From positions 1,874,001 to 1,938,000 of the forward strand of contig JAUPFP010000004.1 of NCBI GenBank assembly GCA_036925085.1: DNA of 64,000 nucleotides, read 5' to 3'. Below, in pieces: positions 1-64,000 of the stretch. Every line of letters begins with the position of its first letter. Position 1 is the first letter of the stretch. Position numbers and translations under genes: made by a program. Origin of the DNA: Brachycybe producta. Lineage: Eukaryota; Arthropoda; Diplopoda; Playtdesmida; Andrognathidae. The notes beneath the pieces are model-generated. The model had not been told where the DNA came from and made no database searches. It saw only the letters and a program-made list of their open reading frames with translations.

Positions 1-165
1 TTCCCTCTTATGTGAGTCTAGTCAAGTTTGCTGGAAGAAAACACTGAAAAATTGTGATTCAATTTAATTATGCTAACCTTTGAAGAAACAAGTTTGAAAA
101 TCCCGATTTTATTTATTTTTGAGAATTTTTTTCTGGAAAGCAATTGTGTTTTTTCTTCACGAATT

Positions 166-203
<38 letters not shown>

Positions 204-259
204 TGGCTATTTTGAATCCCGAATTTCCCAGCCCTCTTAAACACACACTGGGCTGGGGA

Positions 260-418
260 GGGGGGGGGGGGGGGGTTTGTGAGTAACGATAGGAGAAGAC
301 TCAGGCGACTATAAAGACTTTTTCGACACCAAACAGAAGTTAGAAGGGGTCGCTGGGATGTCCTCGCAATGTATTTTCTATGGAAAGACACCAACCTTGG
401 CACACAATTAAAAGTCGC

Positions 419-462
<44 letters not shown>

Positions 463-575
463 CAAGGTTGGTGTCTTTCTATAGAAAATACACAGCGACA
501 GCAACACTCTCGCGACCTTCAACTTCTTTTTGTCGCAAAAAAGTCTTTCGAAAGTCGCCTTTGTGCCAAGGACCT
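260..575. repeat. Foldback element FB2, copy with GT microsatellite in the loop
   Basis: Two arms are near reverse complements: about 302-401 (AGGCGACT... to ...ACACCAACCTTGG) and about 461-562 (CAAGGTTGGTGT... to ...AGTCGCCT). The innermost 28 bases match almost perfectly (GTATTTTCTATGGAAAGACA against its complement). The loop is a (GT)n run at 422-460. A 16-base G run (260-275) abuts the left side and a (CT)n run lies at 171-197. Related FB2 sequence, rich in GTCG/CGAC, is seen at 15.7, 23.2 and 39.6 kb. No coding capacity is present, so I read it as a non-autonomous foldback element. Exact ends and any target duplication are not resolved. Confidence 0.7.
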
Positions 576-2180
576 TAAGCAGCTATCATCGCACTTATTA
601 TTTCCTGCAATATCATAACTTTTTTGCACAAAAATTAGCTTTTTCTTATTTTTCTTGTAAAGGCCTTGCTAGAACTCAATGAAAAGAACTCTGAAAAAAT
701 ATTTCAAAAACATAAATTCCACAAAATGGAACTCAGAAAATAATTCTCAGCCTATAGCATAATGAAAACTCTGAAAACAAAAGCAATTGTGTAAATTCCT
801 ATGCAGTGTTGGCTTTCCCTAGATTCCCTATTGTATTTCAGAGCTTTCTTTTTCGGAGTACTCTGATTTTCCACTGTGAAACAGCAGTTTTCCAAAGAAA
901 AAACTTCCAAAAACTATCATTTCGGAGTGTTTCATTGAGCTCTAGCAAGGCTTTAAGACATGGTGCAAAATTTAAAGCAACAATTGTCTTTTTTTTATCT
1001 TGAAGTGAAACTTGCAGATTTATAATGCCAGTGTAAACGTTGCTTTTTTAAGCTGGTTTTCAACTTTTCATGTTGTATGTCAGTGTTATATTTCTTGTGT
1101 GTGTCACATGTGTATGTTTCATCTTTTTTTTGTTCCTATCTTCTCTCTTTTGTTGGCAGTATATGATATTGATTTTTTTTCTTCTTCTGTTCATTGTCAC
1201 CTTGTTTGTTTGTGACATTTTGTGTGTATTATTCTTCAATGTATATTATGTGTGTGTGTCACTTGTGTGTGTGTGTGTGCGTCACAAAAGTATATGTTTG
1301 TCCTGTGTATTTTCATACTGACTTTCATCTAAAAAAATGACCATCAGATAAATTAATTTCTAACTAAAATACACTTGAACTTTGCAACGAACTCGAACTC
1401 AACAGGAAAAACGTCATAACTTCACAAACTACAAACATATCCAGTTATAACATCATTTCCAATAATATTAAAAGAGAACCTCGCGTGCCATTTTTAATCC
1501 GCAATCCATATACAGACACACACACCTCATTTGAGGCAGACAGACAGACCGACCCTCACTCCCCATCCCTTTAACGTTTGCAGCCCAAAAAAACCCCTTC
1601 ATTCTCCCTAACCCTTAACCTCCAATTTCAATGGTATACAAGTTACAGAACCCTACAAAAGTTAATAATCAATTTAATCATATGCAACAGATGATACACA
1701 GACTTAATAGTTAATCAATGAAATAAAACAACAGCTAACAACTTCACGAATATTGTTTTTAGATGAACACCATCAATATAATTTGTTCTATTTGAGATTC
1801 AAGAGAGTGAATTGTGAAATATTGGAGAGGGGTTTTTTTTTGGGGGGGGGGGGGGGGGGATTTTGTTGGTGCAAAAATGCGAGGGGTTATCGAGTAGTCT
1901 TAGGGAGAAGGGGGGTTGTATGTGGAGTAAGGGGGAGAGAAGAGGGGTCATACTGATGATTAAGGGAAAAAGAATTATGCTTTTGGGCAATCGTTAGAGG
2001 CTATAGTTAACATTTAACTGAAATTCAACTGTCTTTGAATTCTCGAAGAACTCTTAGCGTCTAAACAGTTTCTTTGATAGCAAAAATAATTAATTCTTTT
2101 TTGTCTTATACCTTGTACACACACGAGTTAAATGAATTCAAATTAAATGTGTTTAGGTGAATTATACGGAATCCAGTTAA
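576..2180. other. AT-rich stretch without a recognisable gene
   Basis: No exon with coding character could be supported. The stretch holds TG-rich sequence around 1,090-1,290 and an 18-base G run at 1,842-1,859 preceded by T's. Short open frames here come from these simple repeats. Confidence 0.6.
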
Positions 2181-2189
2181 GGACATGAA

Positions 2190-2402
2190 CACCAACTAAA
2201 AATTCACTTTATTATTAATATTTTAAATTGGAAATACTAAATCAATATTTTGTCAATAGTTTATAGATTCTATTTAAGTATTTACTCAATATTTTCAGAT
2301 TATTAACTGAATAAATTGAATTCGAAATATTGTTTGGTTGCCGTTCACAGAGGGCTCTGTAGAACACGTTTATTATTTATAAATGCATTTAAATTATCAG
2401 GT
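2190..2402. repeat. Dispersed repeat, copy 1 (partner at 11.5 kb)
   Basis: This stretch matches about 11,505-11,665 in the same orientation with small indels. Shared segments include ATTAATATTTTAAATTG, AATATTTTGTCAATAGTTTA, TTCACAGaGGGCTC and AAATGCATTTAAATTATCAG. It is AT-rich with no open frame. The element class is unknown. Confidence 0.7.
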
Positions 2403-2718
2403 TATTACTGATGATGATGATTATTAGTGGCAGTATTTAGAGAGAGAAAAAAATCGAAATCGGTCCGATATTTAGAAAAAAATATCGGGATTTCACGATA
2501 GAAAAATCTATAAAGTTGAAAAAAACGAAAATATTTAAAATATCATCTTATATCGAAAAAGTAGAAACATAGAAAAAAAAAAACTTATACAAAATGGAAA
2601 AATATGAAAGACTAAAAAATAATCAAGAAACTTAAGAATAATTAACGAATTTCACATTTTCTATCGAAATATCGATAAATCGAAAATTTTGCCAGCCCCT
2701 TAAAATGATGATGACGAG

Positions 2719-2911
2719 AATATGTTACTGTCAATGTACGGAATCAGTCAATCTGCAAAACCACCAAACTGCTAACTAGTGAATCTGCAAAATGCAATAT
2801 ACATACTTTAAGTGATTGAACTTTGCAGACTCAATAGCAAGGTTGGTTGTTTTGCAGGTTTCCTAGGCAATCTGCAGATTGACTGATTCCGCAGATTGAC
2901 AGTAACATATA
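2719..2911. mobile_element. MITE-like element with ~38-bp terminal inverted repeats
   Basis: The left end begins ATATGTTACTGTCAA and runs through CGGAATCAGTCAATCTGCA. The right end is its reverse complement, ending ...TTGACAGTAACATAT, with a short mismatched block (GTAC against CTGC). The element is about 190 bp and non-coding, the shape of a miniature inverted-repeat transposon. A TA target duplication is possible but not certain. Confidence 0.7.
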
Positions 2912-3654
2912 CTGTATGTATAAACAGCAGTTTTTGGTGTTTATCATCATCATCCCCTTATACCATAATTCTCCCCTCCTCCTTTTAAACCTTGTTTTTT
3001 CTACCATTTTGTGTGTGTTCTATTTTAAACCACCCCCTGTCTCACTTTGAAGTTTTCATTCAGTTTGTCCCTCTCTTCATTGACTATAAGAGGGGGGTAG
3101 GGGGTGGGGGAAATGATCATCATGCGCAGGTGACGTCATATTTACAATACAAAACCATGTGTTTTCATATTATATACCATTCATTTTTGGCGCCGTCTGT
3201 TCGTTACTAGTAGAGGAGGAGGAGGTCATTCATAATATGAATAGGTGTTCCCGTTGACCTTTTCTTTGATCACTCCCCCTCCCGTCTACTCTTTTTCAAT
3301 ATATCCTCAGTATTCCCCTTTTAAGTTTTATAACTCCATCATTTTACTCTTTTCTGGATGAAATTAATAGGATTTTCATAAACCTTCTTCCATCTTTTTA
3401 AAAAAATTAACCTCCCCCTCTTTTTATAATCAGTTATTTTTTCAGTCAAAAATAAATCTTGATTATCTCTTGATTCAGATAAATGAAAACAATTAGGAAA
3501 TGTGTTTATGTTATGAGTAATATTACATAATTGACTAGAGTTACTAGTCAATGTGCAGACAAAAATACCAATTTCGGAAGTCAAGAAAATCAATTAATGT
3601 TTAATCGTTTATTTTGAGTTTTTTTAAATTATTTAAATCGTTATACGAATGAAT

Positions 3655-4010
3655 GATTTTCAAACATTGGTTATTCTAGTTTCAAAAGGAAACACTAACG
3701 AGAAATTGAATGTGAAGAAAAAAAAACTAGAACGGTAACTGAATCACTTTAATAATTATTTTCATGTTGAAATCTTTCAAAATAAACTTTTTTTTATGGA
3801 GAAAAAAATTTAAAAAATATCGGCTGCTTGAAGTTCGGTTATTTTAAAAATACCCATAAAAAGTTTATTTTAAAAGATAGCAAAACATTTACTGTAAAAT
3901 AGTCTTCAGTGATTTGAGCTACTTTCTAGTTTCTAAAACGCTTTTGATTTAGTTTTGCGCTTCTGAAAGCAGAGTTTAGAGTGGCGTTTATAATTTAAAA
4001 CACTCAATAA
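3655..4010. repeat. Foldback element FB1, full copy
   Basis: The left arm carries GAAATTGAA, AACTAGAACGGTAACTGAATCACTT, then TTTTCATGTTGAAATC and CAAAATAAAC. The right arm carries the complement in reverse order (AAGTTTATTTTAAAAGATA, GATTTGAGCTACTTTCTAG, TTTCTAAAACGC). The outer right end reads GTGGCGTTTATAATTTAAAA, one of two end types seen in this family. Confidence 0.75.
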
Positions 4011-4297
4011 ATAGTAGATTTTGAAAGATGTCATCATGCTTTGCACCATTATTTAAAATAAATTTCTAAATTTTGGCAAAAAGAGATGCTTTAGAAAAAG
4101 CCACCACTGTCCAGACCAAGGCAATGATAAAAAAATATGGTTTTGATCCGGCAGTGTGTAGAATGCCTGAGAACAATGACATTATGTAGATTGAATAGGT
4201 TTTTTTTTTTAGACATTCTGCTTAATTCCGAATTAGTTGATTTTATTATTTGTGTAGAATAACTGAAATTCCACATTGACGGATGTGATTCTTGTCA

Positions 4298-4450
4298 TAC
4301 ACTATGAGATCCGGTCTTTAGACACGCGGTTTGTCACTAAACTCTGTGATACAGTCTCACAGACCCCCTCCCCCCCAATACAAGATAATGAGACAAACAT
4401 GAGGATTTGGTCTTTGGGTGACCATGTCTGCAGACCTGTGTCTCATAATG
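4298..4450. repeat. Short imperfect inverted repeat
   Basis: CACTATGAGATCCGGTCTTTAGACAC on the left is an imperfect reverse complement of the right side ending ...CTGCAGACCTGTGTCTCATAATG. The arms are about 35-40 bp with several mismatches. It may be an old MITE. There is no coding signal. Confidence 0.4.
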
Positions 4451-4526
4451 TAATGGCTAGCTTATAAGATGATCATCATTCGTCACTTTCAGTGGTCAGT
4501 TTCGAGTCTCGACCATCTCCCATATC

Positions 4527-4668
4527 CACGTGACCTTCCAATCCTCTCTCTCTCTCTCTCAGCACGTGACCCCCCCTTTTTCTCACCCACGTGAACTTGA
4601 CCTTCAAGGTCCACGTTGTTTTTTCTTTTTATCAACATCCATGTTGCCATGGTTACGAGTTTGTTTAC
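4527..4668. promoter_or_regulatory. Candidate regulatory cluster: three CACGTG E-boxes, nuclear-receptor half sites and an X-box-like motif
   Basis: CACGTG occurs at 4,527-4,532, 4,563-4,568 and 4,588-4,593, the first two followed by AC as in bHLH-Zip (USF/MITF-type) sites. Next to the third is TTGACCTTCAAGGTCCA (about 4,596-4,613), two opposed AGGTCA-like halves of the kind bound by nuclear receptors. GTTGCCATGGTTAC at 4,643-4,656 is one mismatch from a palindromic RFX X-box, and TGTTTAC (forkhead-like) follows. A candidate minus-strand initiator exon lies about 350 bp to the right. Function is inferred from motif clustering only. Confidence 0.4.
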
Positions 4669-4988
4669 ATAACAAATTATCAGATTAATGACAAAAACAC
4701 GTTTTTATAATAAAAACTTACCGGTAACAAAAAATAAATAGAAACCCCTCTTTAACAATTAATTCACTTAAATGACACTAGAGGACGCTGATTTAAAGTT
4801 AATGTCAAATTTCCCGCCTATTTTTTTTTTTTTTTTTCGCGAGCCAAAAAAAAAAATAATTATCAAAGTTAAGAATAAAAAAATAACAAGTTAAGCTTAT
4901 AATAAACGCGATTAAAAATTAATTGTTGCAAACTGAAAATCGAATAAAAATGACATCCTATCCGACGCGAAAAACGAGAACATTTTAC

Positions 4989-5062
4989 CGATATTCGAGT
5001 GTCATCTTGGCGGCAGATGAACCGATGATGAACGGCGACCGCGAAATCAAATTCACCGTTGA
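4989..5062 (-). CDS. Candidate first exon of an unidentified minus-strand gene
   Basis: On the minus strand a CG-richer stretch leads into CCGCCAAGATGACACTC, an ATG (5,005-5,003) in the same kind of AAGATGR context used by the two real genes at 19.3-19.6 kb. After five codons plus two bases comes CG|GTAAAATG, a plausible donor at 4,988. Only M-T-L-E-Y and a split codon would be encoded. No downstream exon was found between 1 and 4,980, so this may be chance. An overlapping plus-strand open frame (4,950-5,099, 49 codons) is an alternative reading of the same CG-rich patch. Confidence 0.25.
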
Positions 5063-5376
5063 TTTATACTTCCCCCCCACAACTAAACCTACCCTTTAAA
5101 TGACCTTTTAAAACTCACGAAATGATGAACAAACAATCCGTTTACACGATAACAACACTTAACCTTATCACAGTCCACTCTTTGACCTGTTATTCACCGT
5201 TGAATCGAGACTAGAATCCCATAAAACAACAAGCTAAAGAGGTGTTTCAATCAGCTTCCTATCTTATGAACCAGATTTTTATTAGCGTCCGTTGGCGGCT
5301 GCGACTAGCAATGCAGATTAGTTCATAGAAACACCGCAGTGGCGTTTCTGTTGTCTCTTATAAAAAAACAGTGACA

Positions 5377-5384
5377 TGACGTCA
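5377..5384. promoter_or_regulatory. CRE-type site TGACGTCA
   Basis: A full palindromic cAMP-response/ATF site lies in a slightly CG-richer block (4.9-5.5 kb) that also has ATGGCG motifs at about 5,427 and 5,471. Other exact copies in the window are at 3,131, 19,380, 40,909 and 54,574. Confidence 0.35.
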
Positions 5385-5499
5385 TATATTTGAAGAAACG
5401 GTTTTGCCGCTATTAGGTTCACCAATATGGCGATGAATTAGTAGTAAAAGCAGTATATTTGATGCTTGACGCCATGTTAGGTTACAATAAACGTTAATG

Positions 5500-8400
5500 T
5501 TTATGGCTTTTTGGCAACACGTCGTACTTCAAAATGTCACTACCAAATGATTATTAATGACATTGTTTTCATATTTGATGACTATTTTTACATATTCTTG
5601 CAACTTATTAATTTTTATTGCAATTTCTCGGCAAATTTTAAAATTATCAACTAAATTAAACAAGCAAGACTTTAAAATTATAATATAATTTCAGTTTTAT
5701 AATTTTACTGTAGCAAAAAAAAACTGAGTAAAAATGAGCTACAATAGCAGACGATGCTATCTATGATAGCGCTTGAAACGCCATCTATTGACAATAATAT
5801 GATTTATTTGCTCATTCTAGCAGACGACGTTTTAAATATAATCATAGAAAATAATAACTCTTTGTTTATTTACGTCACATTTTTTTTGTTATAATCTATT
5901 TAAAAAAATTGTAAATAAAACAACTTTTTTCCATTTTTTATCAATTGCAATTTGGGTTTAATAAAATGCATGGGGGGAGTGGGTAAAAATGCGCTAAATT
6001 TGGGTGGGTGGTTGAGCTAGAGGTGGTTTATTGATTTTTTTTTTTTGCTGCTAGCGAATCAATACAGACAATACCATAACTCTCAGCCGATGACTTGGCA
6101 ATGAACTGAACTGCTTTTGCTAATATTGTTACAACCTGCATCCCCTTATCCTATCCTATCCTCCTTCTCATATAAACCTTCATTCCCCCTGTATTTATAT
6201 TAAATATGGACTTCACCAATGGCCTCATACATGTACTGTATATATAGGCTTTTCTATATACACTTGATAATCAGGCAAAGCTTATGAAGCTTATTTCACA
6301 CCTGTTTAACGCATCATAAGAGCGCTTTTTTGGCTTAAAAAGCCAATCACACACACACATTTATATTACGTTTCTCAAATTAAGGCTCACGAGCCACTAA
6401 AGTAATTTGTTTGAGCCCCCCCCCCCCCCCCATTGTGTTTTTTAAAGAAACTCTTAAATTCTAAAAAGAGCCACTTGTGTGGCCTTTTTATTTTTTGCAA
6501 TTATTTAATATGGTCCTCATAAATACTTTATAAAATTAATCTCAAAATATATTTATTGTTTGACAAATTAAAAATTAAAGTTTTCTTTCTTTCAAACAAC
6601 AATAAATTGCCAATTTACTGAATTAATCAAGCTAATTGTGATAATGGTCATTTTTCCCCTCAAGAATGTCCAACTTTGAGGTTTTTATATACATGAGTTT
6701 GGTGTTGTTTGAGTGAATAAAAAAAAGCAAGGGTGGTTTGAGTGGATGGGGAAGAAAGGAGGTTAGGGGGGTGTTTTCTAAGGGTGAATTTTGAAGGAGG
6801 ATGCTTCTTCTTCACTAAAAAAAAAGCGTATGTGTAAGCTTAGCTCTTATATGCTTGTATATATAGGACCTAATGGACAATCTATTGATCGTCTGTGCAC
6901 GCAAAGCACATTTTCCATTTTCATTCTATAAATCTTGACTGCAAGAAAAGTCAAAGTGAATGAGGACGGGTAAAAAAAGAGAGAGAAAAAAAACCGTACT
7001 GTTAAAACATCTCTTTTTTTAAAAAAAAAATATTTGAATAAAAAAGTAGTTCCTTAAAATAACCCATTTATACCATAAATTTTTAGTTCGATAATTTTTT
7101 TTTGTAGTTAAAACATAAAGAAATACGTTTGTCAACATTTATAAACTTTTTTTTTAATAATAATAATATGAAATTAATCATTAATTTTGTATTTCTATTC
7201 AAGGTTATCCCTTGTATTGGGGCAACCTGGTATAACAATCTTGTATTGCAAAGAAACCTCCAACAGGGGACATTAATTATTTAACTTGTAAAGTTAAAAA
7301 GTTTCAAACTTTCAATCAATTTCAATAAAAGTGTTGAGTGGAGTATGTTTCTGTCGTAACTGTTAAGAACAAAAGAAATGAAATTATAACGCTAAAAAAA
7401 TTGTTTGTAATATATGATATGTTACTACACTTTTTTCATTTATGAAAGCATCCATTCTATGTATGGATAAACCAATTGATTTTTTTTCATCGGCAAAGGG
7501 CCTATGTGACCACTTGACCTACTAAGCCACCTATTTGTCCTGAAATCTAACTCCGTGCAGAGTTTAATATTATTGATTAACAATGACGAAAAATAGAAGA
7601 AGAGAAAAAAAAAAAACTCAGAACGAATCGTATTGATTCTTGTTAAATAAAGGTCATCTGTCATTGAAACCCAAACAAAAATCAATAGAATAGAACTGAA
7701 TTTAATAGTGTAATTTATAAATACATTTATGTCTGGTGAATAATTTAAATTTGTGATGTAAATAAATACTAAACAAAGACTCATGATACAAATTACTACT
7801 AATTAGTAAGATTAACAATATAAAACACTTCATGTAGGAAAGGTCTTAATGATTGGTGAGTTCTTTTATGGCTTATGAGATCATTACAGAAAAGCTCCAA
7901 ATAGTTAAGCTAGCCTATTCAATTTCAATAATGTTAAATTGCTTAATCATCTATCTACTCATTGAGCCTTCAAGTGCAAAATATAAAATACTGAAGGAGG
8001 GGAAAATAACTCTCTTCACTCAATTTTTGACAAGTGATTTTTTTTGTGAAAACTTTAAAGTGAAAAGTTTCTCAAAAAATAAATAAATTAGTAGTAATGT
8101 CTTTAGTGCTTAAAGTTCTCATTTTCAGAAGTTTAACTTGTCAAGAATGTTTTTTTAATGTTTTCTCATATGGAAATAAACAATAGTCCTATTAAAAGTA
8201 GTCCACTGTTGTGAACACGAATTAAACTTCTTTTTTGTCACAATTTCTAAAGAATGTGGCAACTTTTAAGCACAGTTTAAATGTGCCACATTCCGTGCCA
8301 TCAACGACATTTAAGCACAAAAAAAAGAGTATTTCTATACTTTGTTTCTAAACATACATAATTTTATGTACAATGTAAGCCTATGTAGTCTTTGAGAGCT

Positions 8401-11260
8401 ACTGTGTCATTTTGCCATGCCTAAAAAGTGAAAATGTCTTCCAGTATTTCAACATCTCATGACACAAAACACACTTCGTTTACTCAATTGGCCTTTAGCC
8501 AATCACAAAAAAGTGGTTAGGACAACATTTGTTAGGCCCTATCTAACTTGACACTATGTTATACTTATTTAAATATAATAAATATCAAACATGACACAAC
8601 TATCATCTTACAATGATTATACTTTATTTATTTATCCAATTGACATTCTGAAAACATGTTTAGTTACATTTCAGCACACTTTAATGTTTTTATAACTTAT
8701 AAGAAAGGCCAAAAGTATGCAGGCAATGCACAAAATGCATATCATCGTCCCAACCCTTTTTGGGTGCACTAAGATACCATATGGGTGCCACATATACACT
8801 TGTAATTAGTTTGAATCTAAAGTAAAAATACATAAAATACTCAACTTTCATAAAATTGCATAATTTAACTTTTGGTTAGAATAAAAATTCTACAAACGGT
8901 TTCGAAAACGAAACTGAATTTTTATTTGCATAAAAGTTTTAGCCTTAATTATTTCTTGACATTTTTTGTTACCAATTTCTTCAAGTTGTTTATTATAAAA
9001 GCAAGTTGCATTCTAATGTTTAATCGAACTGCTACCACATATCAGATTTATTAATGATAATTGATGAGTTTTTTGATATTGTTGATTGTTTTTGTTGAAA
9101 AATATAAATACTTCACATATTATGTTTCAGGTTTTTTTTTTCACATTGACGGAAAAGCATTAAGCAAAGTGACAAAACTGACGGTTTGTTTTCTTTTCAA
9201 TTGAATGGAACCAACAAACTTTTTGAGTCAGTGACCACTTCTCACATTTTTCTTCAAAAAGGATGTTCCACATCCTACCAATATAGAAACTTAGAAACTA
9301 AAAAAAAAATTATCTTGACAGTTTGAAAAAAAATCTGCAAACTATATCATGAAGATATTTTTTAGAACATGAGAGAAATAGTGTTATAATTTATTGCAAT
9401 CTATACTATATAGGAAGAAATACAAAAACCATGGGTGGTTAAAAAAAGGGATTGGGATGGAGAAAAAAAAATACAACTTGTGAAAAGTGGGAGAAAAGAA
9501 ATGAAAAACTGTCTTGTACATGGACGTGGATAGATTCAAGTAAAGAAAAGAACTGAAAAAAGATGAGCGAGAAAGATTTTCTCATAAACATGCCAAGAAT
9601 CTGAAAACATAGACATCTGTATGTAGTGTTTGGAGGCTAAAATTAGGTTTGGCTTTGGCTGATAAGAATGTGTGTGTGTTTGCCATATATCCCTGTTAGG
9701 CAAACTGAAGTAAAAGTAAAATACATATATAAAAAAAATTCAGGCTGATTTGTCATGCAGGAAGCATCTGTAAAACCATGTATAAAGACATATAGAACAT
9801 TGGTTCCTTCTTCTTGTCTTATGACATATTTAGTACTATTATTGCCATCTAGGATTCAAAGTCTTAACTAATCTTGTAGAACAAACACTTAAAAATAGGA
9901 AAGATTTAGGCATGGTTCAGACCATGGAGGTTAATGTCTTTCGGGCATGTGCACTGTTGAAATGTACAAACCAAATGCAACCACGCACATGCATGGTAGA
10001 TAGCACCCTTACCTTACAAGTCCTTGCACTTGAATGTTGTAAAATCAATATACTTTTATGATTATTTAAAAAAATAATTAATATATTGCTTATATGTTTT
10101 GTTAAAAATTGTAGAGTGAATTTTACAAATATATTGTATTATGCATTTATACCGTGTTCGTCTATTGCGAACGATGCACATTGCACAGTAATCTTTATTA
10201 CATTAAAAGTTTACTATGTTTAAACTTTTTAAGTATGCATTATTTCAAAATATATATTTTTTTAAGCAATTTTATATAAAGTAATGGTAATTTGCATACA
10301 GTATCATATTGGATATTGGCCTGATTTTCAAAAAGCTCTCTTTTGTTTTTTGTATAATGAGATACAAATTGAAGATAACTTATAATAAGGCCCTATGTGT
10401 GTGTTTCTAATTTGAGTGCACCTTAAAAAAATAGAATTAGGTCAATAGAATGTAATAATTGTATGTGTTCTAGACCTGTTCATTGTATTAAATGTTTATA
10501 ATATATTATAAATATAAAAAAATGTTTGATCACTTCAACTGGTAATGTATTTGGACGTCTTGGTATTGGGTGTGTACCTTTTTGAGTGACTGAAATTATT
10601 ATCATTTCCAAGCTGACACAAATTTGAAGTGACTGGCAATATACAGAAAACAAAGAGGTGTATAAAAATATTTAAAAGAGAATGAAAAAAAAACAACATG
10701 TTTTTGTTGTGTTATTGTCCACTGATCAGCAAAATTATATGTAAATATTGTAACAATTTTTTATAAAAAAATACTAAGAGTGGGTGACTGATTATTATAG
10801 TTGTTACCAAAAAAAAAATTTGTTTCCTGTTCATATAAGGCCAAAAAAGTAAGACTTGACAAATTTTCAAACAATTTTACACATGTTTACCAAATATTGA
10901 GGTTCAGTTATAAGTTTTTTTGTTGGTGAAACTTGGCAAGTTATGTTTGCTATTTCTCGCAGCTATTAGCAGGGTAATTTGTACAGTTGTAATTCCAAGA
11001 TATTGGAGTAGGCTACAAATTTAGAGTGATAATTTTGAGAAAAAAAGGGAAAAACGCATAGAAAAAGTAAGGAGTAGCAAAAGTGTAGTTATATAGAACA
11101 AAAAAAAGCATTTTTGGATGCCAAGAATATCTCCCTCCTTTCTATGAGAGATAGCAAATTTTTTTTCCACTGGTGCTAAATAGACTAGTTATAGTAAGGG
11201 CCCCCCCCTGTTTTTAAAAATAAACATATTTTGCTTTCAATTGCTAATGTGAACATCTTT
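5500..11260. other. AT-rich intergenic sequence, no gene seen
   Basis: No exon could be supported on either strand. Visible items are a 16-base C run (6,416-6,431), TG/CA patches and a small 10-bp-stem hairpin near 8,252-8,293. The longest open frames (7,440-7,784 minus and 7,853-8,086 plus) are AT-driven, with no recognisable domain or splice framework. Confidence 0.6.
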
Positions 11261-11269
11261 AGAAAATCG

Positions 11270-11885
11270 TTTTATCTGAAATTCCACTTACAGAAGAAAT
11301 AAAGAGAAACTTGAAAGTTGTTTAGAAACTAGAAGGGTAGCAAAAACAGTTAATACCTTAACTAGAACTAACAAGTTAGTTAAATGTACTTAAATATTAA
11401 ACAGTTTCTACAGAGGCCTGTTAATATTTAAATATATTAAATTTGTATTTCATTATATTGGGTGAGTTTAGCAAAATATTGGTTTAATATTTCACGAACC
11501 AAATTAAAATTGACTTCATTATTAATATTTTAAATTGAAATACTAAATCAATATTTTGTCAATAGTTTATATATTATATATTTAAGTATTAACTCAATAT
11601 TTGTTTGTTTGCCCTTCACAGGGCTCCGTAGAATATTTATTTAAATGCATTTAAATTATCAGGTGTGTACTAGGTATTAGGGTATTTTTCATGTTGATAT
11701 AATTTAAAATAAGCTTTTCTGTGAGTTTATATTTTTAAATATATCAACTTAAAATACTATTAAAGTGGTTCAGCCACCAATTCTAGATTTTTTAAACACA
11801 ATTTAAATTTCTCCAAGGTGGTGTTACTCCTGAAACACAGAGTAAATCAGAGTTCGAAAATCAGCTGTTCATAAAATATTAAAAA
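11270..11885. repeat. FB1 copy split by another repeat
   Basis: The outer left part of FB1 (GAAGAAATAAAGAGAAACTTG, TTTAGAAACTAGAAGGGTAGC) is at 11,295-11,345. The inner palindrome resumes at about 11,690 (TTTTTCATGTTGATATAATTT) and closes at about 11,755. The outer right end (AGAGTTCGAAAATCAGCTG then TTCATAAAATATT) ends near 11,880. Between the halves sits the dispersed repeat also found at 2,190-2,402. The simplest reading is insertion of that repeat into an FB1 copy. Confidence 0.6.
11505..11665. repeat. Dispersed repeat, copy 2 (partner at 2.2 kb)
   Basis: Same-orientation match to 2,190-2,402, with a shorter internal segment between ACTCAATATT and TTCACAGGGCTC. It lies within the interrupted FB1 copy. 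Confidence 0.7.
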
Positions 11886-13946
11886 ATAAATAAATGCTAA
11901 ATGACTAAAAGCTTTCATTATTAGTTTAATTACTCTCCACCACAGGTCATTTTATCTCTTTGTGGTTTTAGACAACTGCTAGCATAAATGATGTAAATCA
12001 TAAGTAATAAATACCTTTATGATACCACAAATAACAATTTGGGCAAATTTGTTGTAAAACAGTCTCGTTTTTATTTGAGGTTTTATAAACTGTTAAGTTT
12101 CTTTCCTTTAGGCTTTCAACAATATAATATGTTTAGTTTAGCTCTTGCGCAATTTAGCACTTACTTAATCTACACACTGTATGAGATAAATTGGTAATAT
12201 GGCAAACGTTAAAATTTAAATTATGTAGGGAGGGGGGAAAAATAAGGACAAAATAACTTCATCACGGACAAAACTCCTCCTTGACTACAAAAAAAACTTC
12301 TTTTGCCTAATTATTCTTAATTAGTAGGCCTATATTCCATAATCATTTAATCAATATTCTACTTTTCATAATGACATGTTTTTTCAGAGCTTCTTTTTCA
12401 CACTCTCATTAATACTTTAGTTATACTACTCTGTATATTATATAGACACTATATACATATGCACATTTATATATTCTAACAACATCTACCAAAAAATTCT
12501 TTTTCAGATTTTGAGATTTTTTTTTGTCTCTTATTCTTCTTCTTCTTCCTTGTAAAAGCTCAAAATAATCTTGGATGCAAAACATAAAAAGAGGACGAGA
12601 ATATTGATCGTGTATTTTCAGAGCTGTTTTTACTAAGCTTATTTTATTATAATACGTCGAAAATATTTAAAATAGATTTATTATTAAATTAATACTTAAA
12701 GATTAGAAAATAAAAAGTTGAATTTATTAATATTTCTTCTTCTTCTTAAAAAACAATCAATTTGTACACGCAAATTATTTAAATTTATTCGTATTATCGA
12801 TTGAAAATATATACACTGCATACTTATTTCAATATTGGCCATAAAGCAAATTTCATTGATTACAAAAACACAATTTTTTTTATTATTACTGCAATTTTTA
12901 TTTTGAATTTTTGTTAATATTTTTTTTTAAATATTCAGCTAATTTAAAATTTACGTCTGAAAAATATACATTTTTTTAATATTTTTTTTAAATGAACCCC
13001 CTCCCCCCCTTATTTTTTTTTAATAAAAACAAATTTAGATTTTATTCTTCTTCTGACATAATAATAAATGTTGCTAATTCTTAAGACAGTTTACAAAATA
13101 ATTAAAAAAAAACTAACATGACCATCATTTTTAAAACTTACTTATAGCACAAAATAATGACGTACATTTTTTTATTACTATTTTTACCTTTTTAATTACT
13201 AACATTTATATTTTATGAGTGTCATCATTCACACATTAATGCAAAAAAAAATCTTTAATATAAACTATGATTCGTGAACTTATTAAATTATCTTAATTTG
13301 ACAATGTTACTAAGTCAAACAGTTTAAACCAACGTAAACCTATACAGGTAACTTAAAGAGCTCTTCCTATTTGAGCATTTAGTGCCATAGCTGAGTGTGG
13401 CCAATAGATGGTGCAAACTATACTTAGAGCTTCAGTTACTGTATGATTCAATAAACATACAAAAATGGATGACATTAAAGCGAGATGTCTTCCTTCTAGC
13501 TTGTTCAAAAGCATACGATTGATTCTTCACTTTCTTTCAGCATTTTTTTCTAACATGCTTTACCTTTATACATTTATCTTGGTTTAAACTAATATCTTTT
13601 GTAATTAATTATTGAAATAAAAATATAATAAATTTAGAAGAGATTGATGACATCATCATTATATAGAAAAAACAAAAACAATACTGAAATTAAACACTGA
13701 ATTAGAATAATATTCAAAAAGAACAAACACAAAAAAAACTACATAATTTGAGGCAAAATGAATACGAAATTGTATTTTCAATATGGATTTTTAAAAAAGG
13801 GATCCAGACAAATTCTCCATTGAATTGCAGTCAAATATCCATTAAAGAAGATTACTGGAAGCAACAGTTTTAATATTAAGTTGTGCTGTTAAGTTTTTTC
13901 TTCTTCATAGTTCTCAACCAAAAAAAATATTAATGGTGAGTTTTGT

Positions 13947-16900
13947 TTAGTGGTGTTTATGTTGATCCCAAGCAATTTCGTATTTTCTTTTCAAGATGGC
14001 CTCATTGTTTGCTTGAATTCTGCGTATTTTTTCATCCAATTCATTTTCAAATGTTGGTCGTCCTGGACAAAATGCATGGAATGATCGTTTAACAAATGGT
14101 AAACAAAAAAAAAAAGATACAACATAAAATGCAATAACAAATAATGAGTGAAATTCATAAATGCTGTAAATAAAAATAACTTGGAAGTCCAAGCCCAAAT
14201 TCAACTGAACTTCAATTTTTAAACCCTCTGAACAGAGTTCCAGCATAGGAACTCCTCCCTGTTCAAGAGTGCTCAATAAAACAAGGGGTTTTTCTATGCT
14301 GGAAATCCGAAGAGAGAATTCAAGTGATGTTTCTTTTTAAAATTTGGACATGAGACTCTATTTAAATTTGTGCACTGCATGTAAATGCAAGATAATATCA
14401 GTCAAAGGTTTAGTTGCAAAATTTGCAATCAATTGCTCTCGGTTTCTCCACAAACAAAAACTAGCAATTTTTTCCCTAGAAAGTAAATTGTTAGGTAATC
14501 GGTACTTTTGTTCTCAACTTTGTGCTTTTGTGAACATTAATAATAATTGGTTCGTTTTTAACAAAAAATTACAGTTGATAAAGATTTTTATCATGCCAAA
14601 ATCTTAATAGTTGAGATCATATTTCTTTACGGGTAATTAATTTTTTTAAACACATGTTTTGTAATTTCGAACAAAAATTCTTATTTGTTAGTCATTTAAC
14701 AAAATGACAAAATTAACGTGAACTATTTCTTTTTATCTCGGTTTTCTCCAAATATCTGCAGTTATTAATTTATTATGTACACCAAATTAAACTTTGTTTT
14801 TTAAAATCTAGTTTTCCAGTACTTACTAGAGAAACCTTGTTTATAACATGGTCGTAATTAATAAGGCAAATAGAATTCTTTTTACAGTCAAAAAGACTCA
14901 GAGGCTAGCATTCCCTTAGTTTCCCTACAACTCGCCTAGGCTTGCAGGTTAACTCTGGCCTCTACAAAAATTACCTGCCATTAAAACGTTAACCACAGTT
15001 AATTTTCTAGTCGAAACAAATGTGATTAATGGTTACATTTCTGACCCATTGTGGTTAACCACATTATTGAATAGTTAAATACATTACTTCCTGTGTTCAA
15101 ACAACATGGCAGATACGGGAGAGCACTCAAGTTTTGTCTTGAATAATGAATGAAAATTTCATAAAATGCACAAATGTTCAAAAGGAACTGAAACAAACTC
15201 ATTTAACCACAGGCAAGTGTCTTTAAAATAAAAACACACAAAAGTGCCACTTCGAGTTTGTCTGCAGTTGACTTGGGTATGTAACTGCAGTTAATTTTTG
15301 TAGTGAAAAAGCAGTTATTACTAATTTACTAGGTCTCTTTGATGGCAAAAAAAGTATAATTATTTTTGCCTTATAATTAAGTGCTAGAAAAAATTAAATT
15401 CATATAAAATCATCTCTAAAAATTTTAAATATCGATATAAAAACAAAATCTTATCAAGTAAAAAAATATCTTGAAATGTACATTATTGTGTTTCCTATTG
15501 GAAATACTCACCGTTCACTTAAAATATGTACAAGGAAAAAAGTATCACAATTATTAAGTTATATTTACACAAAAAAGGAACCAATGAAACAATAAATTAT
15601 GATAATTACTTCGGGGAACTGATTAATCATCATATTTCAGGTACAATAATTTGGAAGAAATCTTAAATAAATGCTGAAGTGTGATATGGATTTATAATCA
15701 GAAGTTTAGAGAAAAAGAGACGAATCTGATTAATTCTTAGGGCGTTCACAGACAAGTGAAGTTTTGTAGTTGAGATGAACTGCAAAAACCATTTGGCTAA
15801 AATCGACCAAATAAGCCACAATCACTTCTTGTAATTCATTCAAATAGACAAGAACCGCTTCCCCAACTCCAGTTGTCTCTTTTGGCAACACACTCGGCAA
15901 CCTTTTGCAGTCCATCTCGATCACTAAAAGTAGTTCGTCTGCAAACGTCCTTAAGAATTTGCTCTTCGTGACTCAATACGATAAAACAAATCTGAGGAGG
16001 CTGAAAACTATCTTAAAACCTCTTTCACGATTCAATCAAAATGAATCAACCTTGTTGGTTCAATTGTAGTTGAAAAGGAAGAATCTTGATGAAGATTGTG
16101 ATGATGATGACTTAGAAAACCAATTCGTAAGGAAGATGCTGAAACAGAACAGATTAGCGCAAACGAACAAACACGAAAAACAAACGTAAACTTCAGATTT
16201 AAAATAAATTACGAAAGAGATTCAATAATTAACAAGAGTTAAACTCGTTGAAAATTTTTATATTTTTTTTTTGAAAAAAAAAAACCGCCCCCCACCCCCC
16301 ATGGAAGGAAAAAAATGCTGCAAAGGCTTCAGATGGACGGATTAATAATAGCAAAGAGTTAAGAAACAAAAAGCATGAATATCATCTCTTTTTACCTTTT
16401 AGAACACGGCTTTTACCCGAAGACAATTCGTGCTTCATGTCGGCCGATGAAGGAGCAGCAAAGGCATCTCTTCGAAGTTTCACCTTTCGCTTCGGTTCTT
16501 GGCTTCGACCGGATGTTGTTGAGCTCGGCGATGCTGACCTACGTTCCGTTAACGTATGCGGCGATATGGAACGACGACGCGACGAAGGAGATGGACCTCG
16601 TAAGTTAGAAACTCCCAAGGAATTTGGAGGAATTCCTAGACGCTGACGAACGGGAATCCTCTGAATGGGTGAGGAGGAATCACGACTTCTTTCGACTGTA
16701 TCTGTATCAAGTAAAAGTTTATTTTAAACTCTCATTTTAAGCTTTATTGAAATGGAAAGCTAGTTAGAAACTAGAACTGTAGCTGAATCATTTAATAATA
16801 TCGTCACGCTGAGCTTTCAAAATAAAGCTGTTTATAGACAAAAAATTATAAAATATCGTCAGCTTAAAGTTGATTCATTTTCAAACTGACATAAAACAGC

Positions 16901-19297
16901 ATATTTTCAAAGATATAAACATGAAAATACTCTTAAAGCTAATTTTAAGCTACTCTTAAGTTTGGGCTACCCTTCTAGTTTCTAAAACACTTTCAAATTT
17001 CTAAATTTTGCTTCTGACTTTTCCACTTTAAAAACAACATTAAGAGTGAAATCTTCTCACCATCCGTTATGATTATGTCGATATGCGGACTATTAAGACG
17101 TTCTTTAACTCTATCGTTAATGACTATCCTCCGAGATTTCGACATTCGATCGATCTCATTCGGACTGTCCGATTTCCTACGGATGGCTTTTGAGGACTTT
17201 GTGCGTCTTTCTCGTATTGGCAATGGACTACGACTTCTAGATTTAACATCCGATGAAGCTGGACTCACTTTCACGACACTAAGCACAGATCTGACAACTG
17301 TTCGATCGCGTTCAGTCTCCCGTGGATCATCAACATCACCGTTATCGTCATCATCATCATCATCTTTGTTGCTGCAATTCCTATCCTCTACTTGACGATC
17401 ATCTTTCTCAAAACCTTCCTTCCCTTCTTTATTACGTTGTCGTAACCGTAGTTTTTCTCGAAGATCGAGCGGTTTAGAAGACGGAGAAGAATTACGAGAA
17501 CGTAACACCTTCGAGTCACCATAACTCGAACGGGACGAATCTTTTGGCGAAGATTCGATCGGATCTCTTTCTTTAGAGCCCGATCTACGGTCACGGCGGC
17601 GATAACGACTTGTAACAACAACAGAAGGCATTCTGTCATCACCGACTACAAAAAACTTAGACCGACGTTCACCATTTGCCACATCAAAGTCATCTACGTT
17701 ACGAGATTTATCACGAAGTCTCTCTTTACCGTTTTTAGTTCTACGACTTTCGAGTCGACGGTTCAAACTTTCGTCACTAGTAACTTTACGTTTCCGTCTT
17801 TCTTTTCTTACGTCGTTATTATCTCTACGATGCCGTCGATCTCCGTTACGACTAGCATCTTCTAAACTACGTTCCGATCGACTTCTACCGGCGTTATTTT
17901 CTTTTATACTTCGTAATTCTGTACGAGTTTGTCTTTCGTAATGTCTCAAAGACTTTTCGCTACGACGTGGTTTGTCTAGAGATTCTGTACCACAATAATC
18001 ATCTTTAATGTTAAGTTCAACGGAAGAAGAATCTAACTGACTAGTCTGAGAATTTAAAGAATCGTCTTCTTTTATCTCTACATTGGAATTACTACATAAT
18101 AAAGTAGATTCAGAATCTGGAAGTTCGTCATCAGGATGCAATAAAAGAACACTTTCATTATCATCATCATCATCATCTGTGTCTTGAGTTTCTCTTTCTT
18201 CATCTCCGTTCTCTGTTTCTTCGTCATTTGTGTCCGAAAGCTGTCGATCATCTTGATCTTCATCAGAAAACTCTTCGGAATCGTCGGAGCTTTCGGAATC
18301 GGATTCGAAACGACTGAACTTTCCGCTACCTTAAAAATGAAATGTATTGCTATAAATAAAAATTGTCCTTTCGATAATAATTGTATCAGCAGTTTTTACT
18401 TTTTCCTCTTTGAGGAATCGTTGAATTCAAACTTTCGTTTTTCGATCTGTTGTTTATTGAGAACGAACTGATCGAAGTCGTATCTTCACTTAAAACTGGT
18501 TGAATGACGATTAGATTTGGCCTTGCGTTATAACTCTGTCAAAAGAAATTGAAACGATCTATGATAAGAAATAGAAAAAAAACGATATTTTCTATTGTAG
18601 ATTACAGGTCTATTTGGAAAATCTGCTCTAAATCCACGATTCGGTTGGTTATTTGTCTGTAAAATCGAATTCGCTTGCTAAGAAACGAAAAAAAAAAAAC
18701 ACTCGACTGAGACTTTCAGAAACCCATTTAACGTCTAAAAATGCTTCAATTACGGTTTTTTGGTTGCTTTCTGCGAATCTCTTCGATCTGAGTGCAGCTT
18801 TTCGAAGTTCTTCCAGTTCTGCATCGTTTTTTACGCTTCCCTCTTCTTCAGAGTCCTTATTTCCACGCTTCAGACAAAAGAAAACATTTTAAAAACAACT
18901 ACAATTTAACTGTCAATAAATGAATGACGTAAAAACACCTGTCTTACAGGTTTAAGAGAAGCAAGAACAGCCGATCGTAAAGCATCCAAGTCAGTATCCT
19001 TAAAAATGATAAAGAAAATCATTAAAAAGAGGTTCGTTGACTTGATTTTGAGTTTTTGACCCAATTTCTGATCAAAATCTTACATTGGAGGACAAAAACT
19101 CGTTACGTCTTAACGTTAGTTTCATCAGTTTTTAAAGTAAAAAGACTTCTTTAATAGGTAATTAATGTGAAAGAACGTTTAAATTTAATGTAAACCAAAG
19201 AAAAACTCAGTTTACTAATCAAACACAGTGAAAAAAAACAATCAAAATCAATGATTTTCCGTTAGAAATCAACACTTACCTCCACGTCAGACGCCAT
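13947..19297 (-). CDS. Acidic arginine/serine-rich protein, eight-exon gene (identity unknown)
   Basis: Exons, minus strand: 19,280-19,297; 18,948-18,998; 18,754-18,867; 18,606-18,656; 18,400-18,535; 17,061-18,329; 16,396-16,701; 13,947-14,062. All introns are GT-AG and phases agree, giving 686 aa. The start lies in AAAGATGGCG. Residues 1-61 hold two related motifs, LDALRSAVLASLK and LEELRKAALRSKR. Residues ~130-185 are very acidic (SDSESSDDSEEFSDEDQDD, then a D run). Residues ~200-545 are rich in RS, RR and KR, with a second D run from TCATCA repeats. The C-terminal part has IPVRQRLG and SPSSRRRSISP. The last exon encodes a charged helix (ELDEKIRRIQANNEAILKRK) resembling the N-terminal helix of CCDC9-type proteins. 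If the final splice is not used, translation stops at 16,382 (652 aa). RS-rich composition suggests a nuclear RNA-processing role; this is inferred. The gene is divergent from dynactin subunit 4 and shares its promoter. The final exon is the least certain part. Confidence 0.85.
14063..16395 (-). other. Last intron of the RS-rich gene
   Basis: The donor is AAAAG|GTAAAAAG at 16,395 and the acceptor TTTTGTCCAG is at 14,063, after a T-rich tract. The split codon (G+GA, glycine) keeps frame. The 2.3-kb intron carries an FB2 foldback copy (15,725-15,955) and is otherwise AT-rich. An extra internal exon around 14,180-14,255 cannot be excluded. Confidence 0.6.
15725..15955. repeat. Foldback element FB2 copy inside the last intron
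   Basis: The left arm is AGGGCGTTCACAGACAAGTG...GATGAACTGCAAAAACCA. The right arm is its imperfect complement, TTTTGCAGTCCATCTCGATC then ACTAAAAGTAGTTCGTCTGC and AAACGTCCTT. The motif GAACTACTTTTAGTG..CGA recurs in the FB2 copy at 39.8 kb. Confidence 0.65.
16755..17020. repeat. FB1 foldback copy inside intron 6 of the RS-rich gene
   Basis: The left arm has AGTTAGAAACTAGAACTG, GTAGCTGAATCATTTAATA and CTTTCAAAATAAAGC. The right arm has AAAGATATAAACATGAAAAT, GGGCTACCCTTCTAGTTTC and TAAAACACTTTCAAATTTC. It fills most of the intron between donor 17,060 and acceptor 16,702, so the pre-mRNA would contain a long hairpin. Confidence 0.75.
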
Positions 19298-19567
19298 CTT
19301 TGTATTTCTTTAATTACGCTTGCAGATCTAAATTATCCGCAAATAATTTTATAGTTTGTATTGTCTATAAGGAGATGTATGACGTCACATTGACGTTTGC
19401 ATAAAATACGTTCGTCGCAACCGTGTATGTTTGAATGCTTAACAAAAGAAACGATAACGTGCATATGGACACTAGAGGCCAGCACTGTCTTCAGACTGTC
19501 GCTTTTCAGCGACGGCTAAAATAGTTAGTAGTTAATAGTTTGTTAGCTGCTGCTAATATGTTTCAAG
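19298..19567. promoter_or_regulatory. Bidirectional promoter of the RS-rich gene and dynactin subunit 4
   Basis: Only 270 bp separate the two divergent start codons. No TATA box is evident at a suitable spacing. A perfect CRE/ATF site TGACGTCA is at 19,380-19,387, with a second TGACG at about 19,391. ACACTAGAGGCCAGCAC at 19,469-19,485 resembles the bilaterian CTCF core. Both starts lie in AAGATGG contexts like the TISU/YY1 initiator of short-leader housekeeping genes. Shared regulation is inferred from the arrangement. Confidence 0.7.
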
Positions 19568-19578
19568 ATGGACGCTAA
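19558..19578 (+). other. Overlapping upstream ORF at the dynactin subunit 4 start
   Basis: An ATG at 19,558 opens a six-codon frame that ends at TAA 19,576-19,578 and overlaps the main start (19,568) in another frame. Its context (AATATGT) is weaker than the main CAAGATGG. It would matter only if transcription starts upstream of 19,558. Confidence 0.5.
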
Positions 19579-22500
19579 AATGTTGTCGTATGTATTTTCT
19601 GACCGCGTTTGCTATCAATGTTCTTGCGGTTTGCGACGTCCTCTTCGTCGTATTTACTTTTGTAAACATTGTTTTAAGTTACGATGTGGCGATTGTGTTT
19701 CTCATGAAGTAAGTATTATCTTATTTATACTTTATGGCATGGTGGAAAAACAGGGCGAGAGTTGAATCATTCCGTGTCCCTATTGTATGATTGGGTAGGG
19801 TGAACGAATATGGTGGTGTTATTATTTGTTTTTGTATGTAGAAAACGTACCATATTAGGTCACCTTTCTGAATCATTTTTTTGCTTCGCGAATATGATGT
19901 CATGCTGTTTTTCTCAAAATAATTTTTGACAATTTCTTAAATATCTGGTTTGTTGTCATTAGGTAGACACTCATTTTTGCCCGAATTGTCTCGAAAACAT
20001 GCCCTCGGCCGAAGCACGTCTCAAAAAGAACAGGTTTCTGGTTTCTTTTGGACATTTTATTTAAAAACATCGTTTATAATATTATTTTTTTTAAAGATGT
20101 GCGAATTGTGTTGATTGTCCGAGTTGTCTGAACACTCTTTCGACCAGAGCTTCGACTGTTTCAGTTCCTAGTCCAGACGATACAACCAAATCGATCCCAA
20201 AGAAGTTTTACTATTTGGCTTGCGGATTTTGTCGTTGGACTTCAAGAGACATCGGATTTCAGGACAAGCCACTCTGTTCGAACTATTTAAGAATGAGATT
20301 TCGCAAATTGTCAACTAACTAACTAAATCGTTGTTATTTATTTAGCTTCTGGTGGATGGCCTGAACTGGAGAACCAACACTCAAAACAAGTAATACTTGT
20401 GACGAAGAATGCTGCGTTCTGTAGCATAATGTTTAGATTTTGTATTTTTGTCTATCACGTAGATTAGCTCTTTGTTGGATCATTATCGTGCTATCGCTCA
20501 GGTCGAGAAGATGGAACGAGATCGAAAGAAATATCCGAAGAGGCGGACATATCTTTACTTTTCGGTTTGTTGTCGTTTTTATTCGTCTTTCGTTTAAATG
20601 CTGTTTACTATTTACTTTATTTCTGTTACAAGGACAAGTATGGAGTGACTACGGCGATCACTCGAAAGAGGGCTGGTCTTCCACCACACGTTAATACGAG
20701 GTTTGTTTCCATCTATTTTTTGTATTATTTTTGCTATTATTTGTTTGTAGTTGCTTTGGTGAATTTTCTAAGTCTTTAAATAGTAATTTACAAAAGTTGA
20801 AATAATTCTACTCTGATAAACTGTTTCCATATTAGCTTCTACCTGTTGTTACGTATATAAAAACAAATTTGAGAGGTTTGCAATCTTGTTTTATAGTGAC
20901 GTTTGATTTCTCCTACATGAGTTTGAGAATCCACGGTTTTAGAGCTAAAGTGTTTATGTCAACTGCCGAAAACGATGAAATATTAGAAAGTAATTGGTTG
21001 TTGTGAAATTACCTCAGGTGGGTTTGAATGGACCCAGTAATCCTCAAAAGCTGCAAATCTACTGAGATTCAAAAATTGTTAAACTTAGAAAAAATGACAA
21101 ATAATCAGGGCTATTTTTTTTTAAAAAAAATGACCAAAATCGAAAAGTGATGAAATTCGGGGAAAATGCCTCTGGAGGGGCTCTACTTGCTTCAGAGGTG
21201 AAAAACGTTAAGAAATGAAAAGATTTAAGAATTTTTATAATTTGAAAAAAAATCATTGTTTTTCTAATGGTCAAGAACACGTTGATGCTACGAGGCATAA
21301 TAACATAATAACACGTCACGTTCAGTTTAATGATAACCCATTTGTATCTTCATATCATACTGTAATTATAACCTGATGTTGAGCTGTTCGATTACATAGT
21401 GAAAACTCCTTAAGTGGCTTTTTGAAACGGCAACTACTTGGAGTAGTTCTCTTGGATATTGTATTTTCTAACAAACTTTCTATCTTTCTTTAAAATTGCT
21501 TTGAAAAAGCAACGGTATCGTTGTGTATCTTTAATGATATCAGTAGAATGGATTTGATTTTTAATTTTAATCAGTCTTAAAGACGACATTGAAGGAAAAT
21601 CTCTCGAATTTACACCCATTGTGGCAGTGGAAGACGTCGAGCCTCTTTCCGAGGACTACTTCACAAAACCAGTTGATCTTCATCAAGGTCTTAACATCAT
21701 TTGTCGATCACATCTGTTATTATTTAATGTTATTTTTGTTATTGTTTAAAGTTTGCACAATTAAGCAGCGTCTTTCACATCCCGAATTTCAACCGTCTTC
21801 GACAAAAGATATGTGCCCTAACCATAAACTACTTGTGAGCAAACTGTCGCACAGATGCAAAGTAGGTCTTTGAAGTGATCGACTGTTGTTGGCAATTGTA
21901 ATTTACTCAAAACTTTGCTCCTTTTTTTAAAGGAATGTGAGCATAATCTGTGCAAACCGGAATACAACGCAAATTCGATCAAATTCAAGATTCAATTGGC
22001 CGCTTAGTGCGTAACTTACTAATACCTTTATCTTTTTAATGTTTATAAATTTATAATCGAGGCTGTTTTGCTTTATTTAGTTATCATTTTCCGGAATTAC
22101 AGATTGTTACGTTTCCAAAATTTGTTAGCGAACAAGTAATTAGTTAACTTTTGATTTTCGAACTTTTATAGAAAGGAACGAGCTCATTTTTTGTTGGTGT
22201 TTTATTTTTCAAGACGAGTCCGATGGTTTTATCTTTGACAAACCCGAGTCAGAATCTTTGCAATGTCTTTCTGTTGCCACTCGAAAGCGATGATCCGTTA
22301 GTCACGGCCGACATTAAGTTGCCGTCGGTACAATTGGGGATATTTCCACACGACGATGCAGCAGAGTTTGACGATATCACCGAAAACCAACCGGTGCACC
22401 GAGGAGATCCGAGGTTAAATCCCTCAAATTCCTCCCGATCGAACTTAGATTGATTGGAGTTTTGTTTTTGTTTTGCAGTGTTATAGCGTTTCAGAAGGCA

Positions 22501-22686
22501 AATGTCATTGGAGTTTTTGTGAAAGTGACTCCAAAGAAAGGTGAGGGAGAAGTTCGTGTTGCGTTTCGACTGAAATGGGATTACCATCAGACGGCCATTC
22601 CAATTCAGGGTGAGGTCAAAGAACCACAGTTACTGTGGATGGAAACCAGAGTTGATTTAGATTTGGGTACAATTGCAACAAAATGA
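19568..22686 (+). CDS. DCTN4: Dynactin subunit 4 (p62), complete 12-exon gene
   Basis: Exons: 19,568-19,708; 19,963-20,033; 20,097-20,275; 20,346-20,389; 20,463-20,564; 20,633-20,700; 21,575-21,687; 21,752-21,861; 21,933-22,006; 22,081-22,135; 22,214-22,413; 22,479-22,686. All introns are GT-AG, phases agree, and 454 residues result, against about 460 in vertebrates. p62 sits in the pointed-end complex of dynactin, the dynein cofactor. The N-terminal zinc-binding region shows cysteine pairs at 15/18, 32/35, 40/43, 53/56, 72/75, 78/81 and 113/116. Strongly family-typical stretches are [70 protein letters not shown] and VGV-FVKVTP-like [16 protein letters not shown] near the end. Introns are 62-330 bp apart from intron 6 (874 bp, no exon seen). 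The first ATG in CAAGATGG was chosen because the family-like N-terminus begins there. Identity is near certain; the weakest junction is the atypical donor GTTCGA after 20,275. Confidence 0.96.
20701..21574 (+). other. Intron 6 of dynactin subunit 4
   Basis: This 874-bp intron joins phase-compatible exons (AG+T, serine). It is AT-rich. A minus-strand open frame at 21,059-21,319 has no coding character and is taken as chance. Confidence 0.8.
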
Positions 22687-23034
22687 TTCATTGACTTAAG
22701 GTAATCTGTTGGTGGTTTTATGCTTTTTTAAGAAACCAAATATAGAGTTGTATGTTACTTTTTTGCTTGCGGTTTTAACACATTTCTTTCTTTCATCAAA
22801 TCTGGTTTGTTTGCAATGCCTTATAAGTTATAACAAAATCACTGTGAGAATTTCTCGTGGCGCCTCTTGATTAAAAGTAGGGCCAGTAAGAGACGCGAGA
22901 CTCGCAGCGAAATGGTCACATTCAAGTGACCGAAAGACTGTTCTGACCACGGGTCAGAAGTCTTGTAATCACACAGTTGTGCCCTTTTCAACTTTGCCTA
23001 AGAAAATTGTTGTTTTCTTTTTCTGGTTAAAATT

Positions 23035-23040
23035 AATAAA
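23035..23040 (+). terminator. Candidate polyadenylation signal of dynactin subunit 4
   Basis: First AATAAA on the plus strand after the stop codon, about 350 bp downstream, followed by T-rich sequence. The assignment is by position only. Confidence 0.45.
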
Positions 23041-23224
23041 TTATTTGGGATCCTTGGTTTATATTTTATTGTATTATTAAATATTTTTTATTTTGAGATA
23101 ATTTGATCCTTTCACTCGCTAGTTAGACTTAATAAATCATTTATAAACACATTTTTAGAATTGTTTTATTGTGTTGTTAGGAAACCTTTTATTGTCGTAT
23201 TCGAAAAGATGAGTTAGGCAGACC

Positions 23225-23600
23225 ATGAGATACACAGAGCACTTTTCGACTGCAAAATGAAGTAGAAGGTGGTTGGGCTATAGTTGCAATGTATTTTCGA
23301 TGGAAAAACTAAAATTAGTCGGTTTTGGCGACAACCCGATTTCATTTTCAGTTGAAAACTGGTCAAAAGGTGGTCTGGGCGCCAAAGGTCTTATAGTCTT
23401 GGTACCCAATTTACCCAAACCGCTTTTTAGTGGTTGAGTTCGACTGCCAAATATAGTCGGTGTGGCAAATGCCTGGCGTCTTTCCACAGCAATACATTGT
23501 TAACCACAGCGTAATGACCTGCAACAGCATTTTGCAATCGAACTCGACCTTTGTGCCAAGAATCTTTGTGAAGGCCCATATTTAAAAACGTTACTTGAAA
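23225..23600. repeat. FB2-related foldback sequence
   Basis: CTTTTCGACTGCAAAATGAAG and TGCAATGTATTTTCGATGGA resemble the left arm of the copy at 300-401. GACCTTTGTGCCAAGAATCTT near 23,547 matches GTCGCCTTTGTGCCAAGGAC near 555-575. Inner segments GTCGGTTTTGGCGAC and GTTCGACTGCCAAATATAGTCGG are partial complements. The copy is decayed and its limits are uncertain. Confidence 0.5.
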
Positions 23601-23836
23601 TAAATTCAAAACTTTCTACATAAGGTCTATGGAGAGTTTTCTAATTTTTTTAAGTTTCACTTTAAACCTTAAGTAACGTTTTAGATTATGGACGTAAGCT
23701 TTAAGTTTAGCTTTATTTTAAGCAACGTGGGATTATTTTATAAAGTATTTTTTTTTTTTTAATTAAAAACGCTTTTTTATATAGATTTATTGTACAAAGT
23801 CATTATATTTGTTGAAGTGAGGCTACTCGGTTTACG

Positions 23837-23855
23837 TTCACTAGATGGCGTTAGT
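23837..23855 (+). promoter_or_regulatory. CTCF-like motif downstream of dynactin subunit 4
   Basis: TTCACTAGATGGCGTTAG closely resembles the bilaterian CTCF core (CCACTAGATGGCGCTA-like). A second copy, AACTAGATGGCGCTGAC, is at 24,666-24,682. Binding is inferred from sequence only. Confidence 0.35.
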
Positions 23856-23924
23856 AGCACTGTTAGAAAATGGAAGGAATTCAGAGTCGCGCGCCAAAGG
23901 TACAAGTTTGCAAGTTTATTGAAC

Positions 23925-24060
23925 AGGTGATTTTCGAACTTATATTTTGTGCAATTTTCTGAAGAACAACAAATAAGAAGAAATTGAAAGTGTGAAAGAA
24001 ACTAGAAAAGTAGGTGAATCACTTAATAGTATTTTTTTTTATTTATGTTAAATATCACTA
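23925..24060. repeat. FB1 half copy
   Basis: The outer left end (GAACAGGTGATTTTCGAACT) and left arm (AAGAAATTGAAAGTGTG, GAAACTAGAAAAGTAGGTGA, ATCACTTAATAGTATTTT) are present. The right arm is missing. Confidence 0.6.
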
Positions 24061-24119
24061 GACTAGAGTAAGCAATTGTATTATCAAGAGAACTTCTTTA
24101 AAAAAAAAAATATGACCTT

Positions 24120-24640
24120 TGGTCAATTCAGGGACACTGATCTGACCTTGATGACCATTGACAAGTAGGGGGGGGGGGGTGACCTCCACCTGTGGTAGAA
24201 CTCGGCCACTCTTCGTCACTGTGGTGCAGGAAGGAAAAAAAACTTTTGCATATGTGAACACCTGTGTGATCAGTGGTATGCTATTGACGACCATTTTTTT
24301 GTCGCGCCACAATGTGGTCTGCATGAAGCCAGCCTTATTTCTAAAGTACAAGGTGCGCTTCACACGGAAAACTTTTTGTCGCCACAAAAAGTGTTCGTTT
24401 TCAGTAGACCATTGATTGCATAGGTGGTCTTTCACATGAGCCACCTTTTTTTTTTTGCACCACAGTGGCGAAAAGCGTTTGCTAAAAGCCACAAGTGGCG
24501 GACACTACATATTTGTCAATTGTGATTAAGGTCATATCAGGGGAATGCACGGACAACATTCCATTGTTTTCAATGGTGTTTTTGTGGCGCTACTGTGTGG
24601 TGGCCCAAAGGTGGTCTGTGTGAAGCGGCTTTTATGAAAC
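24120..24640. repeat. Unclassified repeat with GTGGTCTG..TGAAGC segments
   Basis: TGTGGTCTGCATGAAGCC (about 24,312), a reverse-oriented GCGCTTCACACGG (about 24,353) and GTGGTCTGTGTGAAGCGGC (about 24,612) recur in direct and inverted order. Several GTGGCG/CGCCAC blocks accompany them. A related fragment, GTGGTCCATGTAAAGTAAGC, is at about 26,488. A 12-base G run lies at 24,168-24,179. No protein signature was seen in the open frames here. Confidence 0.4.
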
Positions 24641-25189
24641 CTGCTTAGATCTTTTGCATTGTTTAAACTAGATGGCGCTGACTATATCGTAGTTATTATT
24701 TGAATTGAAATTATGTGTAATTTACTAATTTCTGTGATTTTTCTGGAGGAATTCGGGTCTAAAGCACTTTTGATTCACAGGAAGCAGTTAATAAAGGTGT
24801 TTATAAACACAATTTTTAATGTAGAAAACACGCAAATATCATAAGACACTGATAAAAATCTTTTTAAATATATATTTTTTTAAAAAAAAATCAAGATAGA
24901 AAGAAAAAAAGGGCGTTCAGCATGAGTGAAATTAACAAAAATCCCTTTTTAAGTGTGGAAATAACCGGAAACTTAGTAATTAGTTGCACACATTGTATTT
25001 TCTACTATAAACACGCGATTTCCAATTTTTAAATTGGGTCTATGAGGCCCATTGATGGGCCATGGTGACAATGTGTTAATTGCCTTATTTTTTTTTTAGT
25101 ATTTCACTTTCTACTTTACAATTAATACTAATACTTATGATGTATGAACAACTGATTTTAGAATTATTTGATTATTTTGTATTTCAGAT

Positions 25190-25525
25190 GAGCAAAATTA
25201 AGAGGAACTTTAAAAGTTCTTAGAAACTGGATGGGTAACTCAATTTAATTGTATTTTCATGTTGATATTCTTCAAAATAATTTAATAAACGTTTTATATA
25301 AACAAAAATAAAAAAATACCATTTGATTAAAGTTGGGTCATTTTCAAACGCGCATAAAAAGTTTATTTTGAAAGATATCAACATGAAAATAGCCTTAAGT
25401 AATTGAGCTACTCTTCTAGTTGAAAAGCACGTAAGTTTTTCTTTATTTTGCACTTGAAAGACAGAATAATCAGAGTTCGAGAGGCGTTTATACTTTAAAA
25501 TCACCTTAAACACACTCAAACTCAC
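25190..25525. repeat. FB1 foldback copy (cluster member 1)
   Basis: The left arm has TTAGAAACTGGATGGGTAAC and GTATTTTCATGTTGATATTC. The right arm has GTTTATTTTGAAAGATATC, AACATGAAAATAGCCTTAAG and TGAGCTACTCTTCTAG. The outer end is AGTTCGAGAGGCGTTTATAC then TTTAAAATCACCTTA. Confidence 0.8.
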
Positions 25526-25539
25526 TTAAGATGGTCTAT

Positions 25540-25885
25540 GAACAGGTGATTTTCGAACTCTTGATTATCAGAAGAACAATACTAAGAAGAAATTGAAAGT
25601 GTTAAAAACTAGAAGGGTCGATCAATCATGTAAGGTTATTTACATATTCATATCTTTTAAAATAAACTTTTTTTAGAGACAAAATATTGTCTGTTAAGCG
25701 TTGTCTACGTAAAAGTTGGATCATTTTCAAATTCACATAGAAAACTTATTTTGGAAGATATCAACATAAAAATACCCTTTTGGGCTATCCGTCTAGTTTC
25801 TAAAACACAAGTTTATTTTGTACCTGAAAGACTGAATAATCAAGAGTTTGAGTGGCATTTACACTTTAAAACCACCTTATGAGTC
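25540..25885. repeat. FB1 foldback copy (cluster member 2)
   Basis: It starts with GAACAGGTGATTTTCGAACT and AAGAAGAAATTGAAAGTG, then AAAACTAGAAGGGTCG. The right arm is TTATTTTGGAAGATATCAAC, then CTATCCGTCTAGTTTCTAAA. It ends with GTTTGAGTGGCATTTACAC and TTTAAAACCACCTTA. The two outer ends are of different subtypes. Confidence 0.8.
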
Positions 25886-26124
25886 AACAGAAATCAAGAA
25901 GACAAAATACACGCACCTTTGAGAAAATTCTCAAAAACATACAGCAGACAGAGAAAAGTTAGAAAATTACTAAATGACAACATGTCCCTTGGACATGTTT
26001 CAAATAAATAATTTAAATGTATATTTGAAGCAAATTGTTTTAATAATTAAGAATAATGAAAGGTGCCTAGAATGATACCTTTTTAAAGTGTGTCGTTTTA
26101 AGTTTGAATCTGTTTAAACGCATT

Positions 26125-26460
26125 GCGAACTCTGGTTATTCTGCTTTTCAATAGCCAAAAGCCAAAATCAAGAGAAATTTTGAAAGTGTTTTAGAAACTA
26201 GAAGAGTAGCTCAATCACTTAAGGGTAATTTCATGTCGAAAGCTTAAAATAAGGTTTAAAAAGACAACTTTAAGAAGGCGATATTTTTTTTTACAAGTGT
26301 TTGTCAATAAACAGTTTATTTTGAAAGATATCAAATATTATAAAGTGATTTAGTTACCCCTTTTAATTTCTTAACAAATTTTCAATTTTGCTTTGCTGTC
26401 GCTCGTGAAATACAGAATAATCTGAATTCGAAAACCAGCTTTTCATAAAACATCTTATAG
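26125..26460. repeat. FB1 foldback copy (cluster member 3)
   Basis: The left side has GCGAACTCTGGTTATTCTGC, TTTTAGAAACTAGAAGAG and TAGCTCAATCACTTAAGGGT. The right side has GTTTATTTTGAAAGATATC, AAAGTGATTTAGTTACC and CTGAATTCGAAAACCAGC, then TTTTCATAAAACATCTT. Confidence 0.75.
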
Positions 26461-26769
26461 ATTGTTTTATTTTATGTGGCGCCACAAAGTGGTCCATGTA
26501 AAGTAAGCCTTAGGGTTGTTTTAAGAGCTACTTAATTGGGCGTTTTCAACCGGGGTCTCAGAGTTTTTAGTATTTTTTTTTAAATCCATTTCTCTTATAA
26601 GTCTATAATTTTTCTCTAATGCACACATTGCGTGTATAAAAAAAAAAGAAAACGCTTATTTTTTTTTTACAAGTGATTTAAAAACTAAAACGGAAATGTT
26701 CATCTACATTAGATTCTTCCCGGAAATCTTGAATGACGGTTTAGAATTAGTTCTAGGACAGTGGGGTTT

Positions 26770-27205
26770 TAAATTTTAAACGCCCCTTTCGAACTCTGAT
26801 TATTCTACCTTTCTGCTGGAAAATGAAGGGAAGCTAGAAAGTAAGTGTTTTAGAAACTAGAAGGGTGCTCAACCACCGAAGTGTATTTTCATGTTGATAT
26901 CTTTCAAAATAAGCTTTTTATGTGAATCTGAAAATTATCTAACCATCATCTAATCATCTAACGAATTATATTTTTTTTACATTTTTCTTGTCTATAAAAA
27001 GTTTATTTTAAAAGATATCAACATGGAAATAACCATGTTTGAGCTAGCTACTCTTCTAGTTTATAAAACACTTTCTAGTTTTTCTTAATTTTGCTCTTGA
27101 AACGTAAATGTCGATCCAACTCGGAGACATTTCTGTGTTCCAGGTGCAAAATTGAGAGAAATTTGAATGTGTTTTAGAAACTAGAAAGTTAAACTTAAAG
27201 GTATT
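26770..27205. repeat. FB1 foldback copy (cluster member 4) plus an adjoining half copy
   Basis: The full copy runs from AAACGCCCCTTTCGAACTC to about 27,110, with GTGTATTTTCATGTTGATAT and CTTTCAAAATAAGC in the left arm and GTTTATTTTAAAAGATATC, AACATGGAAATAACC in the right. A further left arm (TTTTAGAAACTAGAAAG) follows at about 27,170, suggesting a partial tandem arrangement. Confidence 0.75.
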
Positions 27206-27295
27206 TTTGGTAATGCTTTCCCTGAAAAACGTTCGCTTGAAAAACATATTTTTTTTTTTCAAAATCGCGGGTGGAGGAATGGGGGGAAGTAACCT

Positions 27296-27366
27296 CCTAT
27301 AGAACATTTAACCACTGCAGTGGCGCCATTCATGGGGCCAAAAATATCTATTCAGCCACCTGTCTA
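27296..27366. repeat. Repeat shared with 60.95 kb
   Basis: CTATAGAACATTTAACCACT, GCAGTGGCGCCATTCATGG and ATATCTATTCAGCCACCT match about 60,945-61,015 in the same orientation. Both copies sit just beyond FB1-type sequence, so this may be part of a longer FB1 variant. Confidence 0.6.
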
Positions 27367-28000
27367 GGCATTTTTTTTGGGGGGAGATTTAAATGGAGGA
27401 CTACAGAGGGGGGATTTTTACTGCGATTTTTACTGGTCAAGATTTAAGACTGGAGAGAAATAAAGTTCAAAATGGACGTTGCTGATGATGAGAATCGGAT
27501 GTTTATAGCCTTAAAAATGTATTGTGTAAGATCTTTTAAGATTTGAATTAATAACAATAGAAACCGATTGAACGTTGAAATGGATGGTTGAGTAGAGGTG
27601 GCAATGAATTGAAGTATTTTTTTATTTAAAAAAAAAGTAAACAGGTGTTAACGTGAGAACAAACAACATAACGTAATTTTCTGTCCCCCTCCCTCCCTTG
27701 ACCAATTAAAATGATCTTCTCCCTTAACCTCCCACCTTGCCCTTATAGGACAGTTGTATATTTTCTCCCACCCACCCACAGAATCCCTAAATCACCCCAC
27801 CACCTACTCCTCCTCCTACTTTACAATACAAATAAAGAGGACACTCAAAAATATAACTTCACTTTCATTTGCAAGATAATGAATTTTTTTTTCCATTGTT
27901 AAATCTAGAATAGAGATAGATTAATTATACCAACTGTATAAATATGTTATTTTTGCGTTTTAATTGTGTCCGGTTCCGGAATAAAAGCAACACGTAAATT

Positions 28001-28018
28001 CCCCCCCCCCCCCCCCCC
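28001..28018. repeat. 18-base C run
   Basis: A pure C tract in AT-rich surroundings. Comparable runs are at 260-275, 1,842-1,859, 6,416-6,431, 24,168-24,179, 42,344-42,361 and 44,204-44,215. Confidence 0.9.
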
Positions 28019-28584
28019 TTCATTATGTACTTCAAAGAATAATTAATCTGCTTGAGAATTTGTATGATAAATTATTTTTATTCACTTGATGATGATGAGG
28101 ATGGGTCGTTTTTGTACCTCAACAGTCATTTTTAGGTGTATAAAGTGATTGTTAAAAAAAAAGACAATACCAAGAACCCTGTGTTTGGAAACTAGAAAAG
28201 CACTTGAATCTGCTTTAAGTATTATGTTGATGATATCTTTAAAAATAAACATTTTATGGTAGTTTGAAAAATAATCAAATATTTTATAATTAGTGATAAG
28301 TTATTTTCAATTGTTGTGAACATTAAGAGGGCGAACTAGTAAACCCGTCGTGCAACTTGCACGAAAGGAAAAGGGACTAACTTAAGCAAAGTGTATACTT
28401 TACTATATGCGAGGATTTTTCTCTCAATTTTCTCTTTCTATTTCTTACTATACATATGTAGAAGATAAGATTTTGAAGCAATTAAGTGTACATACATGTC
28501 GTCTAACACAAGAATAGGCACAGTGTTTAGGTGCCACAATGGGTCACCTATGTGACGTGAAGAAAACCTCAGTTTGTGCTTCTT

Positions 28585-29160
28585 TATTTTTTACTCGCTT
28601 TTATTTCACTTCATAATTTGTTTGTTTGTCCACCGCCACCTTCTGAAAAAGCCATGCAACACGACTTTAGTGATGTTCTTGTAGCATATTGACGGTGAGT
28701 TTGGCATGTGCCTTGGTGGTCTAGTGGTTATGGCTACGAGTGGTGTTGATCACCAGGTCATGTGTTTAATTTAAATCCCGGTGGTTTCAAACTAAAAAAG
28801 AAATCTTTTAAAATACATATTGGACATAGGGTGGACTGGAGGAAAGGGAAGGAAGACTTTGTTTTCCCTCCCCCATTCCCTTCCCTTGGGGGAGGGGAAG
28901 GCGGCCCGAGGGCATGCTTAAATTTTTTTTTTTTCATTTCATGTTTTTTTCAAAAAATTGTAATTTTAGAGTGATCTGATATATGAAATTTCGATTGTGG
29001 GTGCACATGTGCGTACATATTTAACAATGAAAGAAAGTTGGTTATTTCATATATGAAAGCATATATTAAAGCAATGGAGGTCTATAGGGTTCCTTGAATT
29101 TTGTTGTTTTATATAAAAGCAAGTATCACAAAAAACATGTTTTTTGTTTAATTTTCTTGT
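28585..29160 (-). mobile_element. Long copy of the TACTCGCTTTTAT-ended element, with a nested SINE
   Basis: TACTCGCTTTTATTT at 28,592-28,606 and its near complement ATAAAAGCAAGTA at 29,112-29,124 bound the element. Relative to the 35.9- and 41.5-kb copies it is inverted: CAAATTATGAAG with GTGGACAAACAA appears here as the complement near 28,608-28,640. Homology continues past the left-type end (AACATGTTTTTTGTGATACT in complement, to about 29,160), so these inverted ends may be internal. It is longer than the ~200-bp copies partly because of the insert at 28,690-28,940. Confidence 0.6.
28690..28940 (+). mobile_element. tRNA-derived SINE-like insert
   Basis: GCCTTGGTGGTCTAGTGGTT then ATGGCTAC has the form of a tRNA 5' half with a good A box (TGGTCTAGTGG). 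A weak B-box-like segment (TTTAATTTAAATCCC) lies about 40 bp on. The body is G- and C-rich and ends in a T-rich tail near 28,920-28,940. It does not fold as an intact tRNA, so I read it as a SINE. It sits on the opposite strand to its host element, consistent with nested insertion. Confidence 0.55.
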
Positions 29161-29367
29161 TTCTTTAATGAGGTATGTCTAGGAGGGAGTTTTTTACGTT
29201 TTTTTTTTATAAATTATAATTTTCGCCATTTTTCCGAGAATTTTCTTTAGTGTTTTGAGGTACAGTAGATTCAGTTGGAAACTTTGAATTTGGTATGTGT
29301 GTTGTGTCCAAGTTTGTTTTTATTCAGGCGCAATTGAAATCCCCCCACGTCTATTAATAGAGTAGAT

Positions 29368-29831
29368 TAGAGACCTACATAAAGCCCATGGGTTGGGCTG
29401 GGTTTCGGTCGGCTATTTTATGTTAAAGGCCCATGGGCCTGGTGGGCTTCATAAGTCTCGTGTGCTTCGTGGGAATTATGGGGTTGGTGGCCTTTATGGG
29501 CATCACGGGTTTGGATGGCGTTTGTAAAGAATCTCATGAGAAATGATCAAATGTATAGAACTGAATCACATATTAATAAATGTATCTAGAACAAATTCCG
29601 CACTGACCCATCAATAAAATAAACCTATTAAATCCATTCACGGGGCAGTTCTTTTCTTAGGAAGCATGTGAACCATTAAGTATTGAAATGATGGGATTGG
29701 ATCAGCATTTTTATGTTAAAAGCCCATGGGCCTGGTGGGCTTCATGAGCCTTGTGGACTTCGTGGGCTGGATCCAGTATAAGTCTCATGGGCTGGGCTGG
29801 GCTCCAAAATTTTACACAATGTAGGTCTCTA
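29368..29831. mobile_element. TA-flanked MITE with TAGAGACCTACAT terminal inverted repeats
   Basis: TAGAGACCTACAT at 29,368-29,380 and its exact complement ATGTAGGTCTCTA at 29,819-29,831 bound 464 bp. If TA is the target duplication, the inverted repeat is 11 bp, as in Tc1/mariner-type MITEs. The interior is unusually G- and C-rich and repeats CCCATGGGCCTGGTGGGCTT (about 29,441 and 29,725) with GGGCTGG blocks. There is no transposase. Related interiors are at about 33,070-33,195 and 46,243-46,520. Confidence 0.75.
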
Positions 29832-29849
29832 GAATGGCAGTTAAATGAT

Positions 29850-32800
29850 TGTGAGTCCAGTTTGAGTTAACTTATGAATGAATTTCAAGATTCATTTGAA
29901 ACTCAAAAAGTAATGAATATCCATAATAAAATCATGCATAGCTATATTTTAATTGGGGATTATAAACATTGAAATTATGGATATCCAAAATTGGAACATT
30001 TTGACGTGAATGGCCTTCCATAGTGATACGACTACAAGTGCAGAAAAAAAAAACATTCAGTTATCAGGTGCAGATTAGGTGTATAAAGATTGAATGAGAA
30101 AAGGTCATTTTTGATGATGGTGTTTACACTAGCTTAAATTAGATTTTTTAAAATTCAATATTAAATTTGAAGTCGGTTTTGATGGTTCAAAGTGGTGAAA
30201 TGACTAAAAAAAATCTTCACTTTTGAGAAAACGGAGACGTGGTTCAAGAACTTTTCAACTACAAGTTTTGTTTTTAGATTGTATATAATTTTAGAACAAG
30301 AATAATAATAATACTCATCCATTCATTCTCTATTGAATATTTATTACACATCACTGGTAATAGTTGAAAAAGAACATTTTTAGTTACAAAAATTTTAACA
30401 CAGAAGGTTCGACTTTTTTTTTATGTAAAGAAATGAAAACCTGTGGGTTTTTATTAATGTTTGTTACAAAGATGATCGTGAGATATTTTACTAAAAATAT
30501 ATAAAAGGGTTTAAATAAGCTAGTATTATATTTTATAAGAAAAAAGTCCCCCCAAAAATAAAAGATTTTAGTTCTATTCTCTTTATGCTTTAAATTCTTA
30601 CAAACAATTGTGGTGATGAATGGAAAGAATAAAAATGGGGGAGAGAGAGAGAGAGAGAGTGGGGAATTAAGGGGAGGAAATCTGATTAAGCATGATTTCT
30701 GCTTGGAAAACTACAAATTTTGAAAGTTTTCACTTCCGGAGGTTAAAACACGTGATTCTCACGGGTTTTATTTTAAGAATTTATTTGCTGCTCATCAAAA
30801 CACATCAGTGATGAGAGAAAATCCTTGTTTTTTTTTAAATTTGTGTAAAAACCTTAGAAATAGAACAAGAAAAAATTTGTCGTCTCGGACTCTTTAACAC
30901 TTTCCTTTGGTACAATATGAGATGATGATGATGATGAAAGAAAAAAAAAGTTTCGATTGGAATTATTTATAGGCAATCGAGCAAATATCCTTCAGATTTT
31001 CAAAAGTTCTGATTTGGCAGTTTTTTCTTAGATCTCATCAAAGTCATCATCACTAGTATTATCGATAATAATTCTTCATCATCTTGTGACTTGACTGTGA
31101 TGATGACGATGATTATTGATCATCATCATCATCATCATCATTCTGAGATCTTACATTCAATTTGGGTCACATTTGGATTTTCTCACGAACATCTTTATAG
31201 CGTGATTCCTTTGATTTTTAGAATGTTTTAAAAATGATCATCATTGTCATCTAGTTTGTGTGAGATTGTTAGGTTCTATCATTACAAGGGCCAGACAGAA
31301 ATAGTATTTCTTAATGGCTGCTAAACAGATCAACTTTTTATAGAAATTTTCATGTAAAAGTTGATGAGTTTAGTGTAACTACTGCTAGTTTTTTTGACTA
31401 CCTCACAGTCAGAGGGGCCGTTGCAAGGGTATGCAAGGACTTGTGACTTTTTCCACTTTGGTTTAGGCAAAACACCAATCTTCATTATGAAAATATACAT
31501 AAATAAATCTTGGAATTTTTAGAGGTTGCATCTTAAAAAGTTGGCTATTTGAATTTTTCTAGCTTGCTGTCCAAATAAAATTTAGGTGACAAACCACCAT
31601 AATTGGGGAGCGGATGTTTTGCTTACAGAGAAACGCCATTTCTAGATCACAATTTCAAAATAACAAAATAAATAAATACCACATACTTTACCTTAAAACT
31701 TGTCAGTAATAATGTGCATTCGAAAGTATCTTTTTAAAAAGCTTTTGCATAGATTAACTTAACAAGTAGAAAAATAAGTAAAAAAAAAATTGAAATGTTA
31801 ACCTGTTGTAAATTCCTGATATTGAACTTCCCGTCCAAAAAAAAAAAATATAAAAAAATTGCAATTTATGTTAAAACTTGATGGTTTTCCGCGTTGAAAT
31901 TTGTTCATTAAAGTCACCTTTTTAGTTACAAACTTAAACTTTCGGTATGTTTTTTTTTTTGTTACTTCATCATCTTCTTCCTTTCTTTCTTTTCTTTCTT
32001 TAGAAATGAATAATTCAATAATAGTTTTTTTCTTAAGATTTTGTTGTTGTCTTGTTTTGCATCAAGAGAAAATGGTTCATTGAACAATTCATCTAATAAA
32101 CATGCCCAGCTTTTAAGCCTTATTATCAATTCACTCAAAATCATGCAAATTTCTATTTTATGTTTTTTTTATGTAGGTTTTTTTTGTCAGATGATATGCA
32201 ATTCAAATTAAAAGATGTCTTGACAATAAACACTGTTTTTGACCATCTTGTTATCAATAATTATAATTAAACTTCTACTCCATAAAAGGAAATTTACGGA
32301 ATAAATTTATTATGGAAATGTTGTCTTTAGAAACATTCCCGGAAATTATTATTATGGGTTGTTTATATTATAAAATCTTTAAAAGGCATTTGATACGGAT
32401 AGATGAGTTTTCTTATTATATTAATATTTGAAGTTTTTTCTGAGGGTTAATTTCAACGGCTTGTGCAGAAACCGCGTAATAAACATTTTTTTTCGTTTCT
32501 AAAACAACTTGACGAAAATTGATAATATTATCATCTCTACTCCTCCTTCTATTTTTTAAAATTTGTTTATTAGATATTAATTTAGTAATAAATTATTAAT
32601 TTTTATGCAGTTAAATATCACCTAATGATGTTTCCTGGTCAATTGATAAAAAAGCTGGTTACAAAATTCTAAATATAAATATAAAAAGTTTGGATTTAAT
32701 TTTAAATTAAAATATGGATTGAGTGACGTGGCGAAAAGAGAGGGAGGGAGGGAGGGAAGGGGTTCAGTGACCTAACCCTAGAGTTCAAATGTTTTCAATA

Positions 32801-34980
32801 ATAATAACCACAGGTTGTTATTTATGGCGTCCATCTTTTGTTTTTCTAACGGTTATTTTGCCATCAAAAAAAAAGTCAGGTGGAATTTTTATGTCAATTG
32901 ATGATAATAATTATATCTGAGAGAAATCAAGACAGGTGATTTTGGTTTAAAAAAAGGATGAGAACAATTTAAATTTACGATTTAAATAAGTGGTTTTTAG
33001 TCTGTGGGCCACAAGTATGTTTTGTACTGTGTTGTATTGGTTGGTAATGTTGTTACTATTGACATTTAGACTGGAGACTTTCAGAAAGCCCATGGGTTTG
33101 ATGATCATAATAGGCTTTAATTGTGGTCTTATCGGCTTGGTGGGCTAGACTCATTAAGTTATTATGGGCTGGGCTTCAATTTTGGCCATAGGTTCTATGA
33201 CTAGTTTCAGCATAATAACAAATTAGTTCTTAAAAGTGACACTAGATGTCTGACCGTCAAAACATCTTGTTTTTAGTTTTTTTATTAGTTTATGAAGAAA
33301 TTGGAGGTGAATTAAATAGTAGAAAATTAATTACTGGAATATATATGTAAAAATATTTTTATATTAAGATTTTTGAAACACTTTTTAATGTATGTTGAAT
33401 GTGTATTCGAAACTAGAAGGGTAAAAGAGATACTTTTAAGTGTTTTCAAGATGATAAAAAGTCCAAATTATTGCACTAACTTCAATTGATTTTAAATGTT
33501 ATTTCTTGTAAGTTTAAAACTTAAACAAAAACTTTAAAGTTGTACTCATGAAAATGTTCTCACCTGTTCCTTTACTATTCTAGTTTTTAACACATTTTCA
33601 ATTTACTTTTAAAGTTATTTAGAAAAGAAAGCTTGAACCATAGAAGTTATAAGATTGTGGAGTTTTTTTTAAACGTTATCTTTTTGTAGTTTTCAAACTT
33701 AGATAAAATGTTTATTTAAAAAAAAACAATATATAACAATGATAATATTTGTCCTGTGCATTTACGTTTCTAGTTTCTAACGCATTTTAAAATTATTTAT
33801 AAAAAAATGAAACCATGATTAAAATGGCGTTCACACACACACCAAATGAGGAATTTTTAACATGAAGATGAGCGGAGATTTAAAAATCACATAAAGTTAG
33901 GACTTTAAATGTACTTCATCCCTTTAAATTTTAAAAGCCACCTGAAATTTTTATCAAAATCCGTTTAAAAAAAACCAGATGCTTTTGTTTATAACGGCTC
34001 TTTTTATATTGTAAAATAGGCATTTTACGTTGTCAAATAATAAAAGCCAAGTAAAGGGCAGCTGTAATTGTATTATGAAGATGACACTTAACTATGACAT
34101 ATCTTTAACATCTATGAATTCAAATTTATATATTTTTTAAAGGTACGTTTTTTTTTAATAAAATTTGAGTATTTAATTTACTAATAATGATGATGAGTGA
34201 GAAAAACAGAGGGACATAATGAGGTGTTAAAAAAATCTCATTGGAAAAATCTGTTTTGCATGCAAATTCACTCACAGGAAATCAATAAAAAAAAAATTTT
34301 CAATTGTGAGGTAAAGTGAGGGAGAGAGATGGAGGGAGGGGGTGGACAATGGCCAACAATCAAAAAAACCATTTCCGTTGTAAAGGATGGCCGAGTGAGA
34401 GAGACAAGAAGAACAATAACAACAATACATAAAATACTGTAACCATGATTGTTTTTAATGACTCCACCTAAAAATGACTGTCACACAATGTGACGAATTC
34501 AGTAGTAACAAGGACTTAAATGTTAAGCGAAAAAAAATAAGACCAAGGTGAACTAAATATATAATAAAAAAAACATTTCTTAATATGAGAAAACTTATTT
34601 ACATTTTTTTAAAAAAAACTCATTAGTTAATATTAAGTGGGTCGAACGAGAAATAATGTTGGACTGAAATTGAACAATTCAGGTTAAATTTCTAGTTGTA
34701 TGAAATGTACGGCAACTTTTAGAAGCAAAAATTCAAATTGTTAGAAACTAGAATAGCAGTAAGTGAATTTTCTAATTTTAAGCATTTTTTATGATCATAT
34801 TTTTATAAATTAACTTTTTTTTATTATTCTTAAATTATTGTTTCATTAGTAGTAATATTACTTTGGATATTTGTCATAATAAAAAGCTTAGTTTTAAAGG
34901 CAAAATCATTATCAGTTAATATAATTTAGTTTTAAATTTCTATCAAACTTTGAATTTCTGCTTTGTGTTGCTTCTAATTA
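29850..34980. other. AT-rich intergenic sequence with scattered repeats
   Basis: No exon is supported. Items seen: a (GA)n run near 30,640-30,658, ATC/GAT trinucleotide tracts near 30,920 and 31,060-31,142, a fragment related to the 29.4-kb MITE (33,070-33,195), a decayed FB1 copy (33,380-33,600) and an FB1 half copy (34,735-34,830). Confidence 0.6.
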
Positions 34981-34984
34981 AATG

Positions 34985-35395
34985 GTTGGCACTGATGAAG
35001 GAAAAGTCCGGTTTTGCCTGAACTTTTTGCAAAAGGTTTGATTAAACTTATTAGTGCCTTGCCCTTTTTGAATGCTTGCTAGTTTCAGACAACAGATCGT
35101 TGTTAAATGGAATTTTTACTAGAAACCCCATAAATCTATATGTAGAAATGGCCATCCAAAGGCTGTTAGAGAAATAGGAGCTAGAACTGATGCATACAAT
35201 ATTTGTGGTCTTTCTTTCCAAATGTATTTAGACTATGGAATACTCTTCCAGCACATAGTTCTTTTTAGGACGAGTTCAATTTGACGATGATGTCTATGCC
35301 TCGTCTCCGTGACAACCGTTTGTGATTGGGAATTGTTCCTCCCTGTCACATGGCTCTCGAGCTGATTGCAGGTGTACTTGATTGAATTGAATTGA
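34985..35395 (+). mobile_element. Non-LTR retrotransposon, decayed 3' end
   Basis: One frame at about 35,213-35,266 reads SFFPNVFRLWNTLPAHSSF, the FFP..R-LWN-LP signature at the C-terminus of many CR1/Jockey-type reverse transcriptase ORFs. Downstream is a 3' tail of TTGATTGAATTGAATTGAA type. A second relative is at 49,740-50,166, sharing AGCTAGAACTGAT, TCTTTCCAAA, AATTTGACGATGATGTCTA and GAGCTGATTGCA. The upstream ORF is missing and the coding remnant is broken. Confidence 0.65.
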
Positions 35396-35869
35396 AAATT
35401 GCAAATACGAACACTTATGAAATGTTCGACCATATTTTTTTACAGAAAGTTTTATCAAACTATACTTTTCATCAATTTTTTTATTTGAGCATATTAATGA
35501 CTACTAGGGTGATAAAGGCTAAATTTGAAAATGACTACATTGAACAGAAAATACCCTCAAATACAGTAATTCTAGGCTTGGTCACCCATTCATTAACGTA
35601 ATGGCTAATATAGTATGTCTCATGTAGTGTTCTGACCAAATATACATTGTAAGTTTCCTTCTTCACTGAGTTTGTTATATCCAGGGAGAAAATATCCTGA
35701 AATTCAGTGGAATTGAGTAGAACCCAATTTTTTAAGCTTTGTAATTTTGTCCAAATTCTGGCGAGTATAGTGAGCCATAAAAATAACAGCATTTTCTCAT
35801 ATAATGTAAAAAACTTGCTCATATTTTCTTTTAAAATATAATACAAAATTATATATTAAAATAAGAAAA

Positions 35870-36105
35870 TTAAACAAAAAAAAACATGTTTTTTGTGATA
35901 CTCGCTTTTATTAAAAAGGTCTAAAAAGTAAGAAAAAACAAGATGTAATCCCCTCTTGTCTTGTTGGTGTAGTGGTTAGTGTCTCAGGCTCTCAATCCGT
36001 GGTAATGTTGTTCAATCCCTTGCAATGTGAATTATTTTCAAATACTTCAGAAAGTGGTGGACAAACAACAAATTATGAAGTTAAATAAAAACGAGTAATA
36101 AGAAA
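35870..36105 (+). mobile_element. Short copy of the TACTCGCTTTTAT-ended element
   Basis: TACTCGCTTTTATT at 35,899-35,912 and AATAAAAACGAGTA at 36,084-36,097 are near-complementary. Between them is TTGTTGGTGTAGTGGTTAGT, tRNA-A-box-like. The copy at 41.53-41.76 kb shares this layout in the same orientation, and the one at 28.6 kb is inverted. Confidence 0.65.
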
Positions 36106-37189
36106 TTTGGCTTTCGAAAGGGAGAGTGTAGTGCCCCATTGTCAATAACTGCGGGGGCGCCCATGACGACCATGAGTATAAACAAGGTTTAGGTTCACTT
36201 TAAAAACATTGTCTGAACGTTTTGCAAATTCAGCAATACTTTAGTAAATTAGTGATACAGTAGACATCAAATACGATAAACAATGGTTAAGGATTCGTTT
36301 AGATTTATCACTTAATCAGCGTTTTAGATCTTAAATCCAGTAATTGAAGCTTTGTCACAAACGACTAATTCGCCCATCACACAGGTAGGATTCAATTGAC
36401 AAGATGCACCAAATACACAATCGATTCTTGCATTGAAAAGCTAGGATTGACAAGCCAGAATTTGATCGTCTGTACCCTGCTGCTTAAGTGTTGGAATCTG
36501 TTCAATTTGGCCAACTCTTTTGAGATGCAACTTTGACTATAATATTATGTAGGCCTACTCTTATTACTGGTATCCACCATGGGTATAATTTCCATGAGTA
36601 CTCATATGCATACACATTTTTGGATAAGCATGAAATGTAATGGTTCCCAATGAATGTCCTTTTTTTTCTGTCTGGACTAATATATTTCTACGTGGAACGC
36701 GTAACTGATAAAGCGTTCAAGTGCATCCATATAAACGAACAGTGGAAATGACACGAGAGCACATCAACAATAACATGTTCTAGAACACGTGTCGAAATAC
36801 CTAAATGTTGTATTTTTTTACCATACACTGTGTATATGACACAAGAAACAATTTGGTGGTTTGATGGTTTTTTTTTTACAAGTGCACTCACTCTATTGGA
36901 ATGATGATGAGCATGACCTTTTATTCATAAATAAAACACGATTGTATAATGAATGGAAGGCAGCACACTTAGATCTATTGGGCATTCTTAATGATGAGCA
37001 TGAAATCGAAGCTGATTTGGGGAAGGTTTTACATAATATTACAATTTACATGTGCAGCTATGTTATTATACAGTTCTCATTATGAATTGTTGATGTAAAG
37101 ATACGGGCTCGTATATTTAAGTTTTTGTGTTTTCTATAGAATTTACATACTATTTTTAAGAAATCTTCATGTTCGGAATTTGAATTTGA

Positions 37190-37840
37190 AGCTTATTAAA
37201 AGGATCTTGTCGAGCTAAGTACAAATATGCAAAAATAAAATGGCAGAAACACCAAAATCGCGTGCAAAAGTTAGAATTTACTCATACATTGAGGTTTATG
37301 GCATTTCATTGAAAAAGCTTTTATGTCCATTCTACATGTATATGGGTGAGAGTAGGCTAAGCTGGGCTTAATCTGGGTTAGAATAACTTTGTTGAAGGGG
37401 GAATGTTCATGTTGAAATTGAAGGCAAAGTTGAAATTGATGTTGCAGTTAAAGTTGAAGTTGAATTTAAAGTTGTAGTTGGAACTGAATTTGAAGTTGAA
37501 TTTAAAGTTGCAGTTGAAGCTGAAGTTGAATTTGAAATTAAATTAAAAGTTGCAGTTAAAGTTGAAGTTAAATTAAAAGTTGCAGTTAAAGTTGAAGTTG
37601 AATTTAAAGTTGCAGTTAAAATTGAAGTTGAACGGACTGGGGTTTGTCAAAAAATTATTTGATTTGCTTAGTCCCCATGCATGTTAAAACAGCAACATAA
37701 AACTTTTGAAAAAACCATACAGCTTCCATGTAAATTCTAACTTTTACACGCGTTTCTTTGCACGTTTTTGATGTTTTTCTGCCTGAAAACAAAAATTGCA
37801 TATTCGTACTCATCTCAACAACACCTTTCCAACTAGCTGT
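37190..37840. mobile_element. Foldback element with a minisatellite between ~130-bp arms
   Basis: The left arm (about 37,195-37,335) includes ATATGCAAAAATAAAATGGC, AGAAACACCAAAATCGCGTG and CAAAAGTTAGAATTTAC. The right arm (about 37,665-37,830) is the imperfect complement (GTAAATTCTAACTTTTACAC, GCGTTTCTTTGCACGTTTTT, GATGTTTTTCTGCC, AATTGCATATTCGTACTC). The centre (37,395-37,640) is a degenerate 6/12/18-bp tandem repeat of GTTGAAGTTGAATTTAAAGT type. Its periods are multiples of three, so a frame stays open by repetition, but no start, partner exon or conserved domain supports a protein. Confidence 0.7.
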
Positions 37841-38995
37841 AGTTTATTTAAATTATTGAGGGTGCTGATATACTAGAATTTTAGGATAGCATATTTTGAA
37901 ACTTTAGTGACAACTTTTTACAAAAGAAATGATGGTTTTGTCTTTTTGAAGTAGGCCCTTGTAGTCAAGTGTGAGTTGAATCGAAGGGGTTATATAGTTC
38001 TTGACTCTAAATATCATCTTATGTCTGAAGAAAACAGAAATAAATTTCAGTTCAATGTCCATAAAAGTAATGATAATATCTCTCAAGTAGATCTTGAAAT
38101 GTTGTATATGGTTTTGCTTCATAAAATTATGTGTTCCACCCAAAGTTTATGAACTCTTTGCACAAACACATACAAAACCTTTTCTTTTTCTATATAACTA
38201 CCTGTTATTGTTGTTTGGCTTCCGATTTTTATAAAATTGGGGTTAATTTTCCGTGAAGTTGTTGCTTCTACATAAAGAAGAATTGACTCAATCCCTTTAT
38301 ACATATTCAAAAAAAAAAAATAAAAATGGTGGACAATTATTATATATCTCAAGTTTTGCATTTCTGTCATTGTTTCCTTATATTTTAAGACCGAGGGTTT
38401 TTTTGGCAGCACGTTTTTATCTTTACATACTTTAGAAATAATTGTAGATATGACCATAATTTTTTTCTTCAGTTTTTTTTTTCTAAGAGGACCAACGAGT
38501 GATTTTTATTCAAATGTGCTGCTATTAAGACAAATCGACGCCATCTTGAACTCAAATAACTGAAAAAATATGATCATCATATGTTGACTTTTGAAATAGT
38601 TGACAATCATATTGAAATTTCAATAAAAATAATACTTGAGGTTGTCAAGATTTAAATGTGTTTCTTTAGAGCTGTAATATAGCTAAATTTGTACTCAAGA
38701 CAAGATTAAAACTGGCGTCCTGTTTGCGGACCTGAGCTTTTTTGACCTGAGGCAGATGCTTCGCTTGCCTTGTAATATTTAAGGCTCGTTTTTCTTGAGG
38801 TCTTTGTAAAAGGCCCTCAAATAGGTCTTTTTAAATATATATCATGCAGTGTGAATCAATAGTTATTGGTCAATTGACATTAAAGTATCATTCAGAAAGG
38901 AAATTGTCAAACGAATTTCATTGCTCATTTCCGTTATGCAAATGAATTTATCCTTGAAAGATTAAAAAGATTAAAAGTGTTAATGCTCTGTTACA

Positions 38996-38996
<1 letters not shown>

Positions 38997-39075
<79 letters not shown>
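38997..39075. repeat. (TTA)n microsatellite
   Basis: About 26 TTA units with one interruption. Confidence 0.95.
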
Positions 39076-39079
<4 letters not shown>

Positions 39080-39399
39080 AAATATCTTAAAATGTTAACA
39101 ACCCACTCATAAGTTTATAGAACTATCTCTTAATAAGAGAAGAACTTATAATATTTTATTCATTTTAAATTAAAAAAAAATTGCTAATTAAGTTTTTGAC
39201 GTAAAGTGCTTTAGTAATTATTGGGCTAATTGGATGCTGTTTCTTAATGCAGTTTTTTTAAACATATTGAGCAAATATGTTTTTATATATCAGCAACATT
39301 ATGCAAAGCAACCTAAAAAAACCGAATAAATACGGATTAACATTGTGCAATTTTATTAGTTTGGGAGTTTTTTTTTTACACATTTTAATTGAAAATATG

Positions 39400-39850
39400 A
39401 TATTTTATGAACAGCTGATTCTTCAACGCTCGTCGTGCATTCTGCATTTCAGAAGCAACCCAAACGAGAAGTTGAAAGTGTATTAGAAACTAGAATGGTA
39501 GCTGAATCACTTAATAGTATTTTCTTCTTGATATCTTTCAAAATAAACTTGTTATAGTGACTATAGTCAAAATTAAAAAAATTTCTCTGCAAGGCTTCTT
39601 CTGACTTAAAGATGGGGTCATTTTCAAACTGCCGTTTGTCGCCAAAAACTGACCACTCGAGTCGACTTTTTTGCAATTCACTCAACAACACTAAGACCAC
39701 TTTCTCCAACTGTTGCAGTCGACTCGAGTGGTCAGCTTTGGCGACAAGTCAGCCAGCCAGCCAAGTCATCAAGCCGACTACATTTTACAGTCAAATTCGA
39801 CCACCAAAAGTAGTTCTTGTGAAATGGGTATTATTTAGGTTACGTTGTTT
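39400..39850. repeat. FB1 half copy joined to an FB2 foldback copy
   Basis: FB1 starts at TTTTATGAACAGCTGATTC, continues with GAAACTAGAATGGTAGCTGA and TTGATATCTTTCAAAATAAA, and reaches GGGTCATTTTCAAACTG. There it meets an FB2 element whose arms GTCGCCAAAAACTGACCACT + CGAGTCGACT (39,638-39,667) and AGTCGACTCGAGTGGTCAGC + TTTGGCGAC (39,717-39,745) are near-perfect complements. The right FB1 arm is absent, consistent with insertion plus loss. Confidence 0.65.
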
Positions 39851-40190
39851 AAGTCTTTCATTTGAGGCCTATGGACCACTAGTTTGAATGATGTTGGTAC
39901 CACACAGGAAACAAAATAACATAAAAGCATTGAGATTTGTAAAGTTTCTAATAATACAATTATTTAGTGCTTTTTTTTCAAAATTTATGAATGGAGGAGG
40001 AGGAGAAGGAAAGAAAGAACAAAAAAAGAAGAGAGAATTAAAAAAACATCTTTTTATTATATAGCATCCTTTTTTTTTCTTCATATCACAAGATATGTAA
40101 TATAATAACAATGATGATGATGATTATAATGATGGGAAAAAAGAGAATAGCCATCCATTATAATTTTTTTTTCTTATATCTTCTTCTTCT

Positions 40191-40319
40191 TCAAGTTCTT
40201 ATGGTTATTTTGTGTGTATACGCTTGGAATCCTCTTTTGTGAGGACCACTTCCGGCGCGCGTGCCATAGCAATTGGTGGGGCACACGCCGAAATGCATTC
40301 GGGCATGCAGATTGGCCAG
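40191..40319 (-). CDS. Candidate CpG-rich exon, unidentified
   Basis: On the minus strand a pyrimidine tract CTCTCTCTCTCTCCCGGCAG makes a good acceptor at 40,320. The following frame reads LANLHARMHFGVCPTNCYG, TRAGSGPHKRGFQAYTHK, ITIRT and stops at 40,191 (42 codons). The block is CpG-rich in AT-rich surroundings. All three minus frames stay open over most of it, so the frame choice is weak, and a small CpG island or regulatory element is possible. A (GAG)n run lies nearby at 40,509-40,532. Confidence 0.3.
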   Translation of the reverse strand: MANLHARMHFGVCPTNCYGTRAGSGPHKRGFQAYTHKITIRT

Positions 40320-41524
40320 CTGCCGGGAGAGAGAGAGAGGCTCGTGCCCGTGACCGCTCTTTAAGACGTTTAGTTGGAAGAAAAAACTGGTGAAGTGAAA
40401 CCGGATTTTTTTTTATATATATATTCACTTCTTAACCTCTTTTATCCGAACTTCTTTTAGCTAAACCATAAGCATAGAAATACTTTATAATACAAAAAAA
40501 CGTATAGAGGAGGAGGAGGAGGAGGAGGAGGCGGTGAGGCCAATCGTTTTAAATTATTAGGTATATGATTACCCATCTTACACAGGAAGTCAAATATAAA
40601 AGTCTTTGCACTTTTTTATAGTAAATTAGTTTTTTTTTCCTTAAAAAATGGCATAAAAAATTCAAATTTGGTTATATTCAATAAAAAATTAGAAAACGTT
40701 TTTCTTATATTCTGCAACATCTGCTTGAAATTAAAAAAAAATCTTATAGGTCCTTTGATTTTTTTTACATAGTTTTTACTTTAATTTCTTCTTTATGAGT
40801 AAAAATGGTAGGGTGAATGGATACACTTGATGAATTCTGAATTTCCATCCTGGTTTTTCAATGCCAAAATTGATTGTGTATTCTTGCATCACCCTTAGAT
40901 GAAGCTTATGACGTCAAAGGAATTAACGAAAAATTTAGGATTGTTCATTTTGTCTTCTAAAAAAAATTAATAACAAAATGTTTTCAATAATTTAAACAAA
41001 AGGGTTCTTGTATAATCTTTTTATCGGACAAAAATGACAATCGTAAATTTTTTATTAATGCATCTGACATCAAAAGCTTTTTGGATACTTTTCTTGCAAG
41101 ATTCCGTGCAAGTAATAATTTAAATATTGCTGAGAATCTTGCACAGTATCTTGCAAAAAAAAAATGAAAACCAGCATTTTCTGTAAGATGGTGTGCAAGA
41201 AACTACTTTTAGTCTTGCAAGTGTATTTTCACATTGGCAATTGCAATGAATCCAAAGGACACTTTGCAGTGAATCTTGCTTTAAATATTGCCAGTGTGAT
41301 CTCCGCTTAAGGGCGACACAGGTGTATGTGGTGGATTTTGTTAATTCAATCTTATTTTTACTGCCCTTCAGTCTTGATTAGAACAAATGTGCTCGGTCAG
41401 ATTTTCACTTCAATTTTGGGGTTTAATAGGTTGCTGTTTGGTATGGATTGACAAGCATTGCAGCATTTGTTTAAATTGCAAAGCTTTGCAATGATAGGAA
41501 CATGAGCAATTAGTTAAAAAAATA

Positions 41525-41762
41525 ACAAGAAAATTAAACAAAAAAACATCTTTTGTGATACTCACTTTTATAAAAAAAGGTCTAAAAAAATAAGAAAGAA
41601 CAAGACCGTATCCCCTATTGTCTTCTTGGTGTAGTAGTTAGTGTCTCAGACTCAGCCCATGGTAATGTTGGTCTTGCGTTTAATCTCCGTGCAGTCTGGA
41701 TTATTTTCAAATAATTCAGAAGGTGGCATTAGACAAACAAATTATTAAAAGCGAGTAATAAT
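41525..41762 (+). mobile_element. Short copy of the TACTCGCTTTTAT-ended element
   Basis: TACTCACTTTTAT at 41,559-41,571 and TAAAAGCGAGTA at 41,746-41,757 mark the ends. The interior TTCTTGGTGTAGTAGTTAGT and GTGTCTCAGACTCAGCCC corresponds to the 35.9-kb copy. Outer left homology (AAATTAAACAAAAAAACATC) continues beyond the inverted end. Confidence 0.65.
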
Positions 41763-41769
41763 AAAAAAA

Positions 41770-44700
41770 TAGACTCTGCCCAAATCTGTCCAAAGCCAAA
41801 GAAAAATAGAATGGTTTGAATGTTTGTGGCGATTTTGAGTGACAATCCAGAATTTACAAGTCACGATGGACAAGCCAGAATTGAAAGCTGTAGAAATATC
41901 ATGTTTTCTATGGTGTGTTTGTGTCATTATCCCATATGTCATGTACTGGTAGTTTTAGTCATCTTGAAAATATTTGAAATTGAAAGTACTTACAGTAGAT
42001 ATTATTGCATCCTTTTTTTGTACAGTCAGAACTCAGAAGTGAAATACTTGTAGTAGCATGGTCATAAATTGTTACTATCATTTTAATTGTTTCCTCTTAA
42101 GTTTGTGTCATTTAGGAAATTTTGGCTATTTTTAGAATTTCTCATAGCTAATTGCAGAATTGAAATGCCTCATTAAAAAAAGCAAACTTCTACAACTCCA
42201 GATGACAATTGGCATTGCTAACTTGAACAACTGATAATTTTAAAGAATTACTAGGCAGTATGTTACAGCAGTGCACTTGTGTAAGATTGACTGTGTTACA
42301 AACTGGCCTTTTTATGGCAATTTTGGCTACATTTTTTTTTTTTGGGGGGGGGGGGGGGGGGAAGCACAGCATAGTCACAAAGTTGAGCCTTAATGTTGAA
42401 AATATTTTGAATTTGTAAATGTTGGGAAGCTTTTTTGACATTTTTGGGGCCTGAATTTTAAAACCTTCTTGTTAGGACTAATACAACTTCCAAAGATGTC
42501 TTTGAAATAAAGACAATGACACTTCAAGAAATGTAATAATGGTTAAGCTTATTGAAGTGTACATATACAAGATTAGACTTTTTTTTTCTAAAATGAAAGC
42601 TTATCACTAGATAAACCCTAGTAGTAACCTTTATTATAGGTCATAGCTGCTCGGCCTTCAAAGTGAATTGCACCTGAAACAAAAAAAGTTTTTGATTTTG
42701 GAAGTGACTTGTAATTATATAGAGACCACAAACCTAGACTCACGCCATCTGCTTGGATGTATGTGTGCCCCTTCAATAGGCACAAATAATGAATTTCCTG
42801 AAATTGTTATTATCGTTCACCTGCTCTTTTCCTATTTAGTTTGTTCATCTTTCAACGATAAAGGCGAATAACCCAATCTATGATGAAATTTCTTCACTAA
42901 GTATTCGTATAAAACGACCTGTGCATTTTTTTTTCTTTGCTTAATGCTAAAACAATGTTGAGCTTAATGCAAAAAGTAAAACATAGAAGTTCTCGTGAAC
43001 ACTCTGTATAAGACAATACACCTAAATATACACATAAGATTTGTATTTTTTTGCATGCGTTTTGTGTGAAACTACTTATTGACACACCTGACACTTTAAA
43101 GTTGCACTAATTTATAAAATTATAATGAGAGCTTAGTAGTTATACTAATTATTATGTTATATTGGAATGGTGGTACTATACAGAGGGGCCACAAAGTTTT
43201 TATTCATATGATAGTGTCCTCTCTTGTTTTCCAACAAATTTCACATGGATTTGGATCATGTGGTCTTCTTGAAGTCTGGACTCATTGTCCTCCTTGTATA
43301 TTTAACAGTATGTGACAAATTGACAATTCGCTTTGGGGAAGGAGAAATTTCTCAATTCGCCCTAACAAAAGTTGAAGACCTAAACAGCTATCAAGGAATG
43401 GTGTAATAATTTGCAGCAATCAACATGAAAAAAATGTCCAGAATAGCCTGAATAGGATGAAAAATTCAAATTTGTGTGAAGTATTGGTTGGAGCATTTAA
43501 ATACCCACTAACTAGCAATGTATAGGGACTTTGTTGATCACCCAGTAGTTTATCAAAATGTAAATATTTGTCCTAGAAGGTATCCCAGCAACCGTTTTAG
43601 CGTACAATATATTAGGACTTTCCAATCAAAAATTGCTTAATATAAGATAATTAATAATAACCCAATAAAATAATTTCTCAGTGTGCTGTGGTGCAGCTAA
43701 TAAATTCGATTATTAGAAAGATTTATGAATCCCATACGGAAACATGTTTTGAATGCTCAAAATCTATTTTAAGTGAATTTCTTTGTCAAACAACCCTAGG
43801 AAGAATTTAAAATAAATATTAATCTATTAAATAATATTTTCAGTATGGAAAAAATGAGGTTTTACTCATTTATGCAAATGCAGCTTTATAGCCTAAAATG
43901 CACGAAACTGAATAAGAATGTTAAACCACAAAAACATGCTGAGCATTATTTGTTGGTGGTGTAAACGCTGCTTTAAAACAATTGCTGGAAAGATTCTAAA
44001 TTGCAATGAAATTAATTTTTAACTAGAGGTGAAATTGCAATTGTTTTTTATACTACAAAGAAAATGAATAAAAACTAATTATAGGCTACATTTTAATAAA
44101 TTAGATTTTTTTTAAAGTTCATAATTATTCAGTTTCTTGCTTTATATATTAACTATTCAGTTTGTTTATTATTTTAAATGTATTTTTCCATTGTAATCAG
44201 TTTGGGGGGGGGGGGAGGTCAACGCAGAGCCCCCTGTACAATAACCTAATTAAAACTTCTGAAGTTTCATTATTAATTGATATAATCTTTAATTAAGAAG
44301 ATTTCATTTTTTTAAAAAAAGAAAATTGTTAACATATGATCAAAAAATATTTATAAAGGAAAAATTTGAATAGATAGATAATTATTTCACTTTTTTATAA
44401 TTGCGTGTCAAGATGAAAAGCTTGATTAAACACACAATCTTAAATTTATAGAACGAATAATATATTTCGTTATATTAAAAAAGTGTTAATCTTTAATATG
44501 CAAATTTCATTTTGCGTTAGATTAGAGTGACTGACATCTTACCTATATGTTTATCTATCTCTATTAGGGTAAGAATGACCACCACCTTATGTCTGCCACG
44601 TGCCACTTGTATTAACTTAGTGGTTAGAAAAAAAGGGGTGGGGGAGTGATAAGGAGGTGGGTGGTAATGAGGAGGTCAAGAACCTTTGCTTCCATTTGCC

Positions 44701-46240
44701 TCAATGAATTGACTTATTAATCTAATAATTGGACCCATTTCCATGGTCGGGTAATGGTGCAAGTGCTGGTTTTTTTTTCTGGTTGCCCCTTTTTTACAAT
44801 TTGCTTAGGCATTTTTTTTCTTCATGTTTTGGTTTTGGTTTTGGTCTTGTGCCTTCTGAACCGTCAACCTCTCTTTATTTTTTATACCTGAAGCTTACAT
44901 TTTATGGCATTAAAAACAAAAATTGTTCATTGGTAGTTAATTTTTATATTGCAAACTATAGTTCTTCCTGTTTTTTATTCACTTTAAATTTCTTATTGTT
45001 GTTCTTTAAGCCCATTTTTCAGTATTTTTAATAACATTGTTTTTAAAGGCACAAATTAGCCATTGTTTTTACTTCAACTTATAAAATGTTATTGTGTTCT
45101 ATAAAATAAAAATACAATCGGAATTTTTTTTCTGTTCACTTTAAATTTTATCTATATTTTTGACATTATCAATTTATCACTTAGAACAACAACAACAATA
45201 AGAACAACAACAAAAAACCTCCAATGTCCTTTTTTGAAGGAATAGGAATTTTTTTTCGGAGCTTTTTCTTGTGTAAATTAACTTAATAATTGGTTAAATT
45301 GTCAGCAAACAATTTTGAAAAAATGGAAAGAAATATTTTTTGTAAAAGTTGCAGCAACTAATTAACTATCTCTAATAAGTAGAAACTCTTAATAGAAAGA
45401 GACAACCAATAGCTTTTTGTCGAGTTGTAGAAGTGGATATTTTAGTCACATGCTTGTAATATGAGGACATTTATGACAACTTTTCTTTTTTTAAAAAAAA
45501 AGTTGAAGATAGAATCTTGAGTTTTAACTCACAATCACCCTTTTTAACAAGATAAGATGTTATGTAATTGGAAAAGGGGGGTTAGTTTTATATAGAAAAT
45601 GTAAATGATAAGATCTGTAAAAAACAAGTGTCAGCAGAATTGACACCTCAAGTCTTTTGAAGAAGGTTATAACTTATAAATGTTTAAAAACATATAATAA
45701 AATATAACACACTTTTTTGTTTCTTTCTTCGTCTTCTTTTGATAAATTCGAATATAATTTAAGAACAAGTTTAAAGAGATTTGAGAAAGAGAAAAATAAG
45801 TCATTTAACTAATTAGCATAGATGTTTTTTTTTACTTCTTCTAAGAAATACATCTTTTTCTAAGTGCAGTTGATGTAAGAAAATGTAATCTTGTTAATAA
45901 ATCCTTGGCTATTGGTCTGCATTTTATCTGACAACAATAAAAATGTACTCATAGATATTAAGATTTGTCATCTTAAAAAGTGTAAAGAAGATCATCTTAA
46001 ATTTGAAGATTAGTTGGAAGAACGATGGCTTATTTTAATACAGTAAGGATCATCATGTGGTAATATATCGTACAGGGCACAAAGATAATATATGACTTAA
46101 TTACTGAGATATTTTAAATGGCAATCGATCACGATATTAGGGTAATTAATGCAAATTAAGATCATTTTTCATATTTATATTTTTATTTCGTTGTAATGTT
46201 ATTCAGCACCATCAAATGTGATTTTTAGCACGAATTTCTT
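41770..46240. other. AT-rich intergenic sequence, no gene seen
   Basis: No exon is supported. Two G runs (42,344-42,361 and 44,204-44,215) are the only conspicuous items. Open frames of 60-100 codons lack domain or splice support. Confidence 0.55.
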
Positions 46241-46242
46241 AG

Positions 46243-46745
46243 TAGAGACCTACAATAAAGCTCATGGGTCCGTTGGTTGCAAAGGCAGTGGTCACAATTT
46301 TTTCCATAAAGCTCGTGGACCTTATGAGTCTGGTGGGCTTTGTGAACTTCATCGGTTTTTGTGCTTTGTAGGCTTCATGTGCCTGCTGAACTTTTGAAAA
46401 AAGCTTTTTGGGCATGGTGGGCTTTTACCCAAGCATAGGCTTTATGAGCCTGTTTGGCGTCATGAGCTTTGTGAGCCTTATGCGCTTGATTGGCTGGGTT
46501 CATTATAACGTTTTGTGGGCTGGGCCTCAGTATTCTAATATTTTTGCGCATCAAGTTCTGCGCCACTGAGCTTTGCGCCAGAAAAAAAAAACTGGCGCCC
46601 CCTTTTGCGCGCCCTGATTTGTGCGTTTTAAGCGTTGCGCCGGAGTCAGATGCCTTTCTCGCATTCCTCTGGTTACGGCTGTGTTTGTTAGAAACTAGAA
46701 GTGTAAAGAAATCAAGTAAAAGTATTCTTAGTATTTTTTTCAAAA
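46243..46745. repeat. Mosaic of MITE-related, GCGCC-rich and FB1 fragments
   Basis: TAGAGACCTACA at 46,243-46,254 and the GGGCTT/GAGCCT-rich stretch to about 46,520 match the 29.4-kb MITE, without a visible right end. From 46,545, TTGCGC..GCGCC blocks with ACTGGCGCCCCCTT match 57,880-58,075 and, weakly, 38,700-38,830. The stretch ends in an FB1 left arm (TTAGAAACTAGAAGTG). The minus-strand open frame across it is repeat-derived. Confidence 0.55.
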
Positions 46746-49700
46746 TGCCTACTAATACTTAAATGATTATTTTAACGCTTTGAAAGTTGATAAAAAACCT
46801 GAAATTTGGATTATATTTCAGACAGTCAGGAAACGTTTTGAAAAATATCATTATGCATATCAGCATAAAATTATAATTTTCTGGTTGTTACATCTGGATT
46901 TTCGATCATCTTGTGATGATACATGTATATATTATGTAATAGTAAATAAATCTTATGCCACACAGAAGCTATGTTTTGTTTTAAATGTATAATTTAAGTA
47001 TATAGCGCACTTTTTAAAGGGTGATCATCACCTGTGGAAATTTAATTTTAATTTGTCTGTAACATGCATGCTTGGCTTCTAGTGTGTGTGTGTGTGTGTG
47101 TGTTTTTCTATGTACTCTTGTTTCTTTTCGCATGACATTCCAGAGTTACCATTTGCAGAGTTAGTTGTTGTAGACTTTTATAAAAAAAAAGTTTATAACA
47201 ATTGTTGCCCACCTTGATCATCTCAGCAGTAGGCCTTGTGTTAGTACATATGTAAGCTCGATTTGCCGCTGAAGCTTCAGGCCATTTTGGTTCAATTCGC
47301 TTAAATTTATATATATTTTTTTTGTTAAGCTTATTTGTTCTCATTTTTTGTTAGTCTTAATTCGCCCACCTCAGCGAATACATTAAGCAGAGAAAAAAAT
47401 ATTAGTTTTTGCGATAGAAAAAGTTGAAGTTGTAACAGTTTGCAATTACAAAGATTTTATTTAGTATTTAATATTATTAGTCAATTGAAGAATCAAACTT
47501 TTCTGAAAATAAAAATTGAAAAATATGAAAAATGTTTTTAGAAATTATGCAAAACATGCAAGAAAAGCGTTTGTTGTATGCAAATAAAAATGCATCTTTT
47601 TCCTGACCAAAAAGTGTTTTCATGCTACTTTTTGCAAATTATCAAAGATTGTGTACAGAAGTTGGAGTAAAATGAGTTGAACCCTCATTATGCATTTCCT
47701 GTATTTTATGCAAACGTTTGGCCTTATAACTAATTTGATGATAAAAAACCAATGTACTACAATTTGTACCTTACAGCAGTAGGTTGAATCTTCTAGTCCA
47801 TTTTGTGGTAAACTTTTATTATAGCATTTCACTCTTTAGTATTACGTCTACATTTATTGCCATCTAAAATAGAAATTAAATTCATGCATTTTATATCAAA
47901 AATTGATAAAAAAACCGAGTTTTTTCTACTTTTAAAAGAAAAGCAAATTACAAATTCTACTCTTTTTGGTAGGTCTTTTAAATCCATGTTGGCCACCATG
48001 CAAAAAAAAATAGTATTATTCAAATTGTATTCAAGTCTGAAAAGAAACATTTTACCCTCTAGGGTTAAAACACCAATTTAATTCGTATCATTTTTTTGTT
48101 GGTCAAATGGAACACTGCAGACCAATTATTTTATCTACAAAATGTACACAAAAAAAGTTGTAGTAAATGTCAAGAACTGTTGAAGAAATACTAGTATAGA
48201 GAATGAAACAAAGGGGTTCTTGTATAGAATACAATATCATTATACATTTTACAGTATATATAGGTAGACTTATAAAAAAAAGTAAAAGGACATTATATAA
48301 TAATGAAATTAGGTCTGAAATGCACAACTTTGGGATAACAAACCAAAAAAAAAAATTTTTCTTGTTTGTTAGTTAGAAGAGGTTTTTTTTCTTTTTCTTC
48401 TTCTCCTTGCTTGACTTTTTTCTTATCTGTTTAACACATCAACTAAAACAAATTCAAAATGTTTCTCCTTATTAGTCGAGTATTTGTTGATGTTTTTGTT
48501 GTCATTATTTTGACTCTAGTCTAATATATACTATTAATTTATTATTATTTGAAACTGAGCAAACAACAATGTATTTGAAAGAAAGTGGGGAGGAGGTGAA
48601 CCTATTTGTCGCGACAATTTGTTTTTGTTATCATTTTGAACAATTACCCTATGATGATATAAACTTATTGCTTATATTATAATCTATGCCTTTGTTATAG
48701 AATACACGATTTTCCGACTGTTGTTAATAAGTTTGAAGCAACATTTTCTATTTGAGATCACATATTTCATCCTTTATTGCTGTTTTTTCGGGATTCCATC
48801 TTGAAGCTTTTGTAGTGGCATTTTTTTTTAACAAACGTAAATTAACAAACTAGAAAGAAAAAAGTTGAGGAGGGAGGGTGGGAGGAAAGGTTTTTAAACT
48901 AAACAATTACTCAAGAAGGTGGTGGTTAAGTTTAAAAAGAAAGGCCAAATGAATGTTATTGGTTATCACTTGATAACTAATTTAATTAGTGATGGAGGTG
49001 ATATTCTTTTTTGTTTTGTTTTTAAGAATATATGAATTATTTATGATGTAAGGTTAATAATTATTAATCAATTTTTTAACACTAAAAAGATGAACTTGTT
49101 ACACATGTTAAACTTAGCGAGGGGACCGGAGAAGCCTTTAAATAAGAGGCGTAGGAGTACAGTAGTTTGAAAATGACTTCTATTGTGTTTGCAAATTACT
49201 TTACTGCATGCTTGCAGTAGGACATCATTTTATAGATATAAAAGGATGTTTGAGAATGGTGGCGCTCAATAAGCGCCAAATTGAACTAAAGCAAAACTGA
49301 ATAAAAGGCAAACATTTCGTTTGGAGGTTTGTTCAATTTTGCGCTTTTTGAGTCGCCTTGTACAGGAGCCAATTAGTTGTAACAGTAAAATGACATTATT
49401 CAAAATGGCATTTGTTCGAATTGACGCTTATCCATTTGGCACTTATTCAGTTTGGCGCATTTTCAATTTGGCTCTAGACCAGCACCAAAAAACTTTAGTT
49501 TCTATATGTGCAGCCCTTTGCCTTATATCGTGGCTTTTGGCACTGTGGCGCTTATGCACCGCAAATATACTGTATGTGGTAGTTTTAGTGAAACTTAATA
49601 GTGGTGATTTAGCGGTTATTTAGTTTGGCATTTGTTCACTTCGGTGCTGGATAAGCACCAAAGTTTGTGTGTAATATTTATTTCTATGGTTAAGCTGTCT
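46746..49700. other. AT-rich intergenic sequence, no gene seen
   Basis: A short (GT)n run is at about 47,082-47,103. TTTGGCGC..AAGCGCC-type words recur between 49,260 and 49,660. No exon or element with definable ends was recognised. Confidence 0.5.
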
Positions 49701-49739
49701 GTTTGGTGACAGTCACTTCTGCTAACAGCAGCTAAGCTA

Positions 49740-50166
49740 CAACTAAGACCGTACCATGCTATCATGTTTTCTAACATCCTACATGAACTTCAGTGGAGAT
49801 TACTGGTCAACCGTAGAGCTGAACAAAGCCTTGCACACTTCTCGAACGTTTACTAGCTGCAGAGAACCCGGCATTATTATATGTCTGGCATTCTTACTAG
49901 AAATCTCTGTATACGTTGACATGGACATCCAAAGCCATTTACAGAATTTAAAGCTAGAACTGATTCATGTTTTTGGTTTTTCTTTCCAAAGGTATTAAAG
50001 ACTATAGAATTATCTTCTGGCAGATATTTTTTTAAGGACAAATTTCAATTTAACGATGATGTCTAAATTATGTATAATTTAAATTTTTTCTGATTTGGAT
50101 ATTATATCCCTCTGCTACATGACACGAGCTGATTGCAAGTGTATTGAGTTGAATTGAATTGAATTA
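49740..50166 (+). mobile_element. Non-LTR retrotransposon, decayed 3' end
   Basis: One frame near 49,790-49,860 reads ELQWRLLVNRRAEQSLAHF, resembling the conserved L.W..L..RR segment near the end of CR1-like reverse transcriptase ORFs. About 110-180 bp on, in broken frame, is FFPK-like sequence. The 3' end is GAGTTGAATTGAATTGAATT. It matches the 34,985-35,395 copy over the last ~250 bp. Confidence 0.6.
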
Positions 50167-50744
50167 TGATAAAGATGGAGAATTTCTTCAAATCTAGAAT
50201 ACAGAGGCATCTTAACCTTATGTAAAAGGGTATTTAGAGTGGGTTAAAGCTACCCTGTTGTTGTTAGCATAGAAAAAGGCATTTTTAAGTAAATGATCTT
50301 TGTTGTATAGTATATAATTTTGTTTTTCGGAATAATCTTTCTTGAAAATCCCTAGGGAAACATCGACCATGCAGTTAGATATTGTTTTTTGTCATCCCTA
50401 GAAATTTTTCTTTTTTTTTTCATCAAAAAATGAAATTTTTTTTACAACGGATGTGAAGCGTAATAATAGTTGGATGACAAAGCAATGTTCTTAAATGTTT
50501 TTATGGACAGACACATAAGTAACCAAATTGTATAGCATTAGGCCTTATCTCAAGAGTAGGCCATATAGTACTATATAAAATTAGCAGGTGACCTACATTA
50601 CATTTTTTAAAAAAATAAAACTTAATGTTTTATAATGCATTTTAGATGATTCACAATTGATCTTTGATTGCTCATCAGTAAATTTGCACCAAAAAATAGT
50701 TCAGACAAAAAAAGTTAATCTAAATTTGAAAGAAAAAAAAGTTA

Positions 50745-51405
50745 AAATTTCTTAGCAACTAGAATAGTAGAAAATTATGTTGAAAGTATTTTCATGACAA
50801 ATTATCTTTGTAAATTGTTTATGGTAATTTGGAAATATTTTTATATAAAACTGTGAAATTTGAACAGTTTCAAACAATGTGTAAAAAGTTTTTATTTTAA
50901 GATTCTAGTTTTCTAACATACATTATATAAGCCCTTACGTTGAAGTTTGAAATTTTTCTGAACCTGGTTATTCTGTATTCTAGAAGTAAATTTAATAGAA
51001 ACTTGAGAAAGTGTTTTATAAACTATAAGGGTAGCTAGATCAATCACTTAAGGCTATTTTCATGTTGATATTTTTTATAATGCTGCGCTTGAACTCCTGT
51101 CCCTCTGCCATAGGCCTTTATGGCTGCTTGCAGAGTAATTTTTCAAAATTCAAATTCAAAATAATGAAGTTTTTGTGGAGAAAAATAAAAATATATCTGC
51201 TAAAGCGTTGTCTGCTTAAAATTGAGTCATTTCGAAATTCACATAAAAAGTTTATTTTGAAAGACACCAACATGAAAATAATATTACATGTAAGTGATTC
51301 AGCTACCGTTCTAGTTTCTAACACACGTTCAGTTTCTTCTTAGTATTGCTCTACTGAAACGGCGAGTTCGAAAATCAGCTGTTCATAAAATATCTTAAAA
51401 GTTCA
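50745..51405. repeat. Two FB1 copies, one decayed and one good
   Basis: The decayed copy (50,745-50,935) keeps TTAGCAACTAGAATAGTAG. The second (50,955-51,400) has GTAGCTAGATCAATCACTTA and ATTTTCATGTTGATATTTTT on the left. On the right it has AGTTTATTTTGAAAGACACC, TTCTAGTTTCTAACACACG, TTCAGTTTCTTCTTAG and GAGTTCGAAAATCAGCTGTT, then CATAAAATATC. The loop holds about 90 bp of unrelated sequence. Confidence 0.7.
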
Positions 51406-51742
51406 CTTTTTATTCTGAAAAAAGTTTAAGCCATGCTTTATACACCTAGAAATTATTACTTTTAACTTAAAAATGAGCTTTCTTGTTAGAAAAATGCCAT
51501 TTTTGTCCACATTTAGCTTGATTTATATGTTGGAATGCCTTGTTATCGTGTTGGATAATTTGGTTATTGTTTCTTTTCTTAGTATTATGCAATTGATTAC
51601 AGATAACATTTTGCTGTAATTCATTTAGTTGGGGTCCTCATTTTTAAAAACTTCATCTTTATGTTGTTTTCTTAAATGTGAAACGTTTAAAGAATAACTA
51701 AAGAATAATATAAATAATACAATGGAATGTGGTGAACGAGTT

Positions 51743-51743
51743 T

Positions 51744-51799
<56 letters not shown>
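51743..51799. repeat. (GA)n microsatellite
   Basis: Nearly uninterrupted GA repeat of about 55 bp. Confidence 0.95.
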
Positions 51800-51807
<8 letters not shown>

Positions 51808-52261
51808 GGGACACTGTAAAGGTTTACTTAATGAGAGATATAAGCCAGAAATAAAGTTCATAAGTCTAATGTAAAGAACAAGTTTAGTTTTGAAAAAGTA
51901 AAAACTTATTAAAAAATTACATTAAGTGCTAAATGTAAAAAAATGCTAATGTGAATGATGGACATACAATGTAACCTTGCTTTTAATTTAAGGAGAAAAA
52001 AATAGTCATCATATTAAAATTTGTGATGAAAGTTGCTTTCTTTAAGGTCTCACAAAAAACTTCTTCAATTAAAATAAGTTTTAGTTCTTGGCTTTAAATT
52101 TAAAGTGACCATTACTTCCAGAAATTTCTTGTCAAAACATTGTCAAGAATTAGTCAACGATTACCAAAATGATTTTTAAAATTTAATATAAGTCATTAAT
52201 ATAATTTAAAAAATTAAAAATCAGTTAACTTCATATACGAGCGTAAATGGACTTTATCAGA

Positions 52262-52505
52262 TAGATGCGCCACCAAACAACAGACATTGGCAACAAAACT
52301 CCCGAAAAGATACTTCTCTACTCGAGTTTTGATGTGTTGTCACCTCACATTACTTTTCATTTGAAGAAGGTTGTATTGAGTTTAATATGAATAGGGAATA
52401 CATGTATTTGATTAAGGAATTCTGGAAATGTGAGGTGACAACCTTTGTCACAAAAATATGGGAAGACTTTTGTTTTTGGAAATTTAAATTGGCGTCGTTT
52501 GGTGA
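52262..52505. repeat. Imperfect inverted-repeat element
   Basis: GTTGTCACCTCACATT (about 52,336) pairs with AATGTGAGGTGACAAC (about 52,426). The outer parts CCACCAAACAACAGACATTG and CAATTTAAATTTCC/GGCGTCGTTTGGTGA are looser complements. It is non-coding and MITE-like. Confidence 0.5.
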
Positions 52506-54831
52506 CTCAGGAAAAATAGTTTTTGTAATCGTTGCTTAAGTCTTTACATTATTTTGAAAAAAAATTTCTGGAGGTAATACGGTCTCTTTAAAGAATAAGA
52601 TATATAATTCTTATTGGTAAAATCCTAAAGTGATACCATAGTAAAAGGCAACAAGCCAAACTGTGGGAACGCAGTTATTTACTAATTTATTCTAAAAATA
52701 TTGATATAAAGGAATGTTTTTTGCTGATATTTCGGTCTGGTATATAGGGCACACATTAAAACTGAAATTTCATGAAAAAATAAATAATGAAATTAATGAA
52801 AATACAATTAATTCATCATGGAATACATTAAGAAACTCACCAAAAATTGTAAATCGTAATTTAAGATGTGTATACACATCACAAAATTGAAGTTTTTAGT
52901 TTAGTATCGATTGGCTTTGTAAATGCAATTAAAATACATACTGTATATGTAGGTCTTAATGGGATTCAACTTACGCGGTTTTGCGACTTACATGGAAACC
53001 AGTAAATAAACCAGTAATTTAACAAATAATAAAATTATATAATAATAAAATGGATAATGGACAACAACAGTACAGGCAACTACATTTTTCAGCAAAAAGT
53101 AAAAGTGCAATTAAAAATGTACTGCATTTTACTATTACTTTACAAACTTTAGGGTTTTACCAAAAACAATTATGATATATCTTACATTCTTCAATTAAGG
53201 TTCTAATAAGTGGACGAGCAATATGCAAATTAAGAAGAAGAATTTTTATATTTTTTTTAGGAATTCAAACGGCATTTTTTATTTTATCTTTTGTTTTTTC
53301 ATGACTTCAATAATAATTTTTTTTTGAAAAAAATTCTTTTTAACGGTTGTTGTTTTTTTTGTTAGTGTTTGTTGTTACATTTTTTTGTATGTCCAATCGT
53401 CAATGTTCACCATGAACTGGTCAGTCAGTCACTTTTTATAGACGACGACTGTCTTTTTCATTCATTATTAATGTTTCCGACTCCAATTTTTAATGAAGGA
53501 AACACATGAAAATTGTAAGTCATTTCTGTTGTAAAAATTTGTTCACAAGTGATTTTTCTTAGTCATTGAACAAAAACACGCACAAACAAAACATTGAAAT
53601 CTTGATGGAGTTGACTTTTTTAAGTTGACGAGATTATGTATACACTGATAATATAACCAAATGGTTAAAACAAATTTGTCACATGCCAAAAATAATATAT
53701 TAATATTCATATTTTATGGATATATTATTTTGTACTCATAAAAATACGAATAATAATGCTTATGTTCAATAGTAAATTTATTGATCCACTTCAGACAATT
53801 TTGAAATCCTTTTAGAAACAACTTTGAAAAATTCATAATTTGGTAAAAGCTAATGCAGGGGAATATGTTATAAATATTTTCATGATGATACCTTTAGAAA
53901 TAACAATTTAATAATAATAATAGTAAATAATAATTTATGGTAATGTTTATTTCAGTAAGCAACATAAATGTTAACTTACAATGAAACCAATGGTCAATAA
54001 TAAAACAAGACTAAATTTAGAAAACAAACAAAAGAAAAAGATATTTCAGATAGCCAAATTATTAGTTGAAAATTCTCAAATTCAAAAATAAACTAAGATT
54101 ATTCTAGTTTCTAACAAATTTTCATTCAATTGTTGAAGTTTCCTATGAAAAATAAATTTTTATGCACTTTATGCACTTAAAATGGCTGTGAAGCCATTTT
54201 GAATATTAATATTTTTTATTGATGTAAGTCGATAAGACGACATGAACACAATAGTGATAATTACTTATGTCACAAAACAAGTATACAAAAAAAAAATTAT
54301 ACGCCTTTGGGCTAACTAGAAAAAAGATTTATTAGTAGAAAAAAAAATGGGAAAGTTATTTTTGAATTTTTAAGATGGAAAAAAAAAACAGCACTCAAGA
54401 CATTATTCAATGTTTAATTGGTAAACACTACAAATAATGGCTGACCATCGACAGTCACTAATTATACAGACATATGCCTATTGTTAGCTCATGTTAAAGA
54501 AAACTTGTTCATCATAATTTATTATATTCACAGTTCATAATTAAAATTAGCCATTAACGAACGCGGCATTTTATGACGTCAGCGACACAAGGCATTTCAT
54601 ATACATTATAGAAAACAACGTTAATTATATTGAACGTTGATTAATTGATGAAATTCTCGTTGTTTTCTAAAAATTTCTTCTCGTTTTCGCTAATATATAA
54701 CTTCTTGTTATTATGTACAAAAGAAGTCTTTTTTTTTAAACTGTCAGTCTATATGTATTTAAACTCGTAAATTATGTTAGTGTCAAAGTGACTAGCCAAT
54801 GTGTAAAATCACCAAGGCCCCCTGGTTTGTC

Positions 54832-54947
54832 ATTCTGCAAATATGCTCCCGTTTTAGTTAATATGCAAAATGACAACGAATGGTAGGCAGATTTACTTGT
54901 TATTTTAAGCATTTTGCATATTAACTAAAACTTGGGCAAATTTACAG
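54832..54947. repeat. Inverted repeat with ~36-bp arms
   Basis: The left arm ends CCCGTTTTAGTTAATATGC + AAAATG and the right arm begins CATTTTGCATATTAACTAAA + AC. The core 22-24 bases pair exactly, and outer bases (GCAAATATGC against GGGCAAATTTAC) pair less well. The loop is about 37 bp. Confidence 0.65.
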
Positions 54948-55949
54948 CTTGGCTTCTAGAGACATCATTACAGCAAAAAGTCATGAAATTGTGACAGTTA
55001 CACCTTATAATGTTACTGCTCGTGTGCTATTATTTATTATTATATTATGTTGTACACCAGTCAATTGCAGTCATATGACAATATTTGTCATTATATTTTT
55101 TAATTTCCTTTTGTGACTATTACAAGGTTATAAGCTAGATATGACAATTTACTGTCATGTGACAGTCTTATTTCATTTTGTAATGAGCGCCCCTAGATTC
55201 GTTGTTTTTTTATATTGACTAGTAATTATACAAAATATATAGATATTGTGATAGAACCAACTAAGAAATGTTAAGTCTGTCTTAATTAATTCATAGGAAC
55301 TTATGATTTATGGTTCGAACAAAGGGTGGTACCAATAATAACGTGTGTATTTAGAATTATTACATGTTATAACTTTCAATTGTGATTCACTATGCATTTT
55401 TTTGAAGAAGAAGAAAAATTTGCCAATGGAACTTCCATTTGCAGATTCTCATTCTCTCTCTAAACTTCCTGCCTTCTTTTGCTTCTTGTTAACAAATATA
55501 AATGGAATATAATCAATTTTCTTAAAGGTTAACCTCTGGCAAAAGGTTTTTTTTCTTCTTCGTCTTATTCTTATTCTTTGCATTCGTTTTAAGCAGCAAT
55601 AAATATATTGAGTTTGTGTGAACATTTTTGAATAATCTATTGTTAAGGTCCACATTCAGACTAGCGAGAGGTCTACGATGAAATGAAGCGAATGATTTAA
55701 AAGGGGAAATTTGTGGTTTAATCAACCCTCAAATATTGTTGGCCATCATTTTTAAATAGTACTTGTTTTTTTTAGTTATGTTCGCAAACATAAACAACTA
55801 CTTTGTATATATGAAATGGAAATGACATACAAAAAATATTTTATTTCTAACAGTTTACACAATTTAATTTGTTTTTTTTGTATCAATTTATCATGATATA
55901 GAGTAATTCATGACATCATTGAAAGAAGTACATAGAAACACAGTATATT

Positions 55950-56510
55950 TTATGAAAACTAAACCCACTCTGTTGAAATATGTTAAATTATTATTTAAAA
56001 AACAACTTTAAAACATGTCTACAAAGATAATTCTAAAAAACAATTTCGGTGAATCTTCTAGTTTTTAAATATAAAAATTAAAAAAACTCAACGCGTCAGC
56101 TTCCAATACATACACTTACATGTATCATGAAAAAGATGCACAATTGAAGCGCACAATATTTAATGAAACCTAAACCGTTCTAATGAGTTGTGTTAAATTA
56201 TTATAAGAAACTAGAAAACATATCTATGAACATAATTCTAAAAAAAAATTCCGATGTGCCTTCTAGTTTTTAAATAAAATATGAAAAACTGAGCGTGTCA
56301 GCTTTCCTTACATACACTTAACATGTAAAGATGCACGTTGAAGCACAAAATAATGTTTTATAAAAAATAAACCACTATGCATAAATGAATTAATTAAATA
56401 TTAAACAAAACTAGAAAACATATCTTCAAACATAACGATAAAAGGAAATACCTGTGTGCCTTCTAGTTTTTAAATAATGAAAAAATTAAACACAGAGCGC
56501 GTCAATTTCC
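55950..56510. repeat. Three-unit tandem repeat, period ~200 bp
   Basis: Each unit carries an AAACC..AC/GTTCT block, GTTAAATTATTA, AACTAGAAAACATATCT-like sequence, CATAATTCTAAAAA, GTGCCTTCTAGTTTTTAAAT and a GCGYGTCA block. Units begin near 55,960, 56,165 and 56,362. AAACTAGAAAAC and CTTCTAGTTTTTAAA recall FB1 arms, so the satellite may derive from an FB1 relative. Confidence 0.65.
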
Positions 56511-56882
56511 CCATTAAAGTTAACTTTTTTTAACAGGTTTTCGAATGTTTTATACAACATTTTTATATGCTTAAAACGATAATTTCTGATTATTGTCCAC
56601 CTCAAAACTGCCAATAGAAAAAAAATAAATGGACAATAGAATAAGATAAAGTAGGCATAAATTGCTATAAATGGACGCCTTTTTTGGATAATAATAATCA
56701 AATATATATATAAAAATGAGCCACAGTGTGAGATTTAGAAAAAGTAGTAAAGAGAAAAACTGGATTTCAGGTTTTTCCATTTGACAATTGAGTATTAAAA
56801 GTGTGCATGGGGTGATCTCGAGGGCTGAATTTGTAATCCACTTTTCAGCAGTTGTTTCACCTGTATAGAAAGCACTGCCTAC

Positions 56883-56988
56883 CTGTCCAGTGCCTACTAG
56901 ATTGACTACTACTACCCCTTTTTTGTTGTGGCTGGCCATGACCTTCCCCTATATGACAGCCTTGACCGTAGGGGGAGGAGGAGGACAT
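56883..56988 (-). CDS. Candidate first coding exon, unidentified
   Basis: On the minus strand an ATG at 56,988 opens MSSSSPYGQGCHIGEGHGQ, PQQKRGSSSQSSRHWT and reaches ACAG|GTAGGC, a good donor at 56,882. A second ATG at 56,939 (TCATGGCC) in another frame gives MASHNKKGVVVVNLVGTGQ up to the same donor and stays open past it. No next exon was identified and no family recognised. Local GC is higher than in the surroundings. Confidence 0.25.
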
Positions 56989-57639
56989 AATACTCGTCGA
57001 ACTTAACTCATTATTCGGCCATTCACACTCACGACTTTTGGTGTGTTCTGTGCTGTGTGTGTGTTTGCTTCAAAAAGAACAGATACAAAAATACAACTTT
57101 TAAAGTTTTTTTCAATTGAAAGTCAACCTCTTTAAAGTTACTAGAAATAAATTGAGAGCACTTTTGTTTTTGCATTATAGAAAAAAAAGTATTTAAGAAT
57201 GATTAGTTATGTTTTTTTTTCTTCTTCTTCTTAGGTTTGACTATCTCGATGTTGATTGAACTTTTGTTATAAATTCAATTACAATGTTGTTTTCCCTTTT
57301 TTTAATGATGGACACAAACAAGTGTAGAGACCACATAAATTTTCAATGTTTCAAAACCACCCTTTATGAATTGTTTCTATATATTATCCTATTACAAAGA
57401 AGAAGAAAAAAAAGTTTAGTCAAGTATCTAAAGGTTAGCAAATGTCTTGACAGTAATTAGTAATTACAAATTGTATTTATATTTTTTGCTGAACAATCAT
57501 TTGAGCAAAGTGATTAATTAATAGAAATTTTCCAATTATTTAGTAAATGGCACCAATTGTCAGGATTTCAAATAACAAGAACATTTTAAAAGATATATAT
57601 CGCAAGAATAACTTTTATTTGGTCTTTAACTTTTATTTG

Positions 57640-58080
57640 GTCTTTAATAAGGTCCTTGGTAACTTTTATTAAAAGTTTTAATGTGTATTGCATGTGATAA
57701 TATCTTTTAAAATAAACTTTTTATTACTGTTTAGTATAAAAAGACCAAGATGTACCACAATTAATGTTTGATGGCTATAGCTGGCTAACATGAAATGAGG
57801 AAATGTGATGGTTTATTTTAAAAGATATCGTCACTTTCATAAAAATACCTGTAACTGCAGAGCTTGTAACTAAGTCATTTTTGCGTTCGAGGCAAGAATA
57901 AAACTGGCGCCCCCTTAGTATTATCATTCTAGTTACTTTGCGCCACTAAACCTTGCGCCCGAGGCAAGAATAAAACTGGCGCTCCCTTAGTATTATTATT
58001 CTAGTTACTTTGCGCCATTTCAGCGCCACTAAGCTTTGCACCTAAGGCAGATGCCGCCTCGTCCTAGTTACAGCTCTGTA
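57640..58080. repeat. Decayed FB1 copy followed by a 72-bp duplicated GCGCC repeat
   Basis: AATATCTTTTAAAATAAACT and GTTTATTTTAAAAGATATCG form a residual FB1 palindrome. From 57,888 a 72-bp unit (CGAGGCAAGAATAAAACTGG... TTACTTTGCGCC) occurs twice in tandem, ending AGGCAGATGCCGCCTCG near 58,060. Related sequence is at 46,545-46,690 and 38,700-38,830. Confidence 0.65.
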
Positions 58081-58174
58081 TTACTGTATACGTTTATACT
58101 TATCGATTCAAACAAAAGTTGAAATTACTTCAAAATAAAGAAGTTCGATTTTTTTATTGATTTTCATTTTGCAG

Positions 58175-58323
58175 GTTGAAATCAAGATTAATTTTTTTTG
58201 GAGATGGTCAACTTCATCAGTCAGTAGTGTGTGATGTTCAGTTTTATTCATTTAACTAACTGGACTGGAAATTACAAAGGGTGAAACTTGAAAGTTCCAT
58301 GCATAATGGATATCTAAAGACTG
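58175..58323 (+). other. Candidate untranslated exon
   Basis: A T-rich tract and TTTTGCAG precede 58,175, and CTG|GTAAGTTT, a strong donor, follows 58,323. All three frames contain stops, so if real it is a 5' UTR exon of a rightward gene starting translation elsewhere. Confidence 0.2.
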
Positions 58324-59848
58324 GTAAGTTTGTACTTATGACTTATTTTAACCAAACAACTTTCTTTTCATTTTCAACACCTTCTTAAATCACCTGTTGA
58401 GGTGAAGTAGAAGAAGGAACTAACTAACCATAAAAAAGTGTAATATGCTTCCTTTACTTAGACCTGCTTACTGGCTCAGATGATCTTGAACAACAAAAAC
58501 ACAAAGTGTCCCTTAAAAACAGCTTTAATTTTCGTGATATTTCAACAAAAAAACATTTTTTGATAAATTTTTAGCCATCTGCGTACCTTATGATAGAAAA
58601 GGGCTGGTTTTTCTTTCATATTGCTCAATCACCTACCACCTGGTATAATATTACCAAACATCTATAAAATATTGATTATGGCTTTTGAAATTTTAATATG
58701 AATATTTCAGTTTTCTCTGAAATTTGAAGAGCGTGTCTGATCTTTTAAAAAATATGTTGTTCACAAATTTTTGCAATCTTTATATAATGGTAAAAATTTA
58801 CTCATTTGACATCTGTTTTAACTTTTTTTTCTTCTCCTTTTTAAATTTTCGGATCTTCTTTTCAAGTCAAGTTTTATGCTTTTAATTGTGATTTTCTGCA
58901 AATCGTTTCGGATATTTCTTTTGTGGTTTTCGTGTTATCAATTTTTTTTGTGACATTAGATTTTTATGGTAAAAGTATCAAAATAATCTTAAGAAAACGT
59001 TATTATTTAATTCGTTTCTTTTTAAAATTCCACTAAACACTTATCTTATAGTTTGGGCATTAAGATATCCGCTCCTCCACTATATATTTTATTGGGGCGG
59101 GAGACCTATAGCCCATGGTCACGCTATCTTGACCATCCATGTCACTCGAGGCCATCCACAAATTGAAGACTATTATGATCTTATTATTTAGAAGGAGTCT
59201 TAAGTGTGTTTTTGCATGCTTCAGTCTTTAGAGGGTCACTCGTAGTTAGGCTGCAAATTGCAATTTTTTTTTTTTTGGTAGTTGGCCGCAAGTGTCTTGA
59301 TTGAATGTTTGAAATTTCACTCGTCTGCATTGGAATATATAGGGTATAAAGGGTGTGGTGTGATGGGTGCTGAATAATCATCTTTGCGTGTGGTTTTTGG
59401 CTTACAAGTATACCTTTTTATTATGGGGTGTAGAAGAATCTGGCATTTCATCAGCATAAATCAAATGTGCAACTTAAGATGTAATTGGCTATATTACAAT
59501 AATTAACACATTTTTTTTTACAAAGCTTTGATGCAATAATTTTGCGAGTAGCTTAGTTCCAGTGTTCCACTTGTTTCATCATTTCTTGCCTACTTTGTTA
59601 TTGAGGCCCCTAAATAGATATTGGACATAACTAAATAATTAAATGCTCATTAACTATTTATATGATCATATAAATGCAATTGATTTGAAGCTGCTTTATA
59701 GTGGTTAAATATTTTTTTTACTTACATGTTAAAATTGGATAGTTAACTACAAATGTAGATTGACAGTGTTGATAATCTTAGGAATAAAGTAGATATTTTT
59801 TATCTATAATTCTACTTAAGTATAATTTTTTGCAAGTTAAGTCTTTAT

Positions 59849-59991
59849 CAATTCTTTTTTTTTATTTTCACAATTACTGTTTAGTTAACATAACCATATT
59901 GTTCAGAAAAAAATTGGGATAATTGTCATTTTTTACGACCAATATGGTTATGTTAACTAAACAGTAATTGTGAGAATAAAAAAAATTGATT
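59849..59991. repeat. Near-perfect inverted repeat, ~50-bp arms
   Basis: CACAATTACTGTTTAGTTAA + CATAACCATATTG (59,870-59,902) is exactly complemented by CAATATGGTTATG + TTAACTAAACAGTAATTGTG (59,940-59,972). Pairing continues outward through T/A-rich sequence to AATC/GATT. The spacer is about 37 bp. Such low divergence between arms suggests a young element or recent homogenisation. Confidence 0.85.
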
Positions 59992-60765
59992 ATTGTATTT
60001 TGATTGGCTGTTGAAAATGTCAGTTGTTGAAACAGTCACAAAATAAACTACTGTACCAACAACAATAAACAATTTAACCACTTTTAATTACATTTTAAAA
60101 GTATTTTGTTAACTACAATTAAACTACATAAAGCAAACTATAGAATAGAAGTATTCTCTCTTCTAGTTCTGTTTATATTAAGCTACAACCCATGTCTTTA
60201 TCTGCTGATAAAGCATTGAATATCTGCTTAAATAATAAAACTTAAGTTTTCAAGAGTTTTACTATTTGAGAGTTAACTCGATACATCAAACTCTCTGTAA
60301 TTTGTCTCAAGTGTGCCATATTTAAATGAAGTTCATTTATTTTTCTCCCTCTCTCTCTCTCTCTCTCTTTTGTAAATGTTACCTGACTTTAGGACAGGAA
60401 GTGGACATCAATAATAATTAACAATCAAAAGTATCAATAAATCTAAAAAGTTGCTATTCTGTCTCAGCATGTTAGATATTTTTACATATTGAACTTCCTC
60501 CATAACATCCGTCGCGACATACTTCAATGAAGTGATGCATTTCATTATAATTTATATCCAAACAACTATCATTGGTAGAAATACAATTATTAAAATCTGC
60601 ATTTTGTTGTTTTTATTGTGTAGTAGAAAAAAAAACGAAGCAGGTTTCTGAAAGATCTGGTTAAAGAACAATAATAATAGTCAATGAAAGTGCTTTTTTC
60701 ACAAACATCATCTTATGTTTATTTATAAATATAAAAACTATTTTTTTCTTATTTCTATTTTCCAT

Positions 60766-61022
60766 CTTTAAGGTGGCTGAATAGATTTTTGTTTTGCTTT
60801 CGAAAATGACCATTGACATTTTATGGAAATATGTTTTAACATTATCACCAACTATTCTAGTTTCTAAACCACTTTGAATTTTTCTGTAATGTTTGTCTGG
60901 AAAATATAAATTTTCTCAAAACCACAAGTCAGGATGAAAAGACCTATAGAACATTAGCCACTGCAGTGGCGCCATTTGGGGAGACGAAAACAAAATAAAT
61001 ATCTATTCAGCTCCCTTAAAAG
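60766..61022. mobile_element. Element with CTTTAAGGTGGCTGAATAGAT-like inverted ends
   Basis: CTTTAAGGTGGCTGAATAG at 60,766-60,784 is mirrored by CTATTCAGCTCCCTTAAAAG at 61,003-61,022. The interior holds FB1-type right-arm sequence (ACTATTCTAGTTTCTAAACC) and the CACTGCAGTGGCGCCATT segment shared with 27,315. It may be a complete variant defining the true ends of an FB1 subfamily. Confidence 0.55.
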
Positions 61023-61029
61023 AGTGGAC

Positions 61030-64000
61030 TAATTTCTGATGGCACTAATCAAACTGCTATAGGAAAATTGCATTGCAAATGCGATCTCATACAAATACTA
61101 TATTGGTAGGAATCTACCAGTTGCTAACACTAGAAAGACTGAAAAGAGTGCTTGTGTGTAAGCCTGCATTATGAATACGGGCCATAGTAAGCAAGGTACA
61201 ATTCCTTGTCAACCATCATCATCCACATCCACCTCCACGTCTGTAATATACATTGCAGGCAGCATTCATTCATTCATTGTTGCATTTTAAAATGTTGCTG
61301 CATTGTTGCCACTTACCTACATGTGCTTGTTGTGCCCATTAAATGATGCATCAAACCGTTGCCTCATTCTGATCAATGATTGGTTGAGATGATATATACT
61401 AGAGGCCGGATGGAAACCTGTCCTTTTGCATACAATGTAAGACAATATTGCCAGTCATAATTACAATTTAATGACAGGATACTGACAATTTACTAAATGT
61501 GTCTGTATGTTGAGATGGAGAGGAGGATTATTTTAGAAGGTGGAGAATGGAGTGAGTGTGGGAGGATGCAGAAAAAAATACAGCAAGAAAAAGAAAATGG
61601 TTTTCAATCCAACTTATATCCATGTAGATGATGACCAAATGTTTCCTTTTAAGTTTAACTAGAGAGGTGTTATTTGGAGGTGGAGGGAAGAGGGTATCTT
61701 TATGAGAGATTATGAGTGGGTTGGTTGCAGGATATAAAATTTATATAGGCCTAGTTAGATAGATATTGGGGGTGGTAGTTACCTGAGGGGATGTTGGAAG
61801 TTACCTGGGGGGAGAGAATCTTGGAGAGGTGAATTGATAAAAGGGAAAGAAATCTGAGAGAATTGGGCGTTCACCAAAGAAAAAAAGCAATTTCTGACGC
61901 GTGCTAACTGCTAACCCCCCCTGAAGGCATCGTGATTTTTGGTTTCTCGGTGTTTTAACGTAAAAATCGAATTTTGTTAAAAGGATAGGAAGAAAAATAT
62001 ATATCGAAAATTTAGATCACGAATATTTTTTTTCTTCATATTTTATTATGAAAATGAAGCCATCATATTTTAAGACTTACAAAGTAGAAAATAAGTTTTA
62101 TTTTTAATATATGTAATGTAATCGCAATTGGAAATCTACAAAACCGTTTTTTAGTATCTTAATATATTAATATTATTTTTATTGTTGCTCGTGTTCGGAT
62201 TACTCATAACATTTTTAAAATTTATTCGTAATCAAAAACTGACACTTCCGGTTTGAAGTAAAAAAAAAACAGCTTTTGATCAGTGTAAAAAGAAAAAAAT
62301 GGAAATAACGTTTTTCTCAACATGAAGTGATAAAAAATTCTATGAAAACTATATCAAACGCTTTTCTTAAATCAATATTTATTAATCAATATAATTGTAA
62401 TTTAAGTTTTTTTATCAATGTCTTCAAAGTGATAAAAGTTCTACAGAAACTCTATCAAATGCTTTTCTTAAATCAATCTGTAGCAATCATTATACAGTTT
62501 TAGATTTACATTTTTTTTCTCAACATTTCAGAAGAGTTTTAAGTTCTACGGAAACTATATCAAACGTTTTTTTTTTTCGTTAAATCAATCTTCAGCAATC
62601 AATATACAGCTTTAGTTTTATCTTGTGATCAATATATCAGTTTAAAATATTGTTTTGTTTCATTTTGTGTGACCAAAGGGGTTATCCATATATGCTTGTA
62701 TTGAAATATCAAATGCATGTGCTTTTACAAAAGCAAGTCATCAAGGTATGATTGTTATACATTTGTCATTATACCATCATCTTCCATTATCATAAAAAAA
62801 TCTGGTGAACATTTCTTTTGATCAACTGATCACCTTCTTATTGAAGGGAATTGTGAGATACTAGTACAAGATTCGATCTGCCCATTAAAAAAAAAGTTGA
62901 AGAAGTACTTTTTTATTTAAAAAAGAGAAGAAACCTAAAAAAAGGTAGGCAACCACATTTCTATTGTTTTAAAATTGCATTGTATTTGAACTTTAAACTT
63001 TATTCTAGTATATATATATATGTATAGTGTAGTACAATACCGTTAAAATGGGTTGAATATGACCTGGAAAAATTATACCCACCAAAAAAAAAAAACAGAG
63101 TAAAGGAAAGAAATAGTGAATTCACTCACAGAATACATTTGGATTGGTATTATTATAAGACATATTTTTGTATAGACAATGTGTCAATTATAAATTGTCA
63201 CTGTGTATATCACATTGTAACATCATGAATTAAATATTGATGACAATGGTGGGAAAATAAAAACTGGTTGATATTATGGGGAGGAGGCGAATCATTTTGT
63301 ATAATCAGTTTTCAAATAGAATTAAAAAAAAAAAAGATTATTCGACACATTATGTTTGTAATTTATGTGAATTGTTGAATAAGAAAGGTTATTAGTCAGT
63401 AGCAATAGTCATGGCTAAGGGAATGCGCAACTTTTATCATAAATAAATAAAAAAAAATTGAAAGTTCTTTTAACAACATTTGAAACATATTATGAAGACA
63501 GCTAATTAACTATTGGTAATTTTTATACAGCAATTGTTGCTTTCTGTTGAGTAGTACTATTACAGCGTCAAAAAGTTTAGGTACTTATGCGTCGTTTATA
63601 CAGTAGTAGGGGTTTCATGATGCCAACCTGAAATTTTACATAGGGCCTATAAACGGTGACATTAAGCTGCGTGACACGCGCAAATATTTATGGCAAGAGC
63701 GCAGTTCGTATGGCTGACCTCAGCCACAACATTCTTTAAAAAAATGTTAGTGGGGGTCTTGTCCCAAGCCAACCTCTAGTACACTGTGCAAAGCTGTATA
63801 TACTGTACAGTATGACTAGGGGTGACCATTCTAAAAATATAAGAGATTTTTGCACGTACAGACTCGTATTTTTAGTCATTTTTACCTGGTGGTATTCGAC
63901 AATGGAATTTACATGCAGAGGAGGTTTTGCATGGGGAACGTTTTGATTTAGGGAATTTACATGGGTGCTATTCAACAAGGCATTGGAGAACAAAGCAACA
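61030..64000. other. AT-rich intergenic sequence, no gene seen
   Basis: Near 62,340-62,600 a short unit (CTATGAAAACTATATCAAAC, GCTTTTCTTAAATCAAT) recurs three times at ~110-bp spacing, a degenerate tandem repeat. The terminal minus-strand frame (63,736-63,993) has no recognised domain. Confidence 0.5.

Follow-up and report, generated by a model that had tools for sequence, protein, structure and literature searches.

A palindromic repeat family of Brachycybe producta, probably a TTAA-targeting Kolobok-like MITE, that retains one subterminal nine-base motif

The FB1 palindromic repeats of Brachycybe producta are, taken as a whole, probably best explained as a family of non-autonomous, TTAA-targeting, Kolobok-like MITEs with a subterminal motif site and with arrays built through TTAA. 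The name FB1 is only the label given in the initial annotation of the window, that is, the whole stretch of 64 kb analysed (G000:C4:1874001-1938000, from a genome of 295.3 Mb in 442 contigs), and implies no lineage. According to this explanation FB1 would be a DNA transposon of about 340-390 bp with two unequal ends (A and B), mobilized by cut-and-paste through a transposase encoded elsewhere in the genome, presumably of the Kolobok type.

The initial annotation placed four full copies and a half copy in a short cluster, and both the arm search and the reading of the hairpins confirmed four both-armed hairpins and one half copy at 25.13-27.21 kb of the window. Copy 1 (25132-25509, plus strand; 378 bp), located by arm search and folding, is complete from B end to A end, with the B arm at 25137-25280 and the A arm at 25329-25509, the last letters of which are TTAA; its B end is decayed. 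The hairpin shape that had been proposed is clear in this copy, whose folding gives a z value of -5.67, with none of 100 shuffles as good. Copy 2 (25526-25880, plus strand; 355 bp; arm search) is likewise complete from B end to A end, opening with TTAAGATGG (B end) and closing with CCACCTTAT (A end). The next two copies lie on the minus strand and were delimited by arm search and arm pairing. Copy 3 (26097-26459) has decayed ends, an A arm on the left (26112-26252) and a B arm on the right (26307-26457); copy 4 (26759-27102) presents the same arrangement, with the A arm at 26765-26943 and the B arm at 26994-27098, and its outer B end was not recognised. The half copy is a single A-type arm (27131-27207, plus strand; arm search). 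Since the copies occur in both orientations and no near-identical pair is found among them (best repeat identity 93%), the cluster looks like older insertions lying side by side rather than a recent tandem array.

Across the whole 64 kb, for which about 18 copies or remnants had been claimed, the arm search (E≤1e-3) found 29 arms at 17 places, the grouping into places being the analyst's own, versus no arm in 19 and one arm in the remaining one of 20 dinucleotide shuffles of the window. The same arms number 28 when a larger database shifts the E-values. Outside the cluster this search located four further copies, listed without strand, at 3654-4038 (B arm and A arm), 11297-11875 (left arm interrupted near arm position 118 by sequence akin to the TA-flanked element described below), 16764-17017 and 50960-51398 (A arm and B arm), together with a decayed hairpin of three arm remnants (33395-33717, also without strand). 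Single arms on the plus strand are of B type (23914-24035) or carry a B end (39396-39555). The remaining places are arm remnants at 28184-28270 and 46681-46746 and short ones at 53875-53903 and 57688-57724, all on the plus strand, and a short one at 60855-60893 on the minus strand. As already noted from the letters, no transposase was found in the window, where the search covered its 11 stop-to-stop ORFs of at least 120 aa, two of which were scanned against Pfam and gave no family, and the ORF listing has no frame of at least 120 aa inside the FB1 cluster.

The 18-base block GAAACTAGAAGGGTAGCT has 14,967 + 15,100 = 30,067 matches in the genome at up to two mismatches, and the reversed-pattern control has 4 + 3 = 7 at the same limit. 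In the window this block occurs eight times within two mismatches and never exactly; the blocks quoted in the initial annotation are consensus-like. A bait-free sample of 166.5 kb from 12 sources (the window, the starts of C1-C10 and the end of C1) contained 13 of these 18-mers (≤2 mismatches) and 45 arms, covering 2.7% of the sequence; 28 of the 45 arms come from the window itself and seven of the 12 sources have none. Extrapolation gives about 104,000 arms, or some 3.6% of the genome, a rough figure that assumes a constant ratio of arms to 18-mers. Among the matches listed, copies on C1 are dense at 0-5.5 Mb and 20-22 Mb and sparse in between. An arrangement in megabase blocks of one orientation was considered and rejected, as exact minus-strand 18-mers were found inside a 'plus' block, and more of them in L004 and L007. 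The proposal of a mobile family is upheld by the tens of thousands of matches and by two recurrent ends at TTAA in unrelated flanks.

These two ends, A (GGTGGTTTTAAAG; longer form TTAAGGTGGTTTTAAAGTGTAAACGCC) and B (GATGGTTTATGAACAGC; longer form TTAAGATGGTTTATGAACAGCTGATTTT), recur next to TTAA. Inward of either end comes an inverted arm of some 125 bp that is common to both, and a loop connects the two arms. The extrapolated length is 340-393 bp in 42 of 61 paired hairpins. With TTAA omitted from the query, the exact tetranucleotide was found at 17 of 31 ends; in the set enlarged with added loci it is present at 29 of 49 ends, and at least three of its four letters at 41 of 49. The background is 1.2% of positions, and the bases farther out are merely AT-rich. 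Two loci, L044 and L057, show TTAA on both ends. At 40 or more of the 49 ends, TTAA is followed by a purine pair (GG, GA, AG or AA). A target duplication of TTAA is thus suggested as likely by these sequences. No empty site was found for 10 candidate end pairs, some of them mispaired across two elements, and the joined flanks matched only their own loci; TTAA could therefore be terminal sequence instead of a duplication. FB1 has the features by which a MITE is recognised, being short, devoid of coding capacity, bounded by inverted terminal repeats and present in high copy number. A literature search by kind of element returned no report of this family.

Hairpins are also joined into arrays. 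L021:4346-5586 contains five hairpins with a terminal-type end at either side, and L020 and L022 hold arrays like it. At 18 of 30 joins between a right arm and the left arm directly next to it, TTAA lies at or near the junction, a count taken in AT-rich DNA and without a permuted control, so that some of these will be due to chance. Two end-to-end joins have one TTAA common to both partners (L027:8618-8621 and L061:895-898). In other cases an arm cut at position 65 passes into a terminal end via one TTAA (twice in L020, and in L022, L059 and L060), the same arm-65/terminal-end join being carried by L059 and L060. Within the arm, TTAA occurs at positions 115-118 and, in part of the copies, at 65-68; of 47 arms, 19 have G and 16 have T at position 66. 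Insertion into, or recombination at, an internal TTAA, followed by tandem duplication, would produce such hairpin arrays.

The assignment to a class is drawn from the ends, where FB1 presents the Kolobok features of TTAA and 5'-RR...YY-3' termini. Kolobok elements, in contrast to piggyBac, are described as duplicating TTAA and as having 5'-RR termini (PMC9587614, PMC6004289). A Kolobok-type enzyme would therefore fit better than piggyBac, and is the most likely transposase. That FB1 is instead a piggyBac-derived TTAA MITE moved by intact piggyBac copies of the same genome is unlikely. TTAA is indeed the piggyBac target, the genome has 93 piggyBac matches, the nine best of which show open frames of 559-624 codons with no internal stop, and coral CMITEs, with their conserved core and arrays, are described as piggyBac-type MITEs (PMC2872659, within the scope of that account). 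However, the FB1 ends read GGTGG / GATGG, without the terminal CCYT of piggyBac, and among the four piggyBac loci that were read, out of the 93 matches, not one carries FB1 ends or the motif; two of these four have CCC-type inverted ends and in the other two no inverted ends were found. No transposase with FB1-matching ends was seen in the window ORFs or at these four loci. Still less probable is that FB1 is a palindromic repeat of satellite type that owes its spread chiefly to recombination and tandem amplification and not to a transposase. The tandem hairpin arrays of L020, L021 and L022, with a period of about 200-650 bp, agree with such an origin, but many copies have the same two TTAA ends amid unrelated flanks, and among the matches listed FB1 occupies places along C1-C3, with near-consensus arms on many contigs.

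Arms belonging to one hairpin do not resemble each other more than they resemble arms from elsewhere. Left and right arms share on average 0.773 of their letters (44 of 64 hairpins were measurable), compared with 0.762 for arms across loci and 0.770 for other hairpins at the same locus, and the own partner arm ranks at percentile 0.517. The conservation of blocks had been attributed to young insertions or to a gene-conversion-like maintenance of the palindrome; the near identity of the within-hairpin and between-locus values speaks against both gene conversion and very young copies.

Persistence of short blocks in decayed copies was found for the first half of the first block originally quoted, AAACTAGAA, and not for its other half, which is not specially conserved. 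This 9-mer occupies arm positions 91-99, roughly 90 bp inside each end, in both arms. When each 9-base block was masked in turn and the bait-bearing arms were taken out, 79% of the 56 non-bait arms had AAACTAGAA intact; eleven other 9-mer blocks were intact in 3-44%, the next best being CTGTCTTTC and TATCTTTCA (44%). Not only the motif but also block 100-108 is depressed by the removal of bait arms, and that single comparison is biased. Within the motif the C and the G each show 95% retention, with the other C/G positions at 38-87% (bait arms included). Genome-wide, 1550 of 2870 exact anchors TTTTCATGTTGATATCTTTC have AAACTAGAA in place versus 675 of 2870 for the one control, the nearer 9-mer AATCACTTA (Fisher p ~1e-126, with related copies treated as independent). 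The effect is weaker in a small unselected set (the window and L009-L019), with the motif intact in 53% of 17 arms and four controls in 0-25%. In 311 kb, of which about 114 kb were bait-chosen, AAACTAGAA occurs 213 times, with 12 expected by composition, and 190 of the 213 lie in or near element hits (E≤10).

A motif kept amid such arm divergence needs a cause, either constraint in the source lineages or retention after insertion. Most likely, AAACTAGAA is a subterminal site needed for mobility, bound for instance by the transposase or by a host cofactor. That gene conversion within each palindrome keeps the arms alike is very improbable: non-consensus letters are common to both arms more often than expected (69 times, with 48.3 expected; for rare letters 22 times, with 8.9 expected), but the arm-to-arm identity and the rank of the partner given above show no excess, and retention of one 9-mer while its direct neighbours decay points to a site and not to homogenisation of whole arms. 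It is also doubtful that the motif is retained after insertion for a host protein, as an exapted chromatin or regulatory site, and not for the transposon. Arms diverge within a copy about as much as between copies, as for old independent decay, and the motif remains 0.93-0.98 identical in each of four flank-identity bins, a sample of 80 arms that includes bait-selected ones. Selection on all of the tens of thousands of copies is, however, hardly possible, and the same data are explained by constraint in several ancient source lineages together with recent copies. Constraint in several old source lineages, likeliest on a site used in transposition, would be the more cautious explanation, and retention after insertion the bolder one.

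Foldback elements (Drosophila FB, Galileo) have, as FB1 does, long inverted repeats that fold back and internal repeats; foldback is a shape and not a lineage. FB1 is a kind of element already known, with near precedents in coral CMITEs and Xenopus T2-MITEs. As far as they are described in PMC2872659, coral CMITEs resemble FB1 in being short and non-coding, in their TTAA flanks, in forming tandem arrays of whole elements and in a core better conserved than the ends, but they measure about 100 bp, end in CC[C/T]T and number about 1600 copies in A. millepora. FB1, by comparison, is 340-390 bp long with RR ends, a nearly full-length palindrome and far more copies, and what is conserved in it is a 9-mer found in each of the two arms. 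The Kolobok-type T2-MITE/Xmix of Xenopus (PMC6004289) shares the TTAA target and purine-rich ends (AGGRR there) and, with Xstir, a tandemly amplified internal segment in a long-lived family; in a comparison made by description and not by sequence, the amplified unit of FB1 differs in being a hairpin, some of whose joins lie at an internal TTAA. KolobokP, as outlined in PMC9587614, is Kolobok kin in which multimers were observed, and differs in having long terminal direct repeats and two genes, none of which was seen in the FB1 copies read. FB1 has ends resembling those of Kolobok, an almost complete palindrome and a very large number of copies. It is unusual in that its hairpins grow into arrays and that a single 9-base motif is kept amid decay.

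Several other repeats were observed in the loci read. An element of some 300 bp, flanked by TA and with ends TACCTTGTACAC / GTACTAGGTA (L027:8063-8364; window 2109-2402 and 11498-11677) is common there and has several times been inserted into FB1 arms, four of which are broken by it near positions 106-118. A single mobile composite of FB1 and this element was rejected; the TA-flanked element is common alone and its positions of insertion differ, which indicates separate nested insertions. In L059, similar flanks longer than TTAA (TGTATAATATACAGAGTGCTC / TGTATATTATACAGGGTGCTC, at 440-475 and 1195-1225) lie to either side of a double hairpin and are perhaps another repeat split by it. Another short palindrome, some 205 bp long and starting near GGCAATTAGAAATCGGGA (L015:5204-5407; more in L005, L025, L027, L028 and L037), was not matched anywhere in the window (E≤1e-8); the L015 palindrome, which adjoins a B-end fragment, was rejected as a longer FB1 relative, being a different element. 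The same locus (C6:1-10000) contains, from its reading frames, repeated exon pieces that we take to be cytochrome-P450-like, with palindromic elements in between. Among the matches listed, those to piggyBac are concentrated on C1 at 5.5-18.4 Mb and are strand-uniform by block (5.5-9.3 Mb minus, 9.85-14.1 Mb plus, 18.0-18.4 Mb minus), which may be genuine, owing to heterochromatin or to clustering with retention in one direction, or may come from the search itself. Repeats of (CCTAA)n close to where C1 and C3 begin correspond to a TTAGG-type telomere, which points to an arthropod host. Ten TGA codons stand in frame in the mitochondrial COX1. An almost full-length copy of this gene, with one TAA besides ten TGA, lies at G000:C1:12697416-12698753 and COX1 pieces on C17, and these copies are probably nuclear mitochondrial insertions. 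In L029 (contig C442), read by eye, a minus-strand ND1 seems to adjoin COX1, which for an arthropod would be a rearranged gene order.

The FB1 family occupies an estimated 3% or so of this 295-Mb genome, and it offers a natural case of a palindromic MITE that may become satellite-like arrays by means of its own target site. It is conceivable, albeit doubtful, that AAACTAGAA, which by lying in both arms of each hairpin amounts to some tens of thousands of copies genome-wide, is a working protein-binding site retained after insertion; the hairpin arrays would in that case be grown as multi-site platforms for the transposase or for host chromatin. If the 9-mer is no recognition site, FB1 would be an ordinary though abundant repeat family; if it is one, a transposase-binding element would have been picked out by genome comparison alone.
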